A stretch of DNA of 64,000 nt from Chloroflexota bacterium. Its GTDB lineage: Bacteria; Chloroflexota; Dehalococcoidia; JACPQK01. Shown one piece after another: positions 1 to 64,000 of this stretch (the first letter of the stretch is position 1; every line of letters begins with the position of its first letter). The stretch lies in contig JACPQM010000072.1 in assembly GCA_016190505.1 (NCBI GenBank), positions 1 through 64,000 of the forward strand. The letters run 5' to 3'. The notes beneath the pieces were generated by a model, which was given only the letters and a program-made list of their open reading frames with translations, did not search any database and was not told the origin of the DNA. Position numbers and translations under genes: made by a program.

Positions 1-196
1 CAATTCATTGCGCCCCCCCCGCGCACGGCATTGCGCCTGGGCAAATAATGGCGTGCCCGCCGGCAGACGTGGGCGCGATAAATCGCGCCCCTACGGTTCG
101 GTCGGTCAAACCTGCGGCGCCCATTTCTTCACAAGCTCTGAGCGAGTGCAGCGACCGAAGAACCCGTAGGCCGCTTAGGTTGTCCGGCCAGTGCTG

Positions 197-2941
197 CTAT
201 GGCTGCGTCCACAGGGCGTAGTACTTGGCCAGCACCGCCTCCGCCTGGCGGGCACGAACGCCAGTGGACTGGTACAACGGGGTGTCAATCATTGAGTAGT
301 CCCACGACAGTATCCCGGCGACCCAGAGGCGGCTTTCCAGCGCCTGGAAGATCGCCTCCAGCCGTCTGGCCTGCGCCTCGGCTCCGGTCGGCGACGGGTC
401 ACCCGGCACCGGGGGGAGATGGACGGTGTAGAAGAGAACAGGCTTGCCCCAGCGGCGGTGGATCGGGTCTACCTTCTCCACGAAAAGCGCATCGTAGGCA
501 GCCTTCCACTCGTCTACGGTCGCGTCATACGGCAGATCCGGCTGGCCAGTGTCGAAGGTGGTCACGCCCACGAGATCGGCAAGGCCGGGGAAATCGAAGT
601 CCTGTCTGCCGCCACTCACTATCAGCTTGCCGTGGAACACCCCACGCACCTTCTGTATAAGGGCTCCCACCTTCTTGTCGAACTCCACCGAGTATCCTGT
701 GCCGTCATCCCCACCAGCGTAGACGTGGAAACAGTAGCCCGGCACCAGCATGGCGTCGGCGGCGATTTCCTGGGCCACGGCGGCGTTCCACATCCAGAGC
801 CTCTCCGCCTCAACCAGCCATGCTTCCAACCAGTCCCGCGACTGGGTACGGCACACCGCCTGGAGTCCCCCGGGAAGCATCTCCATGTTGAACTGCGGCC
901 CCAGGACCACCTTGAGGCCTTTCTCCCGGGCAAGGCGGGCCTGGGAGATGATATCCTCCCTGGGGGTAAGCACGGAGGGGGCTTTGACCCGCCTCGATTC
1001 CACCACCGGGGGGTCCAACTGCCCGAAGTGCCACACCGAGGAGACCACCACCCACCCGCCGTTGTGGGCCTTGATGCGATCGAAGGTTCGCGACGACAGT
1101 CTCAGAAACGCGTCGGCCCACCAGTCGGGGGTGTAAACTCCCGTGATGAAGTCCAGGCGCTTTGCCTGGGGACCGCTCGGCTGGTCGGACCACCCGGTGA
1201 CCCAATCATTGACCTCCTGGTCCCGGAGCTTGACGGTCAGGCCGAAACTACGCTCCGACCGGCTCACCGGAGCCGCCCGGTCGTACCAGTAGCTCACGGT
1301 TTCCCCGCCTGGTAGCTGTACGCTGGCGTGATATGCCCAGGGATTTCCCGGTTCCTGGGTCATAGCTACGCCCGATCGCAGGTCAGAGTGTTCTCCCACC
1401 AGTCTTATGCTGGCATCCCGAGGAGTTGACGGCGGTACTGTGACGCGAAAGGTGACCTCAGCGGGCTGACCGGGAGCAACAGCGAGTGCGGTGGGGGTCC
1501 ACTTCCAGCGCTCCACCCGGTCCTCGACGACGGCGTCGGCGATGGGGTATACCAGCGTGCGCGTCCCATCCTCGCCCAGTCCGTCGGAGCCGTCCGCGCC
1601 CAGGTTGTCATCGCCCAGGACGTACCTATGCGGCTCTTGCTCGCCGGGAAAGCCGTACAGGAAGATAGTCCACTCGTAAGATCCCGTCCGGGTCATCCAG
1701 TGGCTGGGGCCGGCATTGAACACAACGGGCGTATCCGGAGGAGAATTCGGAGGCACTGCGACGCGTAGTGTCACACGGACGGCGCCGCCCCCGGGCCGCC
1801 ACGTGGCCACTCTGTCCTGCCGCACGGGGGATGATGGGTCCACAAGGAAGCTGCGGTAGACGAATCCGGTCTCGGCGCCGTATTCTCGGCCACGGCTGGA
1901 GGAGCCGATGGAGTAGAAGTACTGCACGTAGGTCCCCCCGTGCAGCCGCAGCGTGACGCGGGCGCGCCCGGCTCCCACCCGCTCCAGCTTGGGCAGCAAC
2001 AAGTGGCCGGCCATGATGGGCATGTTGGGTTGCACCCCAGGGCGGGCGCCCAACTGGAAGACACTGCCCGCCAGGCTTATCTCGGCATCTGCGGGAGTAT
2101 TCTCCGGCAAGGCGACATCGAAGGTCACATCCACCGGCGGCGCGGCCTGCATCTCAATCCTGACCTCGGCCACGCCACCGGCGGTCACCTCAGCCGTTGT
2201 GGCCGCTGGCCGGTAGTCGCCCAGGTTGCGGTGGGCGGTGACTCGCTGGACACCGGCGGCAACGCCTTCCAGCTTGAACCGCCCGTCGTAATCGCTGGCG
2301 ATGTGGATGCCAGCTATGGAGATATTCGTGTCCATGAGCGGGGACCCGGTAGCGCCGTCGAGAACAATGCCGTGGACGGCGCCGGTGGGGGCCAGCGCCC
2401 GCAAATCGTTCCAGGTGTCCACCGTGTCCCGGACTTCGGCCAGGCCAGGCTCCACGAACAAGTAGCGGCTCTCTATGCTTATGCTCTTGCCGGACGCCTC
2501 TCGCGTCTCCTTGAACTTGCTCCACTCCTTCGCATCCCACCGGTCGTACACATAGCGGACCAGCGCCCCTTCCTCCACCGACACCCTGGCCGACCAGATG
2601 CCGCTGCCCTCCGGCTTCATAGGCGTATGCTGTTCCTCGTTCCATGCCCAATCATCGAAAGGCAGCACCGTGACGTAGACAGTCTCCCCTGGCGGCGTGT
2701 TCTCCGGCACTTTGACTCTGAAGTCTACCTCCCGGACCGGGAGCGACACTGGACTGGTCGCCGGGGCCAGCGTGGGTGGCGGCGTCGGGGTAGGCAACGG
2801 CGCCGGAACCGTCGGCGGCCTGATGGGAGAGGGTGGCCCCGGCGACGGAGCGGGGGTAGGGGTCCGTCCCGGCTGAGCACAGGCAGCCGTCACAAGAGCC
2901 GCCATCAGGAGGAGACCGCACCACCGCAGAAAACGGCTCAC
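197..2941 (-). CDS. Lipoprotein with about four CBM20-like (starch-binding-like) repeats, a carboxypeptidase-regulatory-like insert and a C-terminal TIM-barrel-like (GH113/DUF4434-like) domain
   Basis: Lipobox-like LVTAACAQ signal; repeated motif V.FRV.VPENTPPG..V / LPENTPADAEISLAG / VPPNSPPDTPVVFNAG / VPPSTPRDASIRLVG; C-terminal region DFITGVYTPDWW...GLKVVLGPQFN. Confidence 0.6.
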   Translation of the reverse strand: MSRFLRWCGLLLMAALVTAACAQPGRTPTPAPSPGPPSPIRPPTVPAPLPTPTPPPTLAPATSPVSLPVREVDFRVKVPENTPPGETVYVTVLPFDDWAWNEEQHTPMKPEGSGIWSARVSVEEGALVRYVYDRWDAKEWSKFKETREASGKSISIESRYLFVEPGLAEVRDTVDTWNDLRALAPTGAVHGIVLDGATGSPLMDTNISIAGIHIASDYDGRFKLEGVAAGVQRVTAHRNLGDYRPAATTAEVTAGGVAEVRIEMQAAPPVDVTFDVALPENTPADAEISLAGSVFQLGARPGVQPNMPIMAGHLLLPKLERVGAGRARVTLRLHGGTYVQYFYSIGSSSRGREYGAETGFVYRSFLVDPSSPVRQDRVATWRPGGGAVRVTLRVAVPPNSPPDTPVVFNAGPSHWMTRTGSYEWTIFLYGFPGEQEPHRYVLGDDNLGADGSDGLGEDGTRTLVYPIADAVVEDRVERWKWTPTALAVAPGQPAEVTFRVTVPPSTPRDASIRLVGEHSDLRSGVAMTQEPGNPWAYHASVQLPGGETVSYWYDRAAPVSRSERSFGLTVKLRDQEVNDWVTGWSDQPSGPQAKRLDFITGVYTPDWWADAFLRLSSRTFDRIKAHNGGWVVVSSVWHFGQLDPPVVESRRVKAPSVLTPREDIISQARLAREKGLKVVLGPQFNMEMLPGGLQAVCRTQSRDWLEAWLVEAERLWMWNAAVAQEIAADAMLVPGYCFHVYAGGDDGTGYSVEFDKKVGALIQKVRGVFHGKLIVSGGRQDFDFPGLADLVGVTTFDTGQPDLPYDATVDEWKAAYDALFVEKVDPIHRRWGKPVLFYTVHLPPVPGDPSPTGAEAQARRLEAIFQALESRLWVAGILSWDYSMIDTPLYQSTGVRARQAEAVLAKYYALWTQP

Positions 2942-3038
2942 GGTGACTGATTATGGTAGGACACCCAAAACCTTGTCAAATACCTTTTCCCCCCGTTATC
3001 ATGGTCTCATAGCTCAGGAGAAGAGTGGGGGGCTGACC

Positions 3039-4331
3039 ATGGCCAACATGTCCAAGATACTGGCGATCATCCTGGCGGGCGGCCAAGGGGAACGGATGAG
3101 CATCCTCACCCTGGTCAGGGCAAAACCGGCAGTCACCTTCGCCGCCAAGTACCGCATGATTGACTTCACCCTGAGCAACTGTGTCAACTCCGGCATCTAC
3201 CGGGTGGCAGTCATCACCCAGTACCGCCCTCGCTCTCTGAACGACCATCTAGGTATAGGCCGTCCCTGGGACCTGGACCGACAAGAGGGTGGGCTGCGGC
3301 TGTTTCAGCCGTACACCGGGCGTCCCGGATCTGACCGATACCTGGGGACTGCTGACGCCGTCTATCAGAACCTGTACTATGTCCAGGAGCAGAAGGTGGA
3401 CCAGGTGCTGGTCCTGGCCGGAGACCATGTCTACAAGCAGGACTATAATGCCCTGGTGGAAACCCACGCGCACCACAATGCAGACGTGACCGTGGCAGTG
3501 ACCCAGGTCCCCATCTTCGAGGCTTCCCGCTTCGGCATCATGACCGTGGACAACGATGGCCGTGTGGTCGGATTCACAGAGAAGCCGCCACAGCCCAAGA
3601 GCAACCTGGTGTCCATGGGTATCTACCTGTTTAACAAAGAGCCCCTCATCCACTGTTTGATGGAGGACGCTGCCGACCCCAACTCTCCCCATGACTTCGG
3701 TCGCTCCGTGCTCCCCAGGATGATCGGCCACCACCGGGTGTTCGCCCACCCCTTCTCTGGCTACTGGCGGGACGTGGGCACTGTACAGGCTTATTGGGAG
3801 ACCCATATGGACCTGCTCAAGGACCCTCCACCGGTGGACTTCTACGACAACTGGGTGATCCACACCAGAAGCGAGGAGCGGGCGCCGGCCAGGCTGTGCG
3901 GGAACGCCTCCGTCGAGGAGAGCCTCGTCTCCCACGGCTGTATTATCGAGGGCCGCGTGGAGCGCTCGGTGCTCTCCCCCGGGGTGCGGGTGGCGCCCGG
4001 TGCGGTGGTGCGCGAGTCCATAGTCATGGTGGACGGGTACATCGGGCCGAACGCCGTAGTTGACCACGCCATCCTCGACAAGCGCGTAGTGGTTGCCGAG
4101 GGCTGCAAGGTGGGCTGGGGCGAGGACTTCACTCCCAACCAGGAGGAACCGGCTTTGCTCGAAAGTGGCATCACACTGGTGGGCAAGGGCGCCCAGCTTC
4201 CGCCCGGGGCGCGCATCGGGCGCAACTGCAAGGTCTTCCCGTACACCACGGAGGCGGACTTCACCTCCCTGGACGTGCCTAGTGGACAGTCGGTCCATCG
4301 CAAGTCGGCCCCCACCCCATTCATGGTGTAG
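3039..4331 (+). CDS. glgC: Glucose-1-phosphate adenylyltransferase
   Basis: ILAIILAGGQGERMSILTLVRAKPAVTFAAKYRMIDFTLSNCVNSGI; start moved to internal ATG preceding MANMSK. Confidence 0.93.
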   Translation: MANMSKILAIILAGGQGERMSILTLVRAKPAVTFAAKYRMIDFTLSNCVNSGIYRVAVITQYRPRSLNDHLGIGRPWDLDRQEGGLRLFQPYTGRPGSDRYLGTADAVYQNLYYVQEQKVDQVLVLAGDHVYKQDYNALVETHAHHNADVTVAVTQVPIFEASRFGIMTVDNDGRVVGFTEKPPQPKSNLVSMGIYLFNKEPLIHCLMEDAADPNSPHDFGRSVLPRMIGHHRVFAHPFSGYWRDVGTVQAYWETHMDLLKDPPPVDFYDNWVIHTRSEERAPARLCGNASVEESLVSHGCIIEGRVERSVLSPGVRVAPGAVVRESIVMVDGYIGPNAVVDHAILDKRVVVAEGCKVGWGEDFTPNQEEPALLESGITLVGKGAQLPPGARIGRNCKVFPYTTEADFTSLDVPSGQSVHRKSAPTPFMV

Positions 4332-4335
4332 CACC

Positions 4336-5790
4336 ATGTCAGAAAGACCGCTACGCATTCTGTTCGCCCTCACTGAGGCTGCACCACTGGCCAAAGTGGG
4401 TGGCCTGGCTGATGTGGCCGGCTCCCTGCCCCAGGCCCTGCTCCGCCGTGGCCATGATGTGCGTCTGATCATGCCCCGGTATGCCTCTATCCCTGCCGAG
4501 CAGTACCCCATCCTGGGAAACGGCTTGGCTGTCCCCATAATGGGCCGGCAGGAGCCGGCGTCCCTGCGGCAGGCCACGCTCAACGGGGGCGTGCCCGTGT
4601 ACCTGGTAGACAACGCGATGTACTTCCAGCGCCAGCAGGTCTACGGGGAGCCCGACGACCTGGAGCGGTTCACCTTCTTCTCTCAGAGCGTCCTCGAGGC
4701 ATTGAAACAGGTGGGCTGGCAGCCCGACATCGTGCACGGGCACGACTGGCATGTCGGCCTGGTGATAGCCCTCATGGCCTGGGGCCGGGCAACGGGCAGC
4801 CCGTCTTCCCTCTGTGGCACCGTGTTCACTATCCACAACCTGGCCTATCAGGGCTGGTTTGATGGCCTGTATGCCAGCCGGGCTGGCCTGACCCCCCTGC
4901 TCCCCTCATCTCCTCCGTTGGGTAGCCTGATGGCTCTGGGCATCTACCATGCTGACGTGGTGTCCACCGTCAGCCCCACCTACGCCCGCGAGATCTTGAC
5001 TCCCCAGTACGGCGAGGGGCTGGACCCGCTGCTGCGTTCCCGGCAGGAGCGGCTGCACGGCATCATTAACGGACTGGACTACTCGCTGTTCGACCCGGCC
5101 AGCGATGCCCGCATCCCCGCCGGGTACGATGCCTCCACCATCGAGCGCAAGGCGCTGAACAAAGCTGCGCTCCAGAAGCGCATGAAGCTGGCGCAGAGCC
5201 TTGGTACTCCCCTGTTGGGCATGGTGGGCCGCCTAGCCGGACAGAAGGGGCTGGACATCCTCCCCCAGGCCGTGGAGCCACTGCTGGCCGCCGGGAAGGT
5301 CCAAATTGTGCTCCTGGGCAGCGGCGAGCCCCAGTTCCGGCCGCCCCTGGAGGCGCTGTCCGCCAGGTATCCGGACCGGGTGGCCAACGTCTTCGCCTTC
5401 GACCTGGAGATAGCGCAATGGATCTATGCGGGGGCCGACATGTTCCTCATGCCCTCGCGCTACGAGCCCTGCGGCCTGGGCCAGCTCATCGCCATGCGCT
5501 ATGGGACCATACCCGTGGTCCGCCGGACTGGTGGCCTGGCTGACAGCGTGCCCGATGCTGGCCCAGACCTGGGACAGGGCACCGGTTTCGCCTTCGACGA
5601 GTACACCCCGGGCGCCCTTCAGGGGGCGCTGGAGCGGGCTGTAGCGGCATACGCCCAGCCCAAGGCCTGGCACGGACTCCAACGGCGGGCCATGGCCGCA
5701 GACTACTCGTGGGAGGCTTCCGCCGCCCAGTACGAGCGCATGTACCGGACCGCGCTCTCCCTGGCCAGACCAGGGGCACAGGTGCCGTGA
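4336..5790 (+). CDS. glgA: Glycogen/starch synthase (ADP-glucose type)
   Basis: RILFALTEAAPLAKVGGLADVAGSLPQAL; C-terminal SRYEPCGLGQLIAMRYGTIPVVRRTGGL. Confidence 0.95.
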   Translation: MSERPLRILFALTEAAPLAKVGGLADVAGSLPQALLRRGHDVRLIMPRYASIPAEQYPILGNGLAVPIMGRQEPASLRQATLNGGVPVYLVDNAMYFQRQQVYGEPDDLERFTFFSQSVLEALKQVGWQPDIVHGHDWHVGLVIALMAWGRATGSPSSLCGTVFTIHNLAYQGWFDGLYASRAGLTPLLPSSPPLGSLMALGIYHADVVSTVSPTYAREILTPQYGEGLDPLLRSRQERLHGIINGLDYSLFDPASDARIPAGYDASTIERKALNKAALQKRMKLAQSLGTPLLGMVGRLAGQKGLDILPQAVEPLLAAGKVQIVLLGSGEPQFRPPLEALSARYPDRVANVFAFDLEIAQWIYAGADMFLMPSRYEPCGLGQLIAMRYGTIPVVRRTGGLADSVPDAGPDLGQGTGFAFDEYTPGALQGALERAVAAYAQPKAWHGLQRRAMAADYSWEASAAQYERMYRTALSLARPGAQVP

Positions 5791-6740
5791 GTCCGGCCCC
5801 GCTATTCGTCGGGGCTGACCTGGGTGGCACCAAGATCAGCGCCGTCCTGGCCAACGCTAGCGGGAAGGTGGTGCGCCGCGAGTACCGCACCACGCTGGCC
5901 GACGGCGGACAGCGCGTGGTCGTGTCCCGTCTGGTCGAGGCCATCCGGCAGGTGACGGGCAAGGAGGCCATTTCAGCGGTTGGCATCGCCGCCGCCGGCC
6001 TGTGCACTCGAGATGGCGTAGTCACCACCTCACCCAATCTACCCGGCTGGAAAGATGTGCCCTTGCGTGACCTCGTCCAGGCCGAGTTGGACATGCCCAC
6101 GTACCTGGGCAACGACGCCAACGCAGCGGCCCTGGGGGAGCACTACTTCGGTGCCGGGCGCGGCGTCCGCGACATGGCATACGTGACCATCAGCACCGGC
6201 ATCGGCGGCGGGATCATCGCCAACGGGCAACTGGTGACCGGGACCTCGGGCACGGCAGGCGAGGTCGGGCACATGGTCATTGACCCTGACGGTCCGCAGT
6301 GCCCCTGCGGACAGCGGGGTTGCTGGGAGGCGCTGGCCTCGGGCACGGCGATTGCCCGGGCGGCGGCGGCCCGCCTGCAGGCGGGTGAGCCCTCAAGCCT
6401 GAGATCGGGCGCCTCGCTCACCCCGACCGCAGCCGACGTGGCCGCCGCCGCCCGCGCCGGCGACCGCATGGCCCAAGACGTGCTTCACCAGGCCAGTTGC
6501 TACCTGGGTATTGGCCTGGTCAACCTGGTCCACATTCTCAACCCCGAGCTTATCGTCCTGGGCGGTGGCGTCTCCCAAATAGGGGAGCCGCTGATCGGCC
6601 CGGCGCGCCAGTACGTCCTGGAGCACGCCTTCGCGGTGCCAGCACGCGCGGTGCGCATCGTTACCGCCGGGCTGGGCCAGGACAGCGGCCCCCTGGGCGC
6701 CGTGGCCCTCATCCTCCACGAACGGCGGGCGGAAGCTTAG
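5787..6740 (+). CDS. ROK family protein / glucokinase
   Basis: FVGADLGGTKISAVL, CPCGQRGCWEALASG zinc motif; GTG start overlaps glgA stop (GTGA). Confidence 0.9.
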   Translation: MSPAPLFVGADLGGTKISAVLANASGKVVRREYRTTLADGGQRVVVSRLVEAIRQVTGKEAISAVGIAAAGLCTRDGVVTTSPNLPGWKDVPLRDLVQAELDMPTYLGNDANAAALGEHYFGAGRGVRDMAYVTISTGIGGGIIANGQLVTGTSGTAGEVGHMVIDPDGPQCPCGQRGCWEALASGTAIARAAAARLQAGEPSSLRSGASLTPTAADVAAAARAGDRMAQDVLHQASCYLGIGLVNLVHILNPELIVLGGGVSQIGEPLIGPARQYVLEHAFAVPARAVRIVTAGLGQDSGPLGAVALILHERRAEA

Positions 6741-6748
6741 CCCTTTTC

Positions 6749-7660
6749 TTAGGGATTCCCCAATCCACGGTACCACTCCATGATCTCGCTGCCAGTAGCC
6801 CACCACACGCGGCTGTGATGGCGGATGTAGCCCAGGGCCAGCTCAAGGTACCGGGAGCGATATGGCTGCCCGGTGAGGAATGGGTGTAGAGCGATGGCCA
6901 TGACCTTGCCCCGCTGGGCACCCTCCTCATAGAGCACGTCAAACTGGTCCACGATGTTCTGGTGGAACTGCTGCGGCGACATATGGAACGTCAAGAAGGA
7001 GCCCATGTCGTTCAGCTCCACCGTGTAGGGGACGGAGTAGATGGTCTTCCTCCCCACCTTCATTGGGTATGGCTCGTCGTCATTGCACCAGTCGGCGACG
7101 TAACCGATGCCGGCCCCGGCCAGCAAGTCGAGGGTGTGGAAGTTCTCCGTGAGGCCCGGGCTCAGCCAGCCTCGCGGCCTTTCCCCCACTGCCTTAGAGA
7201 TAGTCTCCATGGTCTCGGCGATGACCTGGCGCTCCGCCTCCAGGGGAAGCCCCCGCAGGCTGCGAGAGTTGGTGATGCCATGGCCCATGAACTCCCAGCC
7301 CCGCTTCTTGCCCTGGGCCAGAATGGCCGGATATTGCTGGCACACCGCCGAGTTGAGGGCTACCGTGGCCCGTATTCCTAGCCGGTCCAGCATGTCCATA
7401 AGGCGCCAGATGCCCACGCGCGCCCCGTACTCCAGCCAGGCGAAGTTACGCACGTCGGGCACCGGCTTATCGGGAGACGGCGGAGGCAGCGGCGCGGGCA
7501 AGTCGTACTGGTAGTGCTCCACGTTGATGATGACCCACACCGCGACCTGCGCATCGTCTGGCCACGCAATAGGCGGCCGCTCGATGATGGGGACATAGGG
7601 ATAAGGCAAGGAGCCGGCGGCTGCCTGGCTTTCCCTGTCGGACCTTTTCCTGGCGGGCAT
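6749..7660 (-). CDS. Polysaccharide deacetylase family protein
   Basis: Hydrolase fold with WEFMGHGITNSRSL, GWLSPGLTENFHTLDLLAGAGIGYVADWCNDDEPY. Confidence 0.85.
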   Translation of the reverse strand: MPARKRSDRESQAAAGSLPYPYVPIIERPPIAWPDDAQVAVWVIINVEHYQYDLPAPLPPPSPDKPVPDVRNFAWLEYGARVGIWRLMDMLDRLGIRATVALNSAVCQQYPAILAQGKKRGWEFMGHGITNSRSLRGLPLEAERQVIAETMETISKAVGERPRGWLSPGLTENFHTLDLLAGAGIGYVADWCNDDEPYPMKVGRKTIYSVPYTVELNDMGSFLTFHMSPQQFHQNIVDQFDVLYEEGAQRGKVMAIALHPFLTGQPYRSRYLELALGYIRHHSRVWWATGSEIMEWYRGLGNP

Positions 7661-7676
7661 GGTCTGCCTCCGGAGC

Positions 7677-8174
7677 CTACATCCCTACCAGGGCCCTGAC
7701 CTTCTGGAACTGGTCGGGGAGGAGGCCCAGGACCACGGGCGCGGCCTTGAGGACCACAGGGGCCAGCCTGGAGTCGGCCACGGCCTCGTCCAGATTGAAG
7801 AAAGGATAGGCGGCTGCCAGGGAGATGACCGTGCCCAGGAGCAGGGCAGCCAGGGCTAACCCCAGTACGCCCCCGGCCAAGGTGTCCGCCCAGCCCAGAA
7901 AGACCAGGGACACGATCTTCCTCAGGACCCGGCCTACGATGTTAGCCCCGATAATCACTCCCACAAGAATGGCGGCAAAGCCCAACCAGTTGGCCCAGGC
8001 GGTGGGAACGTAGTCCGTAAGGATCTCGCCCAGAGCCGCGGAGTACACTCGGGCCAACATCAGCCCCACGATCACACCCACCACCAGGGCAGCGGCACGA
8101 ATGAGCCCCATACGCAATCCAAAGAGCAGAGCTACCAGGGCACCCACCACAATGACTATGTCCAACCAGTTCAT
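7677..8174 (-). CDS. CvpA family membrane protein
   Basis: NWLDIVIVVGALVALLFGLRMGLIRAAALVVGVIVG, multiple TM segments. Confidence 0.85.
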   Translation of the reverse strand: MNWLDIVIVVGALVALLFGLRMGLIRAAALVVGVIVGLMLARVYSAALGEILTDYVPTAWANWLGFAAILVGVIIGANIVGRVLRKIVSLVFLGWADTLAGGVLGLALAALLLGTVISLAAAYPFFNLDEAVADSRLAPVVLKAAPVVLGLLPDQFQKVRALVGM

Positions 8175-8361
8175 GTTCCCTCCTTTCCTGTTCAGGAACG
8201 AAAGACACCAGGATTGTAGGCGTTACCCGTCAGCAAGTAAAGGCATGGGGCGGGCCGGGCCGGGCCGTGGACCAGCAGTCACAACCCAGTGGCGTAACGA
8301 CGCACATACCTGCCATTATGGGCCTGATTACGGCGGTTGGCCCGGGCCTCCCTAAACGCCG

Positions 8362-8390
8362 TTGACAACAAGCATTGTCAATGATAGCAT
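8362..8390 (+). promoter_or_regulatory. Sigma70-like promoter (TTGACA-17-TAGCAT) with overlapping inverted repeat TTGACAA-N6-TTGTCAA
   Basis: Read directly; 7-bp perfect arms overlap the -35 box upstream of the ABC binding-protein gene. Confidence 0.6.
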
Positions 8391-8473
8391 CACCCATCAT
8401 GCCACAGGGCCTTCGAATAGCCGGCGGGCGTGCCACCGGCGTTCCGGCCTCGAACTCCGAACAGGAGGATACC

Positions 8474-10159
8474 ATGCTCAAAGGCAACAAGAGCGCGTTG
8501 TGGGTAGGTGTCATGGTGCTGCTGCTGGCGGCCTGTGGCCCGGCGGCCACTCCGTCGCCCGCACCCGAAGCCACGGTGCCGCGTGCCCAGGCTACCGCCA
8601 CGCCACGTCCCACGGCGGCGCCCGAGACCTCGGGAAGCGCGCAGCCTAAATACGGGGGCGTCCTGCGCACTGTCGGTCCGACCGGGTCGAGCTGGGACCC
8701 GTTCATAAGCCGGTTCCAGGACCCGCAAATAGCGATGTCCTTCATCCACACCAAGCTCTCGGTCATGAGCCTGGCCGAGAAGCAGTGCACCTTCTGGCCC
8801 AATAGCCCCCAGCTCGGCGAAAGCTGGTCCTGGGTGAATGACTCTACCCTGGACCTGAAAGTCCGCCCTGGCGTCAAGTTCCAGAACCTGCCCCCCATGA
8901 ACGGGCGTGAACTGACCGCTGCCGACGTGGCCTACACCGTCAACGAGCAGTGGAAGAAGAAGGCGGGTATTGCTCCCTCCGTCGTGCTCATTGACCGGGC
9001 TGAGGCAGTGGATAAGTACACCGCCCGCTTCTACCTGAAACAGCCCTTCCCCTTGATCACCGACAAGATTGACGGGGTCTACTTCGCCTGGATAATCGGG
9101 CCAGAGATGTTTGCCGGCGGCGCTGTTCAGAAGGGTGAACAGAACATAGGGCTGGGGCCGTTCATGTTCAAGAGCCATACCCCTGGGGTCAAGACCGAGT
9201 TCAAGCGGAACCCGGACTTCTTCCGCACCGGTCTGCCCTACCTGGACGGGGTTGAAATGCTGGTAATGGACGACGTAGCCCTGCAAGTGGCCGCCCTGCG
9301 GGCGGGCAAGCTGGACTGGCTGTACGTGCTGACGCCCTTCTTGAACGTGGAGCTGGAGAGCACCATGCCCAAGCTCAAGGTAGCCGACTGCCCCGGGCCT
9401 CCCTCAGGCTATGCCCTGTATATGCTCTACGGCAAGCCCCCCTTCGATGACATCCGAGTACGCCGGGCCATATCCATGGCCCTGGACCGCAAGGGGGTGG
9501 CCGAGAAGGTGATGCAGGGCAAGGGAATCGTGCTCTACAGCAGCGTATTTACCACCTACCCTGAGGCATTAAAACTGGAGGACTATCCACCGGAGGTGCG
9601 CCAGTGGCTGGAATACAACCCCCAGCGCGCCCGGCAACTCATGGCCGAGGCTGGCTACCCCGACGGGTTCAGGACTGCTATGTACACCCAAAACATCCAG
9701 CCTGAGCGTAACCATACAGAGACGGCCTCTGCGCTGTTGGCCGACATCGGCATAAGGGCGGACATTAAGATGCTCACCGCTACCGAGTACAACGAACAGA
9801 TCTATGGCGGCAAGTTCCAGGAAGGCATAGCCGTCGCCCGGGCGGGCTCCGGGGATGTCCACACAAACCTCTACGACCCCTACCATAGCTCCGCTATCCC
9901 CGCCCGCAACCGGGCGCGCATCGTTGACCCGAAGCTGGACAAGATGCTGGACGAATATACCATGGAGAAGGACCCCAACCGCCGCAAGGAGCTAGCCCGG
10001 CAGATACAGATATATACCGTGGACCAGGCCTACCTGGTCTTCTTCCCCCGGGAGATTACCGGGGCCTACGCCATGCCCTGGGTGAAGAACCTGTACTATC
10101 GCGGCGCCGACGTCCGCTCCCAGGGCGACTATCTCTTCCGGGTGTGGCTGGACAAATAG
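8474..10159 (+). CDS. ABC transporter substrate-binding protein (peptide/DppA-like family 5)
   Basis: Lipobox LLLAACGPAATPS; YGGVLRTVGPTGSSWDPF; DDIRVRRAISMALDRKGVAEKV. Confidence 0.93.
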   Translation: MLKGNKSALWVGVMVLLLAACGPAATPSPAPEATVPRAQATATPRPTAAPETSGSAQPKYGGVLRTVGPTGSSWDPFISRFQDPQIAMSFIHTKLSVMSLAEKQCTFWPNSPQLGESWSWVNDSTLDLKVRPGVKFQNLPPMNGRELTAADVAYTVNEQWKKKAGIAPSVVLIDRAEAVDKYTARFYLKQPFPLITDKIDGVYFAWIIGPEMFAGGAVQKGEQNIGLGPFMFKSHTPGVKTEFKRNPDFFRTGLPYLDGVEMLVMDDVALQVAALRAGKLDWLYVLTPFLNVELESTMPKLKVADCPGPPSGYALYMLYGKPPFDDIRVRRAISMALDRKGVAEKVMQGKGIVLYSSVFTTYPEALKLEDYPPEVRQWLEYNPQRARQLMAEAGYPDGFRTAMYTQNIQPERNHTETASALLADIGIRADIKMLTATEYNEQIYGGKFQEGIAVARAGSGDVHTNLYDPYHSSAIPARNRARIVDPKLDKMLDEYTMEKDPNRRKELARQIQIYTVDQAYLVFFPREITGAYAMPWVKNLYYRGADVRSQGDYLFRVWLDK

Positions 10160-10160
10160 C

Positions 10161-10222
10161 CCCAGGCTTCAGCCTGGGCTTGGCAGTGGAGGTGAAACAT
10201 AGCCCCGGCCTTCAGGCCGGGG
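10161..10222. repeat. Two hairpins with TTCA loops (CCCAGGC-TTCA-GCCTGGG and CCCCGGCC-TTCA-GGCCGGGG)
   Basis: Perfect arms read directly at 10161-10178 and 10203-10222, in the intergenic space. Confidence 0.7.
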
Positions 10223-10239
10223 TATCGGGAGGTGGACCT

Positions 10240-10959
10240 ATGGCTATCTGGGACGATGTCATTTCCGCCAGGGACCGCCTGGTCTACGGGAAGACGGGCC
10301 GGGGCACCAGCCGCATCGGCTTCGGCCAGCGGCCGGCCCTCATCATCATTGACGTCAACTACAACTGGGTTGGGGACCGGCGCGAGTCTATCCTCCGCTC
10401 CATCGAGCGCTTTCCGGCAAGCTGCGGCGAGGAGGCCTGGCGGGCGGTGGACCATATCGCTGGGCTGCTCCCGCTGGCCAGGGCCAGGAAGGTGCCCATC
10501 TTCTACACCACCAACGACTTCCGGGAGGACATCCTGTGGCCCGGCTTGTCGCCGGGCAAGGGCACGGGTGGGCGCGCCGCCCTGTCCCGTATCGAGCGGG
10601 GCACAGACATCGTGGACGAGATCGCCCCCAGCCCCGGCGACGTGGTCATCGCCAAGCCCAAGCCCAGCGCCTTCTTTGGCACGTCGCTCATTGGCTTCCT
10701 GCGCACGCTGGGTGTGGACACCCTCCTCTGTTGTGGGGGCACCACGTCCGGCTGCGTGCGGGCCACGGTAGTGGACGGCTATTCCTACAACTATCGGGTG
10801 GCAGTGATCGAAGAGGCCACCTTCGACCGGGCCGAAGTAAGCCACAAGATCAACCTGTTTGACATGCACGCGAAGTACGCGGACGTGGTCCCGACGGCCG
10901 AGGTCCAGAAGTACCTGTCGCGCCTCCCCGCACCGGTAGTGAGCGTCGCCGCATCCTGA
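10240..10959 (+). CDS. Isochorismatase-like cysteine hydrolase (N-carbamoylsarcosine amidohydrolase-like)
   Basis: RPALIIIDVNYNWVGD; LLCCGGTTSGCVRATVVDGYSYNYRVAVIEEATFDR. Confidence 0.88.
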   Translation: MAIWDDVISARDRLVYGKTGRGTSRIGFGQRPALIIIDVNYNWVGDRRESILRSIERFPASCGEEAWRAVDHIAGLLPLARARKVPIFYTTNDFREDILWPGLSPGKGTGGRAALSRIERGTDIVDEIAPSPGDVVIAKPKPSAFFGTSLIGFLRTLGVDTLLCCGGTTSGCVRATVVDGYSYNYRVAVIEEATFDRAEVSHKINLFDMHAKYADVVPTAEVQKYLSRLPAPVVSVAAS

Positions 10960-10994
10960 GACCCCCACCCCAGTGCTCGGCTGGCATTGTCGTT

Positions 10995-11023
10995 GACAGG
11001 AGGGGCAGCGCAGCGTATAATCC
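10995..11023 (+). promoter_or_regulatory. Consensus sigma70-type promoter TTGACA-17-TATAAT for the ccm genes
   Basis: TTGACA 10995-11000, 17-bp spacer, TATAAT 11018-11023; ccmE starts at 11042. Confidence 0.75.
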
Positions 11024-11041
11024 CCATTGGTCAGGTAATCT

Positions 11042-11509
11042 GTGGCCGAAATGCTTGTGTCCGTCCCCCCCACCGCCTCCCGGCGACCGTGGTGGCTTTC
11101 CTCCAAAACGCGCTTGGTGCTGGTGGCGGTGTTGCTGGCTGCTACCCTGGGCTATTTGGGCTACAAGGGCTACGTGGCAGGCGCGGGCTATTACTTGAAA
11201 GTCCCCGAGCTCCAGTCCAGGGCTGGTGAGTTCAGTGGCAAACCCCTCCGGGTAAGCGGGCAACTGGTCGCTGGCTCTGTTCAGGGAGAGGCCCCGGAGA
11301 TCCGCTTCAGCATCGGTGAGGGAGGGGCGATTCTGCCCGTAGTATACCAGGGCGTCATGCCCGTGGTCTTCAAGAGAACAGACATACCAGCCGAAGACAT
11401 AAGTGTCCTCGCCGAGGGGCGTCTCGGGGAGGATGGCATATTCAACGCCAGCAACATCCTCATTAAATGCCCCACCAAATGGGAGGCCGTCACCAAGGAG
11501 ACCGGCTAG
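11042..11509 (+). CDS. ccmE: Cytochrome c maturation protein CcmE, Cys-type (CPTKW in place of HxxxY)
   Basis: N-terminal TM, LRVSGQLVAGSVQ...GRLGEDGIFNASNILIKCPTKWE; directly upstream of ccmB/ccmC. Confidence 0.85.
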   Translation: MAEMLVSVPPTASRRPWWLSSKTRLVLVAVLLAATLGYLGYKGYVAGAGYYLKVPELQSRAGEFSGKPLRVSGQLVAGSVQGEAPEIRFSIGEGGAILPVVYQGVMPVVFKRTDIPAEDISVLAEGRLGEDGIFNASNILIKCPTKWEAVTKETG

Positions 11510-11548
11510 GGTGCCTGGGCTGACCGGCTCTTCCAACCTGCAGTAGCA

Positions 11549-12217
11549 GTGCGACCTTTCCTGGACCAGGTCTGGGCTATTGTGGCCAAGGACATCCGCT
11601 CCGAGCTCCGGACCAAGGACATATTCACCTCACTCCTACTGTTCTCCCTCCTGGTGCTGGTCGTGTTCAGCTTCGCCTTCGAGCCCGGCACCCAGGCCAC
11701 TCGCCAGGCGACGCCGGGCCTGCTCTGGGTAGCCTTCATCTTCGCCGGGGTGCTGGGCCTGAACCGGGCCTTCACCATCGAAAAGGACCGGGGTAGCCTG
11801 GAGGGGCTGCTCCTCTGCCCGGTAGACCGGGCCACCATCTACTGGGGCAAGCTGGCCAGCAGCTTGCTGCTCATGCTGGCCATGGAGGCGCTGGTCTTCC
11901 CCCTGTTCGCCATTTTCTTCAACTTGCCCCTCTGGCTGCCCGCGGTGCTCATCATTGCGCCCCTGGGGACCATCGGCTTCGTAGCAGTGGGCACGTTGTT
12001 CTCTGCCATCGCCGTGCACACCCGGGCACGGGAGTTCATGCTGCCCCTGCTCCTGTTCCCGGTCCTGGTGCCGGTGGTGATCGGGGCGGTGGAAGCCACC
12101 CGCACCGCGCTGGATGAAGGTGTCCTCTCGGGCTCGTGGGTCCCTCTTCTCCTGGCCTTCGATGTGCTCTTCCTTGCCGTTTCATCCCTGGCTTTCGAGT
12201 TCGTGCTAGAGGAGTAA
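11549..12217 (+). CDS. ccmB: Heme exporter protein CcmB
   Basis: IVAKDIRSELRTKDIFTSLLLFSLLVLVVFSFAFEP; six TM-like segments. Confidence 0.9.
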   Translation: MRPFLDQVWAIVAKDIRSELRTKDIFTSLLLFSLLVLVVFSFAFEPGTQATRQATPGLLWVAFIFAGVLGLNRAFTIEKDRGSLEGLLLCPVDRATIYWGKLASSLLLMLAMEALVFPLFAIFFNLPLWLPAVLIIAPLGTIGFVAVGTLFSAIAVHTRAREFMLPLLLFPVLVPVVIGAVEATRTALDEGVLSGSWVPLLLAFDVLFLAVSSLAFEFVLEE

Positions 12218-12218
12218 C

Positions 12219-12869
12219 ATGGCCGTTATCGGAGTGAGTTTCCTGCTCATGGTGGCCTCCCTGTTCATGGCCTTGCTCTATGCCCCCACCGAGAGGTTCA
12301 TGGGAGACGTCCAGCGCATCTTCTACTTCCACGTGCCGCTGGCCTGGCTGGCCTTTCTGAACTTCTTCATCGTGTTCGTGGCCAGCATCCAGTTCCTGCG
12401 CAAGGGATCGGCCGCCTGGGACCAATTGGCCTACTGCGCTGCCGAGATCGGCACGCTGTTCACCACGCTGGTGCTCATCACGGGGTCCCTGTGGGCCAAG
12501 CCGGTATGGGGCACCTGGTGGAGCTGGGACCCCCGCCTCACCGCCAGCCTGATCCTGTGGCTGATCTACATCGCCTACCTGACGGTGCGCTCCTATGCCG
12601 CGGAAAGCGGTCGCGGCACGCGATTCGCCGCAGTGGTGGGCATCCTGGGTTTCGTGGACGTGCCTATCGTCTATCTCTCGATATACTGGTGGCGGACGCT
12701 GCACCCGGGCCCGGTGATCCAGACCGGCGGTATGGTCCCGGAGATGACAAGGGCGCTCCTGGTCTCCCTATTGGCCTTCACCGTGTTCTTTGTTATCCTG
12801 ATGCGCTACAGGCTGCGTTTGCGCCGCATGGAGACGGAGATCGAAGAGCTCCGCCAGGCAGATAGGTAG
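12219..12869 (+). CDS. ccmC: Cytochrome c biogenesis protein CcmC
   Basis: RIFYFHVPLAWLAF and tryptophan-rich WGTWWSWDPRLTASLILWLIYIAYL. Confidence 0.93.
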   Translation: MAVIGVSFLLMVASLFMALLYAPTERFMGDVQRIFYFHVPLAWLAFLNFFIVFVASIQFLRKGSAAWDQLAYCAAEIGTLFTTLVLITGSLWAKPVWGTWWSWDPRLTASLILWLIYIAYLTVRSYAAESGRGTRFAAVVGILGFVDVPIVYLSIYWWRTLHPGPVIQTGGMVPEMTRALLVSLLAFTVFFVILMRYRLRLRRMETEIEELRQADR

Positions 12870-12905
12870 TACAGTTCTGGATAGACCGGAAGTAGGAGAC
12901 CGAAG

Positions 12906-13034
12906 ATGAGCTATCTGTTCGTTGGATTCACTATCGTGTGGGCTGCGCTGTTCGTGTACCTGTTTCGCCTCCAGCGGCAGGGGGACAAACTCCGCAAGGA
13001 CCTCGATGCCCTGAAGAGTGCTCGGGGGAAGTAG
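12906..13034 (+). CDS. CcmD-like small membrane protein (42 aa), absent from ORF track
   Basis: Translation [42 protein letters not shown]: one TM then charged tail, right after ccmC. Confidence 0.8.
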
Positions 13035-13038
13035 GGGC

Positions 13039-14310
13039 ATGGCGCGCTATGCCCCTACGGGTCTGGCTGCCGACCCCGAGGTAGCCCGGGCCATCGCTGG
13101 CGAGGCTGCCCGGCAGCGGGACAGCGTGGTGCTCATCGCCTCCGAGAACTACGCCAGCGCCGCCGTGCTGGAGGCGCAGGGATCTATTCTCACCAACAAG
13201 TACGCAGAGGGTTACCCGGGCCACCGCTATTACGGCGGCTGCTCCTGGGTGGACCAGGTGGAATCCCTGGCCATCGAGCGGGCCAAGAAGCTATACGGGG
13301 CCGAGCACGCCAACGTGCAAGCCCATAGCGGCTCCCAGGCCAACATGGCGGCCTATTTCGCCCTGCTCCAGCCGGGCGACACCGTCATGGGCATGAGCCT
13401 GGCCCACGGCGGCCACCTCACCCACGGCCACGGGGTCAACTTCTCCGGCAACCTCTACCGGTTTGTTCACTATGGGGTGAGCCGGGAGACGGATCTCATT
13501 GACTACGACCAGGTGGAGAAGCTGGCCCGGGAGCACAAGCCCCGCCTCATAGTGGCCGGCGCGTCCGCTTACCCGCGGGTAATTGACTTCGAGGCGTTCC
13601 GCGACATTGCCCACGCGGTGAATGCTTACCTCATGGTAGATATGGCCCATCTGGCCGGTCTGGTCGCGGCCAACGTGCACCCCAGCCCGGTGCCCTACGC
13701 CCAGGTGATAACCTCCACCACCCACAAAACGCTGCGAGGGCCTCGGGGAGGCTTCGTCCTGGCCCGGCCTGATGTCGGCGCCGCCGTGGACAAGGCCATG
13801 TTCCCCGGCCTCCAGGGCGGGCCCTTGATGCACGTCATCGCGGCCAAGGCGGTAGCCTTTGGCGAGGCGATGTCCCCAGAGTTCGTCCGCTACCAGGAGG
13901 CAGTGGTGGACAACTCCCGCCACCTGGCCAGGGAGCTCGAGGCCGGTGGGCTACGGCTGGTCACCGGCGGCACCGATAACCACATGGCTCTGGTGGACCT
14001 CACGCCGCTGAACATCACCGGACGTCAGGCGGAGGAGGCCCTGGAGTCCGTGGGTATTGTGCTCAACCGCAACCTCATACCCTTTGACCCACGGCCGCCC
14101 CAGCACGCCAGCGGTATCCGCGTAGGCACTCCGGCCACCACCACCCGCGGTTTCGGGCCGGCGGAGTTCAGCCGGGTAGCCCAACTCATGCTGCGGGTGC
14201 TGCGACACCTTAACGACGATGGCTTGGCCCGCCAGGTCAAGGCAGAAACTGCCGACCTGCTACACTCCTTCCCTGTCCCCGGCGACCCGCCGGGCGTAGC
14301 AAGTCGGTAG
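13039..14310 (+). CDS. glyA: Serine hydroxymethyltransferase
   Basis: [36 protein letters not shown]-lysine motif. Confidence 0.96.
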
Positions 14311-14339
14311 CCGTTGGGCAAAGTTGTGAAGCACTTAGC

Positions 14340-14368
14340 TTGCCTTGACCTATGGTGGATGTTATAAT
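14340..14368 (+). promoter_or_regulatory. Putative promoter TTGCCT-17-TATAAT for rpsF-ssb-rpsR
   Basis: Boxes and 17-bp spacing read directly upstream of rpsF. Confidence 0.5.
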
Positions 14369-14399
14369 GCCGCCAGATGTTTCTTGAAGAGAGATGTTC

Positions 14400-14684
14400 A
14401 TGCGCGACTATGAGGTAGTACTAATCATCAATCCTCAAATCGAGGACGATCAGGTTCCCCAGGTCTTGGAGAAGGTTAGCCGTCTGGTGACCGAGCGGGG
14501 TGGGAGCTTGGGGGAGGTCAACCCATGGGGCCGCCGCAAGCTGGCCTTCCCCATAAGAAGGCACCTCGAGGGTAACTACGTCGTGGCCAAGGCCAAAATG
14601 GACCCGGCCCACGTGAAGGAGATCGAGAGCCAGCTTCGCCTATCTGAAGACTTCCTGCGCCACCTGGTAATCAAAGTGGACTAG
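14400..14684 (+). CDS. rpsF: 30S ribosomal protein S6
   Basis: MRDYEVVLIINPQIEDDQ...NPWGRRKLAFPIRRHLEGNYV. Confidence 0.95.
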   Translation: MRDYEVVLIINPQIEDDQVPQVLEKVSRLVTERGGSLGEVNPWGRRKLAFPIRRHLEGNYVVAKAKMDPAHVKEIESQLRLSEDFLRHLVIKVD

Positions 14685-14717
14685 AGTTTTTGTTTTTCGT
14701 GGTGAAAGGAGCCGACG

Positions 14718-15152
14718 ATGGCAAGCCTCAACAAGATCATGATTATTGGGAATCTGGGAACCAGCCCTGAGATGCGCTATACGCCCATGGGCACGCCCAT
14801 TACGTCCTTCCGCATGGCCACCAGTCGGTTCTATACCACCCAGGACGGGGAGCGCCGCCAGGAGACCGAATGGTTCACCGTGGTGGCCCGCAACCGTCTC
14901 GCCGAGACGTGCAACCAGTTCTTGATCAAGGGCAAGCGAGTGTATGTGGAAGGGCGCCTGCGTAGCCACACTTGGGAAGGCCCGGATGGCCAGTCGCGCT
15001 TCCGCAACGAGATCATGGCAGACCGTATTCTCTTCTTGGACCGTCAGCCCATAGCCGGCGGCCCTCCGGCCGCCGTGGCATCCGTTGGAGAGGACACACC
15101 CGACATGCCCACCGACGACGTGCATTTCGGAGACGATAAGGCAGGACTATGA
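14718..15152 (+). CDS. ssb: Single-stranded DNA-binding protein
   Basis: [31 protein letters not shown]; between rpsF and rpsR. Confidence 0.95.
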
Positions 15153-15463
15153 CCGCTCAAAGGCGAGGACCATATCGAGGCGGGGCGCAGCGCCGGCGCA
15201 CCGGCAAACGGCGCTTTTTCCCCAGGCGAAAAGTATGTTTCTTCTGCGCCGAGAAGGTAACCGGAATAGACTATAAGGACGCTGGCAAGCTGCGGCGCTA
15301 TCTGTCCGACCGGGGCAAGATGTCGGGCCGGGGCAGGACCGGCACCTGCGCCCGACACCAGCGACTACTAGCTGTGGCCATCAAGCGGGCACGCTTCCTG
15401 GCCTTGCTCCCTTATACTGCGGCACACATCCGGCAGTTGGGTGCGGTTGGCGTCAAAGAATAG
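15149..15463 (+). CDS. rpsR: 30S ribosomal protein S18
   Basis: [33 protein letters not shown]...[28 protein letters not shown]. Confidence 0.93.
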
Positions 15464-16637
15464 GCGAGGGAAAGGCGCACCGGCGCCCCAGCCACCCGGG
15501 CGCAGGCTACGGATTCCCTTGCTAGACCGCTTGCGGGGTGGCGGCGAGAGGGGACCTGCCTCCAGGCCGGTAGCCAGCGCAGGGAAAGGCGTCTCTCGTG
15601 GGCCGCAGCCCATGACCCGCCGCCAGATGGCGCGCTGGCAGCGGGAGCGGCAGCGTCGCCGGCTCATTGTTGTCTTGGGTGCCGTGGCCGTCCTTTTGGT
15701 GCTCGCCATCCCCGCCTTTGGCTACTATAAGACCATTATCTCCCCCCGCCGGGCCATGGTGGTGCGCGTGTATGACACTACCTACCGGATGGGCGACTAC
15801 GTAAAGCTGCTCCGGGCCTCGCAAGCCCTGTCCGGAGGTCAGATGGACCTCAGCCTGGCTCCTTTCCAGCTCGTGCAGACCTTGGAGGACAACGAGTTGG
15901 TCTATTATGGGGCACCCCGCATCGGCGTCACCGTTACCAGGCAAGAGATAGACGACGAGGTCCGCAATCGCATGCTCCCCCCTCCCGGTGAGGGCGAGAC
16001 CCCTACGCCCCAGCAGTTGGATAAGGAGTTCCAGGAGAACTACCGCCAGTACCTGAACGCCACCAAGCTGTCCGAGTCCGACCACCGCAGGCTGGTGGAG
16101 AGGGACCTGCTTCGGGATAAGGTCCGCGAGCGCCTGGGCCAGAATGTGCCCGCCGTGGCCGAGCAAGTGCATCTCCAGGCGGTGCTCACTGCCGACGAGG
16201 ACACGGCCAGGAACGCCGCTGAGCGTCTCAAGAATGGCGAGGACATCGCCGCCCTCACCGCAGAGATGACCCCCACCCAGGCCCAGAGCGAGTTCCAGCA
16301 AGCCGACCCCCACGACGTCAGGGGTAAGAAGGGAGACCTGGGCTGGGTACCCGAGCGCATCTTCTCGGATTGGGATGCCATCATCTTCGAGCTCGATCCC
16401 GGGGCGCTGAGCGATCCGGTGGGCACCGCCGAGGGATTCTACATCCTCCGCGTGGTGGAGAAAGAGCCTGCCCGCACCATTGACGAGGCCAACCGGGAAA
16501 TACTCAAGGACCGCGCTCTGGATGACTGGCTTCTTGAGGAGCGCCGGGTTGCCAGGGACGCCGGGGAGTTGGCCCGGGCCTTCGACTCTGAGAAATACCA
16601 GTGGGTCATAGAAGAGCTTGGGCAGATCCGCCGGTGA
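15441..16637 (+). CDS. Membrane-anchored peptidylprolyl isomerase (SurA/PrsA-like, rotamase domain)
   Basis: TM after basic N-terminus; [51 protein letters not shown]; start codon uncertain. Confidence 0.85.
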
Positions 16638-16638
16638 C

Positions 16639-17940
16639 ATGGCTAAGGCGAAGGACCGGCTCGGCATCGGCCTACTGGGGCTGGGCACCGTTGGCGGAGG
16701 CGTAGGCCAGGCACTGATACAGCGGCCTGAGCACCTGGCGGAGCAGGTGGGCTGCCCCCTCGTTCTCCGCCGGGCACTGGTCCGCGATGCAGGCAAACGC
16801 CGGTCTTTTGATCTGCCCCCGGGATTGCTGGCCCGCAGCGTCCAGGAGGTGGTCGGCGACCCGGACGTGGATGTGGTGGTCGAGGCCGTGGGCGGGGAGC
16901 AGCCGGCGGCCAGCTTCCTGGAGATAGCCCTCCGGGCGGGCAAGCCCGTGGCCACAGCCAACAAAGAGGTCATGGCCAAGCACGGGCCGCGCCTCTTGGC
17001 CCTGGCTCGGGAGCGCGGCTGCGATCTGCGTTTCGAGGCCAGCGTCGGCGGGGGACTTCCCGTCATCGCCCTCTTCCAAAGGGATCTGCTGGCCAATCGT
17101 ATCGCCGCCTTCCACGCCATCATCAACGGCACCACCAACTACATCCTCACCCGCATGGACCAGGAGGGTCTGGACTTCGCCGCCGCTCTGAAGCAGGCCC
17201 AGGCCCTGGGCTACGCCGAGCCCAATCCCGCCGACGACATCGAAGGCACCGACGCTACCTACAAGCTGGCCATCCTGGCCTCCCTGGCGTTCCGCACCCA
17301 GGTTTACCCCGAAGATATTCATCGCGAGGGCATCTCGCGGCTCACGCCCCGCGACTTCCGCTACGCGCGGGAGTTGGGCTACACCATCAAGCTGCTGGCC
17401 ATTGCCCGGGCAGGCCAGACCGGACTTCAGGTGCGGGTGCACCCCGCCTTCATCCCCCAGGACTGGCTCCTGGCCAAGGTGGACGGTGTGTTCAACGCCC
17501 TCCAGGTGGAGGGAGACCTGGTAGGCCGGCTCCTGGTCTATGGCCGGGGGGCGGGCCCGCAACCTACAGCCAGCGCCCTCTTGGCCGACGTCATCGAGAT
17601 CGCACGCCGACTGCATGGGGGCTTACCGCCATCTTTGCCACCGCTGCCGGGCCCTGGGCTGCCTCTGGTGCCCATGGGAGACCTGGAGGTCCGCCATTAC
17701 TTCCGTATCAGCGTGGCCGACCGGCCAGGCGTGCTGGCCCAGATGGCAAGCATCTTGGGGGACCGGCGGATCTCCATCGCCTCCGTCATTCAGAAGGAGG
17801 CCGATCCCCAGGCGGGCACCGCGGAGATCGTGATGATGACCCACCCCGCCCGCGAGTCTGCCGTTCAGTCAGCCCTGGCCGAGTTGGCCCGGCTGGAGGT
17901 GGTCAAGGAAATAGGCTCTTGGGTCCGGGTGGAGGCCTGA
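16639..17940 (+). CDS. hom: Homoserine dehydrogenase with C-terminal ACT domain
   Basis: GIGLLGLGTVGGGVGQAL; NKEVMAKHGPRLL; ADRPGVLAQMASILGDRRISIASVIQ. Confidence 0.94.
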   Translation: MAKAKDRLGIGLLGLGTVGGGVGQALIQRPEHLAEQVGCPLVLRRALVRDAGKRRSFDLPPGLLARSVQEVVGDPDVDVVVEAVGGEQPAASFLEIALRAGKPVATANKEVMAKHGPRLLALARERGCDLRFEASVGGGLPVIALFQRDLLANRIAAFHAIINGTTNYILTRMDQEGLDFAAALKQAQALGYAEPNPADDIEGTDATYKLAILASLAFRTQVYPEDIHREGISRLTPRDFRYARELGYTIKLLAIARAGQTGLQVRVHPAFIPQDWLLAKVDGVFNALQVEGDLVGRLLVYGRGAGPQPTASALLADVIEIARRLHGGLPPSLPPLPGPGLPLVPMGDLEVRHYFRISVADRPGVLAQMASILGDRRISIASVIQKEADPQAGTAEIVMMTHPARESAVQSALAELARLEVVKEIGSWVRVEA

Positions 17941-17943
17941 ACT

Positions 17944-19011
17944 ATGGCCACGGGCACTAGGGCTCAAACCCTCCTGGAGCAATACCGCGACTTCCTGCCG
18001 CTGACTCCGGCTACCCCCCGCTTGACCCTGGGCGAGGGCAATACCCCGCTCCTCCGCTCACGCCGCCTGGAGAAGCTTGCCCGCTGCGGGGAGCTCTATT
18101 TCAAGCTCGAGTCATGCAACCCTACAGGCTCATTCAAGGACCGGGGTATGGTGGTGGCCGTGGCCAAAGCGACCGAGACTGGCAGCAAGGCGCTTATCTG
18201 CGCCTCCACAGGTAATACCAGCGCTTCGGCGGCTGCCTATGGGGCCGCCGCCGGCGTGGTCACCTACGTGTTTGTGCCCCAGGGCAACATCGCCCTGGGC
18301 AAGCTGGCCCAGGCCCTGGCCTATGGGGCCAAGGTGGTCGCCCTGGACGGCAACTTCGACCACTGTCTCCGCCTGGTGCGGGACCTGAGCGAAAAATACT
18401 CCCTTACGCTAGTCAACTCGGTGAACCCTCACCGAATCGAGGGGCAGAAGACCGCCGCTTTCGAGATCGTGGACCTGCTGGGCGATGCGCCGGACTATCT
18501 GTTCATTCCCGTGGGCAACGCCGGCAACATCACGGCGTACTGGCGGGGGTTCTGCCACTATTGGCAGGCCGAGCGAGCCCGCAGCCGGCCCAGGATGATG
18601 GGCTTCGAAGCTGAAGGTGCTGCCCCCATAGTACGGGGGCAGCCCGTGGAGGAGCCACGGACGGTGGCCACCGCCATCCGCATCGGTAACCCCGCCTCGT
18701 GGCAAGGCGCCGTGGCCGCCCGAGACGAGTCCGGCGGCACTATTGACTACGTCAGCGACCAGGAGATCCTGGAGGCCTACCGCCTGATGGCCCAGCAGGA
18801 GGGCGTGTTTGGGGAGCCAGCCTCCGCTGCCCCACTGGCCGGCCTGCTCAAGCTAGCGCGGCAGGGCATGGACTTCTCGGGAAAGCGTGTAGTGTGCATC
18901 GTGACCGGTAGCGGCCTCAAAGACCCTCAGACCGCCCTGGAGCAGACCCCTACCCTTATCGAGCTACCGGCAGACGCCGCCGCCATCCAGGACGCCCTGG
19001 GGTGGCGCTAG
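17944..19011 (+). CDS. thrC: Threonine synthase
   Basis: LTLGEGNTPLLRSRRLE; NPTGSFKDRGMVVAVAKA PLP motif. Confidence 0.94.
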   Translation: MATGTRAQTLLEQYRDFLPLTPATPRLTLGEGNTPLLRSRRLEKLARCGELYFKLESCNPTGSFKDRGMVVAVAKATETGSKALICASTGNTSASAAAYGAAAGVVTYVFVPQGNIALGKLAQALAYGAKVVALDGNFDHCLRLVRDLSEKYSLTLVNSVNPHRIEGQKTAAFEIVDLLGDAPDYLFIPVGNAGNITAYWRGFCHYWQAERARSRPRMMGFEAEGAAPIVRGQPVEEPRTVATAIRIGNPASWQGAVAARDESGGTIDYVSDQEILEAYRLMAQQEGVFGEPASAAPLAGLLKLARQGMDFSGKRVVCIVTGSGLKDPQTALEQTPTLIELPADAAAIQDALGWR

Positions 19012-19061
19012 GCCCCTACACGCTATAATACGAACGGTGCCCAATCTCCTTCAGGTGTAAC

Positions 19062-19625
19062 ATGACGATTGACCAGTCCGCCATCGAGAACGCGGTGCTT
19101 GCGATAATCCGGGCCATCGGCGACGACCCCTCACGAGAGGGGTTGCGGGATACCCCCCGGCGCATCGCCGAGATGTACGCCGAGATCTTCGCCGGCATGG
19201 ACCTGGACCCCATCTCGGAGCTCAGCGTGGGCTTCGAGGAAGGCCACCACGAGTTGGTGCTGCTTAAGGATATCCCCTTCTACTCCCTATGCGAACACCA
19301 CTTCCTGCCCTTCTACGGGGTGGCCCACGTGGGCTACATCCCCAATGGCAGGGTGGTGGGCGCCAGCAAACTGGCCCGTGTGGTGGAGATCTTCTCGAAG
19401 CGCCCGCAACTCCAGGAGCGCATGACCCGCCAGATCGCCGACGCCATCATGGGCGGCCTCGAGCCCGCAGGCGTGGGCGTGGTGGTGCAAGCGGAGCATC
19501 TGTGCCTGACCATGCGTGGCATCAAGAAGCCGGGCAGCAACCTGGTGACCTCCGCCATGCGTGGCCTGTTCCGCCGCAACTCGTTGACCCGTTCCGAGTT
19601 CCTCTCGCTGGTCCAGGGCGCCTAG
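19062..19625 (+). CDS. folE: GTP cyclohydrolase I (type FolE)
   Basis: REGLRDTPRRIAEMYAEIF; SLCEHHFLPFYGVAHVGYIP; CLTMRGIKKPGS. Confidence 0.96.
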   Translation: MTIDQSAIENAVLAIIRAIGDDPSREGLRDTPRRIAEMYAEIFAGMDLDPISELSVGFEEGHHELVLLKDIPFYSLCEHHFLPFYGVAHVGYIPNGRVVGASKLARVVEIFSKRPQLQERMTRQIADAIMGGLEPAGVGVVVQAEHLCLTMRGIKKPGSNLVTSAMRGLFRRNSLTRSEFLSLVQGA

Positions 19626-20609
19626 ATGTCCTTCCAGGTCTCTCAGGAGCGTTTCGATGACCTGGAAACCCCCTGGAACTACCTGCTCTCCGTGGTGCCC
19701 GGCCCCACGGTGTTCCTTACGCCTACTTGGCACCGGGTCTGGTGGCAGCATTTGGGCGATGGTGACCTCCACCTGTTGTCCGTTCGTCACGACGGCCGGG
19801 TAGTAGGCATCGCACCGTTCATGCTCCAGGACCACGCGCTCCGGCTCCTGGGGGGGACAGACGTGGTGGACTACCACGACCTCCCCTTAGAACCAGAATT
19901 GGAGGCGCCGGCGTTGTCCGCACTGCTGGACTACCTGGGCTCGCAGCCATGGGACAGCTTGGAGCTTACCTCCCTCCGCGAGCGCTCCCCCACCTTCGAT
20001 CTGCTGCCCGGGCTGGCCCGGACCAGGGGTTGGCTTGTGGAGCAGGCGCAGGAGGACGTATGCCCCTGCGTCATTCTTCCCCCGACCTGGGACGGATACC
20101 TGAACTCGCTCGCCAGGAAGGACCGCCACGAGCTGCGTCGCAAGCTGCGCCGGCTGTACGGCGAACAGGATGTCAAGCACTACGCTGTCACCAGCCCCGA
20201 AGGGGTGGCCCAGGGCATGGACGACTTCTTCCGGCTGCTCCGGGCCAGCCGCGAGGTGAAGGCGCAGTTCCTCACCCCACGCCGGGAAGCGTTCATGCGG
20301 GCTATGGCCATTGCCCTGGCCCAAGAGGGCCGCCTTTATCTGTTTTTCATGGAGCTTTCGGGCGTCAGAGTGGCCGCGGCGCTCTGCTTCTACTACGGGG
20401 GGCAGCTTTCCCTGTATAATAGCGGTTATGATCCGGCATATTCATCGCTCAGCGTCGGTCTCCTTCTCAAGGCTCTGTGCGTTCGGGAGGCGATTGAGCG
20501 GGGGATCACCCTGTTCGATTTCCTCAGGGGGGCTGAGCCTTACAAGTACGACCTGGGAGGGAAAGACCACCGGCTATGGCAATTGACCGTCCGGCGCCCC
20601 AATCCGTAA
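19626..20609 (+). CDS. GNAT/FemAB-like (CelD/BcsL-type) acyltransferase
   Basis: LARKDRHELRRKLRRLYGEQ ... RVAAALCFYYGGQLSLYNSGYDPAYSSLSVGLLLKALCVREAIERGITLFDFLRG. Confidence 0.8.
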   Translation: MSFQVSQERFDDLETPWNYLLSVVPGPTVFLTPTWHRVWWQHLGDGDLHLLSVRHDGRVVGIAPFMLQDHALRLLGGTDVVDYHDLPLEPELEAPALSALLDYLGSQPWDSLELTSLRERSPTFDLLPGLARTRGWLVEQAQEDVCPCVILPPTWDGYLNSLARKDRHELRRKLRRLYGEQDVKHYAVTSPEGVAQGMDDFFRLLRASREVKAQFLTPRREAFMRAMAIALAQEGRLYLFFMELSGVRVAAALCFYYGGQLSLYNSGYDPAYSSLSVGLLLKALCVREAIERGITLFDFLRGAEPYKYDLGGKDHRLWQLTVRRPNP

Positions 20610-20715
20610 GGTCAGACCCGGGTGTCTGCCCCCGTTCTGGCCAGGGCGCCATTGTAGGGGCAAGGCGCTGCCTTGCCCCGCGGGGCAGAGATTCTCCCTG
20701 GCGTGACAAAAGTCT

Positions 20716-20744
20716 TTGACGGGGTGAGCGCCACCCTGTAGCAT
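20716..20744 (+). promoter_or_regulatory. Putative promoter TTGACG-17-TAGCAT for NifU-like gene
   Basis: Boxes and spacing read directly. Confidence 0.5.
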
Positions 20745-20780
20745 GTGGCTGTAGCAAATGTGGACATGGGAGGCACGATC

Positions 20781-21008
20781 ATGCGTGAGAAGATCGAAGA
20801 AGCTCTAGAGTCAATTCGCTTCTACTTGAAGATGGACGGCGGCGACGTAGAGCTGGTGGACGTGGGAGAGGACGGCGTGGTCAAGGTCAAGCTGCTGGAC
20901 GCTTGCGGCGGCTGCGAGTTCGCCGCCATTACCTTGCAGAAAACCATCGAGGAGACGCTCAAGGACAAGGTCGCCGGCGTCAGCAAGGTCGTCGCCGTGG
21001 TGGACTAG
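20781..21008 (+). CDS. NifU C-terminal domain (Fe-S scaffold) protein
   Basis: MREKIEEALESIRFYLKMDGGDVELVDV...LLDACGGCEFAAITLQKTIEETLK; GGGAGG 7 nt upstream of this ATG. Confidence 0.9.
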   Translation: MREKIEEALESIRFYLKMDGGDVELVDVGEDGVVKVKLLDACGGCEFAAITLQKTIEETLKDKVAGVSKVVAVVD

Positions 21009-21130
21009 CCGCCACCACCTAGCGGGAGGAACGCCAAATCCGACCTATCCGACGGATCGGTCGGATAGTCCTGCCGACCACCCACCAGGGCGGGCACAGG
21101 GGTCCGCTCCTACGTTTGCCAAGGGGTGGC

Positions 21131-21886
21131 CTACCGCGCCGTCTCCCCGCCATCTATGGGGATGATGGCCCCGGTGATGTAGGACGCCTCATCCGAGGCC
21201 AGGAACAGCACCAGCGCCGCGATCTCCTCGGGCTGGGCCACACGGCCCAGGGGGATGGTGGCTAGCCGCTCGGGAGGCACCTGCCCGGGCACCTTCATGT
21301 TCCGCCGCCATAGCGGCGTGAGGGTAGGCCCCGGGCAAATGCAGTTCACCCGGACGTTGTGCTTGCCGTAGTCCAGGGCCACCTGCCGGGTCAGCGCGAT
21401 GATGCCGCCTTTGGATGCGGTATAGACCGAGGAACGGGGATATCCCGCCAGGCCATAGCTGGAGGCGGTGTTGATGACTGACCCCCCTTTGGCTACCATC
21501 AGCGGGAGCACGTGCTTGAGCGCCAGGAACTCACCCTTGAGGTTGCTGTCCACCACCCTATCCCACTCCTCTTCCGAGTAATCGGTTATGAGCTGGTTGC
21601 TGATACTGCCGCCAGCGTTGTTGAACAGCACGTCCACCTGGCCATACTTCTGACTAACCTCGGAGGCCACCTGAAGCCAGTCGGCCTCCGAGGCCACGTT
21701 GGCGCGAAGACCCAGCACCTGGGTGCCCGAAGCCTCTACCTCCCTTGCCGCCAACACCAGGTTATCGGGGTCCATGTCCACCAGGGTGACTGCCGCCGCT
21801 CCCTCCTGCCCAAAGCGGAGGGCTGTCGCTCTGCCGATGCCTGAAGCCCCACCGGTAACCAGTGTCATCTTGCCTGCCAGCCTCAT
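21131..21886 (-). CDS. SDR family oxidoreductase
   Basis: MRLAGKMTLVTGGASGIGRATALRFGQEG; SSVYTASKGGIIALTRQVALDYGKHNVRVNCICPG; N-terminal extension of the ORF track not supported. Confidence 0.93.
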   Translation of the reverse strand: MRLAGKMTLVTGGASGIGRATALRFGQEGAAAVTLVDMDPDNLVLAAREVEASGTQVLGLRANVASEADWLQVASEVSQKYGQVDVLFNNAGGSISNQLITDYSEEEWDRVVDSNLKGEFLALKHVLPLMVAKGGSVINTASSYGLAGYPRSSVYTASKGGIIALTRQVALDYGKHNVRVNCICPGPTLTPLWRRNMKVPGQVPPERLATIPLGRVAQPEEIAALVLFLASDEASYITGAIIPIDGGETAR

Positions 21887-21973
21887 GGGCCTACCCCCTG
21901 TTGAAGTTCGGCCCCGAGTATAGCACGTCACAGGAGACCGTGCCCATCTGCCACCACCCCCGGCCTGCCATTT

Positions 21974-22014
21974 ATTTGCACCTATGCGCAAATGATTTAT
22001 TCTTTTGGTAGAAT
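21974..22014 (+). promoter_or_regulatory. Promoter with imperfect palindrome ATTTGCACCTATGCGCAAAT and -10 TAGAAT
   Basis: 16/20 palindromic positions; TATGCGCAAATGAT starts 26 bp before the -10, same geometry as at 23549. Confidence 0.6.
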
Positions 22015-22058
22015 GAAGGGAGCGGGCAAAGCCCGTATCGCGATGAGGAGGTGGTGCA

Positions 22059-22637
22059 GTGAAACTACTCATGGGGATGCTGGTGGTGGCGGCCCTGGTG
22101 ATAGGGGCGCCACTAACTGCATCCACAGCCCTGGCCCAAGGCTTCACATTTGAGGTGCCCAAGACCAGCCTCAAGGTGTCTGACGTGGGCAAGATCAAGG
22201 TGGAGGCGGAGATAGACGAGGAGGGCAAGACCGTCGAGTTCCGCGTTGACGACCGCGAGTACATGGGCATGGATGTGGAGTTCATGCTCAACGGCGTGAG
22301 CTATACCGCCCACCACTTGATGGTGACCAACAACCTCGATGGCGAGGACATGATGGGCGACCACAAGGGCACCGTCACCGTCATGCAGAGCGACGGCAGC
22401 GAGTTGGTGTTCGAGTACGAGGGCGAGGCCGACGTGTCCCACATGATGCACAAAGTCGTGGTCAAGTCCCACGGCGACTTCAAGGTCACCGATGCCAGCG
22501 GGGTCTTCGACGACATGGACTTCAAAGGCATCGAGGGCACCTACATGATGAGGATCGTCGAGTACGGGCATGAGTTGGGCTCCGCCGTCGGTTTCAAGTT
22601 CTCCGCCATGGAAGTCATGGAGGAGATCGAGGAGTGA
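22059..22637 (+). CDS. Secreted protein of unknown function (Met/His-containing, acidic)
   Basis: Signal peptide MKLLMGMLVVAALVIGAPLTASTALAQ; good RBS GAGGAGG; no family recognised. Confidence 0.75.
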   Translation: MKLLMGMLVVAALVIGAPLTASTALAQGFTFEVPKTSLKVSDVGKIKVEAEIDEEGKTVEFRVDDREYMGMDVEFMLNGVSYTAHHLMVTNNLDGEDMMGDHKGTVTVMQSDGSELVFEYEGEADVSHMMHKVVVKSHGDFKVTDASGVFDDMDFKGIEGTYMMRIVEYGHELGSAVGFKFSAMEVMEEIEE

Positions 22638-22704
22638 GGCAGGCCCTCGCGTCTGATGCTTGGAAAATGACCAGAACTTCACACTGGAGAGAGGGAGGTA
22701 GCTG

Positions 22705-23313
22705 ATGAATAGGGTTCTAGCGGTGTTCCTGGCGCTGGCTCTGGTCCTGGGCTTTGGCGCCATGGCCCCGATTAGCATCGTCCAGGCCGGCGACGTCGAA
22801 GACGCCCAGGAGGATTTCGACGAGGCCATAGCCGAAGCCCAGGCGGACTTCGACGAGGCTGTCATGGAGGCCCAGGAAGAGTTCCATGAGACCGTAGCCG
22901 AGCTCAAGGACGAGCTCCACGAAGCCCTGGCCGAAGCCCAGGCGGACTTCGACGAGGCCATAGCCGAAGCCCAGGCGGACTTCGACGAGGCCGTGGCTGA
23001 GGCCCAGGAAGAGCTGGACGAGGCCCTGGCCGAGGCCGAGGATGCCGAGGAGATCGCCGAGGCCCAGGCGGACTTCGACGAGGCCATAGCCGAAGCCCAG
23101 GCGGACTTCGACGAGGCTGTAGCCGAGGCCCAGGCTGAGTTCGACGAGGCCGTCATGGAGGCCAAGGACGAGTTCCGCGAAGCCAAGATGGAGGCCAAGG
23201 ACGAGCTTAGTGAGGCTCTAACCGAGGCCCAGGAAATCCTCGACGAGGCTATCCTGGACGCCCAGGAAACCCTCGATGAGGCCCTGGCCGAGGCGGAAGA
23301 GGTGGAGGACTAG
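22705..23313 (+). CDS. Secreted acidic coiled-coil protein built of 11-residue repeats (AEAQADFDEAV)
   Basis: Signal peptide MNRVLAVFLALALVLGFGAMAPISIVQA then about 15 hendecad-like units. Confidence 0.8.
   Translation: MNRVLAVFLALALVLGFGAMAPISIVQAGDVEDAQEDFDEAIAEAQADFDEAVMEAQEEFHETVAELKDELHEALAEAQADFDEAIAEAQADFDEAVAEAQEELDEALAEAEDAEEIAEAQADFDEAIAEAQADFDEAVAEAQAEFDEAVMEAKDEFREAKMEAKDELSEALTEAQEILDEAILDAQETLDEALAEAEEVED
22816..23117 (+). repeat. Intragenic repeat: three identical 44-nt copies of TTCGACGAGGCCATAGCCGAAGCCCAGGCGGACTTCGACGAGGC
   Basis: Copies at 22816-22859, 22948-22991 and 23074-23117 read directly. Confidence 0.85.
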
Positions 23314-23324
23314 CCACCGCCGCA

Positions 23325-23346
23325 GGGGCGACCGGACGGTCGCCCC
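23325..23346. terminator. Hairpin GGGGCGACCG-GA-CGGTCGCCCC downstream of the repeat-protein gene
   Basis: 10-bp perfect arms; no T-tract, so termination is uncertain. Confidence 0.45.
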
Positions 23347-23369
23347 CACTCTCCACACAGCCTCAGGTA

Positions 23370-23397
23370 GAGCCGCCCCGAATCGTCGGGGCGGCTC
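23370..23397. repeat. Inverted repeat GAGCCGCCCCGA-ATCG-TCGGGGCGGCTC
   Basis: 12-bp perfect arms. Confidence 0.7.
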
Positions 23398-23437
23398 CGT
23401 CTTGCCGGCTTCCCAGCATCGCCAAGATCCACCATCA

Positions 23438-23508
23438 AGTAGGGGCGAAGCATCCGAAGCACCATGCTCGTAGACTTCCACCGTGTGGCCGGATGCTTCG
23501 CCCCTACT
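23438..23508. repeat. Inverted repeat AGTAGGGGCGAAGCATCCG ... CGGATGCTTCGCCCCTACT
   Basis: 19-bp perfect arms (23438-23456, 23490-23508) around a 33-bp loop. Confidence 0.8.
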
Positions 23509-23546
23509 CGGGCGGGGAACATTCTCGTAGCGGTTGCTTATTTCAG

Positions 23547-23580
23547 CATATGCGCATATGATAAACATATTTGATATAAT
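23547..23580 (+). promoter_or_regulatory. Promoter with perfect palindrome CATATGCGCATATG and -10 TATAAT
   Basis: 14-bp perfect palindrome 23547-23560; TATAAT 23575-23580; same 26-bp spacing as upstream of 22059. Confidence 0.65.
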
Positions 23581-23621
23581 ACTCAGAACGGTCAAGAAAC
23601 CGTATCGCAAGGAGGTAAGAG

Positions 23622-24053
23622 GTGAGGCGACTAGTGATGCTCCTGATGGTGGTAGCCGTCGCGTTGGGCTTCGGCGCCATGGCCCCGATTAACATGGTCC
23701 AGGCGGGCGACCTCGAGGATGCCCAGGCGGACTTCGAGGAAGCCGTGATGGAGGCCAAGGACGAGTTCCACGAGACCGTAGCGGAGCTGAAGGACGAGCT
23801 CCACGATGCCCTGGCTGAGGCTCAGGAAGAGCTAGATGAGGCCCTGGCCGATGCCGAGGATGCCGACGAGATAGCTGAGGCCCAGGAGGACTTCGACGAG
23901 GCCGTCATGGAAGCCAAGGACGAGTTCCGAGAGGCCAAGATGGAGGCCAAGGACGAGCTCCACGACGCCATAGCTGATGCCCAAGAGGACCTGGACGAGG
24001 CCCTGGCAGACGAAGAGGAGGACGAGGACGAGGACAACTCCGGACAGGGCTAA
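23622..24053 (+). CDS. Secreted acidic coiled-coil repeat protein, paralogue of 22705-23313
   Basis: MLLMVVAVALGFGAMAPINMVQAGDLEDAQADFEEAVMEAKDEF...; near-identical leader to paralogue. Confidence 0.8.
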   Translation: MRRLVMLLMVVAVALGFGAMAPINMVQAGDLEDAQADFEEAVMEAKDEFHETVAELKDELHDALAEAQEELDEALADAEDADEIAEAQEDFDEAVMEAKDEFREAKMEAKDELHDAIADAQEDLDEALADEEEDEDEDNSGQG

Positions 24054-24108
24054 GGCTCCGGCGTCGCCCGGAAAGAGAATTCCTCACAACTGAACACGTG
24101 AGTCCCCA

Positions 24109-24142
24109 GGGCCGGTGGGAATCCCCACCGGCCCAACCTTTT
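24109..24142 (+). terminator. Rho-independent terminator GGGCCGGTGGG-AATC-CCCACCGGCCC AACCTTTT
   Basis: Stem plus short T-run after 24053. Confidence 0.7.
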
Positions 24143-24172
24143 CCCGCAACATTGGACGGGACCGCTTTTTGA

Positions 24173-24202
24173 TACAATATCCTGAACGTCCTCCAAGGAC
24201 GT
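24173..24202 (+). promoter_or_regulatory. -10 TACAAT with 5'-terminal hairpin ACGTCCT-CCA-AGGACGT
   Basis: Hairpin begins 7 nt after the -10, as in the two upstream cassettes. Confidence 0.5.
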
Positions 24203-24224
24203 GGGGAGGGGAGGTGTGTAGCTC

Positions 24225-24605
24225 ATGAGGAGACTCCTGTCGCTGCTCCTGGTTGTAAGCATAGCGCTGTCTCTGGGCATCCTGGGCCCCGCTAGCGTGG
24301 CTTTGGCTGACCCGGGACCGGGGAAAGACGGCAGAGGCGACGAAGAGGATATCGAGGACGTTCTTAAGGATATCCGAGGTCTGAGAGACGTCCGCGACCT
24401 GAGAGATGTCCGGGACCTGGATGACCTCCGGGATGTCCTAGACATCTTCGACATAGACATCGAGGACCTGTTCGAAGAAGAGGAGGACATTGACGAGGTC
24501 CTGGAGGAGATCCTGGAAGAGTTCGAGGAGCTCAGCATATTCGCCCCACTGCGGGTAGTGCGGCTGTTGAGGCTACTCTTGCTCCTGGAGCTGCTGAACC
24601 CGTGA
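24225..24605 (+). CDS. Secreted highly charged repeat protein (RDVRDL repeats) with Leu/Arg-rich C-terminus
   Basis: Signal peptide; DIRGLRDVRDLRDVRDLDDLRDVLDIFDIDIEDLFEEEEDIDEVLEE then VVRLLRLLLLLELLNP. Confidence 0.7.
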   Translation: MRRLLSLLLVVSIALSLGILGPASVALADPGPGKDGRGDEEDIEDVLKDIRGLRDVRDLRDVRDLDDLRDVLDIFDIDIEDLFEEEEDIDEVLEEILEEFEELSIFAPLRVVRLLRLLLLLELLNP

Positions 24606-24640
24606 ACTGAGCCTACGCCAGCGCTAGGGCTTGCGTTTGC

Positions 24641-24666
24641 AAGGCCGCCGGTACTCCGGCGGCCTT
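24641..24666. terminator. Bidirectional terminator hairpin AAGGCCGCCGG-TACT-CCGGCGGCCTT
   Basis: 11-bp perfect arms between convergent genes. Confidence 0.75.
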
Positions 24667-24677
24667 GCCTTATCTCG

Positions 24678-25163
24678 CTAATGCGGGCGGGTCACCGAGA
24701 TGCTGACCGGCGCCGGCTCTCCAGGGTGCCAGAAGATGACCACTTTGCCGTAGGTGTCCTCCAGGCTGGCGACCACTTCCGCGGCCTCCTTCTCGCTCAG
24801 GCCGGGCAGGCTGGCCTCGACCTGGGGAATCTCGGTCTCGTGGTAGTGCCAGTTCGCCTTCTCCGCTTCCGGCAGCCCGGCGAAGAGCTGGGGGCTGATT
24901 ATGGTCTCCACGCCGATGAGCCGGGCGTTGGCCTCGTCGCTATCGAACAGCAGGCACTGGCTCACCTGGTCGTTGATGGCCTTGCAGTAGTGGTGCACCA
25001 CCAGGTCGGGCGCATCGTTGATGTGTTTCTTGGCGTCAATGTGCAGTGCAAACCCCGCAGACGGCGCTTCCGCAGCCGCTGGCTGTTTCGAGCAACCGCC
25101 CAGGACTCCTGCCACCACGAATAGCGCTGCTACCAGTGCTGACCAGAGATTGGCCTTGACCAT
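24678..25163 (-). CDS. DUF1264 (OBAP-like) lipoprotein
   Basis: Lipobox GVLGGCSKQP; VVHHYCKAINDQVSQCLLFDSDEANARLIGVETIIS ... WHYHETEIP ... YGKVVIFWHPGE. Confidence 0.75.
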   Translation of the reverse strand: MVKANLWSALVAALFVVAGVLGGCSKQPAAAEAPSAGFALHIDAKKHINDAPDLVVHHYCKAINDQVSQCLLFDSDEANARLIGVETIISPQLFAGLPEAEKANWHYHETEIPQVEASLPGLSEKEAAEVVASLEDTYGKVVIFWHPGEPAPVSISVTRPH

Positions 25164-25288
25164 TGTTGCCTCCCTTCACCGAGAACCCTGCCATCTCCTT
25201 ATTGTAGCCTGCGCCAGGTCCTTTCGAAGCTGAGCGGTTCCTGCTATCATCCCCCTAGACGCGTACATGATTGATTATGGTGGTGGAC

Positions 25289-26305
25289 ATGGCCAAGAAT
25301 AGCGACATCAGCATCCAGGTGGCACCCGGCATCTACCGGGTCAGGGTGCCCATCCCCGACAACCCCCTGGGCCATCTGAACTGCTATCTGGTTGAGGGCA
25401 AGAATGGATGGCTCATGGTGGACACGGGCTGGTACACGCCGGACGCGTTCAGCGCCCTCGAGGCGGGACTCCGAGGCCTGGACTTGGGCTTTGCCGACAT
25501 CGCCACCATCGTGGTCACCCACGTCCACCCCGACCACTTCGGGCTGGCGGGCCGCATCAAACAGATATCCCCCAAGACTGAGCTGGTGACCCACCGCTGG
25601 GAGGTGGACCTTATTGAGTCGCGCTACATCCGTCTCTCTGACCTCCGGGAGAAGATGTACCAGATGCTGGCCCGCCACGGGGTCCCGGCGGCGGACCTGC
25701 CTTTGCTGGGGTCTGCGTCCATGCCGGCCATTCAGTTCGTCACGGTTACCCTGCCCGACAGGACGGTATACGGCGGCGAGATAATCTCCACCGGGGTCTA
25801 CGACCTGGAGCTAATCTGGACCCCGGGGCACTCCTCGGGCCACATCTGCCTGTATGAGCCTCAGAACCAGGTGCTGTTCTCCGGCGACCACGTGCTGCCC
25901 AAGATCACCCCCAACATCAGCCGGAACGTGCAGTCAGGGGACAACCCTCTGGGCGATTTCATAGGCTCTCTCCACAAGATCGAGAACCTTCCGGCGAAAG
26001 TGGTGCTGCCTGCCCATGAGGACACGTTCACCGACCTCAAAGGCAGGATTGGGCAGATCCTGGTCCACCACCACAGGCGTGAGGCGGAGATCAAAGAGGC
26101 CATCAGCCAACGGCCCTTGAGCGCCTACGACGTTTCATCCCGCATCACCTGGGACATACCCCTGGCCTGGGAGCAGTTCCCGGCGCTACACAAGCGCTCG
26201 GCGGTCACTGAGACGCTGGCCCACCTGGACTGGATGCGGTGGAAGGGCCAGGTGGAACGCCTAGAGCAGGACGGGGTCTACCTGTACCGCGCCGTGGGGG
26301 CGTAG
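25289..26305 (+). CDS. MBL-fold metallo-hydrolase
   Basis: VVTHVHPDHFGLAGRI; TPGHSSGHICLYEPQNQVLFSGDHVLP. Confidence 0.93.
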   Translation: MAKNSDISIQVAPGIYRVRVPIPDNPLGHLNCYLVEGKNGWLMVDTGWYTPDAFSALEAGLRGLDLGFADIATIVVTHVHPDHFGLAGRIKQISPKTELVTHRWEVDLIESRYIRLSDLREKMYQMLARHGVPAADLPLLGSASMPAIQFVTVTLPDRTVYGGEIISTGVYDLELIWTPGHSSGHICLYEPQNQVLFSGDHVLPKITPNISRNVQSGDNPLGDFIGSLHKIENLPAKVVLPAHEDTFTDLKGRIGQILVHHHRREAEIKEAISQRPLSAYDVSSRITWDIPLAWEQFPALHKRSAVTETLAHLDWMRWKGQVERLEQDGVYLYRAVGA

Positions 26306-26355
26306 GGGCGACAGCATAGCGGCAATTCGTGGATCCCCCCTACGGTGAACGCCTT

Positions 26356-26390
26356 GTGGTGGGTTCCGCTTCGCTTCACCCACCCTACAC
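26356..26390 (-). repeat. Dispersed repeat GTGTAGGGTGGGTGAAGCGAAGCGGAACCCACCA
   Basis: Same consensus as 42264-42294 in opposite orientation. Confidence 0.6.
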
Positions 26391-26574
26391 TACACCTTTG
26401 TGCTCCGCTGGAACCATCGGGATGACGAGACTGCGATGTTCCTTCTCATTGCTGGTCGGCTTCGTCTTTCTCCGACAAAGGCCGAGTAGCCGCTCTGACC
26501 AAGGCTTCAAAGTCGGCCTTTGTGAAAGGCCTCTATGTCATTTCCCTTGATTCGCTGTGGCATACCCAACCTGC

Positions 26575-26760
26575 CTATGTCGTCACTTGTATCTGGCCGA
26601 CCTCAGTGTCGCCGAGAATACTATCCACCAACCGCTCTGTGGCAGTCTTTACTACGGGCTGCATGTTCATCCTTCTGGGCATGTCGCTAGCAAGCAGTTC
26701 TTCAACGAAGGCATCTATCGCCCTATCTGGTTTCGCCTTGAAGTAATCAGCTAGGTTCAT
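26575..26760 (-). CDS. Small hypothetical protein (61 aa) overlapping the Ntn-hydrolase gene end
   Basis: Same strand, 14-bp overlap with 26747-27559; MNLADYFKAKPDRAIDAFVEELLASD. Confidence 0.5.
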   Translation of the reverse strand: MNLADYFKAKPDRAIDAFVEELLASDMPRRMNMQPVVKTATERLVDSILGDTEVGQIQVTT

Positions 26761-27559
26761 TGGTTGCCTCCAATCGCAGCTTCTCCAACTGCGGAACAGT
26801 GTTTCTCTCGTAGAGCTTTCTCATCTGCTGACGATGCTTCTCATAAATAATGTTCAGCATCCTGATAAAGGTACTTCCGTCGTGATACGAGACGGCTGGC
26901 GTGCCTCTTTCTAGGACATAAATGTCAGTGCACTGGCCTACTCCGCCAGCAATCTCAGCACCTTTCTTTGCCTGATACGCGAAGTAGATAGCCTCTTTCA
27001 GCGGTGTGTTGAATTTGAAGCCATTAACCATGTAAAAATGTGCCGCGTGCGGTTCACCGATCCCTATGGCCGCATGCCCAATGGAGTGCGCAGTACTAAA
27101 CACCCCATACTCACCGACTACGTAAATCTTAGGTTGGTTCTCGTCGAAGCCACAGACGATAAACTCGACATTCAGCTTCGCACTTCCAAGCCTGTCGTAA
27201 ACCCGTTGCTGTACAGGCGGCGGATACATCCCAGGGTTCTTATTGAAGGTAGCAAGGTCTAAGCCTAACGATTCGAGGAGAACCCTGCTGGCAATCCTGT
27301 TGCCATACTTCACGTAAAACGCAGAGAATTCCTCGATAAATTCTTGCATAGTCTTTCCGTCGAGATGGTATTTGTGCGACATGATGTCGTCGGCAAAAGT
27401 AGTCGCTCCAGCGTACCCAACCAGGTAACTCCCTAAGCTCCTGATGTTTGGGCTGTCGTGCTCAAACTGATAGGTCAGATGCGCACGAGCCAACATTCTA
27501 TCCGACGCCATGATAAGCGCATTGCCCTTGTCGGCAATAGAGGCAAGGACAATCGTCAT
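26747..27559 (-). CDS. Proteasome-beta/HslV-like Ntn-hydrolase, divergent
   Basis: MTIVLASIADKGNALIMASDRML gives N-terminal Thr after Met removal; IAAIG-like AAIGIGEPHA and GGVGQCTDIYVLERG block. Confidence 0.7.
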   Translation of the reverse strand: MTIVLASIADKGNALIMASDRMLARAHLTYQFEHDSPNIRSLGSYLVGYAGATTFADDIMSHKYHLDGKTMQEFIEEFSAFYVKYGNRIASRVLLESLGLDLATFNKNPGMYPPPVQQRVYDRLGSAKLNVEFIVCGFDENQPKIYVVGEYGVFSTAHSIGHAAIGIGEPHAAHFYMVNGFKFNTPLKEAIYFAYQAKKGAEIAGGVGQCTDIYVLERGTPAVSYHDGSTFIRMLNIIYEKHRQQMRKLYERNTVPQLEKLRLEATNEPS

Positions 27560-27744
27560 CGGGACCAGCCTCCTACGTAGGACGGCTGAAGGCAACTACC
27601 TACTTCCGCTGGTATCATGGCATGCTTGAACGGGCTTGCCAAATCTCCCGTTCCGATAGCAGTCTCGTGTTTTGAATTGTGGGAATCACCATCCCTGTCT
27701 TCAATGCTGCCGTTTTCGCACAGCACAACAAGACAGATAGTCAA
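27556..27744 (-). CDS. Small hypothetical ORF, TTG start with AAGGAGGAGG upstream, ATGA overlap with Ntn-hydrolase
   Basis: SD-like AAAGGAGGAGG then TTG; stop overlaps next start. Confidence 0.35.
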   Translation of the reverse strand: MTICLVVLCENGSIEDRDGDSHNSKHETAIGTGDLASPFKHAMIPAEVGSCLQPSYVGGWSR

Positions 27745-27948
27745 AGAACCTCCTCCTTTAGGCACGGGGCAGGTATCCCAGCATCCCGCATTATAAAGCG
27801 CAGGCGGGGATTGTCAAGGGTTTTAGTAACATGAACTTAGCCCAAAACCACGCTGGGTCCTTCGCCGTTGCTTGTCCCCAACGGATAATTATCTTCATGA
27901 GTTGCCGCTACGGGGTACAGGGAGGGGCACCCCGATCCATCAGGGCCC

Positions 27949-30129
27949 TTACGTCCGCTTCTCCAACGGTGCGAAGGACAGCATGAGCTTCTTGACCCCA
28001 GCCTGGCCTTTGAAGGCCACGGTCACCTCGTGGTCGTCCCGCACGGGGAGGCAGCTTATCACCACGCCGTCGCCAAAGACGGTGTGCCGCACCAGGTCTC
28101 CCTTCTCGAACAGGGGCCTGGGCTTTTCCCGAACAGGCTCAGGCCGCGGCGGCAGCGGCGCCCACACCGGGGCGGCCCGCCAGGCCGGCGCCTCTGGCCG
28201 CACGATTAGCTCCGCGGGTATGTCCTTCAAGAAGCGCGAGGGCAAGCGGTCCCCGTCTTCCTGCATGCCCTGGTAGCCCCGGCGCTTCGCCCGGGTGAGG
28301 AACACCCGCTCCTTGGCCCTGGTGATGCCCACGTAGCACAGGCGGCGCTCTTCCTCCATCTGGGAGGGGCTGTCGAAGGAGCGGACGTGGGGCAACAGCC
28401 CTTCCTCGAGCCCGGTGAGAAAGACCACGGGGAACTCCAGCCCCTTGGCCTGGTGGAGCGTGATCAGGCTGACCGCGGGGAGCTTCCCGTCCAGCGAGTC
28501 CACGTCCGATACCAGAGAGACGCCCTCCAGGAAGGCGCCCAGCGCCTCGTCCGGGGGCAGGTCCTGGTAGTCGCCGGCCACAGTACGCAGCTCCAGCAGG
28601 TTGTCCCACCTGTCCTTGCCGTCTGGGGTATGCTCCAGCAGGTACTCCCGGTAGCGGGTCTCTTCGAGCAGCGTGTTCAGCAGTTCGACCAGGCCCACCT
28701 CCCGGCCCTTCTGCCGCAAGCGTTCGATGAGGCGGTAGAACTCGGTCAGGCCGCGCGCGATGCGGGCGGGAAATCCCGACGAGCCGGGACCATCGGCGGA
28801 CAGCCGTTGGAGGGCCTCGTAGGTCGTGACGCCCAACTGTAGCGCCCACCGGGCCAGGTCCTCCTGGGTCCTGGCCCCAATCCCGCGAGGCGGAACGTTG
28901 ATGATGCGGGCCAGGCTGACACTGTCCTGGGGGTTGTGGACCACGCGCAGGTAGGCCAGGATATCCTTGACCTCGTGGCGCTGGTAGAAGCGAATGGCGC
29001 CCACAAGCTGGTGGGGGATGCCGTAACGCAGGAAGGCCTCTTCCAGCGCCCGGGACTGGGCGTTGGTGCGGAACAGCACGGCCACGTCCTGCGGTTTGTA
29101 CTCATCCTTGAGCAGCTTCTCCACCTCGCTGACCACGAAGTGGGCCTCGTCCTGCTCGGTGTAGGTCTGCGCCAGGGTGATGGCGGCGCCGGCCTCATTC
29201 TCGGTCCACAGCAGCTTCGGTTTGCGCTCCACGTTCAGCGAGATGACGTGGTCCGCCGCTTCCAGGATGGTCTTGGTGGAGCGGTAGTTCTGCTCCAGGT
29301 AGACCAGCTTGGCGCCGGGGAAGTCCCGCTCGAAGTTCATGATGTTGCGCAGGTCGGCGTAGCGCCAGGAGTAGATGGACTGGTCTGGGTCGCCCACCAC
29401 GCAGATGTTCCTGTACCTGCCCGCAAGCTGCTTGGCCAGGATGTACTGGACCTGGTTGGTGTCCTGGAACTCGTCCACCAGGACGTGCAGGTAGCGGCCC
29501 TGGTAGCGGGCCAGCACCTCGGGCACCTGCTGAAACAGGCGCACCGGCATCACCAGCAGGTCCTCGAAGTCCAGCGCCTGGCTCTGGGAAAGCAGGGCCT
29601 GGTAGCGCTCATATACCCTGCCCACCACCTCCTCGAAGTAGCTCTTGGCCGTGGCGCTATAGGCCTGGGGGGTGACCAGGGAGTTCTTGGCTTTCTCAAT
29701 GCCGGCCCCGATAGCCTTGGGGTTATACTGCTTGGGGTCCAGGTCCAGCTCCTGCATGCAACGCTTGATGGCGCTTACCTGGTCATCCTCATCGTAGATC
29801 ACAAAGGTGTTGCTCAGGCCCAGGTGGCTGCCCTCCTGGCGCAGAATGCGGGCGCCCAGGGCGTGGAATGTGCCCAGAGTGATGTCCTGCGCCTGGGGTC
29901 CGACCAGCCGGAAGATGCGCTCCTTCATCTCCCGGGCAGCCTTGTTGGTAAAGGTGACCGCCAGGATGCGCCGGGGGCTTACGCCCACTTCCTTGACCAG
30001 ATAGGCCACCCGGTGGGCGATGACCCGCGTCTTGCCGCTGCCCGGTCCCGCCACGATAAGCACCGGCCCCTGGATGTGCTCCACAGCTTCCCGCTGTGCG
30101 GGGTTGAGGCCAGAAAGGATGTCTTCCAT
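27949..30129 (-). CDS. pcrA: ATP-dependent DNA helicase UvrD/PcrA
   Basis: LNPAQREAVEHIQGPVLIVAGPGSGKTRVIAHRVAYL; VDEFQDTNQVQY; GDPDQSIYSWRYAD. Confidence 0.96.
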   Translation of the reverse strand: MEDILSGLNPAQREAVEHIQGPVLIVAGPGSGKTRVIAHRVAYLVKEVGVSPRRILAVTFTNKAAREMKERIFRLVGPQAQDITLGTFHALGARILRQEGSHLGLSNTFVIYDEDDQVSAIKRCMQELDLDPKQYNPKAIGAGIEKAKNSLVTPQAYSATAKSYFEEVVGRVYERYQALLSQSQALDFEDLLVMPVRLFQQVPEVLARYQGRYLHVLVDEFQDTNQVQYILAKQLAGRYRNICVVGDPDQSIYSWRYADLRNIMNFERDFPGAKLVYLEQNYRSTKTILEAADHVISLNVERKPKLLWTENEAGAAITLAQTYTEQDEAHFVVSEVEKLLKDEYKPQDVAVLFRTNAQSRALEEAFLRYGIPHQLVGAIRFYQRHEVKDILAYLRVVHNPQDSVSLARIINVPPRGIGARTQEDLARWALQLGVTTYEALQRLSADGPGSSGFPARIARGLTEFYRLIERLRQKGREVGLVELLNTLLEETRYREYLLEHTPDGKDRWDNLLELRTVAGDYQDLPPDEALGAFLEGVSLVSDVDSLDGKLPAVSLITLHQAKGLEFPVVFLTGLEEGLLPHVRSFDSPSQMEEERRLCYVGITRAKERVFLTRAKRRGYQGMQEDGDRLPSRFLKDIPAELIVRPEAPAWRAAPVWAPLPPRPEPVREKPRPLFEKGDLVRHTVFGDGVVISCLPVRDDHEVTVAFKGQAGVKKLMLSFAPLEKRT

Positions 30130-30199
30130 GTCCAGGGTATTATAGCTGCGGGCGGAAGGCGGGGTCTACGGGTGATAGGCAAGCGTGGTCGGCCCCGTT

Positions 30200-30223
30200 G
30201 CGGCCCCGATGCATCGGGGCCGC
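30200..30223. repeat. Perfect palindrome GCGGCCCCGATGCATCGGGGCCGC
   Basis: Read directly between helicase and cysH-like gene. Confidence 0.85.
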
Positions 30224-30253
30224 TACGGGATAGCCGGCGCGGCGGCAATACGG

Positions 30254-30979
30254 CTACACGATCACTTCTACCGGCGTCTTCAGTGGCCGGGTGTGGATGC
30301 CGCACTCACCCCCGCACTTGCTGGTGCCCACCCAGCGGCCACAGCGTTCGTCGGGGCCGGTGGCGATGCGGGTGCAGGGAGCGCAGCCCAGAGAGCGGTA
30401 GCCCTGCAAATAGAGCGGGTTCACGCGGACCTGGTTGAGGGCCAGGTACTGCCACACCTCGCGTTCTTGCCAGAGCAGGATGGGGTTCAGCTTGATCAAG
30501 CCTTTGTCCCGCTGCTCGACCTCCATGAAGTCGGTGCGGGTGCGGCCTTCGGTGCAGCGCAGTCCGGTGACCCAGCACTCGACGTTCATCTGCTCCACGG
30601 CCCAGCGGGTGGGCTTGACCTTGAGGATGTCGCAGCACAGGTCAGGAGCAACCTTGTACAGCTCCGGGTCAGGCAGCGGCTCGTCGTTACGGAAGACGCG
30701 AAGCTCGGGGTAGCGGGCTACCTCTTCCTGCATGAACCTGACTGTCTCGGCGGGCTTGAACCTGGTAGTAATAATGAAGCCGCGGATTTCCGGGGCGACC
30801 CGCTTGGCCAGGTGCCACACGGCGACCGAGTCCTTGCCCAGGCTGTTGGCCACCACCATCCGCTCGCCGAACTCCTCCCAGGCCTCGCGGATGAGGCCCA
30901 GGGAGCGGTCCACCTTCTGGGCGAAGTTCAGGTCCTCGACCAGTGCCTTTAGCTCGTCGGGGCTTGGATTGTCCCGCAT
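30254..30979 (-). CDS. cysH: Phosphoadenylyl/adenylyl-sulfate reductase family protein
   Basis: VVANSLGKDSVAVWHLA; CCDILKVKP; GCAPCTRIATGPDERCGRWVG...KCGGECGIH. Confidence 0.9.
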   Translation of the reverse strand: MRDNPSPDELKALVEDLNFAQKVDRSLGLIREAWEEFGERMVVANSLGKDSVAVWHLAKRVAPEIRGFIITTRFKPAETVRFMQEEVARYPELRVFRNDEPLPDPELYKVAPDLCCDILKVKPTRWAVEQMNVECWVTGLRCTEGRTRTDFMEVEQRDKGLIKLNPILLWQEREVWQYLALNQVRVNPLYLQGYRSLGCAPCTRIATGPDERCGRWVGTSKCGGECGIHTRPLKTPVEVIV

Positions 30980-31044
30980 CTAAGAATAACCTCCTTTGAG
31001 ATTAAGCCCACACAGGGTGCCTATCTGGCTACAACAAGATGACC

Positions 31045-31875
31045 TCACGGCAAGATCCAGGTCACCACCTTGAGATTGAGACCAATCAACAGCGAGCCGG
31101 TCATGAACGCCAAACCCTTGGCGGGCATGCGGCGGCACACATATGCAGCCAGCGGCGCCGTTACCACGCCGCCGACAGCTAGCGCGAGCACCAAGCCAAC
31201 GGGGACCCGGCCCAGACCCTGCCTGAACAGAATGGTGCCCGCCACTGTGGCGGCTACAAAAACCTCGGCCAGATTCACCGTGCCTATGGCATGGCGAGGT
31301 TGCCCCTTCTCGACAAGTAGCACGCCGGAGGTGGCTATGGGACCGTAGGCGCCGGTGAGCCCGTTGACCAGGCCGGCCACAAAACCCAGCACGCCCAGCT
31401 TGCCGGTGGAGTTGTCCCTGGCCTGTGCCGCCAGCCAACGAATACCGCCTTTGGGGCACTCCTCGCAACTCTTGCCCCACCCTTGCACCCCGCAGGGGGC
31501 CCGCCGACGAACGGCTCTCCACACTATGATCAGTCCCATTACCAGCAGGAGAAAGCTTACCCAGGGCCTGGCGGCCGCGGCTGGAATCGAAGTGAGCAGA
31601 AGGCCCCCGAGGATGCCCCCGGCCACTCCGCCAAGGGCCAGTGCCCAGAGCCAGTCCCGCCTCACGTTGCCCAGGCGCCAGTGGGACAGTCCCGAGGCCA
31701 GGCCGGTGACGACCTTGGCCGAGTTGACCACGGCCACGGCTACCGACGGGGCAAAGCCAGTGGAAATCATCAGGGAAGCTGAGAAGACCCCGAACCCCAT
31801 CCCCAGGCTGCCATCCACCATCTGGGCCAGACCGCCAATGGCGGTCACCGCCAGGAACACAAGTGGTCCAGTCAT
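31045..31875 (-). CDS. TauE/SafE family sulfite exporter
   Basis: GLAQMVDGSLGMGFGVFSASLMISTGFAPSVAVAVVNSAKVVTGLASGLSHWRLGNV. Confidence 0.9.
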   Translation of the reverse strand: MTGPLVFLAVTAIGGLAQMVDGSLGMGFGVFSASLMISTGFAPSVAVAVVNSAKVVTGLASGLSHWRLGNVRRDWLWALALGGVAGGILGGLLLTSIPAAAARPWVSFLLLVMGLIIVWRAVRRRAPCGVQGWGKSCEECPKGGIRWLAAQARDNSTGKLGVLGFVAGLVNGLTGAYGPIATSGVLLVEKGQPRHAIGTVNLAEVFVAATVAGTILFRQGLGRVPVGLVLALAVGGVVTAPLAAYVCRRMPAKGLAFMTGSLLIGLNLKVVTWILP

Positions 31876-31968
31876 GACCTACCCCGAGGTCCGGGGGGAC
31901 AAGTACGCAGTCAATTCTCTGTCCTTCACGCACAGACAAGAAGAAGCGTCACAGACCGCATGGCGAAG

Positions 31969-32205
31969 CTAGTCCGCGCCCCGCCTGATGAGCAGCCGGT
32001 AGTGCCCCTCGCCTTCGGGGTTCACTTCCAGGATGCGGTGCCCCTCGGCCTTAAGGCTGCGGGGCACGTTGCGCATAGGCTCGCCGTCGTCTAGGACTAC
32101 CTCCAGCAACTCCCCGGGGGCCAGTTCTTCCAGCCGGAGCTTGGTGTGCACCCAGTTCATGGGGCATAGTATGCCCCGCAGGTCAAGCTGTGTTTGACTA
32201 GACAT
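31969..32205 (-). CDS. TusA-family sulfur carrier protein
   Basis: QLDLRGILCPMNWVHTKLRLEELAPGELLEVVLDDGEPMRNVPRSLKAEGH (Cys-Pro motif). Confidence 0.88.
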   Translation of the reverse strand: MSSQTQLDLRGILCPMNWVHTKLRLEELAPGELLEVVLDDGEPMRNVPRSLKAEGHRILEVNPEGEGHYRLLIRRGAD

Positions 32206-33190
32206 AGAGGTTGCCCCCCGCCCAGAACTTCCGGCGCTCCTGGGCTGTCTCCACGGTCTCCAGCCCCAGGGAGCGGGTCACCTCCGCTTGATAGACCTCT
32301 AGCCCGAGGCGAGCGATGGTGGCCCCGATGCGCTCCCGGCCCTGGCCCTTTTCTTTGTACCAGGCGAGGGTGCGCTCCAGCAGGGCGTACACCTGGTCGT
32401 CGGAGATGAACTTGACCACCTCATAGGCGAACAGCGGGTGCTTGCCGTGCCTGCCCCCCGCCCTCGCCAGCCAGCCCTTGCGGTGGGCTACCATGGCGTC
32501 CACCGGGCAGACCTTGACGCAGTCGCCGCAGTAGTTGCACTTGCTCAGGTCGCGCACGGGCAGGCCGTTTTCCAGCTTGAGAGCGCCCTCCTCGCAGGCC
32601 TTGACGCACAGCCCGCAGCCGTTGCACAGGTCCTCGTCCAGCTTGGGCTCCAGCACCCCCTGGAAGCCCAGGTCCATCTCCCGAGTGCGGAAGCAGTCTA
32701 TAGGGCAGCCGGAGAAGGACACCTTGAACTTGTGATGGCCGGTGGGCGTGCCGAAGAAGCGCTTGTCGACCTCCTGGCACAGGGCCTGGGTATCCATCAG
32801 GCCGTTGGGGTTGTAGCGGCAGCCGCCGCAAGCGGTGGGTACCCGGACGCGGGGGCCGCAGGAGGCCACCGACCAGTCCACCGAGCGCAGCTCCTGGGCG
32901 ATGGTATCGAAGTGCTGGTAGTGGACGTAGGGTATCTCCACCGACTGGCGGACGGTGATGTGTACCTCGCCCTTCCCGTACCTGTCGGCCAGGTCGGCGG
33001 CCTTGGCAAGCTGGCGCGAGGTGACCTTGCCGCCGGGACAGCGCAGCCGGACCGTGAACAGGTCCTTCTGGGTCTGCTTGATGAACCCGCCGCTCTTCAG
33101 CTCGTCGAAGTTGAGCTTGAGGCGGCGGGACTCCTTGGCCAGGTCAGCCTTGAGGGCTTCCAGCTTGGGCTCGGCCGGCGCGCCATCCAT
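32198..33190 (-). CDS. Siroheme nitrite/sulfite reductase with 4Fe-4S ferredoxin domain (AsrC-like)
   Basis: TACGGCRYNPNG...KVSFSGCPIDCFRTREMDLGFQG; CNGCGLCVKACEEGA; CNYCGDCVKVCPVDA. Confidence 0.88.
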   Translation of the reverse strand: MDGAPAEPKLEALKADLAKESRRLKLNFDELKSGGFIKQTQKDLFTVRLRCPGGKVTSRQLAKAADLADRYGKGEVHITVRQSVEIPYVHYQHFDTIAQELRSVDWSVASCGPRVRVPTACGGCRYNPNGLMDTQALCQEVDKRFFGTPTGHHKFKVSFSGCPIDCFRTREMDLGFQGVLEPKLDEDLCNGCGLCVKACEEGALKLENGLPVRDLSKCNYCGDCVKVCPVDAMVAHRKGWLARAGGRHGKHPLFAYEVVKFISDDQVYALLERTLAWYKEKGQGRERIGATIARLGLEVYQAEVTRSLGLETVETAQERRKFWAGGNLYV

Positions 33191-33227
33191 AATTCATGAC
33201 CTCCCGCACAATGTGAATCGAGTAATG

Positions 33228-33285
33228 TAGTTGGCTAACTAAATCAACAATGACTGTTTATATCAGGTACGGCAGGCCCTGTCAA
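33228..33285 (-). promoter_or_regulatory. Promoter TTGACA-17-TATAAA (minus strand) with near-palindrome TAGTTxGCxAACTA downstream of predicted +1
   Basis: -35 at 33285-33280, -10 at 33262-33257, palindrome 33241-33228; upstream of the sulfite reductase gene. Confidence 0.6.
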
Positions 33286-33360
33286 GGGGTCTCCTCAAAC
33301 AAAATCCACCACCTGTTATGTTTACCCGAACGGGCGGTTTTCTCATCCAGGTGGCGCACC

Positions 33361-33400
33361 AAAGCGTAGGGGCCCCGATGTATCGGGGCCCCTACGCTTT
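33361..33400. repeat. Perfect inverted repeat AAAGCGTAGGGGCCCCGAT-GT-ATCGGGGCCCCTACGCTTT
   Basis: 19-bp arms, 2-nt loop. Confidence 0.9.
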
Positions 33401-33540
33401 GACCGGTCCTCAGGGTGTTCCCAAGGCACCGGGTTTTCTAGGTCTTCATTCTTGATGGTGGATCAGGGTCAAGTTAGCGCCTATGCCCTCCAGTAGAGAG
33501 AGGAGCACGCCAAGGGGGGCATCCCGACTCGTGGGGACCC

Positions 33541-34344
33541 CTACGGGCGTTTGAACACGGGGGCGCGCTTCTCCAGGAAGGCGGCCCGGCCCTCTTTGGC
33601 GTCCTGGGTGGCGGCGCACATGCTCTGTGCCCAGGCCTCGTAGGCCAGGTGCTGGTGGAAGTCGTTGTCCAACCCGCGGTAGACCGCCCGCCGGGTCAGC
33701 TTGACGGCCAGTGCCGGCGCCTTGACCAGCTCAGCGGCCAGCGCCCGGGCCGAGTCCATGAGCTCCCCGGACGGCACCACCCGGCCCACCAGTCCCAGGT
33801 GCAGGGCCTCCTCCGCGGAGAACATCCGGCTGGTGTACAGGATATGCAAGGCGTTCTCTATCCCGACGATACGGGGCAGCAGGTAGGTCATCCCCATGGC
33901 CATGAGGCCCCGGTCCAGGAATATGGCGGTAAACCGTGCGCTCTGGGAAGCGATGCGGAAATCACAGGCCAGGGTCAGCGAAAAGCCCCCGCCACTAGCC
34001 ACGCCATTCACGGCGCAGATGGTGGGCTTGCCCACGTCCCGCAGATCGGTCAGTATCTTGCCAAACCAGCCAAAGGGCTGGCCGGGCAGTTGGGCGGTGG
34101 CCTCGGCAGGCCACTGGGCGGGGTCCTCGCTGCGTCCCCGCAGGTCCATCCCTGGACAGAAGGCTCGGTCACCGGCGCCGGTAATGATCAAGGCCCGTAC
34201 CTGAGGGTCGGCGTCGGCGTCGGCCAGCGCCTGGACTATCTCCATCATCATGAGGTCCGTGAAAGCATTGCGTCGCTGAGGCCGGTTCAGGGTCAGGGTA
34301 GCCACCCCATCGGCCACCTGGTAGAGGATGCTCTTGAACTCCAT
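33541..34344 (-). CDS. Enoyl-CoA hydratase/isomerase family protein
   Basis: VATLTLNRPQRRNAFTDLM; ALIITGAGDRAFCPGMDLRG; KPTICAVNGVASGGGFSLTLACDFRIAS. Confidence 0.94.
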   Translation of the reverse strand: MEFKSILYQVADGVATLTLNRPQRRNAFTDLMMMEIVQALADADADPQVRALIITGAGDRAFCPGMDLRGRSEDPAQWPAEATAQLPGQPFGWFGKILTDLRDVGKPTICAVNGVASGGGFSLTLACDFRIASQSARFTAIFLDRGLMAMGMTYLLPRIVGIENALHILYTSRMFSAEEALHLGLVGRVVPSGELMDSARALAAELVKAPALAVKLTRRAVYRGLDNDFHQHLAYEAWAQSMCAATQDAKEGRAAFLEKRAPVFKRP

Positions 34345-34345
34345 G

Positions 34346-34786
34346 TCAACCCTCAGCGGACCTGCTTCCCTTCTCAATGGCCACCACCGCTCCGCTGACC
34401 TCCTCATACTCGCACAGCTCGATCATCACCCCGTGCGAATCTCCGGGATGGAACTGCACCTCCTTGAGCCCACCGGTGACCAGCTCGCCCACCACGCGCA
34501 TCCCCAGGGCCTTTAGCTCGGCTGTGGCCGCCTTGATGTCCGGGACCTTGAGAGAGATCGCCGCCAAACCCTCGCCCCGCTTCTCGACAAAGCGCGCCAC
34601 CGGACCATCGGGCGTGGTGGACTCGATAAGCTCGATGCCCAGCGGCTCCAGGACCGAGCGGAGGTTGAACTTCTCCACGACTACGGGATCGCTGAACTTC
34701 GTGCCCATGATCTTGGAGAACTGGCGGGTAGCCGCCTTCAGGTCCTTCACATAGACATGGATGTGGTCTATCTTGTCTACCTTCAT
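34346..34786 (-). CDS. VOC family (glyoxalase/methylmalonyl-CoA epimerase-like) protein
   Basis: MKVDKIDHIHVYVKDLKAATRQFSKIMG...VQFHPGDSHGVMIELCEY. Confidence 0.88.
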   Translation of the reverse strand: MKVDKIDHIHVYVKDLKAATRQFSKIMGTKFSDPVVVEKFNLRSVLEPLGIELIESTTPDGPVARFVEKRGEGLAAISLKVPDIKAATAELKALGMRVVGELVTGGLKEVQFHPGDSHGVMIELCEYEEVSGAVVAIEKGSRSAEG

Positions 34787-34999
34787 TGCCCCTCCTGCAT
34801 GGAAACGGCGGGCACAGGGGCCCACCCCTACGGACACCTGCGATTATAGCACCCGTAGGGTGCAACGCCCTCCCCGCGACGGCTGCACACCACATTCCCA
34901 ACCTGAAGCCCGTAGCCCGCTGCGCCTGGCTCTTGACGCGGGCAGCCAAAACGTCATAATAGCCTTGTTTCCCAGCTATTCTCTGTAAGGAAGGTCTTG

Positions 35000-36322
35000 A
35001 TGGCAGAGGCAAAGGCGTCGGCAGAACAGGTTGCAGCAGCGGAGAAGGCGCGGGCCCAGCCAGCGGCCAAGGCTGCCGGGGGTGTTGTTGCAGGCAGCCT
35101 CATCGGCAGCCACACACTGACCCACATATACAGCCACGGCTTCCAGGTGATCATCCCCGAGCTGTACAAGAACTTGGGGCTGGTCCCCCTCTCGGCGGGC
35201 CTCATTGACACGGTCAGGTGGCTCTCCAGCGGCTTCTTCAGCCTGCTGGTGGGCTTCTTCGTGGACATGTTCCAGCACCGCCGGGGCCTTTTCCTGGGGC
35301 TGAGCATGGCCATCATCGGGGTGGGCTACCTTCTGGTGAGCGTAGCCCCCACCTATTTCCTGATCCTGATTGCCATAGCCTTCGCCGCCACTGGCGGCTC
35401 CATCTGGCACCCGCCCGCCCTGGGGCTGCTCTCCCAGCGCTTCCCCAAACACCGGGGGCTGATGATGGCCCTGCACCGGGCCACCGGCAGCGTGGGCGAC
35501 ACCTTTGGGCCCATGCTGGTGGGGTTCCTCATGATGGCGGGCATCGTGGCCCTGGGACCCCTCAGGATTTCGGCGCCGGGCCTCTCCTGGCGGGGGGTGC
35601 TACAGGTGGGTTTCCCGGTCTCGGTGGGCCTGGCGCTTCTGATCTGGCTATTGCTCTGGAAGGTGGGAGGCCCCAAGGTGAAGACGCCGCCCTTCCGCTC
35701 GAACTTCGTCTCTCAAATGGGTGTCGCCAAGAAGGCCCTGGCCAGCAAGGGCATGTTCAACCTGCTGGCCGTGGCCGCGCTCCGGGGCATGGGCGACCGG
35801 GCACTGGTGTTGTTTCTGCCTCTCTACCTGGCGGTGGACCTGGGCATGAACTCGCTACAGGTGGGTTTCCGATTGGGGCTGCTCACTGCCCTGGGCGTGT
35901 TCACGGGCCCGGTGTTCGGTTCGCTCTCTGACCGCCTGGGCAGGAAGCCTGTCATCATCGGCCTCATGCTGGTGGGTGGCACCATGCCGCTGCTCATAGC
36001 CAACGCTGGGACGGGAGGTTTGCTCCTGGCGGTGATCGTGTTGACTGGGATCTTCATGTACACGGTGAACTCGCTGGTCCAGGCAGCCGCCCTCGACCTC
36101 GTTGAGGGCCAGCGCCTGGAGGGCACCTTTATCGGCCTGCTCTGGGGGTTTAACTCGCTGTTTGCCGCGCTGTCCCCGCTGGTGGCGGGCGCCATCGCCG
36201 GTTTCTGGGGGTTCAAGGCGGCGCTGTACTACGCCGCCTCCATGACCCTGATAGGCGGACTGCTGGCTACCCGGCTGCCGCGCCGGGCCGCAGTCGCCCG
36301 CCAGGCGGCCGGGCACCACTAG
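35000..36322 (+). CDS. MFS transporter
   Basis: About 12 TM segments; GSLSDRLGRKPVIIGLMLVGG. Confidence 0.9.
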   Translation: MAEAKASAEQVAAAEKARAQPAAKAAGGVVAGSLIGSHTLTHIYSHGFQVIIPELYKNLGLVPLSAGLIDTVRWLSSGFFSLLVGFFVDMFQHRRGLFLGLSMAIIGVGYLLVSVAPTYFLILIAIAFAATGGSIWHPPALGLLSQRFPKHRGLMMALHRATGSVGDTFGPMLVGFLMMAGIVALGPLRISAPGLSWRGVLQVGFPVSVGLALLIWLLLWKVGGPKVKTPPFRSNFVSQMGVAKKALASKGMFNLLAVAALRGMGDRALVLFLPLYLAVDLGMNSLQVGFRLGLLTALGVFTGPVFGSLSDRLGRKPVIIGLMLVGGTMPLLIANAGTGGLLLAVIVLTGIFMYTVNSLVQAAALDLVEGQRLEGTFIGLLWGFNSLFAALSPLVAGAIAGFWGFKAALYYAASMTLIGGLLATRLPRRAAVARQAAGHH

Positions 36323-36532
36323 CCACAGTCCGTCCCCCCGAAGCGCGGCGTGGGTCCAGTTGCGGGAATCAGCGCGCGGCACGGACCGCTGCTGTGGCGG
36401 CCCCCTATAGTCCCCTTGGCAAGGGGAAGCGACCTCTAATGGCCCAAGGAAGCACCACGTGTGCTATTGAGCGGCCGGCGATGCGCCTTCGCCCATCCGG
36501 AGCGTCCCTGTTGCATGATGGCTTTGGCGGGG

Positions 36533-36560
36533 TTGACTGATAGCGTGTGGCCCGTATAAT
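36533..36560 (+). promoter_or_regulatory. Promoter TTGACT-16-TATAAT for TetR gene
   Basis: Boxes read directly upstream of 36588. Confidence 0.55.
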
Positions 36561-36587
36561 AGAAGTGAAAGACCGTTTACAAGCGCT

Positions 36588-37274
36588 ATGCGGACCTACG
36601 AAAGCACACAGTTGAGGCGCCAGGAGATCATAGACTGTGCCCGGCGGATCATCGCCGCTCGGGGCATGGAAGGGCTTACCACCAAGGAGCTGGCTCGCGC
36701 GGTAGGCATCACCCAGGGTGACATCTACAGGCATTTCGGTAGCAAGAAAGAGGTCCTGCTCGCGCTCATAGACGATATTGAGGAGACCCTGTTCGAGCGT
36801 ATCCAGAGGGTCAAAGAAGGGGGCGACTCTCCGCTGGAACAACTGGAGAACGTTCTTCTCATGCACCTCTCATATGCTGAGCGGCGGCGGGGGATTTCCT
36901 TTCTCGTTGTCTCCGAAGTCCTGCGAAATGACGACAGGCAGTTGCGCCGGCGTATGCGTGCTGTTGTGGAAAAGTATCTCAAGACCGTGGAAGGTATCCT
37001 GGCCGAAGGCGTGCAGGAGGGGCAGGTTGACGCTGCCACAAACGTAGAAGCGGCTGCTCTCGCCTTGTTTGGTCTGGCGCAGGGTGCAGTAACACTGGGG
37101 CGTTTTGCCGGCGGACGGATGTCGCTGGCACAGCGGCACCAGGCTCTATGGAGGGTCTACACGGAAGGTATCGCGTGCAGGGGAGTAGGGGTTGCCACCG
37201 GCACCACGAAATCCAAGAATGCCGCCGCGCGCCGAGAGGGGGACGGAGGGGGTGAGGCCGGATTTTCGAGGTAA
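36588..37274 (+). CDS. TetR/AcrR family transcriptional regulator
   Basis: RRQEIIDCARRIIAARGMEGLTTKELARAVGITQGDIYRHFGSKKEVLLALID. Confidence 0.93.
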   Translation: MRTYESTQLRRQEIIDCARRIIAARGMEGLTTKELARAVGITQGDIYRHFGSKKEVLLALIDDIEETLFERIQRVKEGGDSPLEQLENVLLMHLSYAERRRGISFLVVSEVLRNDDRQLRRRMRAVVEKYLKTVEGILAEGVQEGQVDAATNVEAAALALFGLAQGAVTLGRFAGGRMSLAQRHQALWRVYTEGIACRGVGVATGTTKSKNAAARREGDGGGEAGFSR

Positions 37275-37385
37275 TGGCCTGGGCCACGGGGCCATTGAGT
37301 TGGACGTACGCCAGCAAGGGGACGGGGACTCTTGAATTACAGGGCCTTTGAATCTGCTGGCGCCCGGTAAGTGGAGGGGGTGACA

Positions 37386-38858
<1,473 letters not shown>

Positions 38859-39674
38859 GTGGTGAAACACCTCTTCGCTGCCTGGCCCAAGATCGCTCAG
38901 CAGCTTTCCAGAGGACGCCATGTCTTCTTGCTGAGCGACTACGACGGGACGCTGACCCCCATCGTAGAACGCCCCGAGGACGCGGAACTCTCCGGGGCAA
39001 GCCGTTACCTGCTTGAGGTGCTAGCACACCAGCGGCGCTACACCGTGGGTATTATCAGCGGGCGCGCCCTGAGCGATCTGAAAGCCCGGGTTGGTGTGAA
39101 ACGCGTCATCTATGCCGGCAATCACGGCCTGGAGATCGAGGGGCCAGACTTCGATTTTGTCCATCCGGTGGCCAGAGAGGTCAAGGATGTCTTCAACGCA
39201 CTGGTCCAGGTACTCCGCAAGGGTCTAAACTCTATATCAGGTGCTATAGTGGAACATAAGGGCCTGACCCTGAGCGTGCACTACCGTCTGGTAGACGAGG
39301 ACAGGGTTGCGGAAGTGAAAGACGTCGTTGAACAGACTGTGGACGTCCCCAAGCTGTTGGGCCAGGTAAAGACCACCCAAGGAAAGAAGGTGTACGAGCT
39401 GCGGCCCGCGGTGGACTGGCACAAAGGCAAGGCCGTTTCCCTGATCCTGGCCAACCGCAGATACGGGCCTGAGACGCGGCCCACCGTAGTGTTCCTGGGC
39501 GACGACTTTACCGATGAGGACGGGTTCGCCGCCGTGGAGAAGCTCGGGGGCATCACCATTCTCGTTGGCGAGGACATGCCGGAGACGAGGGCAAGCTACT
39601 ATTTGAGGTCGCCGGGCGAGGTCCAGGAGTTCCTGGGCCGCCTGGTGGATGCGGAAAGGCGCAAGATGGGATGA
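38859..39674 (+). CDS. otsB: Trehalose-6-phosphate phosphatase
   Basis: VFLLSDYDGTLTPIVERPEDA; VVFLGDDFTDEDGFAAV. Confidence 0.94.
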   Translation: MVKHLFAAWPKIAQQLSRGRHVFLLSDYDGTLTPIVERPEDAELSGASRYLLEVLAHQRRYTVGIISGRALSDLKARVGVKRVIYAGNHGLEIEGPDFDFVHPVAREVKDVFNALVQVLRKGLNSISGAIVEHKGLTLSVHYRLVDEDRVAEVKDVVEQTVDVPKLLGQVKTTQGKKVYELRPAVDWHKGKAVSLILANRRYGPETRPTVVFLGDDFTDEDGFAAVEKLGGITILVGEDMPETRASYYLRSPGEVQEFLGRLVDAERRKMG

Positions 39675-41053
39675 CAGCCGTGAATGATTGGTTGGCAGTC
39701 CACTGGCTGGATGTGCTGGTCCCCTTCAGCGTACTGTTCGCCTCTCTGGTTGTCCTGCTATGGGTCCGGCGCCGCATAGCCCACTGGCTCGACCACTGGG
39801 CCCGCCGCACCAGGTGGCCGGGAGATGACATCCTCTACCACGCGGCACGCTGGCCGTCCCTGCTGTGGATAGCCCTCATCTCCATATATCTGGGCTTGGA
39901 GACTTCAACGCTTCCCGGCAGTTGGCACATGCCGGCCACCCGAAGCCTGTGGACTGTTTTCATGTTCTCCCTAGCCTACTCCTTTGTGGGCGTCTCAAGC
40001 GGCCTCCTGCGCCTGTATGGGGACCGGCTCCACATCCCTGCCCATGTCACCCGTGGCGTGTCGGTGGCTGTCAGTGTTCTTGTCCTGTTCGTGGCCGTGC
40101 TCACCGCCATGGACCTGTGGGGCGCGCCCATAGGCCCCCTGCTACTGGCAATGGGGCTGATGGCCATCGCGGTAGGTGTTGCCTTGAGGGACATCTTGCC
40201 CGGTCTGCTGGAGGCCCTGCATATCAACACTACGGGCTACATAAAAGCCGGCGACTATATCAAGCTGGAGACCGGAGAGCAGGGCTACGTGCTGGACGTG
40301 GGCTGGACGAACACGCGGGTCAAGGCTCTGGACGAGTCTATCGTGATGGTGCCCAACGTCAAGCTCGCCCGCACCACCGTTGTCAACTATGGGCGTCCCC
40401 TTAAGAAGGCGATCAAGCCTTTCCGCTTCTCCAGCAGGACACACCTCAAGGAGTTGACCGGTCTCAAAGCCAAAGACCTTTACGAACTGGCTGACATGCT
40501 CAAGAAAGTGCCGGAGGCCGTGGTCTACTACCACACCCACCACTTCCTGGAGGAGCACCACTATCTCAGCCCGGAGCCTCCCAACGATTTTGCCGTTTGG
40601 GTGACCGACGTGCTCGGGGACGAGGTGCTTGGAGAGCGGTTGGCCGCCGTGGACACCTTCGAGTTCCCCACCCTGGGAACCTTGAGAGAACGGCTGGGCG
40701 GTATCGTTGAGGAGCATCTGGCCCAGCCCTGTGAGCACCGTCACGCCACCGAAGGGCGGGAGTTCTATTTCATCAAGTCAGTTAGTTTCATTACCCCTAC
40801 ACCGTACGTGGCCTATGATCTGCGAGAGCTGACTGAGGCCCTTCGCAAGCTACCCGTGGGCTCTTTATACTTCCACGTGTTCGAGTCGCGTCTGCGACTG
40901 GGCCGTAGCCGCAACGATTTCTCCGCCTGGATCGGGGACGAGCTGGGAGAACAGCAGTTGGCCGAGCAAATGGCCCACCTTGACCCGTACCAATACACTC
41001 TGGAGGAACTACGATCGCAACTGATCAGGCTTATCGAAAAGCGCATAAAGTAA
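39671..41053 (+). CDS. MscS-family mechanosensitive channel with two C-terminal copies of an uncharacterised domain (DUF5752-like)
   Basis: MscS core DILPGLLEALHINTTGYIKAGDYIKLETGEQGYVLDVGWTNTRVKALDESIVMVPNVKL; tail repeats ending LPPNDFAVWVTDVLGDEVLGERLAAVD.. and SRNDFSAWIGDELGEQQLAEQMAHLD.. Confidence 0.82.
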   Translation: MTAVNDWLAVHWLDVLVPFSVLFASLVVLLWVRRRIAHWLDHWARRTRWPGDDILYHAARWPSLLWIALISIYLGLETSTLPGSWHMPATRSLWTVFMFSLAYSFVGVSSGLLRLYGDRLHIPAHVTRGVSVAVSVLVLFVAVLTAMDLWGAPIGPLLLAMGLMAIAVGVALRDILPGLLEALHINTTGYIKAGDYIKLETGEQGYVLDVGWTNTRVKALDESIVMVPNVKLARTTVVNYGRPLKKAIKPFRFSSRTHLKELTGLKAKDLYELADMLKKVPEAVVYYHTHHFLEEHHYLSPEPPNDFAVWVTDVLGDEVLGERLAAVDTFEFPTLGTLRERLGGIVEEHLAQPCEHRHATEGREFYFIKSVSFITPTPYVAYDLRELTEALRKLPVGSLYFHVFESRLRLGRSRNDFSAWIGDELGEQQLAEQMAHLDPYQYTLEELRSQLIRLIEKRIK

Positions 41054-41133
41054 GGCTCTCTGACTACGAGCCCATCGTAGGCAGCAGCGTCATCGAGGAG
41101 CTGCGTCTGCTGGCCAGCCGGCTTGCCGGAAAG

Positions 41134-42267
41134 GTGGTCCAGAACGTCAACTCCACCTACACCGGCGGCGGCGTCGCCGAGATCTTGAGCCGGTTGGTCC
41201 CCTTGCTGGGGGAGTTGGGCCTTGAAGCCAAATGGAGCGTGGTGCAGGGTACGGAAGCCTTCTTCACCGTAACCAAGAAGATGCACAATGCCCTGCACGG
41301 CCGGCAGGACGGTCTCACGCCAGGCGACTATTCCTTGTTCATGGAGACCAGCGACCGGCACCTGGAGGAACTGGAACTGCGGGGAGACATATTCTACATC
41401 CATGACCCGCAACCCATTGGCCTGGTCCGCAGGAAGAAAGAGTTGGGCGGCAACTGGGTGTGGAGATGCCACGTGGATGTGTCCAACCCCGACATGGCGG
41501 TGTGGGACTTCCTTCGTGGTTTCGTGGACCAGTACGATGCCGCCGTCTTCTCGGCACCCCAGTTCTCGCGGGAGCTGCCAGTCCGCCAGTTCCTGATTGC
41601 CCCCTCCATTGACCCCCTCAGCGACAAGAACCGGGACCTGCCCCAGGACTTCATAGATTCGGTTCTCAGGAAGTACCGTGTACCCCAAGACAAGCCCCTG
41701 GTGACTCAGATATCCCGATTCGACTACCTTAAGGACCCGGTGGGGCTGATCGAGGCCTTCCGGTTGGTGAAGCGAAGCATTGACTGCCGCCTGGTGCTGG
41801 CGGGCGGCACGGCTACTGACGACCCCGAGTCCGATAAAGTGCTCGCCGAAGTCCAGGAGAGGGCCAGCGGGGACCCCGACATCCACATCTTGCTGGTGCC
41901 TCCCCAGAGTGACCTGGAGATAAACGCGCTCCAGCGGGCCTCAACGGTAGTTGTCCAAAAGTCGCTCAAGGAGGGTTTCGGACTCACCGTGGCCGAAGCG
42001 CTCTGGAAGGCGAAGCCGGTGGTAGCCTCGGCCGTAGGCGGTATTCCTCTGCAAGTCAAACACCGCTGGACAGGACTGCTCAGCCACGGCGTGGAAGGGA
42101 CCGCTTATGACATCAAGAGGATCCTGGCCAACCCAGAGCTGGCCAAGAGTTTAGGGGACAACGGCAGGGAGCATGTGCGGCAGAATTTCCTGATCACCCG
42201 CCATCTACGCGAGTACCTGCTCCTCTTCTTGTCTCTGGCCTACAAGGAAGACGTAGTCTACCTGTAG
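41134..42267 (+). CDS. Glycosyltransferase, trehalose synthase TreT-like (GT4); true N-terminus probably upstream
   Basis: VNSTYTGGGVAEILSRLVPLLGELGLEAKWSVVQGTEAFFTVTKKMHNALHG; in-frame upstream residues RLSDYEPIVGSSVIEELRLLASRLAGK also fit the family. Confidence 0.85.
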   Translation: MVQNVNSTYTGGGVAEILSRLVPLLGELGLEAKWSVVQGTEAFFTVTKKMHNALHGRQDGLTPGDYSLFMETSDRHLEELELRGDIFYIHDPQPIGLVRRKKELGGNWVWRCHVDVSNPDMAVWDFLRGFVDQYDAAVFSAPQFSRELPVRQFLIAPSIDPLSDKNRDLPQDFIDSVLRKYRVPQDKPLVTQISRFDYLKDPVGLIEAFRLVKRSIDCRLVLAGGTATDDPESDKVLAEVQERASGDPDIHILLVPPQSDLEINALQRASTVVVQKSLKEGFGLTVAEALWKAKPVVASAVGGIPLQVKHRWTGLLSHGVEGTAYDIKRILANPELAKSLGDNGREHVRQNFLITRHLREYLLLFLSLAYKEDVVYL

Positions 42268-42294
42268 GGTGGGGGCAACGCAGCGGAACCCACC
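42264..42294 (+). repeat. Dispersed repeat GTAGGGTGGGGGCAACGCAGCGGAACCCACC
   Basis: Matches 26356-26390 in inverted orientation. Confidence 0.6.
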
Positions 42295-42327
42295 AGAGCG
42301 AAGGTAGCAGGGGCTGGGCTGCAGGGG

Positions 42328-44784
42328 CTACGTGGCTTCGCCCGGTCCCGGCTGGCCGGTGGGTGCGGGTAGCCTGGGGAGCACGACGCGCGAATCGCCG
42401 GCCTCAGGCGGGCCGACCAGGCCCTCTGCCTCCAATGCCTCCAGCAACTCCTGGGCTTTGCTCCGTCCGATGTTCAGCCGGCGCTGTAGCAAAGAGGGCG
42501 AGAGGCGCCCCATCTGGGAGGCCAGATCCCGCGCCCCCTGGAGCATGGGATCAGCGGGCGGCGCTGGCTGGGCAACCGGCGCCGGCGGGGCTGGGCGTGG
42601 GCTGGCGGCGCCGGAAGCCGGCGGCTGGGGCATGGGAGCCGAAGGGGACGGGCGTGGGGTGGCGGCGGCGGCGGTGGCGGCCTGGGGTTGGGGGGTGGGT
42701 GCCGCCGGCGGCGCCAGAGGCCAGGCCTCGACCCGTCTGGGCGCCGGAGGCGCCTGGCGTGCCCAGTGCTCCACCACCTTCTCCACCTCCGCGTCGGTGG
42801 CAAACACACCCTGGACCCGTTTGGGCTGCGGGGAGTCCGTGGCCTGAAAGAGCATGTCGCCTTTCCCCAGCAGCTTCTCGGCGCCCACCGAGTCCAGGAC
42901 CACCCGGGAGTCCACTTGGGAGGCTACCGCGAAAGCTATCCGGGCGGGGAAGTTGGCCTTGATCAGGCCGGTCACTACGTCCACCGAGGGGCGCTGGGTG
43001 GCCACTACCAGGTGGATGCCGGCGGCCCGGCCCAATTGCGCCAGCCGGGAGAGGCCCTGCTCCACGTCCATGGGCGCTACCATCATCAGGTCGGCCAACT
43101 CGTCCACGAAGAGCACGATGTAGGGCAAATGGCGGTCGGGCGCGATCCGGTTGTAAGAGTCAATGCTGTTCACTTTGAGGGCGGCAAACTTCCGGTAGCG
43201 GTTCTCCATCTCGGCGATGAGGTCCTTCAGGGTCTGGCTGACCTTGTCCGGCTCCACCACCGGCGGGAAGAGCAGGTGCGGCAACCTCGCGTAGGCGGAC
43301 AGCTCCACCCGCTTGGGGTCCACCAGGATGAGGCGGGTATCGTCGGGCGTGACCTTCATGGCCAGGCAAGTGAGGAATGCCTTAAGGCACACGCTCTTGC
43401 CGCTGCCCGTGGACCCGGCGATGAGCAGGTGGGGCAGTATGGCCAGATCGCAGGTCAGGGGCTCGCCACCCACCCCTTTGCCCAGGGCCAGGGCCAGCTT
43501 ACTCTTGGCCGAGGCTTTGGCGAAGGCCGGGGACTCCATGACGCTGCGCAAGGGTACCGCGGTGAAGGTGGAGTTGGGGACCTCCAGACCTATATAGCCC
43601 TTGCCCGGGACCGGCGCTTCGACGCGGAGCGAAGGCGCCGCCAGGGCCAGGGCCAGGTCTTTCTGCAGGTTGGTGATGGCCTCCACCTTCACCCGAATGC
43701 GGGATACCTCCTTGGTCCGGGTGATGGGACGGCCCAGGTCGTCACGGCGGGGACGGCCCAGGGGGTCGCGCTCGGGCAACTCCTTGTGCTTGCGCACCCA
43801 GCCCGGCTCCACGCCGAACCTGGTGACAGTGGGCCCCACGCTGACATCTACTACCTTGGCCTCAATGCCGTAGCTGGCTAACGCCTCTTCCACCAGCTTG
43901 GAGCGGCGCTCGGTCTCAGCGCCGTTGGGCGCCGGCTCAACGCCAGCCTCCAGCAACGTGATGGGAGGCAGCTTCCACCAGCCGTGGCTGGGCGGGGACA
44001 CGTCCTTGGCAGTAGCCGGAGATTCCGGGGCCGCTCCCGGGGGAGGTGCCGCAGCCGGTCGAGGCACGTGAGAAACCGCAGGCGTTTGGTCCTGGGCCGG
44101 CGCCGGCGGGGTGCCCTCCGGACGCGGCAGATGGGGCAGTTGTGGCAGCCGCGGCTGCTGCGCCTGCCCCCTGCGACCGATCAGACCGGTCAGACGGGTC
44201 AGACCGCCCCCGGCCAGGGCACAGGCATACCACCCCCCTCGGCCGGCCCGTTTCAGCGCTGCCACCGTGCCCCTGGGGGCTACCAACAAGAAACCCATAA
44301 GGGCCAGAGCCAGCGTGGCCAGAGCGATACTCAAACCTGGCACCGATACGCGAAGGCTGAGCACGGCCCGTACCAGGTCCGCTGTCATCCCGGGGAGATT
44401 GCTCCCCACGGCGCGGCCCAGATTTCCTCCTAGACTGACCTCGCTGAGGGACCCCTTCTCTGTGAAGATGAAGGACAGAAAGACCAGCAGGGCCAGGCCC
44501 AGGACAAAGGCCCCCAGCCACCGGCCCCAGTAGCGGCGCAGGAGCTTGGGCCGCCGCCAGGCCACCCAGGCCGTCACCAGCAAGGCCGGCAGCCATACCA
44601 GCACCCCGAGCCCGAACGTCCGCAACAAAGCATCAGCCAGGGCCGCCGCCACTGCCGGACCAATCCACCCCAGTATCCCCAGGGCCCCCACACCAATGAG
44701 CACCCAGGGCAACCACCTCCTCAGCTTGGAAGTGACTGGGGCAGCCCCACCCCGATGTGTGGGGGCACGCTGGCGTTTAGGCAT
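42328..44784 (-). CDS. ftsK: FtsK/SpoIIIE DNA translocase with C-terminal winged-helix gamma domain
   Basis: Four N-terminal TMs; IAGSTGSGKSVCLKAFL; VLFVDELADLMM; SPSLLQRRLNIGRSKAQELLEALEAEGLVGP. Confidence 0.93.
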   Translation of the reverse strand: MPKRQRAPTHRGGAAPVTSKLRRWLPWVLIGVGALGILGWIGPAVAAALADALLRTFGLGVLVWLPALLVTAWVAWRRPKLLRRYWGRWLGAFVLGLALLVFLSFIFTEKGSLSEVSLGGNLGRAVGSNLPGMTADLVRAVLSLRVSVPGLSIALATLALALMGFLLVAPRGTVAALKRAGRGGWYACALAGGGLTRLTGLIGRRGQAQQPRLPQLPHLPRPEGTPPAPAQDQTPAVSHVPRPAAAPPPGAAPESPATAKDVSPPSHGWWKLPPITLLEAGVEPAPNGAETERRSKLVEEALASYGIEAKVVDVSVGPTVTRFGVEPGWVRKHKELPERDPLGRPRRDDLGRPITRTKEVSRIRVKVEAITNLQKDLALALAAPSLRVEAPVPGKGYIGLEVPNSTFTAVPLRSVMESPAFAKASAKSKLALALGKGVGGEPLTCDLAILPHLLIAGSTGSGKSVCLKAFLTCLAMKVTPDDTRLILVDPKRVELSAYARLPHLLFPPVVEPDKVSQTLKDLIAEMENRYRKFAALKVNSIDSYNRIAPDRHLPYIVLFVDELADLMMVAPMDVEQGLSRLAQLGRAAGIHLVVATQRPSVDVVTGLIKANFPARIAFAVASQVDSRVVLDSVGAEKLLGKGDMLFQATDSPQPKRVQGVFATDAEVEKVVEHWARQAPPAPRRVEAWPLAPPAAPTPQPQAATAAAATPRPSPSAPMPQPPASGAASPRPAPPAPVAQPAPPADPMLQGARDLASQMGRLSPSLLQRRLNIGRSKAQELLEALEAEGLVGPPEAGDSRVVLPRLPAPTGQPGPGEAT

Positions 44785-46738
44785 GGTCACCTTCAGGCGC
44801 CGGCTTCAGCACAGCCTCCAGCCCTGGTGCCGGTGGCGGCCTGGTTTGCGCTACCCACTGGTCCACCACTCGCTCCATCTCAGCTTCCGTGACGAAGCAG
44901 CCCTGGAAGCGGCGGGGCCGCGGCGCATCGGTCGCCAGGAAGAGCATGTCACCCCGCCCCAGGAGCTGCTCGGCGCCCGGCATGTCCAGGATGACCCGCG
45001 AGTCCACCTGCGAGACCACGGCGAAGCTGGTCCGCGCGGGAAAGTTGGCCTTGATGAGGCCCGTGATTACGTCCACCGAGGGGCGCTGGGTGGCTACTAC
45101 CAGGTGCATACCAGCGCCCCGGCCCAGTTGGGCGAGGCGAACGAGGCCCCGCTCGATCTCCTGGGGCGCCGCCATCATCAGGTCGGCGAGCTCGTCCACC
45201 AGCACAGCGATGTAGGGCAGGGGCCTGGGGTTCCCCCGGTTGAAAGCCTCGAGGTTGTTCACTTGGGCTTCAGCCATGTGACGGTAGCGCTGGTCCATCT
45301 CCTGGATAAGCTCCTCAAAGACCGGGGCCGCCTGGTCCACCTCTACCACCGGGGGATAGAGAAGGTGGGGCAACGCCCTGAAGCGGACGAACTCCACTCG
45401 CTTGGGGTCTACCAGGACGAGGCGCACCTGCTCAGGGGTGGAGGTCATGACGAGACAGGTGATCAGGGCCTTGAGACATACGCTCTTGCCGCTCCCAGTG
45501 GCGCCAGCAACAAGGAGATGGGGAAGACGGGCCAGGTCCGCCACTCCTGCCTGCCCCCCAACTCCGAGGCCCAGGGCGAGGGGAAGCTTGGTCTGGCTGC
45601 GGACTTCAGCAAAGGCCGGCTGCTCCATCACGCTGCGCAGGCCCACCGGCGTGGGGCGGGCAACAGGCACTTCTACCCCCACATAGCCCTTGTCGGGTAC
45701 CGGGGCAATGCGGAGGGCAGGCACGCCCAGGGCCAGAGCCAGGTCCTGACCCAACGCCGTGATCGCCTCTACCTTGACCCTGGTGCGGGAAGCCTCCTCT
45801 TGCCGGGCCACCACCTGGCCGCTGGGGTCGCGCTCTTTCACCTCCCGGAAACGGCGAACCCAGCCCGGCTCGACGCCGTACTGGGCCACGGCGGGCCCTG
45901 GGCTGATGTCTACCACCTTGCCCTCGATGCCGTAGCTAGCCAGCGCCTGCTCCAGGCGGCTGACCACTTGCTGGGCCTGAAGCCGGTCGAAGGCGAACTC
46001 CTGCGGCGGCTCCAGCAACTCCTGGGGCGGAAGCTGCCACGGTTGGGCGAGGGTGGGGAGCGACACGCGCGGGGGTGGGGCGGGCCGGGCCTCGGCCTGG
46101 GTGGCAGCCGGCGGTGTGGTAGCCTGCGCCGGTATGGGCCGGTGAAGGGGCATGGCGACTGTTGGGGACGGGCCGCGCCGGCGTTGGGCCAGGCCCGTCC
46201 ACACCCGGCCCAGGCCCTGGCTGGCCCGCGCAAAGCTCCGCACGGTGGCTCGAGGGCTGAAGACCAGTGCCCCGACCAGGGCAAGCAGCACCAGCCCCCA
46301 CAGGCTGCCCCAGGAAGGGAACTCCACCCTCACATTGGAGACTGTCCAGGTGGCCAGGGAGCCCGCACCCAGGAAATCCCGAAGGGAGTTTCCCACGTCC
46401 CCCGCCAGGCCCGCGGAGGAATAGGACCGGTCGGGCGGGTGAAACAGCGAGAGAAAAAGCAGCGCGTCCAGCGACACTATCAGGCTGGCCAGCCACCGGT
46501 TCCAGCGCCTGAGAAACAGGCCGGGGTGGCGCCAGGCCACCCAGAGCACCGCAGCCAGCATTGGGACCAGCAACACGACAGCCGGGCCCAGGGCCTTCCA
46601 CAGCCGGTCACGGAGCACAACCGGACCTGACAGGACCATGAAGGCCACCCCCAGCACCAAGGCCAGGAGCAGCACCGGCGTTCGCCATCCGGCGTCCCGG
46701 GTAGCGCGCCGTCCGCTGGCTCTCCGTCGCTTGGCCAC
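44777..46738 (-). CDS. FtsK/SpoIIIE DNA translocase paralogue lacking the gamma domain
   Basis: LVAGATGSGKSVCLKALI; VLVDELADLMMAAPQEIERGL; ends shortly after the motor domain; overlaps the next ftsK by 8 bp. Confidence 0.92.
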   Translation of the reverse strand: MAKRRRASGRRATRDAGWRTPVLLLALVLGVAFMVLSGPVVLRDRLWKALGPAVVLLVPMLAAVLWVAWRHPGLFLRRWNRWLASLIVSLDALLFLSLFHPPDRSYSSAGLAGDVGNSLRDFLGAGSLATWTVSNVRVEFPSWGSLWGLVLLALVGALVFSPRATVRSFARASQGLGRVWTGLAQRRRGPSPTVAMPLHRPIPAQATTPPAATQAEARPAPPPRVSLPTLAQPWQLPPQELLEPPQEFAFDRLQAQQVVSRLEQALASYGIEGKVVDISPGPAVAQYGVEPGWVRRFREVKERDPSGQVVARQEEASRTRVKVEAITALGQDLALALGVPALRIAPVPDKGYVGVEVPVARPTPVGLRSVMEQPAFAEVRSQTKLPLALGLGVGGQAGVADLARLPHLLVAGATGSGKSVCLKALITCLVMTSTPEQVRLVLVDPKRVEFVRFRALPHLLYPPVVEVDQAAPVFEELIQEMDQRYRHMAEAQVNNLEAFNRGNPRPLPYIAVLVDELADLMMAAPQEIERGLVRLAQLGRGAGMHLVVATQRPSVDVITGLIKANFPARTSFAVVSQVDSRVILDMPGAEQLLGRGDMLFLATDAPRPRRFQGCFVTEAEMERVVDQWVAQTRPPPAPGLEAVLKPAPEGDHA

Positions 46739-46755
46739 GGTCCCTCCCCAGTGGC

Positions 46756-48411
46756 TCAGACCTCGAGGGTGAAGGGCAGAATGATGGGCCGGCGTCGGGT
46801 CTTCTCGTAGTAGAGCCGGCTCAAAGCATCCTTCAGCTCGGAACGCAGTTGGTCGCCCGCTCTCATGCCCTGGTGGTGCGCCACCAGCCCCTCCACGAGC
46901 TTGCGTGTCTCCTCCACCAGGACCCGAGACTCCGCCATCTCCACAAAACCCATGGAGGCTACATCTGGATCACCCACCAACTGACCCGTCCGCTGGTCGA
47001 GGGCCAGGACGACCACTACCATGCCGTCACGGGCCAGGGCCTGCCGGTCCCGCAGTACCACTGGGCCAACCCCACCCACACTCAGACCGTCCACATACAC
47101 GTTGCCTGAAGGCACCCGTCCAGTCACTCTGGAGCCCTCGCCCGTCATCTCCAGCACATCCCCATCCTCCAACACGAAAGTGTTGCTGGGTGGCATTCCC
47201 AGGGACTGAGCGATGGCGGCGTGCAAGCTCAGGTGACGGTACTCCCCGTGGACGGGCACAAAGTACCGGGGGTTGACCAGATGGATAACCATCTTGAGCT
47301 CTTCCTGGCTGCCATGGCCGTGCACGTGCACCGGAGCGATCTTGTCGTAGAGGACCCGCGTCCCCAAACGGAACAGGTTGTCCAGCGTGCGGTTGACCAG
47401 GTGCTCGTTGCCGGGGATTGGGGTGGCAGACAGAATGACGGTGTCCCCCGGAACGATGTCCACCTGAGGGTGCTCGCGGATGGCCATGCGAACCAGCGCC
47501 GAAGTCGGTTCGCCCTGCGATCCGGTGGTCATGATCACCACCTTCTCCGGCGCCAGGCTGGGGAGCTCCTGGAGCTGTCCGATCAACCCGGACGGGGCTT
47601 TCAGGTAGCCCAGCTTCAGGGCCATCTCCACGTTGTCCCGCATGCTGCGGCCCACAAAAAACACCCGTCGGCCTTGGCGGGCCGCCGCCTCCAGGACGAG
47701 CTGCATCCTGGAGATGAGGGAGGCAAAGGTGGCGATGATCACCCGTCCCTGGGCTTCGGCCATGGTCCGCTCCAGGGTGTAGGCCACCTCCTGCTCCGAT
47801 GCTGTATAGCCCGGTACCTCGGCATAGGTGGAATCGGAGAACAGTAGCAGCACGCCCTCACCGCGCAGGCTAGCCAGCCGGGCGAAGTCCGTGGGCAGGC
47901 CATCCACCGGCGTGTAGTCCATCTTGAAGTCGCCGGTATGGACCACTGTGCCCAGAGGCGTATGGATGATCAGGCCCAGGGCATCGGGTATGCTGTGGCA
48001 TACATGGAAGAACTCCACTGAGAGCTTGCCGAAGCCCACTGTGTCCCCAGGTTGTACGATGTTCAGCCGAGCGCCAGCCAACTGGCGGTGCTCCTTCAGC
48101 TTTACTGAGATGAGGCCGTGGGTAAGCAGGGAGCAGTACACTGGGACATTGAGGCGAGGCAACACGTAGGGGAGGGCGCCGGTGTGGTCCTCGTGGCCAT
48201 GGGTGATTATGATCCCCCGCACCCGCTCCTGCCGCTCCAGCAAATAGGTGATGTCGGGGATAACCAGGTCCACCCCCAGCATCTCGTCTTTGGGAAACAT
48301 GACGCCGCAGTCAATGACGATGATGTCATCATCGCACTCCACCACCATCATGTTCCTGCCTATCTCGCCCAGGCCACCCAGAGGAATTATCCGCAGCTTC
48401 GGTTGAGACAT
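46756..48411 (-). CDS. rnj: Ribonuclease J
   Basis: LRIIPLGGLGEIGRNMMVVE; IITHGHEDHTGALPYVL; RYFVPVHGEYRHL. Confidence 0.95.
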   Translation of the reverse strand: MSQPKLRIIPLGGLGEIGRNMMVVECDDDIIVIDCGVMFPKDEMLGVDLVIPDITYLLERQERVRGIIITHGHEDHTGALPYVLPRLNVPVYCSLLTHGLISVKLKEHRQLAGARLNIVQPGDTVGFGKLSVEFFHVCHSIPDALGLIIHTPLGTVVHTGDFKMDYTPVDGLPTDFARLASLRGEGVLLLFSDSTYAEVPGYTASEQEVAYTLERTMAEAQGRVIIATFASLISRMQLVLEAAARQGRRVFFVGRSMRDNVEMALKLGYLKAPSGLIGQLQELPSLAPEKVVIMTTGSQGEPTSALVRMAIREHPQVDIVPGDTVILSATPIPGNEHLVNRTLDNLFRLGTRVLYDKIAPVHVHGHGSQEELKMVIHLVNPRYFVPVHGEYRHLSLHAAIAQSLGMPPSNTFVLEDGDVLEMTGEGSRVTGRVPSGNVYVDGLSVGGVGPVVLRDRQALARDGMVVVVLALDQRTGQLVGDPDVASMGFVEMAESRVLVEETRKLVEGLVAHHQGMRAGDQLRSELKDALSRLYYEKTRRRPIILPFTLEV

Positions 48412-48419
48412 ACTTGACT

Positions 48420-49037
48420 CTAGAACAGGGACAACTGCTCGGGCTGGGGCTTGTCGGGAGCGGCCGGCGCGGCCTCGGCCAAAAGGGCCGGAACGCGCTT
48501 GAAGTCCTCCTCAAGCGTCCGCTTCAGGCTGGGCTGGTGCAGGGCCGCCGCCGGGTGGTACAGGAAGTAGTAGACGACCCCCTCCCGGCGCCGGGTGGTG
48601 CCGTGGAGCCGGGCGATGCTTTCTTGGGGGAAGAACCAGACCAGAGCATGACGCCCCAGGGGAATAATAACCCGGGGCTTGAGCCTGGCGAGCTGGGCCT
48701 CCAGCCAGGGACGGCAGTTCTCCACCTCCTGGGGCAGCGGGTCCCGGTTCTGCGGGGGCCGGCATTTGATCACGTTGGTTATGTAGACCTGGCTCCGCGA
48801 CAGCCCCACACTGCGCAGCAGTTGGTCCAGGAGCTGGCCGGCAGGCCCCACGAAGGGCAGGCCCTGCTGGTCTTCGTGCCAGCCTGGGGCCTCGCCTACC
48901 AGCACCAGGCGCGCGTCCGGCGGACCATCGCCGGCCACCACCTGAGTCCGGTTCTTCACCAGCTCCGGACAGCGGGGGCAGACCGACATCGGCTCGTACA
49001 GGTCTCCCCAGCCCTGGGGCCAATCGGCTCGCGACAT
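48420..49037 (-). CDS. Uracil-DNA glycosylase, family 4
   Basis: VLVGEAPGWHEDQQGLPFVGPAGQLLDQLL; VYITNVIKCRPPQNRDPLP; four-Cys Fe-S pattern. Confidence 0.93.
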   Translation of the reverse strand: MSRADWPQGWGDLYEPMSVCPRCPELVKNRTQVVAGDGPPDARLVLVGEAPGWHEDQQGLPFVGPAGQLLDQLLRSVGLSRSQVYITNVIKCRPPQNRDPLPQEVENCRPWLEAQLARLKPRVIIPLGRHALVWFFPQESIARLHGTTRRREGVVYYFLYHPAAALHQPSLKRTLEEDFKRVPALLAEAAPAAPDKPQPEQLSLF

Positions 49038-49228
49038 ATCACCCCTTCCTGTTAGGTAGCCCCCTTTACGAAGGCCATTCTAGCTTACCCTATCCGCAGT
49101 AGCTTGCCTATACTGTGGTACCGATAGGGCGCGCGCGCAAGCGCGGCGCCGCTTTGAGGTGACAAGCCCCAACCTGCGCCAGCGCTGTGCCTGCGCTACC
49201 GGGGGTCAGCCAGGTTGCTGAACGCTTT

Positions 49229-49372
49229 TTAGTCGGAAGAGGGCAGGGGCCGGGGCTGGAGGGGCTCCATATCCTTCTCGTGGCACATTACCGACCCCGA
49301 TCCGGCCTTGGTGCACAGGACCTGGGTGTCACACACAGTGCACACGTAGCGCTTGCCTAGTTGGTTGGGCAT
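49229..49372 (-). CDS. Desulforedoxin-like mini-protein, Cys-His variant (47 aa), absent from ORF track
   Basis: Translation MPNQLGKRYVCTVCDTQVLCTKAGSGSVMCHEKDMEPLQPRPLPSSD. Confidence 0.75.
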   Translation of the reverse strand: MPNQLGKRYVCTVCDTQVLCTKAGSGSVMCHEKDMEPLQPRPLPSSD

Positions 49373-49435
49373 ATCTGGTCTCTCCTGAAAAAGCCTGTGG
49401 CCCGGGCACGGATGAGGCCCAGGCCGCAGATGGTG

Positions 49436-49555
49436 CTAGGTCTTCTTGACCATGGGCTGCCCGCAGCACATGATGCTACCCTCGCCGCCCTTGGTGACGA
49501 TCATTTCCGACCCGCAGACGGTGCAGGTGTATCGCTTGCCTGTCTCGTTGGCCAT
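49436..49555 (-). CDS. Desulforedoxin-like mini-protein (39 aa, CxxC...CC)
   Basis: Translation MANETGKRYTCTVCGSEMIVTKGGEGSIMCCGQPMVKKT; upstream part of track ORF 49436-50059 not supported. Confidence 0.8.
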   Translation of the reverse strand: MANETGKRYTCTVCGSEMIVTKGGEGSIMCCGQPMVKKT

Positions 49556-49637
49556 TTGTACCTTGCCTTCTAGCGAGAGATTGTTGTGATGCCGTGCGCT
49601 ATTGTAGGGCAACCATGCACACCAGTCAACACGGCAG

Positions 49638-49763
49638 GCCCGCGACTGCAGGTCCACGTCAAAGTCACGCAGCAACCGTAGCGGCAATTCATGAATTGCC
49701 GCTACGGTTCTTCCCTTCAAGTTTAACTGCCCGACTTTGACGATGCCCTGCCCGCGACTGCAG
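49638..49763. repeat. Nested repeat: 14-bp direct repeats GCCCGCGACTGCAG flanking inner inverted repeats and a 36-bp perfect palindrome
   Basis: AACCGTAGCGGCAATTCATGAATTGCCGCTACGGTT at 49674-49709; CGTCAAAGTC/GACTTTGACG arms at 49658-49667 and 49733-49742. Confidence 0.8.
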
Positions 49764-50057
49764 TCAAGGGGTCCGGCTACCATAATGAGGAACGAGATGG
49801 TCGTCAAGAAGCGGCGCGAGCCCCGGTCGGCGGCCCGCACGAAGCGGGGCCGAGCCACGCCCTCCTCCAGACGGCTGAGATACAGGCCAGCCGGAAGCAA
49901 GCTGTAGCGCTTCCCTCGGTAGGCCAGGTGGCCACAAGGGACCACGATTTTTCTCCTGTTATGGAAGCCATTTGGAAGAGCCCTTGGTGAAAATGGGCAC
50001 GAAGCTCGAGGGGCGCAATGCGCGACGCTCGACAACGTGCCGGGGAGAAGCTTAACC

Positions 50058-50576
50058 ATGCATAGTCAAAGAAACCTTGGGTGGAGAGGACTGGTAAGCG
50101 GCCTGGTCTTCTTGCTTGTTGCCGCCGCCATCGGAGCGTTTGCTGCCACAAGCGCCGGCGCGCAAGCGGAAGGGGAGGACCTCGCCCGCCAGGGCCAAGC
50201 GATCTTCCGACAAACTTGCACGGCCTGTCACACCATCGGGGCGGGGAAATTGATCGGCCCTGACCTCCAAGGTGTTACCGGAAGAAGAGAAGCGTCTTGG
50301 CTCAGGGTCCAAGTTCAGTCCCCCTCGGTCCACCAAGCGCAAAACGATCCCGTGGCCATGGCTAACTTTGAAAAATTCCGTATGCGTATGCCGGACCTCG
50401 GGCTGACGCCCCAGCAGGTAGAGGCCGTCATCGCCTACTTGCAGACTGAGGAAACAGTGCCACTAGCCAGACCTGCTCTCTATGTTCCCATTTTGGCAAT
50501 AGGTGCCTTGGCCTTAGCTGGGCTTACTTTACTGGGGATCCGCGTGGGCAGGAAAAAGGTGGAGGTAAGACCGTGA
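50058..50576 (+). CDS. Membrane-anchored monoheme c-type cytochrome
   Basis: Signal peptide, FRQTCTACHTIGAGKLIGPDLQGV, distal MPDLGL Met, C-terminal TM; 4-bp overlap with narG. Confidence 0.9.
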   Translation: MHSQRNLGWRGLVSGLVFLLVAAAIGAFAATSAGAQAEGEDLARQGQAIFRQTCTACHTIGAGKLIGPDLQGVTGRREASWLRVQVQSPSVHQAQNDPVAMANFEKFRMRMPDLGLTPQQVEAVIAYLQTEETVPLARPALYVPILAIGALALAGLTLLGIRVGRKKVEVRP

Positions 50577-53500
50577 AGAGCAAATGGTTCAGCATCAGCC
50601 GTGACTCCCGCTCCTGGGAAGACTTTTACCGTAACCGGTGGTCCTATGACTACAGTGTGAGGACGAGCCATGGCGTGAACTGCTCCATGTCGTGTAGCTG
50701 GGAAGTCTTTGTCAAAGATGGGCTCATATGCTGGGAGCTCCAGAAGACGGACTACCCGCAGATTGACCCCGACGTCCCCAACGTGGAGCCCAGGGGCTGC
50801 CAGAGGGGTGTCACCGCCTCCTGGTACCCGTACAGCCCACTACGGCCCAAATACCCCTATGTTCGCCGGGTTCTGTGGGACTACTACCAGCAGGAGCGCC
50901 AAAGGGGCAGGGACCCCGTTGAGGCGTGGGCGAGCATTGTAGAAAACGAGGAGCGGGCCAGAGCGTACAAGTCCGCCAGGGGTAAGGCGGGCTGGAAAAG
51001 GGTCACCTGGGACCAAGCTACGGAGATGGTCGCCGGGGCACAGATCTACACCATCAAGAGGTATGGGCCAGACCACATAGCCAACTTCTCTCCCATCCCC
51101 GCCATGAGCCTCCTCAGCTTCATCTCGGGACACCGGTATAACAACCTGCTGGGGGGCATTTATTGCAGCTACTACGAGTGGTACCATGACCTGCCCCACG
51201 TCTCTTCATCCATGTTTGGCGACCAGACGGAGAACTGCGAAAGCTCCGACTGGTACCACGGCACCTACTGGATCGTTGCGGGCTCCAACATAAACATGAC
51301 CCGCACCGCCGACTGCCACTTCCTCCCCGAGGCCAAGTGCCGCGGGACAAAGGTGGTGGTGGTGTCGCCCAACTATTCGGATGTGGCCAAGTACTCCGAC
51401 CTCTGGGTGCCGGTAGTCCCTGGAAGCGATGGCGCCTACTTCATGGCCTGTATCCACGTCATCCTGAAAGAGTTTTACGTGGATAAGGAAACGCCTTACT
51501 TCACCGACTACGTGAAGAGGTACACCAACCTGCCCTTCCTGGTCGTCCTGGAACGGGAGGGCGAGAAGTACCAGATGGGGCGGTTCCTCAGGGCGTCCGA
51601 TATCGCGGACTACGCTGGGGAAGAGAACGCCGACTGGAAGCTCATCATGGCTGACGCCGACGGCAAGCTGCATATTCCCACCGGCTCCATTGGCTTCAGG
51701 TGGGAGCAGGAGCCTACCGGCAACTGGAACCTGCAACTGAAGAACGCCGTCACCAAGGAGGCCTTCGACCCGCTCCTTACGCTTTTGGGGAAGGCCGAGC
51801 AGAAGGCAAAGGTCTCCTTCAGCGACTTCACCGATACCTTCAGCATCTACATGGGCAGGACCGAGGGGAAAGGGCAAAAGGCCAAAGAGCTTTTGCGCGA
51901 AGTCCCCGCCAGGAAGATTACGACAAAAGATGGCCGGGAGCTGCTGGTGACCACCGCCTTTGACCTGTTGATGGCACAGGCAGGCGTGTCCAGGGGGCTT
52001 GGTGGCGACTATCCGAAAGACTATGACGACCCCAAGCCCTATACCCCTGCTTGGCAGGAGTCGCAGACGGGCGTTAGCCGGAACCTGGCCATACAGGTCG
52101 GCAGGGAGTTCGCCGAAAACGCCGAAAAGACCAGGGGCAAGTCTCTCTTCATCACCGGGCCCGGATTGCAACACTTTTACCACGGCGCTTCTATCTACTA
52201 CCGCAACGAAGCAGTCATGCTTGCCCTTTGCGGCTGCAACGGGGTGAACGGAGGCAACTTTAACCACTATGTGGGAACGCAGCACACTCGCCTGAACGCA
52301 GCTTTCGTGAACCTCAGCGGTGCCCTGGACTGGTCGAGGCCGCCACGGCTCATGAACTCCACGTCTTTGTGGTATTTTCATACCGGCCAGTGGCGCTATG
52401 ACGGCATGCCCCTGGACACCCAGTGGGCCACGGGCGCCAAGAAGATGCCAGAGTACAACCACGCCGCCGACGTGAACGCCCTTGCCGTGAGGCTGGGATG
52501 GCTCCCCTTCTTCCCTCAGGTGGATAAGAAGAACCCCATACAATTGTATCAGGAAGCCGTCCAGGCGGGCTGCAAGACCGACGCGGAGGTGAGGCGGTGG
52601 GTATTGGAGCAGTTCAAGGAGGGCAAACTGAACTTCGCCCTCCAGGATGTGGACGCCCCGGAAAACCAGCTCAAGGTGCTCACTGTCTATCGCGGCAACC
52701 TCATCGGCACCAGCATGAGGGGGCATGAGCTGGCCCTGAAACACTTCCTGGGCACACACCACAATGCCATGTGGGAGGAGGAGCCGGCCAAGGGGTTGGT
52801 GAAAGAGATCAACTGGCGCGAACCCTCGCCCGTGGGCAAGCTGGACCTCCTGGTGAACTTGAATATACGGATGGACTCCTCTGCCAACTACGCAGATGTG
52901 GTGTTGCCAGCCGCCTTCTGGTATGAGAAACACGACGTGACCTTCGGAGATATGCACACCTTCGTCCATCCCCTGACCCCCGCCACTGACCCGCCCTGGG
53001 AGACGAAGCACGACTGGATAGCCTTTCAACTGATCGCCAAGAAGTTCTCGGATCTGGCGCAGAAGCACTTCCCCCAGCCTGTGAAGGACGTAGTCTTCAA
53101 AGCGCTATGGATGGACAGCCCCGACCAGCTCGCCCAACCGTTGGGAGAGGTAAAGGACTGGCGACAAGGGGATGTCGAGGCCATCCCAGGAAAAACCTTC
53201 CCCGACATTGCTATCGTGGAAAGGGACTATACCAAGGTCTACGACAAGCTGGTCTCCCTGGGACCAGATGTTCACCACTATGGCTCCAAAGGCCAATACA
53301 CCGACCTGACCCCCATCGTGGAGCAGGAGCTCAAGAACAACGATGTGCTCACGGTGAAAGACGGCCGGGTGTACTTCGAGAGGCCCGAGCAGGCGTGCGA
53401 GTTGATCTGCCAGATCTCTCCCGAGCTGAACGGCAGGCTGGCGCATCTCTTCTTCAAAGAGATGGAAAAAAGGGTTGGCCTATCTCTGACTGACCTGGTG

Positions 53501-54319
53501 GAGAGCGTAAAGCAGCGGAGGGTGCACTACAGGGAGATCATCTCCCAACCCAGAAGGATTCACACTACGCCCCAGTGGAGCGCCCTGCTGTTCGACCCTG
53601 AAACCGGCAAGGAAAGGACGTTCGGGCCGTGGACGATGAACATCGAGCGGCTGAAGCCGTGGCACACGCTCTCGGGAAGACAGGAAATCTACTATGACCA
53701 CCAGGGGATCCGTGAGTTAGGAGAGGCCCTTCCCACCAACAAGCCACCGCTAGACATGGTAGCTATTGGAGACGTGAACCTCCACAAGTCCGAGGCCAGA
53801 TCCAAGCTGTTCCGGTTCATCACGCCGCACGGCAAGTGGCAGATTCACAGCTCCTTCCGGGACCACTGGCCCATGATGCAACTGTCCCGGGGAGGTCCCA
53901 CCGTGTGGCTCAACCCGGAGGATGCCAAAGAGATAGACGTGAGCGACAACGATTGGGTGGAGATGTACTGCGAGAATGGCATCGAGGTGGTGAGGGCCGT
54001 GGTCAGTCATCAGGTGCCCAGGAATATGGCCATCACTTACCATCAGGTGGAGCGCCATATGAATGTTCCTTTCTCGCCTCTTGCCAAGAAACGAGATCGC
54101 TCTGACCTGCGGGGAGGCAATAACAACGCGACTACAAGGATACTGATGAACCCCCACACGATGATCGGCGGCTATGCCCAGTTCAGCTACTACATCAACT
54201 ACTGGGGGACCAGCCCTTCAGAGAGGGACCACGGGGTGCTCATCCGCAAGATGCCCCTCGCCCAGAAGAATGGGGTGTTCTATTGCGAAGAAGAATTGAA
54301 TAAGCTGCCGCGGGCGTAA
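50573..54319 (+). CDS. narG: NarG-type nitrate reductase (or NxrA-like nitrite oxidoreductase) molybdopterin alpha subunit
   Basis: HGVNCSMSCSWEVFVKDGLICWE; NVEPRGCQRG; YYEWYHDLP (Asp in the Mo-ligand position of E. coli NarG kept). Confidence 0.93.
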   Translation: MKSKWFSISRDSRSWEDFYRNRWSYDYSVRTSHGVNCSMSCSWEVFVKDGLICWELQKTDYPQIDPDVPNVEPRGCQRGVTASWYPYSPLRPKYPYVRRVLWDYYQQERQRGRDPVEAWASIVENEERARAYKSARGKAGWKRVTWDQATEMVAGAQIYTIKRYGPDHIANFSPIPAMSLLSFISGHRYNNLLGGIYCSYYEWYHDLPHVSSSMFGDQTENCESSDWYHGTYWIVAGSNINMTRTADCHFLPEAKCRGTKVVVVSPNYSDVAKYSDLWVPVVPGSDGAYFMACIHVILKEFYVDKETPYFTDYVKRYTNLPFLVVLEREGEKYQMGRFLRASDIADYAGEENADWKLIMADADGKLHIPTGSIGFRWEQEPTGNWNLQLKNAVTKEAFDPLLTLLGKAEQKAKVSFSDFTDTFSIYMGRTEGKGQKAKELLREVPARKITTKDGRELLVTTAFDLLMAQAGVSRGLGGDYPKDYDDPKPYTPAWQESQTGVSRNLAIQVGREFAENAEKTRGKSLFITGPGLQHFYHGASIYYRNEAVMLALCGCNGVNGGNFNHYVGTQHTRLNAAFVNLSGALDWSRPPRLMNSTSLWYFHTGQWRYDGMPLDTQWATGAKKMPEYNHAADVNALAVRLGWLPFFPQVDKKNPIQLYQEAVQAGCKTDAEVRRWVLEQFKEGKLNFALQDVDAPENQLKVLTVYRGNLIGTSMRGHELALKHFLGTHHNAMWEEEPAKGLVKEINWREPSPVGKLDLLVNLNIRMDSSANYADVVLPAAFWYEKHDVTFGDMHTFVHPLTPATDPPWETKHDWIAFQLIAKKFSDLAQKHFPQPVKDVVFKALWMDSPDQLAQPLGEVKDWRQGDVEAIPGKTFPDIAIVERDYTKVYDKLVSLGPDVHHYGSKGQYTDLTPIVEQELKNNDVLTVKDGRVYFERPEQACELICQISPELNGRLAHLFFKEMEKRVGLSLTDLVESVKQRRVHYREIISQPRRIHTTPQWSALLFDPETGKERTFGPWTMNIERLKPWHTLSGRQEIYYDHQGIRELGEALPTNKPPLDMVAIGDVNLHKSEARSKLFRFITPHGKWQIHSSFRDHWPMMQLSRGGPTVWLNPEDAKEIDVSDNDWVEMYCENGIEVVRAVVSHQVPRNMAITYHQVERHMNVPFSPLAKKRDRSDLRGGNNNATTRILMNPHTMIGGYAQFSYYINYWGTSPSERDHGVLIRKMPLAQKNGVFYCEEELNKLPRA

Positions 54320-54337
54320 GAACGGAGGCGATCGTTC

Positions 54338-55900
54338 ATGAGAGTTAAAGCCCAGTTTAGCATGACGTTCAACCTGGAAAAATGCATCGGCTGCAATACC
54401 TGCACCGTTGCCTGCAAGAACGTGTGGACAAACCGTGAAGGCGCTGAGTACATGTGGTGGAATAATGTCGAGACCAAGCCCGGAATCGGCTACCCCAAGA
54501 GGTGGGAGGACCAGGAGCTGTGGAGAGGGGGATGGGTAAAGAAGGGGAACGGGCTGGGGCTTCGCTACGGTGGAAAGCCCTATATGCTGCTCAACCTGTT
54601 CTTCAATCCGCACGTGCCAGAGATGGCCGACTACTACGGCAACGATGTCTACACCTTCACATACGATGACCTGCACACCACAAAGCAGCTCACCCAGCAG
54701 CCCATGGCCAGGCCCAAATCCATGGTCACCGAGAAGGAGGACATCCCTATTACCTGGGGTGTGAACTGGGAGGACAACGCCGGGGGGGCCCACGTTACCG
54801 GGAAATACGACGTGAACTTCCAGGGGATAAGCAAGGAGGAACACGAGGCATACTTGCGGTTGCGGGATGTGTTCTACTTCTATGTCCCCCGGATATGCAA
54901 CCATTGCGTCAATCCCGCTTGCGTGGCTGCCTGTCCCTCCGGAGCGGCCTACAAGAGGGAGGAGGACGGTATAGTCCTCATTGACCAGACGCGGTGCCGC
55001 AACTGGCGCTACTGTATCTCCGCCTGCCCCTACAAAAAGCCTTATTACAACTGGGTCTCGGGAAAGATGGAGAAGTGCATCCTTTGCTTCCCGAGGGTAG
55101 AGGCGGGCATGCCTCCGGTGTGCTTCCACTCCTGCGTGGGAAAGATCCGCTCCTTCGGCGTCATTCTTTACGACATGGACCGGGTCCAGGAGGCCGCGCT
55201 GGCCGAGGACAGGGACCTGGTTCGGGCGCAAAGGGAGATCATCCTGGACCCCTTTGACCAGAAGGTGATAGAGGGGGCCAGGGAAAGCGGAATTGGCGAC
55301 GATTGGATTGATGCGGCGCAGCGTTCGCCCGTGTACAAGTTGGTCAAGAAGTGGGAGCTGGCGCTCCCCCTCCACCCAGAGTTCAGAACCATGCCCATGC
55401 TTTTCTACCTGCCGCCCCTCAGCCCGATGATGACCAGCGCCGGCCAGGACTCCCCGGGGGATACGGATATCTTTGACATGGCCCAGACCAAAGGCATGCT
55501 TGCCGACCTGGATGAACTGGACAAGCTCAGGGTCCCCATGAAATACCTGGCGAGCCTGATGGCGGCGGGGAACGAGGAGGAAGTGAAGAAGTCGCTCATG
55601 AGGCAGCTCGCGGTAAGGCACTACCAGAGAAGCATACGGGTGGAGGGCAAGCCCAATGTTGACGTGCTCAAGAAGGTGGGGTTGACCGAGGAAGACGCCC
55701 AGGGCATTGTGCGGGGCATCTCCCTCGCCTTTTACAACGAACGGTTTGTGGTGCCCACCACGAAGCGGGAGGCGGCGGACATTAGCCCGTACATAGAGCG
55801 GGGGTTTGCGGGACTTGTGGGGATGGGCCCCTCGACTTCCCTGAAGAGGCGGAGGAGCTACTTCAAGTCGCACCACACCCCGGAGAAAAAGTATGAGTGA
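54338..55900 (+). CDS. narH: Nitrate reductase beta subunit (Fe-S)
   Basis: CIGCNTCTVACKNVW; CNHCVNPACVAACPSGA; CRNWRYCISACPYKK; CILCFPRVEAGMPPVCFHSC. Confidence 0.95.
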   Translation: MRVKAQFSMTFNLEKCIGCNTCTVACKNVWTNREGAEYMWWNNVETKPGIGYPKRWEDQELWRGGWVKKGNGLGLRYGGKPYMLLNLFFNPHVPEMADYYGNDVYTFTYDDLHTTKQLTQQPMARPKSMVTEKEDIPITWGVNWEDNAGGAHVTGKYDVNFQGISKEEHEAYLRLRDVFYFYVPRICNHCVNPACVAACPSGAAYKREEDGIVLIDQTRCRNWRYCISACPYKKPYYNWVSGKMEKCILCFPRVEAGMPPVCFHSCVGKIRSFGVILYDMDRVQEAALAEDRDLVRAQREIILDPFDQKVIEGARESGIGDDWIDAAQRSPVYKLVKKWELALPLHPEFRTMPMLFYLPPLSPMMTSAGQDSPGDTDIFDMAQTKGMLADLDELDKLRVPMKYLASLMAAGNEEEVKKSLMRQLAVRHYQRSIRVEGKPNVDVLKKVGLTEEDAQGIVRGISLAFYNERFVVPTTKREAADISPYIERGFAGLVGMGPSTSLKRRRSYFKSHHTPEKKYE

Positions 55901-56474
55901 GGTAGCCCACGTGTTGCGGGATACCTATGCCGCCATGGCGGAGCTGTGGTGCAGCCCGGGGGATGTCGAGATGGAGGCCTTAAGAAGGGAGGCGCAGGGG
56001 GCCATCGCCGGACTGGACAGCGTGGACCAGGACGGCGCTGCCTTGCTGTCACGCTTCTTGGAAACGACGGTCTCCGAGGAGGAGTACGTTGAGCTGTTCG
56101 AGCTTGACCCCCAATGTCCTCTCTATCTGGGTAGTCATGCCTTCGAGGAGCCACAGACCTGCGCCCAGGGCGCCGTTTCCGACAGAAACGAGTACATGAT
56201 TGAGCTGCTGGGTATTTACAGGCATCTCAGGCTGGCGCCGAACGGGAAAGAGCTGCCGGACTACCTGCCACTGGTGGTGGAGTTCCTTTCTTTGTCGGCC
56301 GGCTCGGAAGACCCTGTAAGGGAGAAACTTATCAAAGAGTACGTCCTTCCCTTTTTGCCACCCATGCGCGCCAGGCTGGAGGAGTTGGGGACCCCTTACC
56401 TCTATCTCCTGGAGGCGCTGGAGCGGGTGTTGAAGCTGGACCTGGGAGATGGAATGAGGCTAAGCCATGCTTGA
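55893..56474 (+). CDS. narJ: Nitrate reductase assembly chaperone (NarJ/TorD-like)
   Basis: Position and YVELFELDPQCPLYLGSHAFEEP; 8-bp overlap with narH. Confidence 0.88.
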   Translation: MSEVAHVLRDTYAAMAELWCSPGDVEMEALRREAQGAIAGLDSVDQDGAALLSRFLETTVSEEEYVELFELDPQCPLYLGSHAFEEPQTCAQGAVSDRNEYMIELLGIYRHLRLAPNGKELPDYLPLVVEFLSLSAGSEDPVREKLIKEYVLPFLPPMRARLEELGTPYLYLLEALERVLKLDLGDGMRLSHA

Positions 56475-57165
56475 CAACTTCTTCTTCGTCGCGCTGCCCT
56501 ATATTGCCGTCCTCCTGTTCGCGGGCGGGTCGGTGTACAGGGCCTTCACCGGCGTCAAGACCGCGTTCAGGGGGAGGTTGACCTGGAGCGCCCGGGGAGA
56601 CCTTCTGTGGACTACTCGGTCCACGGGCTTTTTCGGGCGCGCCTCCGTAGGGACATCAGCGCTGAGCCTGCATTGGGGCCTGGTCATCCTTGTCGTGGCC
56701 CATGGGGTGGGGTTTATCGGAGGCGCCGGTGGCTGGCCCGTTCTGGTGGACTTCTTTAGATGGGCCGGCATGTTTGGGGGTCTGCTCGTATTCTACGGCG
56801 CGTCCTGGGCCTTTGTGCGCAGACTCGTCGTACCGCAGTTACGGGCAATGAGCACCCGCGAAGACTACCTCGTCCTTCTGTTCTTGATTGTCATCCCAGG
56901 GCTTGGCCTCTACCATTCGGTGGTGCAGATCGCCTTTGGGGTGTCCTATGCGGTGGGGCCCTGGCTTGGCAGCCTGTTCACGCTGCAGCCCGACCCCAAG
57001 TTGGTCGCCGGCGCTCCCCTGGTCGCCAAAGTGCACATGATCGCCAACTTTATCTTCCTGGCCTACCTCCCCTTTACCAAGCTGGTGCATGTCTTCAGCT
57101 ATCCCATGGCCTACATCACCCGGCCCTACATCTCCATGCGGAGCTATGTGGGGCTGAAAAGATGA
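56467..57165 (+). CDS. narI: Nitrate reductase gamma subunit
   Basis: Five TM-like segments; STGFFGRASVGTSALSLHWGLVILVVAHGVGF; HMIANFIFLAYLPFTKLVHVFSYP. Confidence 0.92.
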   Translation: MLDNFFFVALPYIAVLLFAGGSVYRAFTGVKTAFRGRLTWSARGDLLWTTRSTGFFGRASVGTSALSLHWGLVILVVAHGVGFIGGAGGWPVLVDFFRWAGMFGGLLVFYGASWAFVRRLVVPQLRAMSTREDYLVLLFLIVIPGLGLYHSVVQIAFGVSYAVGPWLGSLFTLQPDPKLVAGAPLVAKVHMIANFIFLAYLPFTKLVHVFSYPMAYITRPYISMRSYVGLKR

Positions 57166-57178
57166 AGGCCCTTGAATC

Positions 57179-58447
57179 ATGATGTCCATGTTTAGCCGTT
57201 CAGAGAACAAGGTCCTTGCCCTTTCCTTCACCGGGTTCACTATGGCATTTGCGGTGTGGATGATGTATGGCGTGATGGGCATTCCCATTCGTGGAGAGTT
57301 CGGGCTGAGTGATGCCCAGCTTGCCTGGCTTCTGGCAGCCAGCGCCCTGGCCGGGGCGCTGCCCCGGGGACCCATAGGTCTGCTAACCGACAAATACGGA
57401 GGACGAGTCGTTTTCACGGCGCTGCTCCTCATAGTCGTGCCGGGGGCATTCTTACTGAGCTATGCTCAGACGTATGAACAACTGGTAGGGCTGGCGCTGT
57501 GGACGGGCCTCACTGGCAATACCTTTGTAGTCGGCATCGCCTGGAACTCTGCCTGGTTTCCAAAGGAACGCCAGGGGGTTGCCCTGGGCTTCTTCGGCGC
57601 GGGCAATGTAGGGGCTTCGGTAACAAAGCTCATAGCCCCTCCTGTGATAGCGTTTATACCTGCCGGATATATCGCAGGTGTGGTCCCGAGTGGGTGGCGG
57701 TTTATTCCAATGCTGTATGCCGTGATGCTGGTCATCATGACCCTTGTACTCTGGACTCGAGCCCCCACCCCTGACCGGAAACCAGCAGCTACCCGGAGCT
57801 TTGTCGAAATGCACCGGCCCCTTCGCGCCATGAACGCCTGGAGATTTTCCTACTACTATAACGCCGTGTTCGGTGCCTATGTCGCCCTCTCCCTCTGGCT
57901 GCCGAAATACTATACGGATACCTTTGGAGTTGGCCTCACAACGGCGGCATTGCTAACGGCGAGTTTTATCTTCCCCGCCAGTCTACTACGCCCGGTGGGC
58001 GGTTGGTTATCGGACCGGTGGGGGGCGCGGCGTGCCACCAACACGTTCTTGCTCGTCATGATAGCGACAGGCATCGTGGTTGCCATTCCAGGTCTCATAA
58101 AGTCGCCGTATCTATTCGCAGGCATTGTATTCATCTTCGGTTGCGGGATGGGGGCAGGGAAGGCGTCTGTCTACCGCTACGTATATGATTTCTTCCCCAG
58201 GGACGTGGGTGTTGTGGGAGGCCTTGTGGGACAGATTGGTGCATTCGGAGGCTTTATCTTACCGCCAATCTGGGCCTACACCCTAGCGGCTACCGGCATA
58301 CCTGAGACAACCTGGCTTGTCCTCCTGGCAATTGCCGTCTCGTGTTATGCCTGGCAGCTAATAGCTTCCAGGGCGGAACGTAGGTCCGAGGCACAAGGGC
58401 GTTTGTTTGCCGGAAGCCGAAAAGTTTCTCTGAAAGTCGAAGCATGA
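57179..58447 (+). CDS. narK: Nitrate/nitrite MFS transporter NarK-like (copy 1)
   Basis: MFS; FVVGIAWNSAWFPKERQGVALGFFGAGNVGASVTKLIAP. Confidence 0.9.
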   Translation: MMSMFSRSENKVLALSFTGFTMAFAVWMMYGVMGIPIRGEFGLSDAQLAWLLAASALAGALPRGPIGLLTDKYGGRVVFTALLLIVVPGAFLLSYAQTYEQLVGLALWTGLTGNTFVVGIAWNSAWFPKERQGVALGFFGAGNVGASVTKLIAPPVIAFIPAGYIAGVVPSGWRFIPMLYAVMLVIMTLVLWTRAPTPDRKPAATRSFVEMHRPLRAMNAWRFSYYYNAVFGAYVALSLWLPKYYTDTFGVGLTTAALLTASFIFPASLLRPVGGWLSDRWGARRATNTFLLVMIATGIVVAIPGLIKSPYLFAGIVFIFGCGMGAGKASVYRYVYDFFPRDVGVVGGLVGQIGAFGGFILPPIWAYTLAATGIPETTWLVLLAIAVSCYAWQLIASRAERRSEAQGRLFAGSRKVSLKVEA

Positions 58448-59844
58448 GCAGAACCTCTACGTGGCTCACAGCCTGGACCCCAGAAGACTCCTCATTCTGG
58501 AAGACGACGGGCAGCCGGATCGCCAGGCAGACTCTGACCATCACCACGGTGGCGCTGATCTTCTCGTTTGCCACCTGGTTCGTGATGAGCGCGGTGGTGG
58601 TCCGCCTGCCGCAGATCGGGTTCCAATTTACCACCTTGCAGCTCTTCTGGCTGGGGGCCATGCCGGGCCTCGCTGGCGGCACGCTCAGGATCATCAACAC
58701 GTTCCTCATTCCGATTTACGGGACGCGGCATGTCGTGTCCATATCCACGCTGCTAAAGATTCTTCCCTGCGTGGCCTTGGGCCTGGCCGTCATGAACCCG
58801 GACACCCCTTTCTGGCTGTTCATCGTCATCGCCCTTGCCCTCGGCTTTGGCGGCGGGGACTTCTCCTCGTATATGCCCAGCACCAGCCTGTTCTTCCCGC
58901 GCCGGCTCCAGGGGACGGCGCTGGGCATCCAGGCTGGGATCGGCAATTTCGGCGTCAGCTTGACCCAGTTCGTGGCGCCCTGGATTATCGGTCTCGCCAT
59001 CTTCGGCGCTCTCCTCGGCGGCTCTCAGGTGTACGAGCGGGCAGGCCGCCCCGCAGCGGATATCTGGCTCCAGAATGCCGCCTTCTGGTTTGTCCCGTTC
59101 CTACTGGTCGTCGGCATAGTTGCCTGGGTCTTCCTGCGCAGCGTCCCGGTGCGGGCAACCTTCCGCCAGCAACTGGACATCTTCAAAGATAGGCACACGT
59201 ACTTCTGCACCATTACCTACGTCATGACCTTCGGCTCATTCTCGGGGCTGGCGGCGGCCTTCCCGATGATGATACGAGCGCTCTACGGCGGCTTTGAAGA
59301 CCCCCCGGACCCCCTCGCTTACGCCTTCCTGGGCCCGCTGGTGGGGTCTCTCATCCGGGTGGTCATGGGATGGCCGTCGGACCGCTGGGGAGGAAGCATC
59401 TTTACCCAGTTCGCCGGGGCGGGGCTCATCATCTGCTCCCTGCTGCTCATCTTTGGGGGATATCTCGCTCCGACCTCCGGTGACCAGTTCCCAGTCTTTG
59501 TCATCGTCATGCTGCTTCTCTTCTTCTTTGCCGGCGCTGGTAACGCCTCCACCTTCAGGCAGTTCCCTATCATCTTCGCCCACTCGCCCCGGCAGGGGGC
59601 GGGCGTTATCGGGTTCACCGCAGCCATCGCTGCCTACGGTCCCTTCATCTTCTCCGGTCTCATCGGGACATCCATCGCTGCCACGGGCTCGGCTGCGGTG
59701 TTCTTCTGGGGGGCCATCGCGTTCTGGTCCATCGCCTCCGCCCTCAACTTCTGGTTCTACACCCGCCCCGGTAAGGAGCGCTGGGACTTCGGCTCCAGGT
59801 GGGGCACCTGGTGGGATGCCAGAGGCAGAACGGCTAGTCCGTAG
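58444..59844 (+). CDS. narK: Nitrate/nitrite MFS transporter NarK-like (copy 2)
   Basis: FGGGDFSSYMPSTSLFFPRRLQGTALGIQAGIGNFGVSLTQFVAPW; GNASTFRQFPIIF; ATGA overlap with copy 1. Confidence 0.9.
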   Translation: MSRTSTWLTAWTPEDSSFWKTTGSRIARQTLTITTVALIFSFATWFVMSAVVVRLPQIGFQFTTLQLFWLGAMPGLAGGTLRIINTFLIPIYGTRHVVSISTLLKILPCVALGLAVMNPDTPFWLFIVIALALGFGGGDFSSYMPSTSLFFPRRLQGTALGIQAGIGNFGVSLTQFVAPWIIGLAIFGALLGGSQVYERAGRPAADIWLQNAAFWFVPFLLVVGIVAWVFLRSVPVRATFRQQLDIFKDRHTYFCTITYVMTFGSFSGLAAAFPMMIRALYGGFEDPPDPLAYAFLGPLVGSLIRVVMGWPSDRWGGSIFTQFAGAGLIICSLLLIFGGYLAPTSGDQFPVFVIVMLLLFFFAGAGNASTFRQFPIIFAHSPRQGAGVIGFTAAIAAYGPFIFSGLIGTSIAATGSAAVFFWGAIAFWSIASALNFWFYTRPGKERWDFGSRWGTWWDARGRTASP

Positions 59845-59948
59845 TGGTAACGCTGTAGTTACCGAAGGGCCTGGGTGGTGTGGCTATGGGCCGGGCCTCC
59901 CAGACTGGAAGGCCAAAGCGGAATCCTGGCGCGTTTACCGTATGTATT

Positions 59949-60161
59949 CTAACTGGGCGGCGACACGCCCGCTTTCTGGCCGATGTAGGACAGCAGGTCG
60001 GCCAGGCGGGTGAAATAGCTGTGCTCCCCTGTCCCAGCCTGGGTGACTCGCCACCGCCATTGGGGCCGGTCCAGGTGGCCAGAAGGCTCCAGCCAGACCG
60101 TGATTACAAACGAGACTGCGACCCCGTTGGTACTTGGTGCGCTGTTGCTCGGCTGCGGCAT
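59949..60161 (-). CDS. Small protein (70 aa) with WRWRVTQAGTGEHSYFTRLADLLSYI motif
   Basis: Internal ATG of the 59949-60323 ORF; motif resembles short proteins I associate with Chloroflexota regulatory loci. Confidence 0.5.
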   Translation of the reverse strand: MPQPSNSAPSTNGVAVSFVITVWLEPSGHLDRPQWRWRVTQAGTGEHSYFTRLADLLSYIGQKAGVSPPS

Positions 60162-60288
60162 GTTCTCCACTTCTTTGCTAGCATTTTCACAGTCCTGGCT
60201 TCCAAATCGCTTCCACCGGACCGGAAAAGACGCTCTCCGCGTTCGCTTGGAGATGGGGGGTGGGAAGCCAGACCGCGGGAAATGATGA

Positions 60289-62499
60289 CTATGGGGCGGG
60301 CAGCGAGCGGATGCGCTCGGCAAGCTTCTCTGTCTCAGGCAAAGGGGCTACACTCAGCTCCCTGGCCAGCGACTCTTTGCAGGTCTGATACTGACGGAGG
60401 GCTTCATCCCGGCGGCCATCAGCCCACAGCGCCTGCATGAGCGCTCGATGGACCTCTTCCCGTACCGGGTCCATCCGTAACGCCCGCCGCAGCAGCTCGA
60501 TACTCCGGTGCCAGTTGCCCGCAGACCGGTGCAGCGCCGCCAGCCGCCTGAGCACGAAGATACAGGTCTCGCGGGTCTGCTCTCGCTCTTCCAGGCACCA
60601 CTCGGCGAAGGGCTCGTCCTCCATGAAGTCGCCCCGGTAGAGTTGGACCGCGGCTTCATATGCCGAGATGGCCGCATCCCGGTCTCCCTTCGCCCCGGCG
60701 GTTCGCCCCTCTTCTGCCAGCAGCTTGAACTCCCATGCATCCACTCGGCAAGACGAACGAGCGCTGAAGTAGTAGCGGTCACCTTCGCCCACAATGAACT
60801 GCCACCTTCTGTTCGTCTCCGGAGGTTCCACGAGGCGCCGCAGCTCGTGCACCAGCACGTGGAGCTGGCCTGTCTTGGTCTGGGGGTCGCCCTCGGGCCA
60901 GAGCAGGTCAATCAAGGTCTCCCGGGAAAGGGGCCGCCCATCCTTGGTCAAAAGTATCTTGAGAAGGGTCAGGGCCTTTTTTCGAGCTATCATGGCCGGG
61001 GTGACGGGCATGCCATGCTTGCGCAACTCGAAGGTGCCCAGGCAGCGGACCACGAGATAAGGCCCGGCCTCTGCGGGCCGCCGGAGCGACGAGAGTGCAT
61101 CGCGTTCCGGCATGTGGGGGGCGAGTGCAACGGCGGACCCTTTCGGTCCGGCGGGTGTCAGCGCACTGTAGGTCTGGGCACGCTGCTCCTCTTCGTACAA
61201 CTCGTGGGCCACTCGTATAGAGTGCGTTACTGCCTCGATGGCTGCCTGGAGCCACGCCAGCGAGCGGGTCGGGACCGACGTGCCGGTGCTGTGGTAGTAG
61301 AACTGGCAAATGCTGATGGGCCTCCCACGGGCAACAGCCGGTATGCAGTAGCACACGCTCCACGAACGCGGGCTGTCTTGGCACGGCGCTGGCCAACTAG
61401 CCCTCGGCCCCGCGAGCACTGTGCCGCAGGCCCTGGCAGAGGCCGGGCACGAGATGGGGACGCTGGAGAGCGCCTGGCAAGATCCTCTTGGAGTAGCGCC
61501 CCTGGTGACACGTTGGACTGAGGCCGATCTCGTCTGGGGCAGCAGCACGACGGCCATCCCCTGGGCGCCGCTCAGGGGCAGCAGTGTATCCATGACCCTT
61601 CCCAGGATGCTTTGGGCGTTGTCCTCCCCACCACTGGTCCCCTGGGAGGTATCCAGGAACAGCGCTCGCTGCATTCGCAGCAGCCCCGCCTCCAATGCCA
61701 GGGCCACTGGACCGCTGGCCCACGACAGAAGGCGAAGGGTATGTGACAGGGCAGGGTCAGGCCGGCGGAAGGCCAGCCCAATGGAGCCTACCACACCCGA
61801 TGAGCTACGCAGCGGCATGCAGACATACTGCTGGAAGCCTGCCTCTTTGACTCGGCTACGCAAGAAACGGGGGTCGTCGAGCAGATGGTCGCTAAAGACA
61901 GGGGCCCCTTGGGCCAGGGCCAGCCCTGGGAAGCCTTCCCCCGGCTCGAAGTGTGTTATCTGAGAAAAGGCGTGCCGGAATACCCCCTGGTGGCAGGTCA
62001 GGACCATGCCGTGTCCCCCTGGCTCCGCCAGAAACAGCTCGCCCGCCTCGGCCCCGCTGGCCTCCCGCAACACTTCCGGCACGTGCCAGAGGTTATCAGG
62101 TGGGGGTGCCGATGCCAGGACACCGGAGAGAAGACTGGTGATGTCCAGGTCCCGGCCGATGCTTGCCCCAGGTCCGACGTGTCCGAGCATGGCCACGGCC
62201 CCGTCGCCGGCGGGCAAGGCCACCAGCTCACAGCGAAGCCGCAGGTGTGGTCCCGCCGGGCGGTGGATGGCGACGTAGGAATGGCCCAGCAAGCGACCCG
62301 CGGCCAGGGCAGCTAGACTCCGGCAGCTTGGACCGCAGATGCGGCGGCCAAACTCATCATAGCCCTGCACCACCTCATAACAGCGCCTGCCCACGGCCAG
62401 CTCCGCCGGGATGCCCAGGAGTGCGGCAGCACCGAGTTCCCATTCGATGACACGATGGGAGCCATCTATGACAAACCGGCCCGAGAGCGAGCTATTCAT
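60289..62499 (-). CDS. PAS/GAF sensor with C-terminal winged-helix plus bacterial transcriptional activator domain (BTAD/SARP-like)
   Basis: N-terminal PAS-like with RRCYEVVQGYDEFGRRICGPSCRSL; GAF region; VVRCLGTFELRKHG...RKKALTLLKILLTKDGRPLSRETLIDLLWPEGDPQTKTGQLHVLVHELRR. Confidence 0.88.
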   Translation of the reverse strand: MNSSLSGRFVIDGSHRVIEWELGAAALLGIPAELAVGRRCYEVVQGYDEFGRRICGPSCRSLAALAAGRLLGHSYVAIHRPAGPHLRLRCELVALPAGDGAVAMLGHVGPGASIGRDLDITSLLSGVLASAPPPDNLWHVPEVLREASGAEAGELFLAEPGGHGMVLTCHQGVFRHAFSQITHFEPGEGFPGLALAQGAPVFSDHLLDDPRFLRSRVKEAGFQQYVCMPLRSSSGVVGSIGLAFRRPDPALSHTLRLLSWASGPVALALEAGLLRMQRALFLDTSQGTSGGEDNAQSILGRVMDTLLPLSGAQGMAVVLLPQTRSASVQRVTRGATPRGSCQALSSVPISCPASARACGTVLAGPRASWPAPCQDSPRSWSVCYCIPAVARGRPISICQFYYHSTGTSVPTRSLAWLQAAIEAVTHSIRVAHELYEEEQRAQTYSALTPAGPKGSAVALAPHMPERDALSSLRRPAEAGPYLVVRCLGTFELRKHGMPVTPAMIARKKALTLLKILLTKDGRPLSRETLIDLLWPEGDPQTKTGQLHVLVHELRRLVEPPETNRRWQFIVGEGDRYYFSARSSCRVDAWEFKLLAEEGRTAGAKGDRDAAISAYEAAVQLYRGDFMEDEPFAEWCLEEREQTRETCIFVLRRLAALHRSAGNWHRSIELLRRALRMDPVREEVHRALMQALWADGRRDEALRQYQTCKESLARELSVAPLPETEKLAERIRSLPAP

Positions 62500-62555
62500 T
62501 ACTATCCACAGAGGCCTTCGTCATCCCACTGACAGCAGTTCTAGAATAGCTGACA

Positions 62556-62569
62556 GTTTACTAGTAAAC
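62556..62569. promoter_or_regulatory. Perfect palindrome GTTTACTAGTAAAC upstream of the BTAD regulator
   Basis: 14-bp perfect palindrome 57 bp upstream of the predicted start. Confidence 0.4.
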
Positions 62570-62753
62570 GAGGGCGAAGACAATGACTTTTGTCCCGTCT
62601 CCGCCCTCTATCGCGTATGCTGCCACGGGCCGAGTCCTCGCCAGGTTGGTGCGACAAGAACGCCTTGGCTCATGCTGGTAGACGGCCGTTCAGCCGTTCC
62701 CTGCCGCCTGGACCGGCGAGGACCCGTGCCCAACTCAGCGGACAGGCGCAAGC

Positions 62754-63995
62754 CTACGACTGCTGTGGCTGCGTGGCAGGCTCTGCCAGGCCTACCAGCA
62801 CGTAGCTGACCAGCAAGCCCGTCAGGCCTGCGATCACGATGGACCCCACCCAAAGCTCCACCGGCCAGCGGACCCCGTCGGTCAGGGCCAGCGACAGGAA
62901 GTACAGGCCGTAGAGCACCGCGGGCACGGTGAAAGCGAAGACGCGTAGCGCGCCCCTGCGCTCGGGGCCTGGCCTCAGGCCCCTCAGCAGCGCGTCGCCC
63001 ACCATGCCGGCTACCACTACCGCAGGCACCAGCGGGAGCCTATCGTTGAGCATGCCCATCAGAGCAGCGTTGAGGGTAAAGAGCAGCGTGACGGAGCCCA
63101 GCGGCAGGGTCCACCGGCGCAGGCCCAGCAGCAGCGTCCCCATAAGTAACCCCGTTTGCAGCAGGATAGAGGCGATGCCCAGGGCCTGGCCGAAGGAGCC
63201 CAGAGCGGCGGCGCGGCTCTGGGCGCTGTAGACGATCCGGCTCCCATCTGCTGACCACGAGGGCAACCATTCGTCCACGCCCGGCGTGTTGGTCAGGTTG
63301 GTCTGGCCGGAGCCATCGGCGTTCATGACGTAGACCTCGCTGTTGCCATCCCGCCGGGAGACAAAGGCGATCCGCTCCCCGTCCGGTGACCAGGCAGGCG
63401 ACAGGTTGGGGCCGTTGCCGCTCGTCAGCCGGGCCAGGCCCAGTCCCCCGTGGATGTCGGCCTTCTCACCAACACCTGTGGTGAACGCCACGTTCGTGCC
63501 GTCCGGAGACAAGGAGGGCTGTAGGCCAGGCGTCAAGGACTCCACGATTACTGTCTCCCCCGAGCCGTCAATGCTGAGGATATGGACTCGCGGCTGACCA
63601 GCCTGGACCGAGGAAAAGGCGAGTCGCCGGCCATCGGGGGACCAGGAAGGTGGCCACGCCAGTGCACCGCTGGTCGAAAGGCGCGTCTGCTCGGTCCCGT
63701 CGGCATTCATGAGGTACACCTCGGGCCGGCCGTCCCGCTGCGAGATGAAGGCGATCTTGCTGCCGTCGGGCGAGAAGGCCGGGTACGAGTTCGGCGCATC
63801 ACCGGAGGTGAGCCGGATGATGGCTGCCCCGTCGGACACGTAGATCTGGCTCGTTCCGTCCCGGTCCGAGGCAAAGGCCATGCGCCGGCCATCCGGGGAC
63901 CACGAGGCTGCCACGTTATTCTTCTCGGCGGTGGCTATCAGGCGGGTCTGGCCGCTGCCATCGGCGGCCATTACGTGTATTTCACTGGCTATCAC
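62754..63995 (-). CDS. TolB/PD40 beta-propeller protein with C-terminal multi-TM region; N-terminus beyond window
   Basis: Repeated ..[19 protein letters not shown] units then about six hydrophobic segments; likely truncated at the window edge. Confidence 0.8.
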
Positions 63996-64000
63996 CGTCT

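Follow-up and report, generated by a model that had tools for sequence, protein, structure and literature searches.

Paralogous secreted-protein cassettes in a Chloroflexota genome with a possible 5'-terminal stability hairpin and a shared upstream palindrome

Messages of Bacillus subtilis are stabilised by hairpins located at their 5' end or close to it, and BsRppH acts only where two or more 5' nucleotides are unpaired (PMC3997798). Three expression units described here, which lie within a 64,000-nucleotide stretch of the genome of an uncultured Chloroflexota-type bacterium (contig JACPQM010000072.1; hereafter the window), resemble such leaders. As in the B. subtilis aprE leader, a small hairpin occupies the predicted 5' end, a strong ribosome-binding site (RBS) lies downstream and outside the stem, and the genome encodes RNase J; in contrast to aprE, the leaders measure about 34-39 nt with a stem of 5-7 bp and have lost the stem in one paralog. 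As in Escherichia coli ompA and papA, the stem lies no more than 1-2 nt from the predicted 5' end of a secreted-protein message, yet here the stem is single and small, the leader is short, and no RNase E/G was detected.

The first-pass annotation had described three -10 boxes, each followed after seven nucleotides by a stem-loop and then by a purine-rich RBS. All of these elements are present on direct reading (Table 1), the RBS 3' of the stem in three of three window leaders, as is CCGTATCGC, which leaders 1 and 2 have in common. The three -10 elements are of the extended type (TGnTAnAAT), and the spacer from hexamer to stem is exactly 7 nt in every case. The stems comprise 6 bp (the outermost pair being G-U), 5 bp and 7 bp in cassettes 1, 2 and 3, with loops of 3, 6 and 3 nt, respectively. 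No TTGACA-like -35 element was found at any of the three window promoters, and a sigma-70 scan of the region requiring both hexamers recovered none of the three; transcription would start from promoters that have an extended -10 and lack a -35 box. The predicted +1 was placed from the 7-nt spacing to the -10, and since an invariant GA directly precedes the stem in the leader alignment, the transcript likely begins at A or G with 0-2 nt unpaired.

Table 1. Coordinates of genes, promoter elements, stems and other features in the window
Feature	Position	Strand	Basis
Palindromic operator-like site TATGCGCAAAT, imperfect, cassette 1	21983..21993	+	genome-wide pattern search
Extended -10 TGGTAGAAT, cassette 1 (hexamer TAGAAT, 22009-22014)	22006..22014	+	direct sequence reading, leader alignment
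Stem-loop GCGGGC-AAA-GCCCGT at predicted +1, cassette 1	22022..22036	+	reading, shuffles, fold energy
192-aa signal-peptide protein, Met/His-rich, beta-rich (low-confidence model)	22059..22637	+	
Downstream gene of cassette 1, encoding a signal peptide and an acidic coiled coil of 11-aa (33-nt) repeats	22705..23313	+	
Perfect palindrome ATATGCGCATAT, cassette 2, centre about 35 nt before predicted +1	23548..23559	+	pattern searches
Extended -10 TGATATAAT, cassette 2 (hexamer TATAAT, 23575-23580)	23572..23580	+	direct sequence reading, leader alignment
Stem-loop ACGGT-CAAGAA-ACCGT at predicted +1, cassette 2	23588..23603	+	reading, shuffles, fold energy
Signal peptide, acidic coiled-coil protein; C62 paralog 73% identical	23622..24053	+	
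GC-rich, terminator-like hairpin with T run, downstream of cassette 2	24107..24145	+	87% over 53 bp against C62 counterpart
Extended -10 TGATACAAT, cassette 3 (hexamer TACAAT, 24173-24178), without upstream palindrome	24170..24178	+	direct reading, leader alignment
Stem-loop ACGTCCT-CCA-AGGACGT at predicted +1, cassette 3	24186..24202	+	reading, shuffles, fold energy
Acidic 126-aa signal-peptide protein, weak similarity (35%) to 23622 product	24225..24605	+	
RNase J gene	46771-48393	-	

Predicted stem energies are -9.0, -4.4 and -8.2 kcal/mol for leaders 1, 2 and 3. When the leaders were shuffled one by one with dinucleotides preserved, stems of equal or greater length arose at the observed place with P = 0.0025, 0.0039 and 0.0034, and at any of the first 20 positions with P = 0.03-0.07. 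Because stems of 5 bp or more (loop 3-8, at most one G-U pair) have a background frequency of 3.5% per position in the genome, three of three stems at one offset are unlikely by chance; the three P values are not to be multiplied as independent, since the leaders are paralogous. Whole-leader folding z-scores are low for leader 1 (-3.18) and ordinary for leaders 2 and 3 (-0.66 and -0.06), and the stem upstream of the 23622 gene competes with another pairing in longer folds that take in the first codons. An Rfam search of positions 21900-24700 placed no family near its gathering score.

The three units are paralogous cassettes, each comprising a promoter, a short leader and one or more signal-peptide genes, with a terminator-like hairpin downstream, and they have spread by duplication. 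A fourth copy of the leader (C62, from 40617 onward) lies on another contig of the same genome and precedes a gene paralogous to 23622 (G000:C62:40694). This copy matches cassette 2 in the same order throughout, with 75% identity over 49 bp of leader, 72% over the gene and 87% in the terminator region. In a MAFFT alignment the four leaders run gap-free from the -35 region into the stem, with 26 invariant columns, and a covariance model built from them matched just these four sites in 693 kb drawn almost entirely from this genome. The gapless alignment, together with a C62 copy that has both a paralogous gene and a matching terminator, therefore identifies these units as duplicated expression cassettes, and the constant promoter-stem geometry is largely explained by their shared descent. 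Cassettes 1 and 2 are separated by a long inverted repeat, GTAGGGGCGAAGCATCCG...CGGATGCTTCGCCCCTAC (window 23437-23509), which looks dispersed and REP/MITE-like because its core occurs 23 times in the 668 kb sampled.

That the stems differ in sequence while keeping their position had been taken as a sign of selection for structure, and this claim stands only in part. In favour are the constant position and the four-row leader alignment, in which 22 of 24 cells of a six-pair stem can pair (91.7%, against 25-42% in slid controls). Two of the six pairs have changed on both sides and still pair: columns 53 and 61 read G-C, U-A, U-A and C-G, and columns 52 and 62 read G-C, G-C and U-A with one mismatch. 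With four rows only, the covariation score was reached by 16 of 500 shuffles and the number of doubly changed pairs by 106 of 500, and these compensatory changes are suggestive, lending modest support, from four related sequences, to a conserved structure. Against the claim stand the shared descent of the leaders, the unstable stem of the C62 copy and the absence of a comparable pattern genome-wide. In C62 a G-A mismatch breaks the stem (+0.6 kcal/mol), with its position and most pairs retained, and the promoter, palindrome, RBS and terminator are kept. The stem therefore appears dispensable for the cassette in general; each window leader taken singly has a stable stem, but the cassette family as a whole does not.

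Descent alone would suffice if the outer ACG...CGT were a frozen remnant and the inner pairs fortuitous, with no function for either, and we hold this to be a possible but rather unlikely account. The leaders are indeed homologous, C62 has lost its stem while retaining the rest of the cassette, and other promoters do not have such stems. Descent alone does not readily explain how pairs 52-62 and 53-61 came to be altered on both sides with pairing kept, nor why leader 3 has a 7-bp stem whose inner arms are unlike those of leader 2. The scarcity of such stems elsewhere was measured among 53 other promoter candidates with a downstream open reading frame (about 668 kb of the 3.23-Mb genome), one of which has a stem at +1; a looser count gave 5/33 stems at offset 7, three of them the window cassettes themselves. 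A genome-wide rule of +1 stems was accordingly rejected: each of the offsets 5-9 had at most one stem, against a mean of 1.8 across all offsets.

Operators of dimeric regulators, such as ArsR/SmtB-type palindromes, are known to lie over extended -10 promoters. In cassettes 1 and 2 and in C62, the motif TATGNGCAwAT stands exactly 12 nt 5' of the TGn-10 element; it is absent upstream of the cassette 3 -10. A pattern joining the palindrome to TGnTAnAAT at a spacing of 6-18 nt has three matches in 3.23 Mb, with none for the control reading, and one further match among 394 genomes of the class, at another spacing and probably by chance. The palindrome by itself (WTATGNGCAWAT) has one other match, within a transporter-like coding region. 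The centre of the palindrome, some 35 nt upstream of the predicted +1, falls where a -35 box would be expected, which points to a dimeric regulator and suggests a putative transcription-factor operator in place of that box, the probable site of one common factor in three of four copies. Like ArsR/SmtB-type sites, the palindrome is rich in A and T (ATATG..CATAT), has its centre close to -35 and accompanies a promoter that lacks a -35 box; no paper in the literature searched contains ATATGCGCATAT.

On a purely transcriptional reading, a regulator of ArsR or another dimeric type, acting as activator or repressor of cassettes 1, 2 and C62, would bind this palindrome and the stem would be incidental. 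The exact palindrome-to--10 spacing in three copies, including the stem-less C62, and the near-absence of the palindrome elsewhere speak for it. On the other side, of the four HTH_5 proteins encoded in the genome none is tied to the site, and cassette 3 has a stem and no palindrome, so that the two elements do not simply travel together. This reading as a whole strikes us as possible but rather unlikely; its first half, the proposed regulator at the palindrome, is compatible with the reading we prefer, in which operator and hairpin coexist. The remaining alternative, that the dyad from +1 to +16 works as DNA, either as a repressor operator or as an open-complex or promoter-escape element, is very unlikely: that interval is a common operator position and the outer ACG...CGT is common to leaders 2 and 3 and nearly so to leader 1, but the inner arms differ and the loops vary in a manner unlike the operator of one protein, and the palindrome at -35 is a much better candidate for a shared operator.

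Close relatives of the 22059 protein were found, within the class, in one other genome (G058, JACQTY010000061, an uncultured Chloroflexi MAG), with weaker ones in G058 and in the present genome (G000). In G058 the close homologs of 22059 occupy second place in an operon whose promoter, TTGACA-17-TATAAT, is unrelated, and because operon and promoter differ, the C62 paralog is the only usable leader comparison. A lower TGTAAT in G058, considered as a -10 with an 8-bp stem, was dropped in favour of the better promoter upstream. Further copies of the 22059 protein's domain occur at G058:C17, G058:C185, G000:C69 and G000:C99, those in G058 in tandem inside long open frames. The protein reaches the cut-off of no Pfam family, and its structure model, of low confidence (pLDDT 60, three sequences), has no PDB match at E <= 0.001. 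In the products of 22705-23313 and 23622-24053, the number of 11-aa (33-nt) repeats varies between paralogs. Near the C62 cassette lies a divergent gene (L039 1-777, minus strand) whose N-terminal part, in a by-eye translation, matches Cu-oxidase_3, a multicopper oxidase family. Considered together with the Met/His-rich composition of the 22059 protein, this gene makes a link of the cassettes to metals possible.

The stems had also been likened to the ompA-type stabiliser, which involves RNase E. This analogy fits poorly: the RNase E/G profile PF10150 has no match in the genome, compared with matches in 6 of 14 controls, an absence that is uncertain because the genome is 85% complete, and RNase J is present. 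With RNase J present and RNase E/G not detected, a Bacillus-type block at the 5' end fits better. Under the reading we prefer, the RNA would begin at the stem or 1-2 nt before it, with almost no single-stranded 5' end; the hairpin would slow decay that depends on the 5' end, by a pyrophosphohydrolase and then RNase J; and the RBS, lying outside the stem, would stay free. A decay-delaying 5' stem in three of four copies is in our judgement plausible.

Taken as a whole, the reading of paralogous cassettes with a palindrome shared by three of them and a 5' hairpin that slows decay seems to us about evenly balanced between right and wrong. A broader proposal is unlikely on present evidence: that in a deep Chloroflexota-type lineage a duplicating secreted-protein cassette carries both a private operator and its own stability stem, the latter maintained by compensatory change while its arms drift apart, and that new copies therefore arrive with regulation and mRNA lifetime preset. 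The sequence features themselves are real, and the finding is small and plausible: a familiar type of element in an unusual host.

Should the stem act as suggested above, it would be a simple 5' stability element in a host where RNase J is present and RNase E was not detected, within a group whose RNA biology has seen little experimental work. The naturally stem-less C62 paralog offers a ready-made comparison. Finally, the private palindrome would mark out a tiny regulon made up of secreted acidic proteins, and its regulator could be sought directly.

Follow-up and report, generated by a model that had tools for sequence, protein, structure and literature searches.

Matched hendecad arms in an apparently lineage-restricted family of predicted exported acidic proteins from a Chloroflexota bacterium

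Among described proteins with 11-residue repeats, the FilP/Scy and DivIVA relatives combine near-straight helices, Ala in the core and expansion by whole hendecads in cell-division dimers that carry a DivIVA domain (PMC9858780). Hendecads build nearly straight rods, and two-stranded hendecad coiled coils need small core residues, above all Ala, against clashes (PMC9858780). Group-3 LEA proteins, including Deinococcus DosH, are hydrophilic chains of tandem amphipathic 11-mers, the motif of which has hydrophobic positions, acidic or amide residues at positions 3, 7 and 11 and basic residues at positions 6 and 8 (PMC10295645). Antiparallel helical hairpins are found in the RipA N-terminal domain, in SMC arms and in the colicin receptor-binding hairpin. 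Group-3 LEA proteins are disordered in dilute solution and become helical on drying. The proteins MnxE and MnxF, which accompany the metal-oxidising multicopper oxidase MnxG, bind copper, and a three-His type 2 copper centre has been reported for them (PMC5622069).

Here we describe three paralogous genes, P1, P2 and P3, from one Chloroflexota genome (assembly of 3.23 Mb, 100 contigs, 85% complete). P1 and P2 lie in the window, by which we mean the whole 64,000-nt stretch that was analysed, and P3 (128 aa) lies on contig C62 (G000:C62) of the same genome. Like the FilP/Scy and DivIVA relatives, the three proteins show an 11-residue repeat, near-straight helices, core Ala and whole-hendecad expansion; unlike them, they are predicted to be exported and to form antiparallel hairpins, and they lack the DivIVA domain. 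Tandem amphipathic, hydrophilic 11-mers are shared with group-3 LEA proteins, from which P1-P3 differ in charge pattern (the basic positions are absent) and in being predicted to be folded and exported. The RipA, SMC and colicin hairpins were among the best Foldseek matches, with no sequence relation to P1-P3. The likeness to apolipoproteins A1/A4/E (PF01442) and, in P1, to FIVAR (PF07554) consists of partial HMM matches and is not found in P3. The family is unusual and has no established relatives among protein families, yet it is built from known parts, namely hendecad coiled coils.

The features of P1 and P2 were as follows.

22705..23313 (+): P1, 202 aa, predicted exported acidic 7+7 hendecad hairpin protein (ORF with Shine-Dalgarno sequence; unit layout; AlphaFold2)
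22705..22788 (+): P1 signal peptide, expected cleavage VQA/GD (by inspection; common to P2 and P3)
22804..23034 (+): P1 arm A, 7 hendecads, residues 34-110 (unit layout)
22816..22859 (+): identical 44-nt copy 1 in P1 (exact repeat comparison)
22936..22991 (+): 56-nt exact repeat in the hinge-proximal inserted units of P1 arm A, including 44-nt copy 2 (22948-22991)
23035..23061 (+): P1 hinge AEDAEEIAE, residues 111-119 (same length in P1, P2 and P3; predicted AlphaFold2 turn inside)
23062..23292 (+): P1 arm B, 7 hendecads, residues 120-196 (unit layout)
23062..23117 (+): 56-nt exact repeat in the hinge-proximal inserted units of P1 arm B, including 44-nt copy 3 (23074-23117)
23622..24053 (+): P2, 143 aa, predicted exported acidic 4+4 hendecad hairpin protein with an acidic tail (ORF; AlphaFold2)
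23622..23705 (+): P2 signal peptide (by inspection; alignment of paralogues)
23721..23852 (+): P2 arm A, 4 hendecads (unit layout)
23853..23879 (+): P2 hinge AEDADEIAE (unit layout; AlphaFold2)
23880..24011 (+): P2 arm B, 4 hendecads (unit layout)
24012..24050 (+): P2 acidic C-terminal tail EEEDEDEDNSGQG, predicted with low confidence (AlphaFold2 pLDDT about 37-54)

An earlier note on this DNA had described P1 and P2 as two paralogous secreted acidic hendecad proteins, and this description was correct, secretion being a prediction. Both open reading frames are present, each preceded by a good Shine-Dalgarno sequence, and the mature parts consist almost entirely of hendecads: the identity at lag 11 was 0.58 in P1 (shuffled mean 0.166, sd 0.027) and 0.38 in P2 (shuffled mean 0.147, sd 0.032). 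A Sec-type signal peptide is predicted for all three paralogues and would direct their export. The signal peptides of P1 and P2, which the note called near-identical, have the stretch LGFGAMAPI[SN][IM]VQAGD[VL]ED in common and are unlike over their first about 14 residues. The expected coiled-coil character was borne out. Hydrophobicity had a period of 3.66-3.69 residues in P1 and P2, which is the hendecad value, with the heptad frequency far weaker, and the core positions by which hendecad coiled coils are classed (11/3 hydrophobic periodicity; core a, d, (e), h) were filled. In the register with F/L at a, Phe or Leu occupied position a in 28 of 28 cases, Ala position d in 26 of 28, Val, Leu or Ile position e in 26 of 28 and Ala position h in 26 of 28; the Ala-rich core is consistent with the small core residues needed by two-stranded hendecad coiled coils. 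The mature chains of P1, P2 and P3 had net charges of -65, -45 and -45, respectively, and lacked Cys, Trp and Tyr. No Cys lipobox, second TM segment or sorting motif was found on inspection of the mature sequences, which speaks against the cell-surface spacer proposed in the note.

All three mature chains followed one layout: GD[VL]ED, arm A, the hinge AEDA[DE]EIA[DE], arm B and a tail. P1 had 7+7 hendecads in its arms, P2 had 4+4 and P3 had 3+3, and all three shared a hinge length of 9 residues. When P1 and P2 were aligned at the DNA level, unit by unit and arm by arm, the extra units of P1 were A1, A5 and A6 in one arm and B1, B2 and B6 in the other, and protein-level gaps (MAFFT) fell at the same places. 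The six extra units were thus mirrored about the hinge, each arm having gained one distal and two hinge-proximal units. The central units of P1 were arm-specific (those of P1 arm A grouped with P2 arm A, those of P1 arm B with P2 arm B), which indicates that the two arms of P1 were lengthened separately and still reached equal size. The matching and mirroring of the arms is what this analysis newly contributes; the third paralogue, the equal arms with their hinge and the mirrored units had been missed by the earlier note, which described the proteins correctly and misread part of their shape.

Divergence at synonymous sites of the mature parts was dS = 0.65 between P1 and P2 and 0.88 between P2 and P3, with divergence at amino-acid sites of 0.08 and 0.11, respectively. 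The resulting Ka/Ks of 0.12-0.13 (mature parts) indicates that the three paralogues have been under purifying selection and that the proteins have been maintained. The three identical 44-nt copies reported for P1 were confirmed as exact (starting at 22816, 22948 and 23074), together with a 56-nt exact pair starting at 22936 and 23062. Repeat copies within P1 differed by dS = 0.26-0.36 (synonymous changes: 3 to 4 per 66 nt). Since these values are below the P1-P2 value, the repeat expansion, which the note called recent, likely postdates the gene duplication and is not brand new; with such small counts, the order of events is surer than the exact dS. Arms A and B of P3 differed by dS = 0.30, compared with 0.88 for P2-P3, and by this measure they are recent copies of each other, so that the equal arms of P3 may be inherited rather than selected.

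The AlphaFold2 model of the mature P1 chain contained two helices (H2-82 and H86-173; mean pLDDT 95.8), as did that of P2 (H28-77 and H81-136). The arms of both had pLDDT of about 94-98, with a 3-residue helix break in the hinge. Both proteins are therefore predicted as antiparallel helical hairpins that turn in the hinge, rather than as the extended 11-mer helices suggested by the earlier note. The input alignment had three rows only, the close paralogues P1-P3, and spurious bends are a known failure of coiled-coil models. Placing the turn at the centre of the AlphaFold2 break gave the one phase in eleven that pairs all core positions (a-h', h-a', d-e', e-d'); this phase was seen in P1 and P2, and P3 shares both hinge and phase. 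Basic residues were sparse. In P1 their distance from the turn was 40-51 residues (arm A) and 42-53 residues (arm B), and in P2 18-33 and 20-35, respectively; in the modelled hairpins, the basic residues of the two arms would lie level with each other, a level that the mirrored insertions of P1 preserve.

P2 and P3 share regulatory DNA, for which the following features were recorded.

23547..23560 (+): perfect palindrome CATATGCGCATATG upstream of P2, with the related CATATGAGCATAT upstream of P3
23575..23580 (+): -10-like TATAAT of P2, kept upstream of P3
24109..24143 (+): terminator-like stem-loop GGGCCGGTGGG..CCCACCGGCCC with a T-run after P2, read from the sequence, with a near-identical copy after P3

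Judging by the common upstream region and terminator, P2 and P3 look like duplicated transcription units. The assembly contained no exact CATATGNGCATAT other than the sites upstream of P2 and P3. Searches for the putative operator with mismatches were not productive: sites with one mismatch (on C77 and C99) gave no clear regulon, and matches with two mismatches were near chance level. The start of P1 lies 67 bases past the end of the gene at 22059, with which P1 may be co-transcribed. This gene (22059-22637, +), directly before P1, encodes an exported protein of 192 aa in which Met and His are abundant (HHLM, MMGDH, HMMHK) and no Pfam family scored over its cut-off. It has homologues on contigs C69 and C99 of the same genome and in G058, where a tandem pair and repeats in open frames of 877 and 974 aa were found; the G058 homologues have no hendecad neighbours, and co-occurrence of the two families was rejected.

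Between P1 and P2, the segment 23438-23508 holds a perfect inverted repeat of 19 nt, AGTAGGGGCGAAGCATCCG. The assembly has 34 occurrences of the core of this repeat, GTAGGGGCGAAGCATCCG, with 17 on each strand, and most of them form inverted pairs about 50-90 bases apart, which makes the element REP- or MITE-like in appearance. Directly 3' of P2, the gene at 24225-24605 (+) encodes an exported acidic protein with RDVRDL repeats and a Leu-rich C-terminus. Its similarity to P2 is weak (31% identity, pairwise E 2e-08); it is perhaps a distant relative of P2, or the similarity is an effect of composition. A DUF1264 lipoprotein gene (24678-25163, -; PF06884, E 9e-28) adjoins the acidic cluster. At the other locus, P3 is divergent from a gene (L041:2036-6970, -; G000:C62) whose 1644-aa product is multicopper-oxidase-like and exported and carries a TM segment at its C-terminus. 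This protein has a full-length homologue in the class member G026 (63-74% identical) and a paralogue on contig C88 of the same genome.

In scans that covered some 85,000 species genomes, no relatives of P1-P3 turned up, and none were found in 100 relative genomes, 393 class genomes and 400 phylum genomes, or in viral contigs, phages and plasmids. Matches outside the genome were all unrelated, for example a phage tape-measure protein (L020) and a peptidyl-prolyl isomerase locus (L012). P1-P3 thus appear to form a lineage-restricted family, present in one genome of those searched; the searched genomes were no closer to the source than class level, and the restriction may reflect sparse sampling. 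The class member G027 (L005, around 1557-1790) has a strong tandem repeat at the DNA level that can be read as units of 11 residues in several frames, with an identity at lag 11 of up to 0.91; it looks unrelated to P1-P3. Solved structures, searched by sequence and by fold, gave generic helical proteins only, with no Foldseek match below E 0.001 and TM-scores of at most about 0.5. FIVAR matched P1 at 32.1 bits (cut-off 29.2) over 47 of 71 profile positions, short of the whole domain, and column-shuffled repeats scored 25.5-29.2 in two of three controls; FIVAR was absent from the families listed for P2, and P3 had no Pfam family. NCBIfam matches (Ag473 and others) were all under cut-off, and these and the PHROGs matches look driven by composition. 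Because shuffled repeats equalled the PF01442 score and, in two of three controls, came up to or just under the FIVAR cut-off, these matches probably reflect the repeat pattern rather than homology. The earlier note had recognised no established family and had named a strong match to a characterised one as its refutation; the searches of sequence families and structures agree with the absence of an established family.

How the two arms are arranged, and why they are equal, can be read in more than one way. P1-P3 could be single helices in extended form, or stalks of parallel coiled coils, with the hinge as a mere phase shift in one long helix; hendecads form near-straight rods (PMC9858780), and the hinge AEDADEIAE has neither Gly nor Pro. 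This is rather unlikely, given the predicted turns in both P1 and P2, the two equal arms and a hinge phase that fits antiparallel core pairing, and a stalk is further disfavoured by the absence of a visible membrane or wall anchor. There is a considerable chance, somewhat below even, that duplication and gene conversion of the repeat tract produced the equal arms and the mirrored units incidentally, with no selection on matching. Such an origin is compatible with the hairpin fold and would remove any role of the proteins as rulers. The homogenised arms of P3 and the exact 56-nt copy in both arms of P1 are as expected from it, and mirrored insertion in P1 would arise by simple random placement in about 6-10% of cases. 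Against it stand the constant hinge length and the arm-specific central units of P1, which point to separate lengthening to equal size.

Three further alternatives concern function. P3 adjoins a multicopper-oxidase-like gene and P1 comes after a Met/His-rich exported protein, as might be seen if the family served a metal-oxidising multicopper oxidase as an accessory subunit, like MnxE/MnxF with MnxG. This is improbable: mature P3 has no His or Cys and so no copper ligands of those kinds, as an MnxE/MnxF-type copper centre would demand, no P3-like neighbour accompanies the oxidase homologue in G026 or the C88 paralogue, and none of the genes beside P1 and P2 was recognised as an oxidase. The neighbourhood not being conserved, the partnership was rejected. 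The LEA-like desiccation protectant put forward in the earlier note would fit the very hydrophilic, amphipathic helical 11-mers, and is very improbable in view of the motif itself, since 0 of 359 windows in P1-P3 had both basic positions and the best partial match was 9/11; the ordered AlphaFold2 fold and the predicted export, rather than a cytosolic location, also argue against it. Most improbable of all is an apolipoprotein-like lipid binder. The PF01442 match on which it would be based (E 1.8e-08) scored 34.7 bits, compared with a curated cut-off of 90, and was equalled by column-shuffled repeats (31.7-34.4 in three of three controls), and the surface is strongly negative.

We consider it probable that P1-P3 are a lineage-restricted exported family in which each protein is one antiparallel two-helix hendecad hairpin, closed in a fixed 9-residue hinge and set in length by unit duplication. 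After removal of the signal peptide, the mature chain would fold around the core F/L(a)-A(d)-V/I/L(e)-A(h), with the turn in the hinge closing the hairpin. The two arms would grow in step through duplication of whole 11-residue units, and the resulting rods would have about 3, 4 and 7 hendecads in each arm. The Ala-rich core would allow close packing of the two helices and leave an outer surface of Glu/Asp (net charge about -45 to -65). Outside the membrane, the proteins would probably remain in solution as stiff acidic hairpins and could use their charge to bind cations or basic partners, with a reach set by repeat number. The assembly (85% complete) gave no Omp85, a family that was detected in 7 of the 14 control genomes. 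The presence of an ordinary LPS-type outer membrane is accordingly unlikely, and the site of the proteins would be the cell envelope or outside. Tentatively, we suggest that the rods are soluble polyanions outside the membrane, where divalent cations or basic partners would be bound or buffered and the number of repeats would tune arm length, a reading that takes in the cation-binding polymer of the earlier note. More doubtful is that they serve as exported molecular rulers, their arms kept equal by selection and their length changed in 11-residue steps by compensating duplications on either side of the turn that keep the register of the core and of the basic bands.

That shuffled repeats reproduced the best Pfam matches means that family searches mislead on repeats of this kind. 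If the ruler reading is true, one cell carries a graded set of rods of 3, 4 and 7 hendecads. If the mirrored arms are real, they would allow hairpin topology to be tested from sequence alone in repeat proteins whose fold is unknown, and the family would be a natural coiled-coil hairpin that grows by paired repeat insertion, a simple route to evolving rod length.
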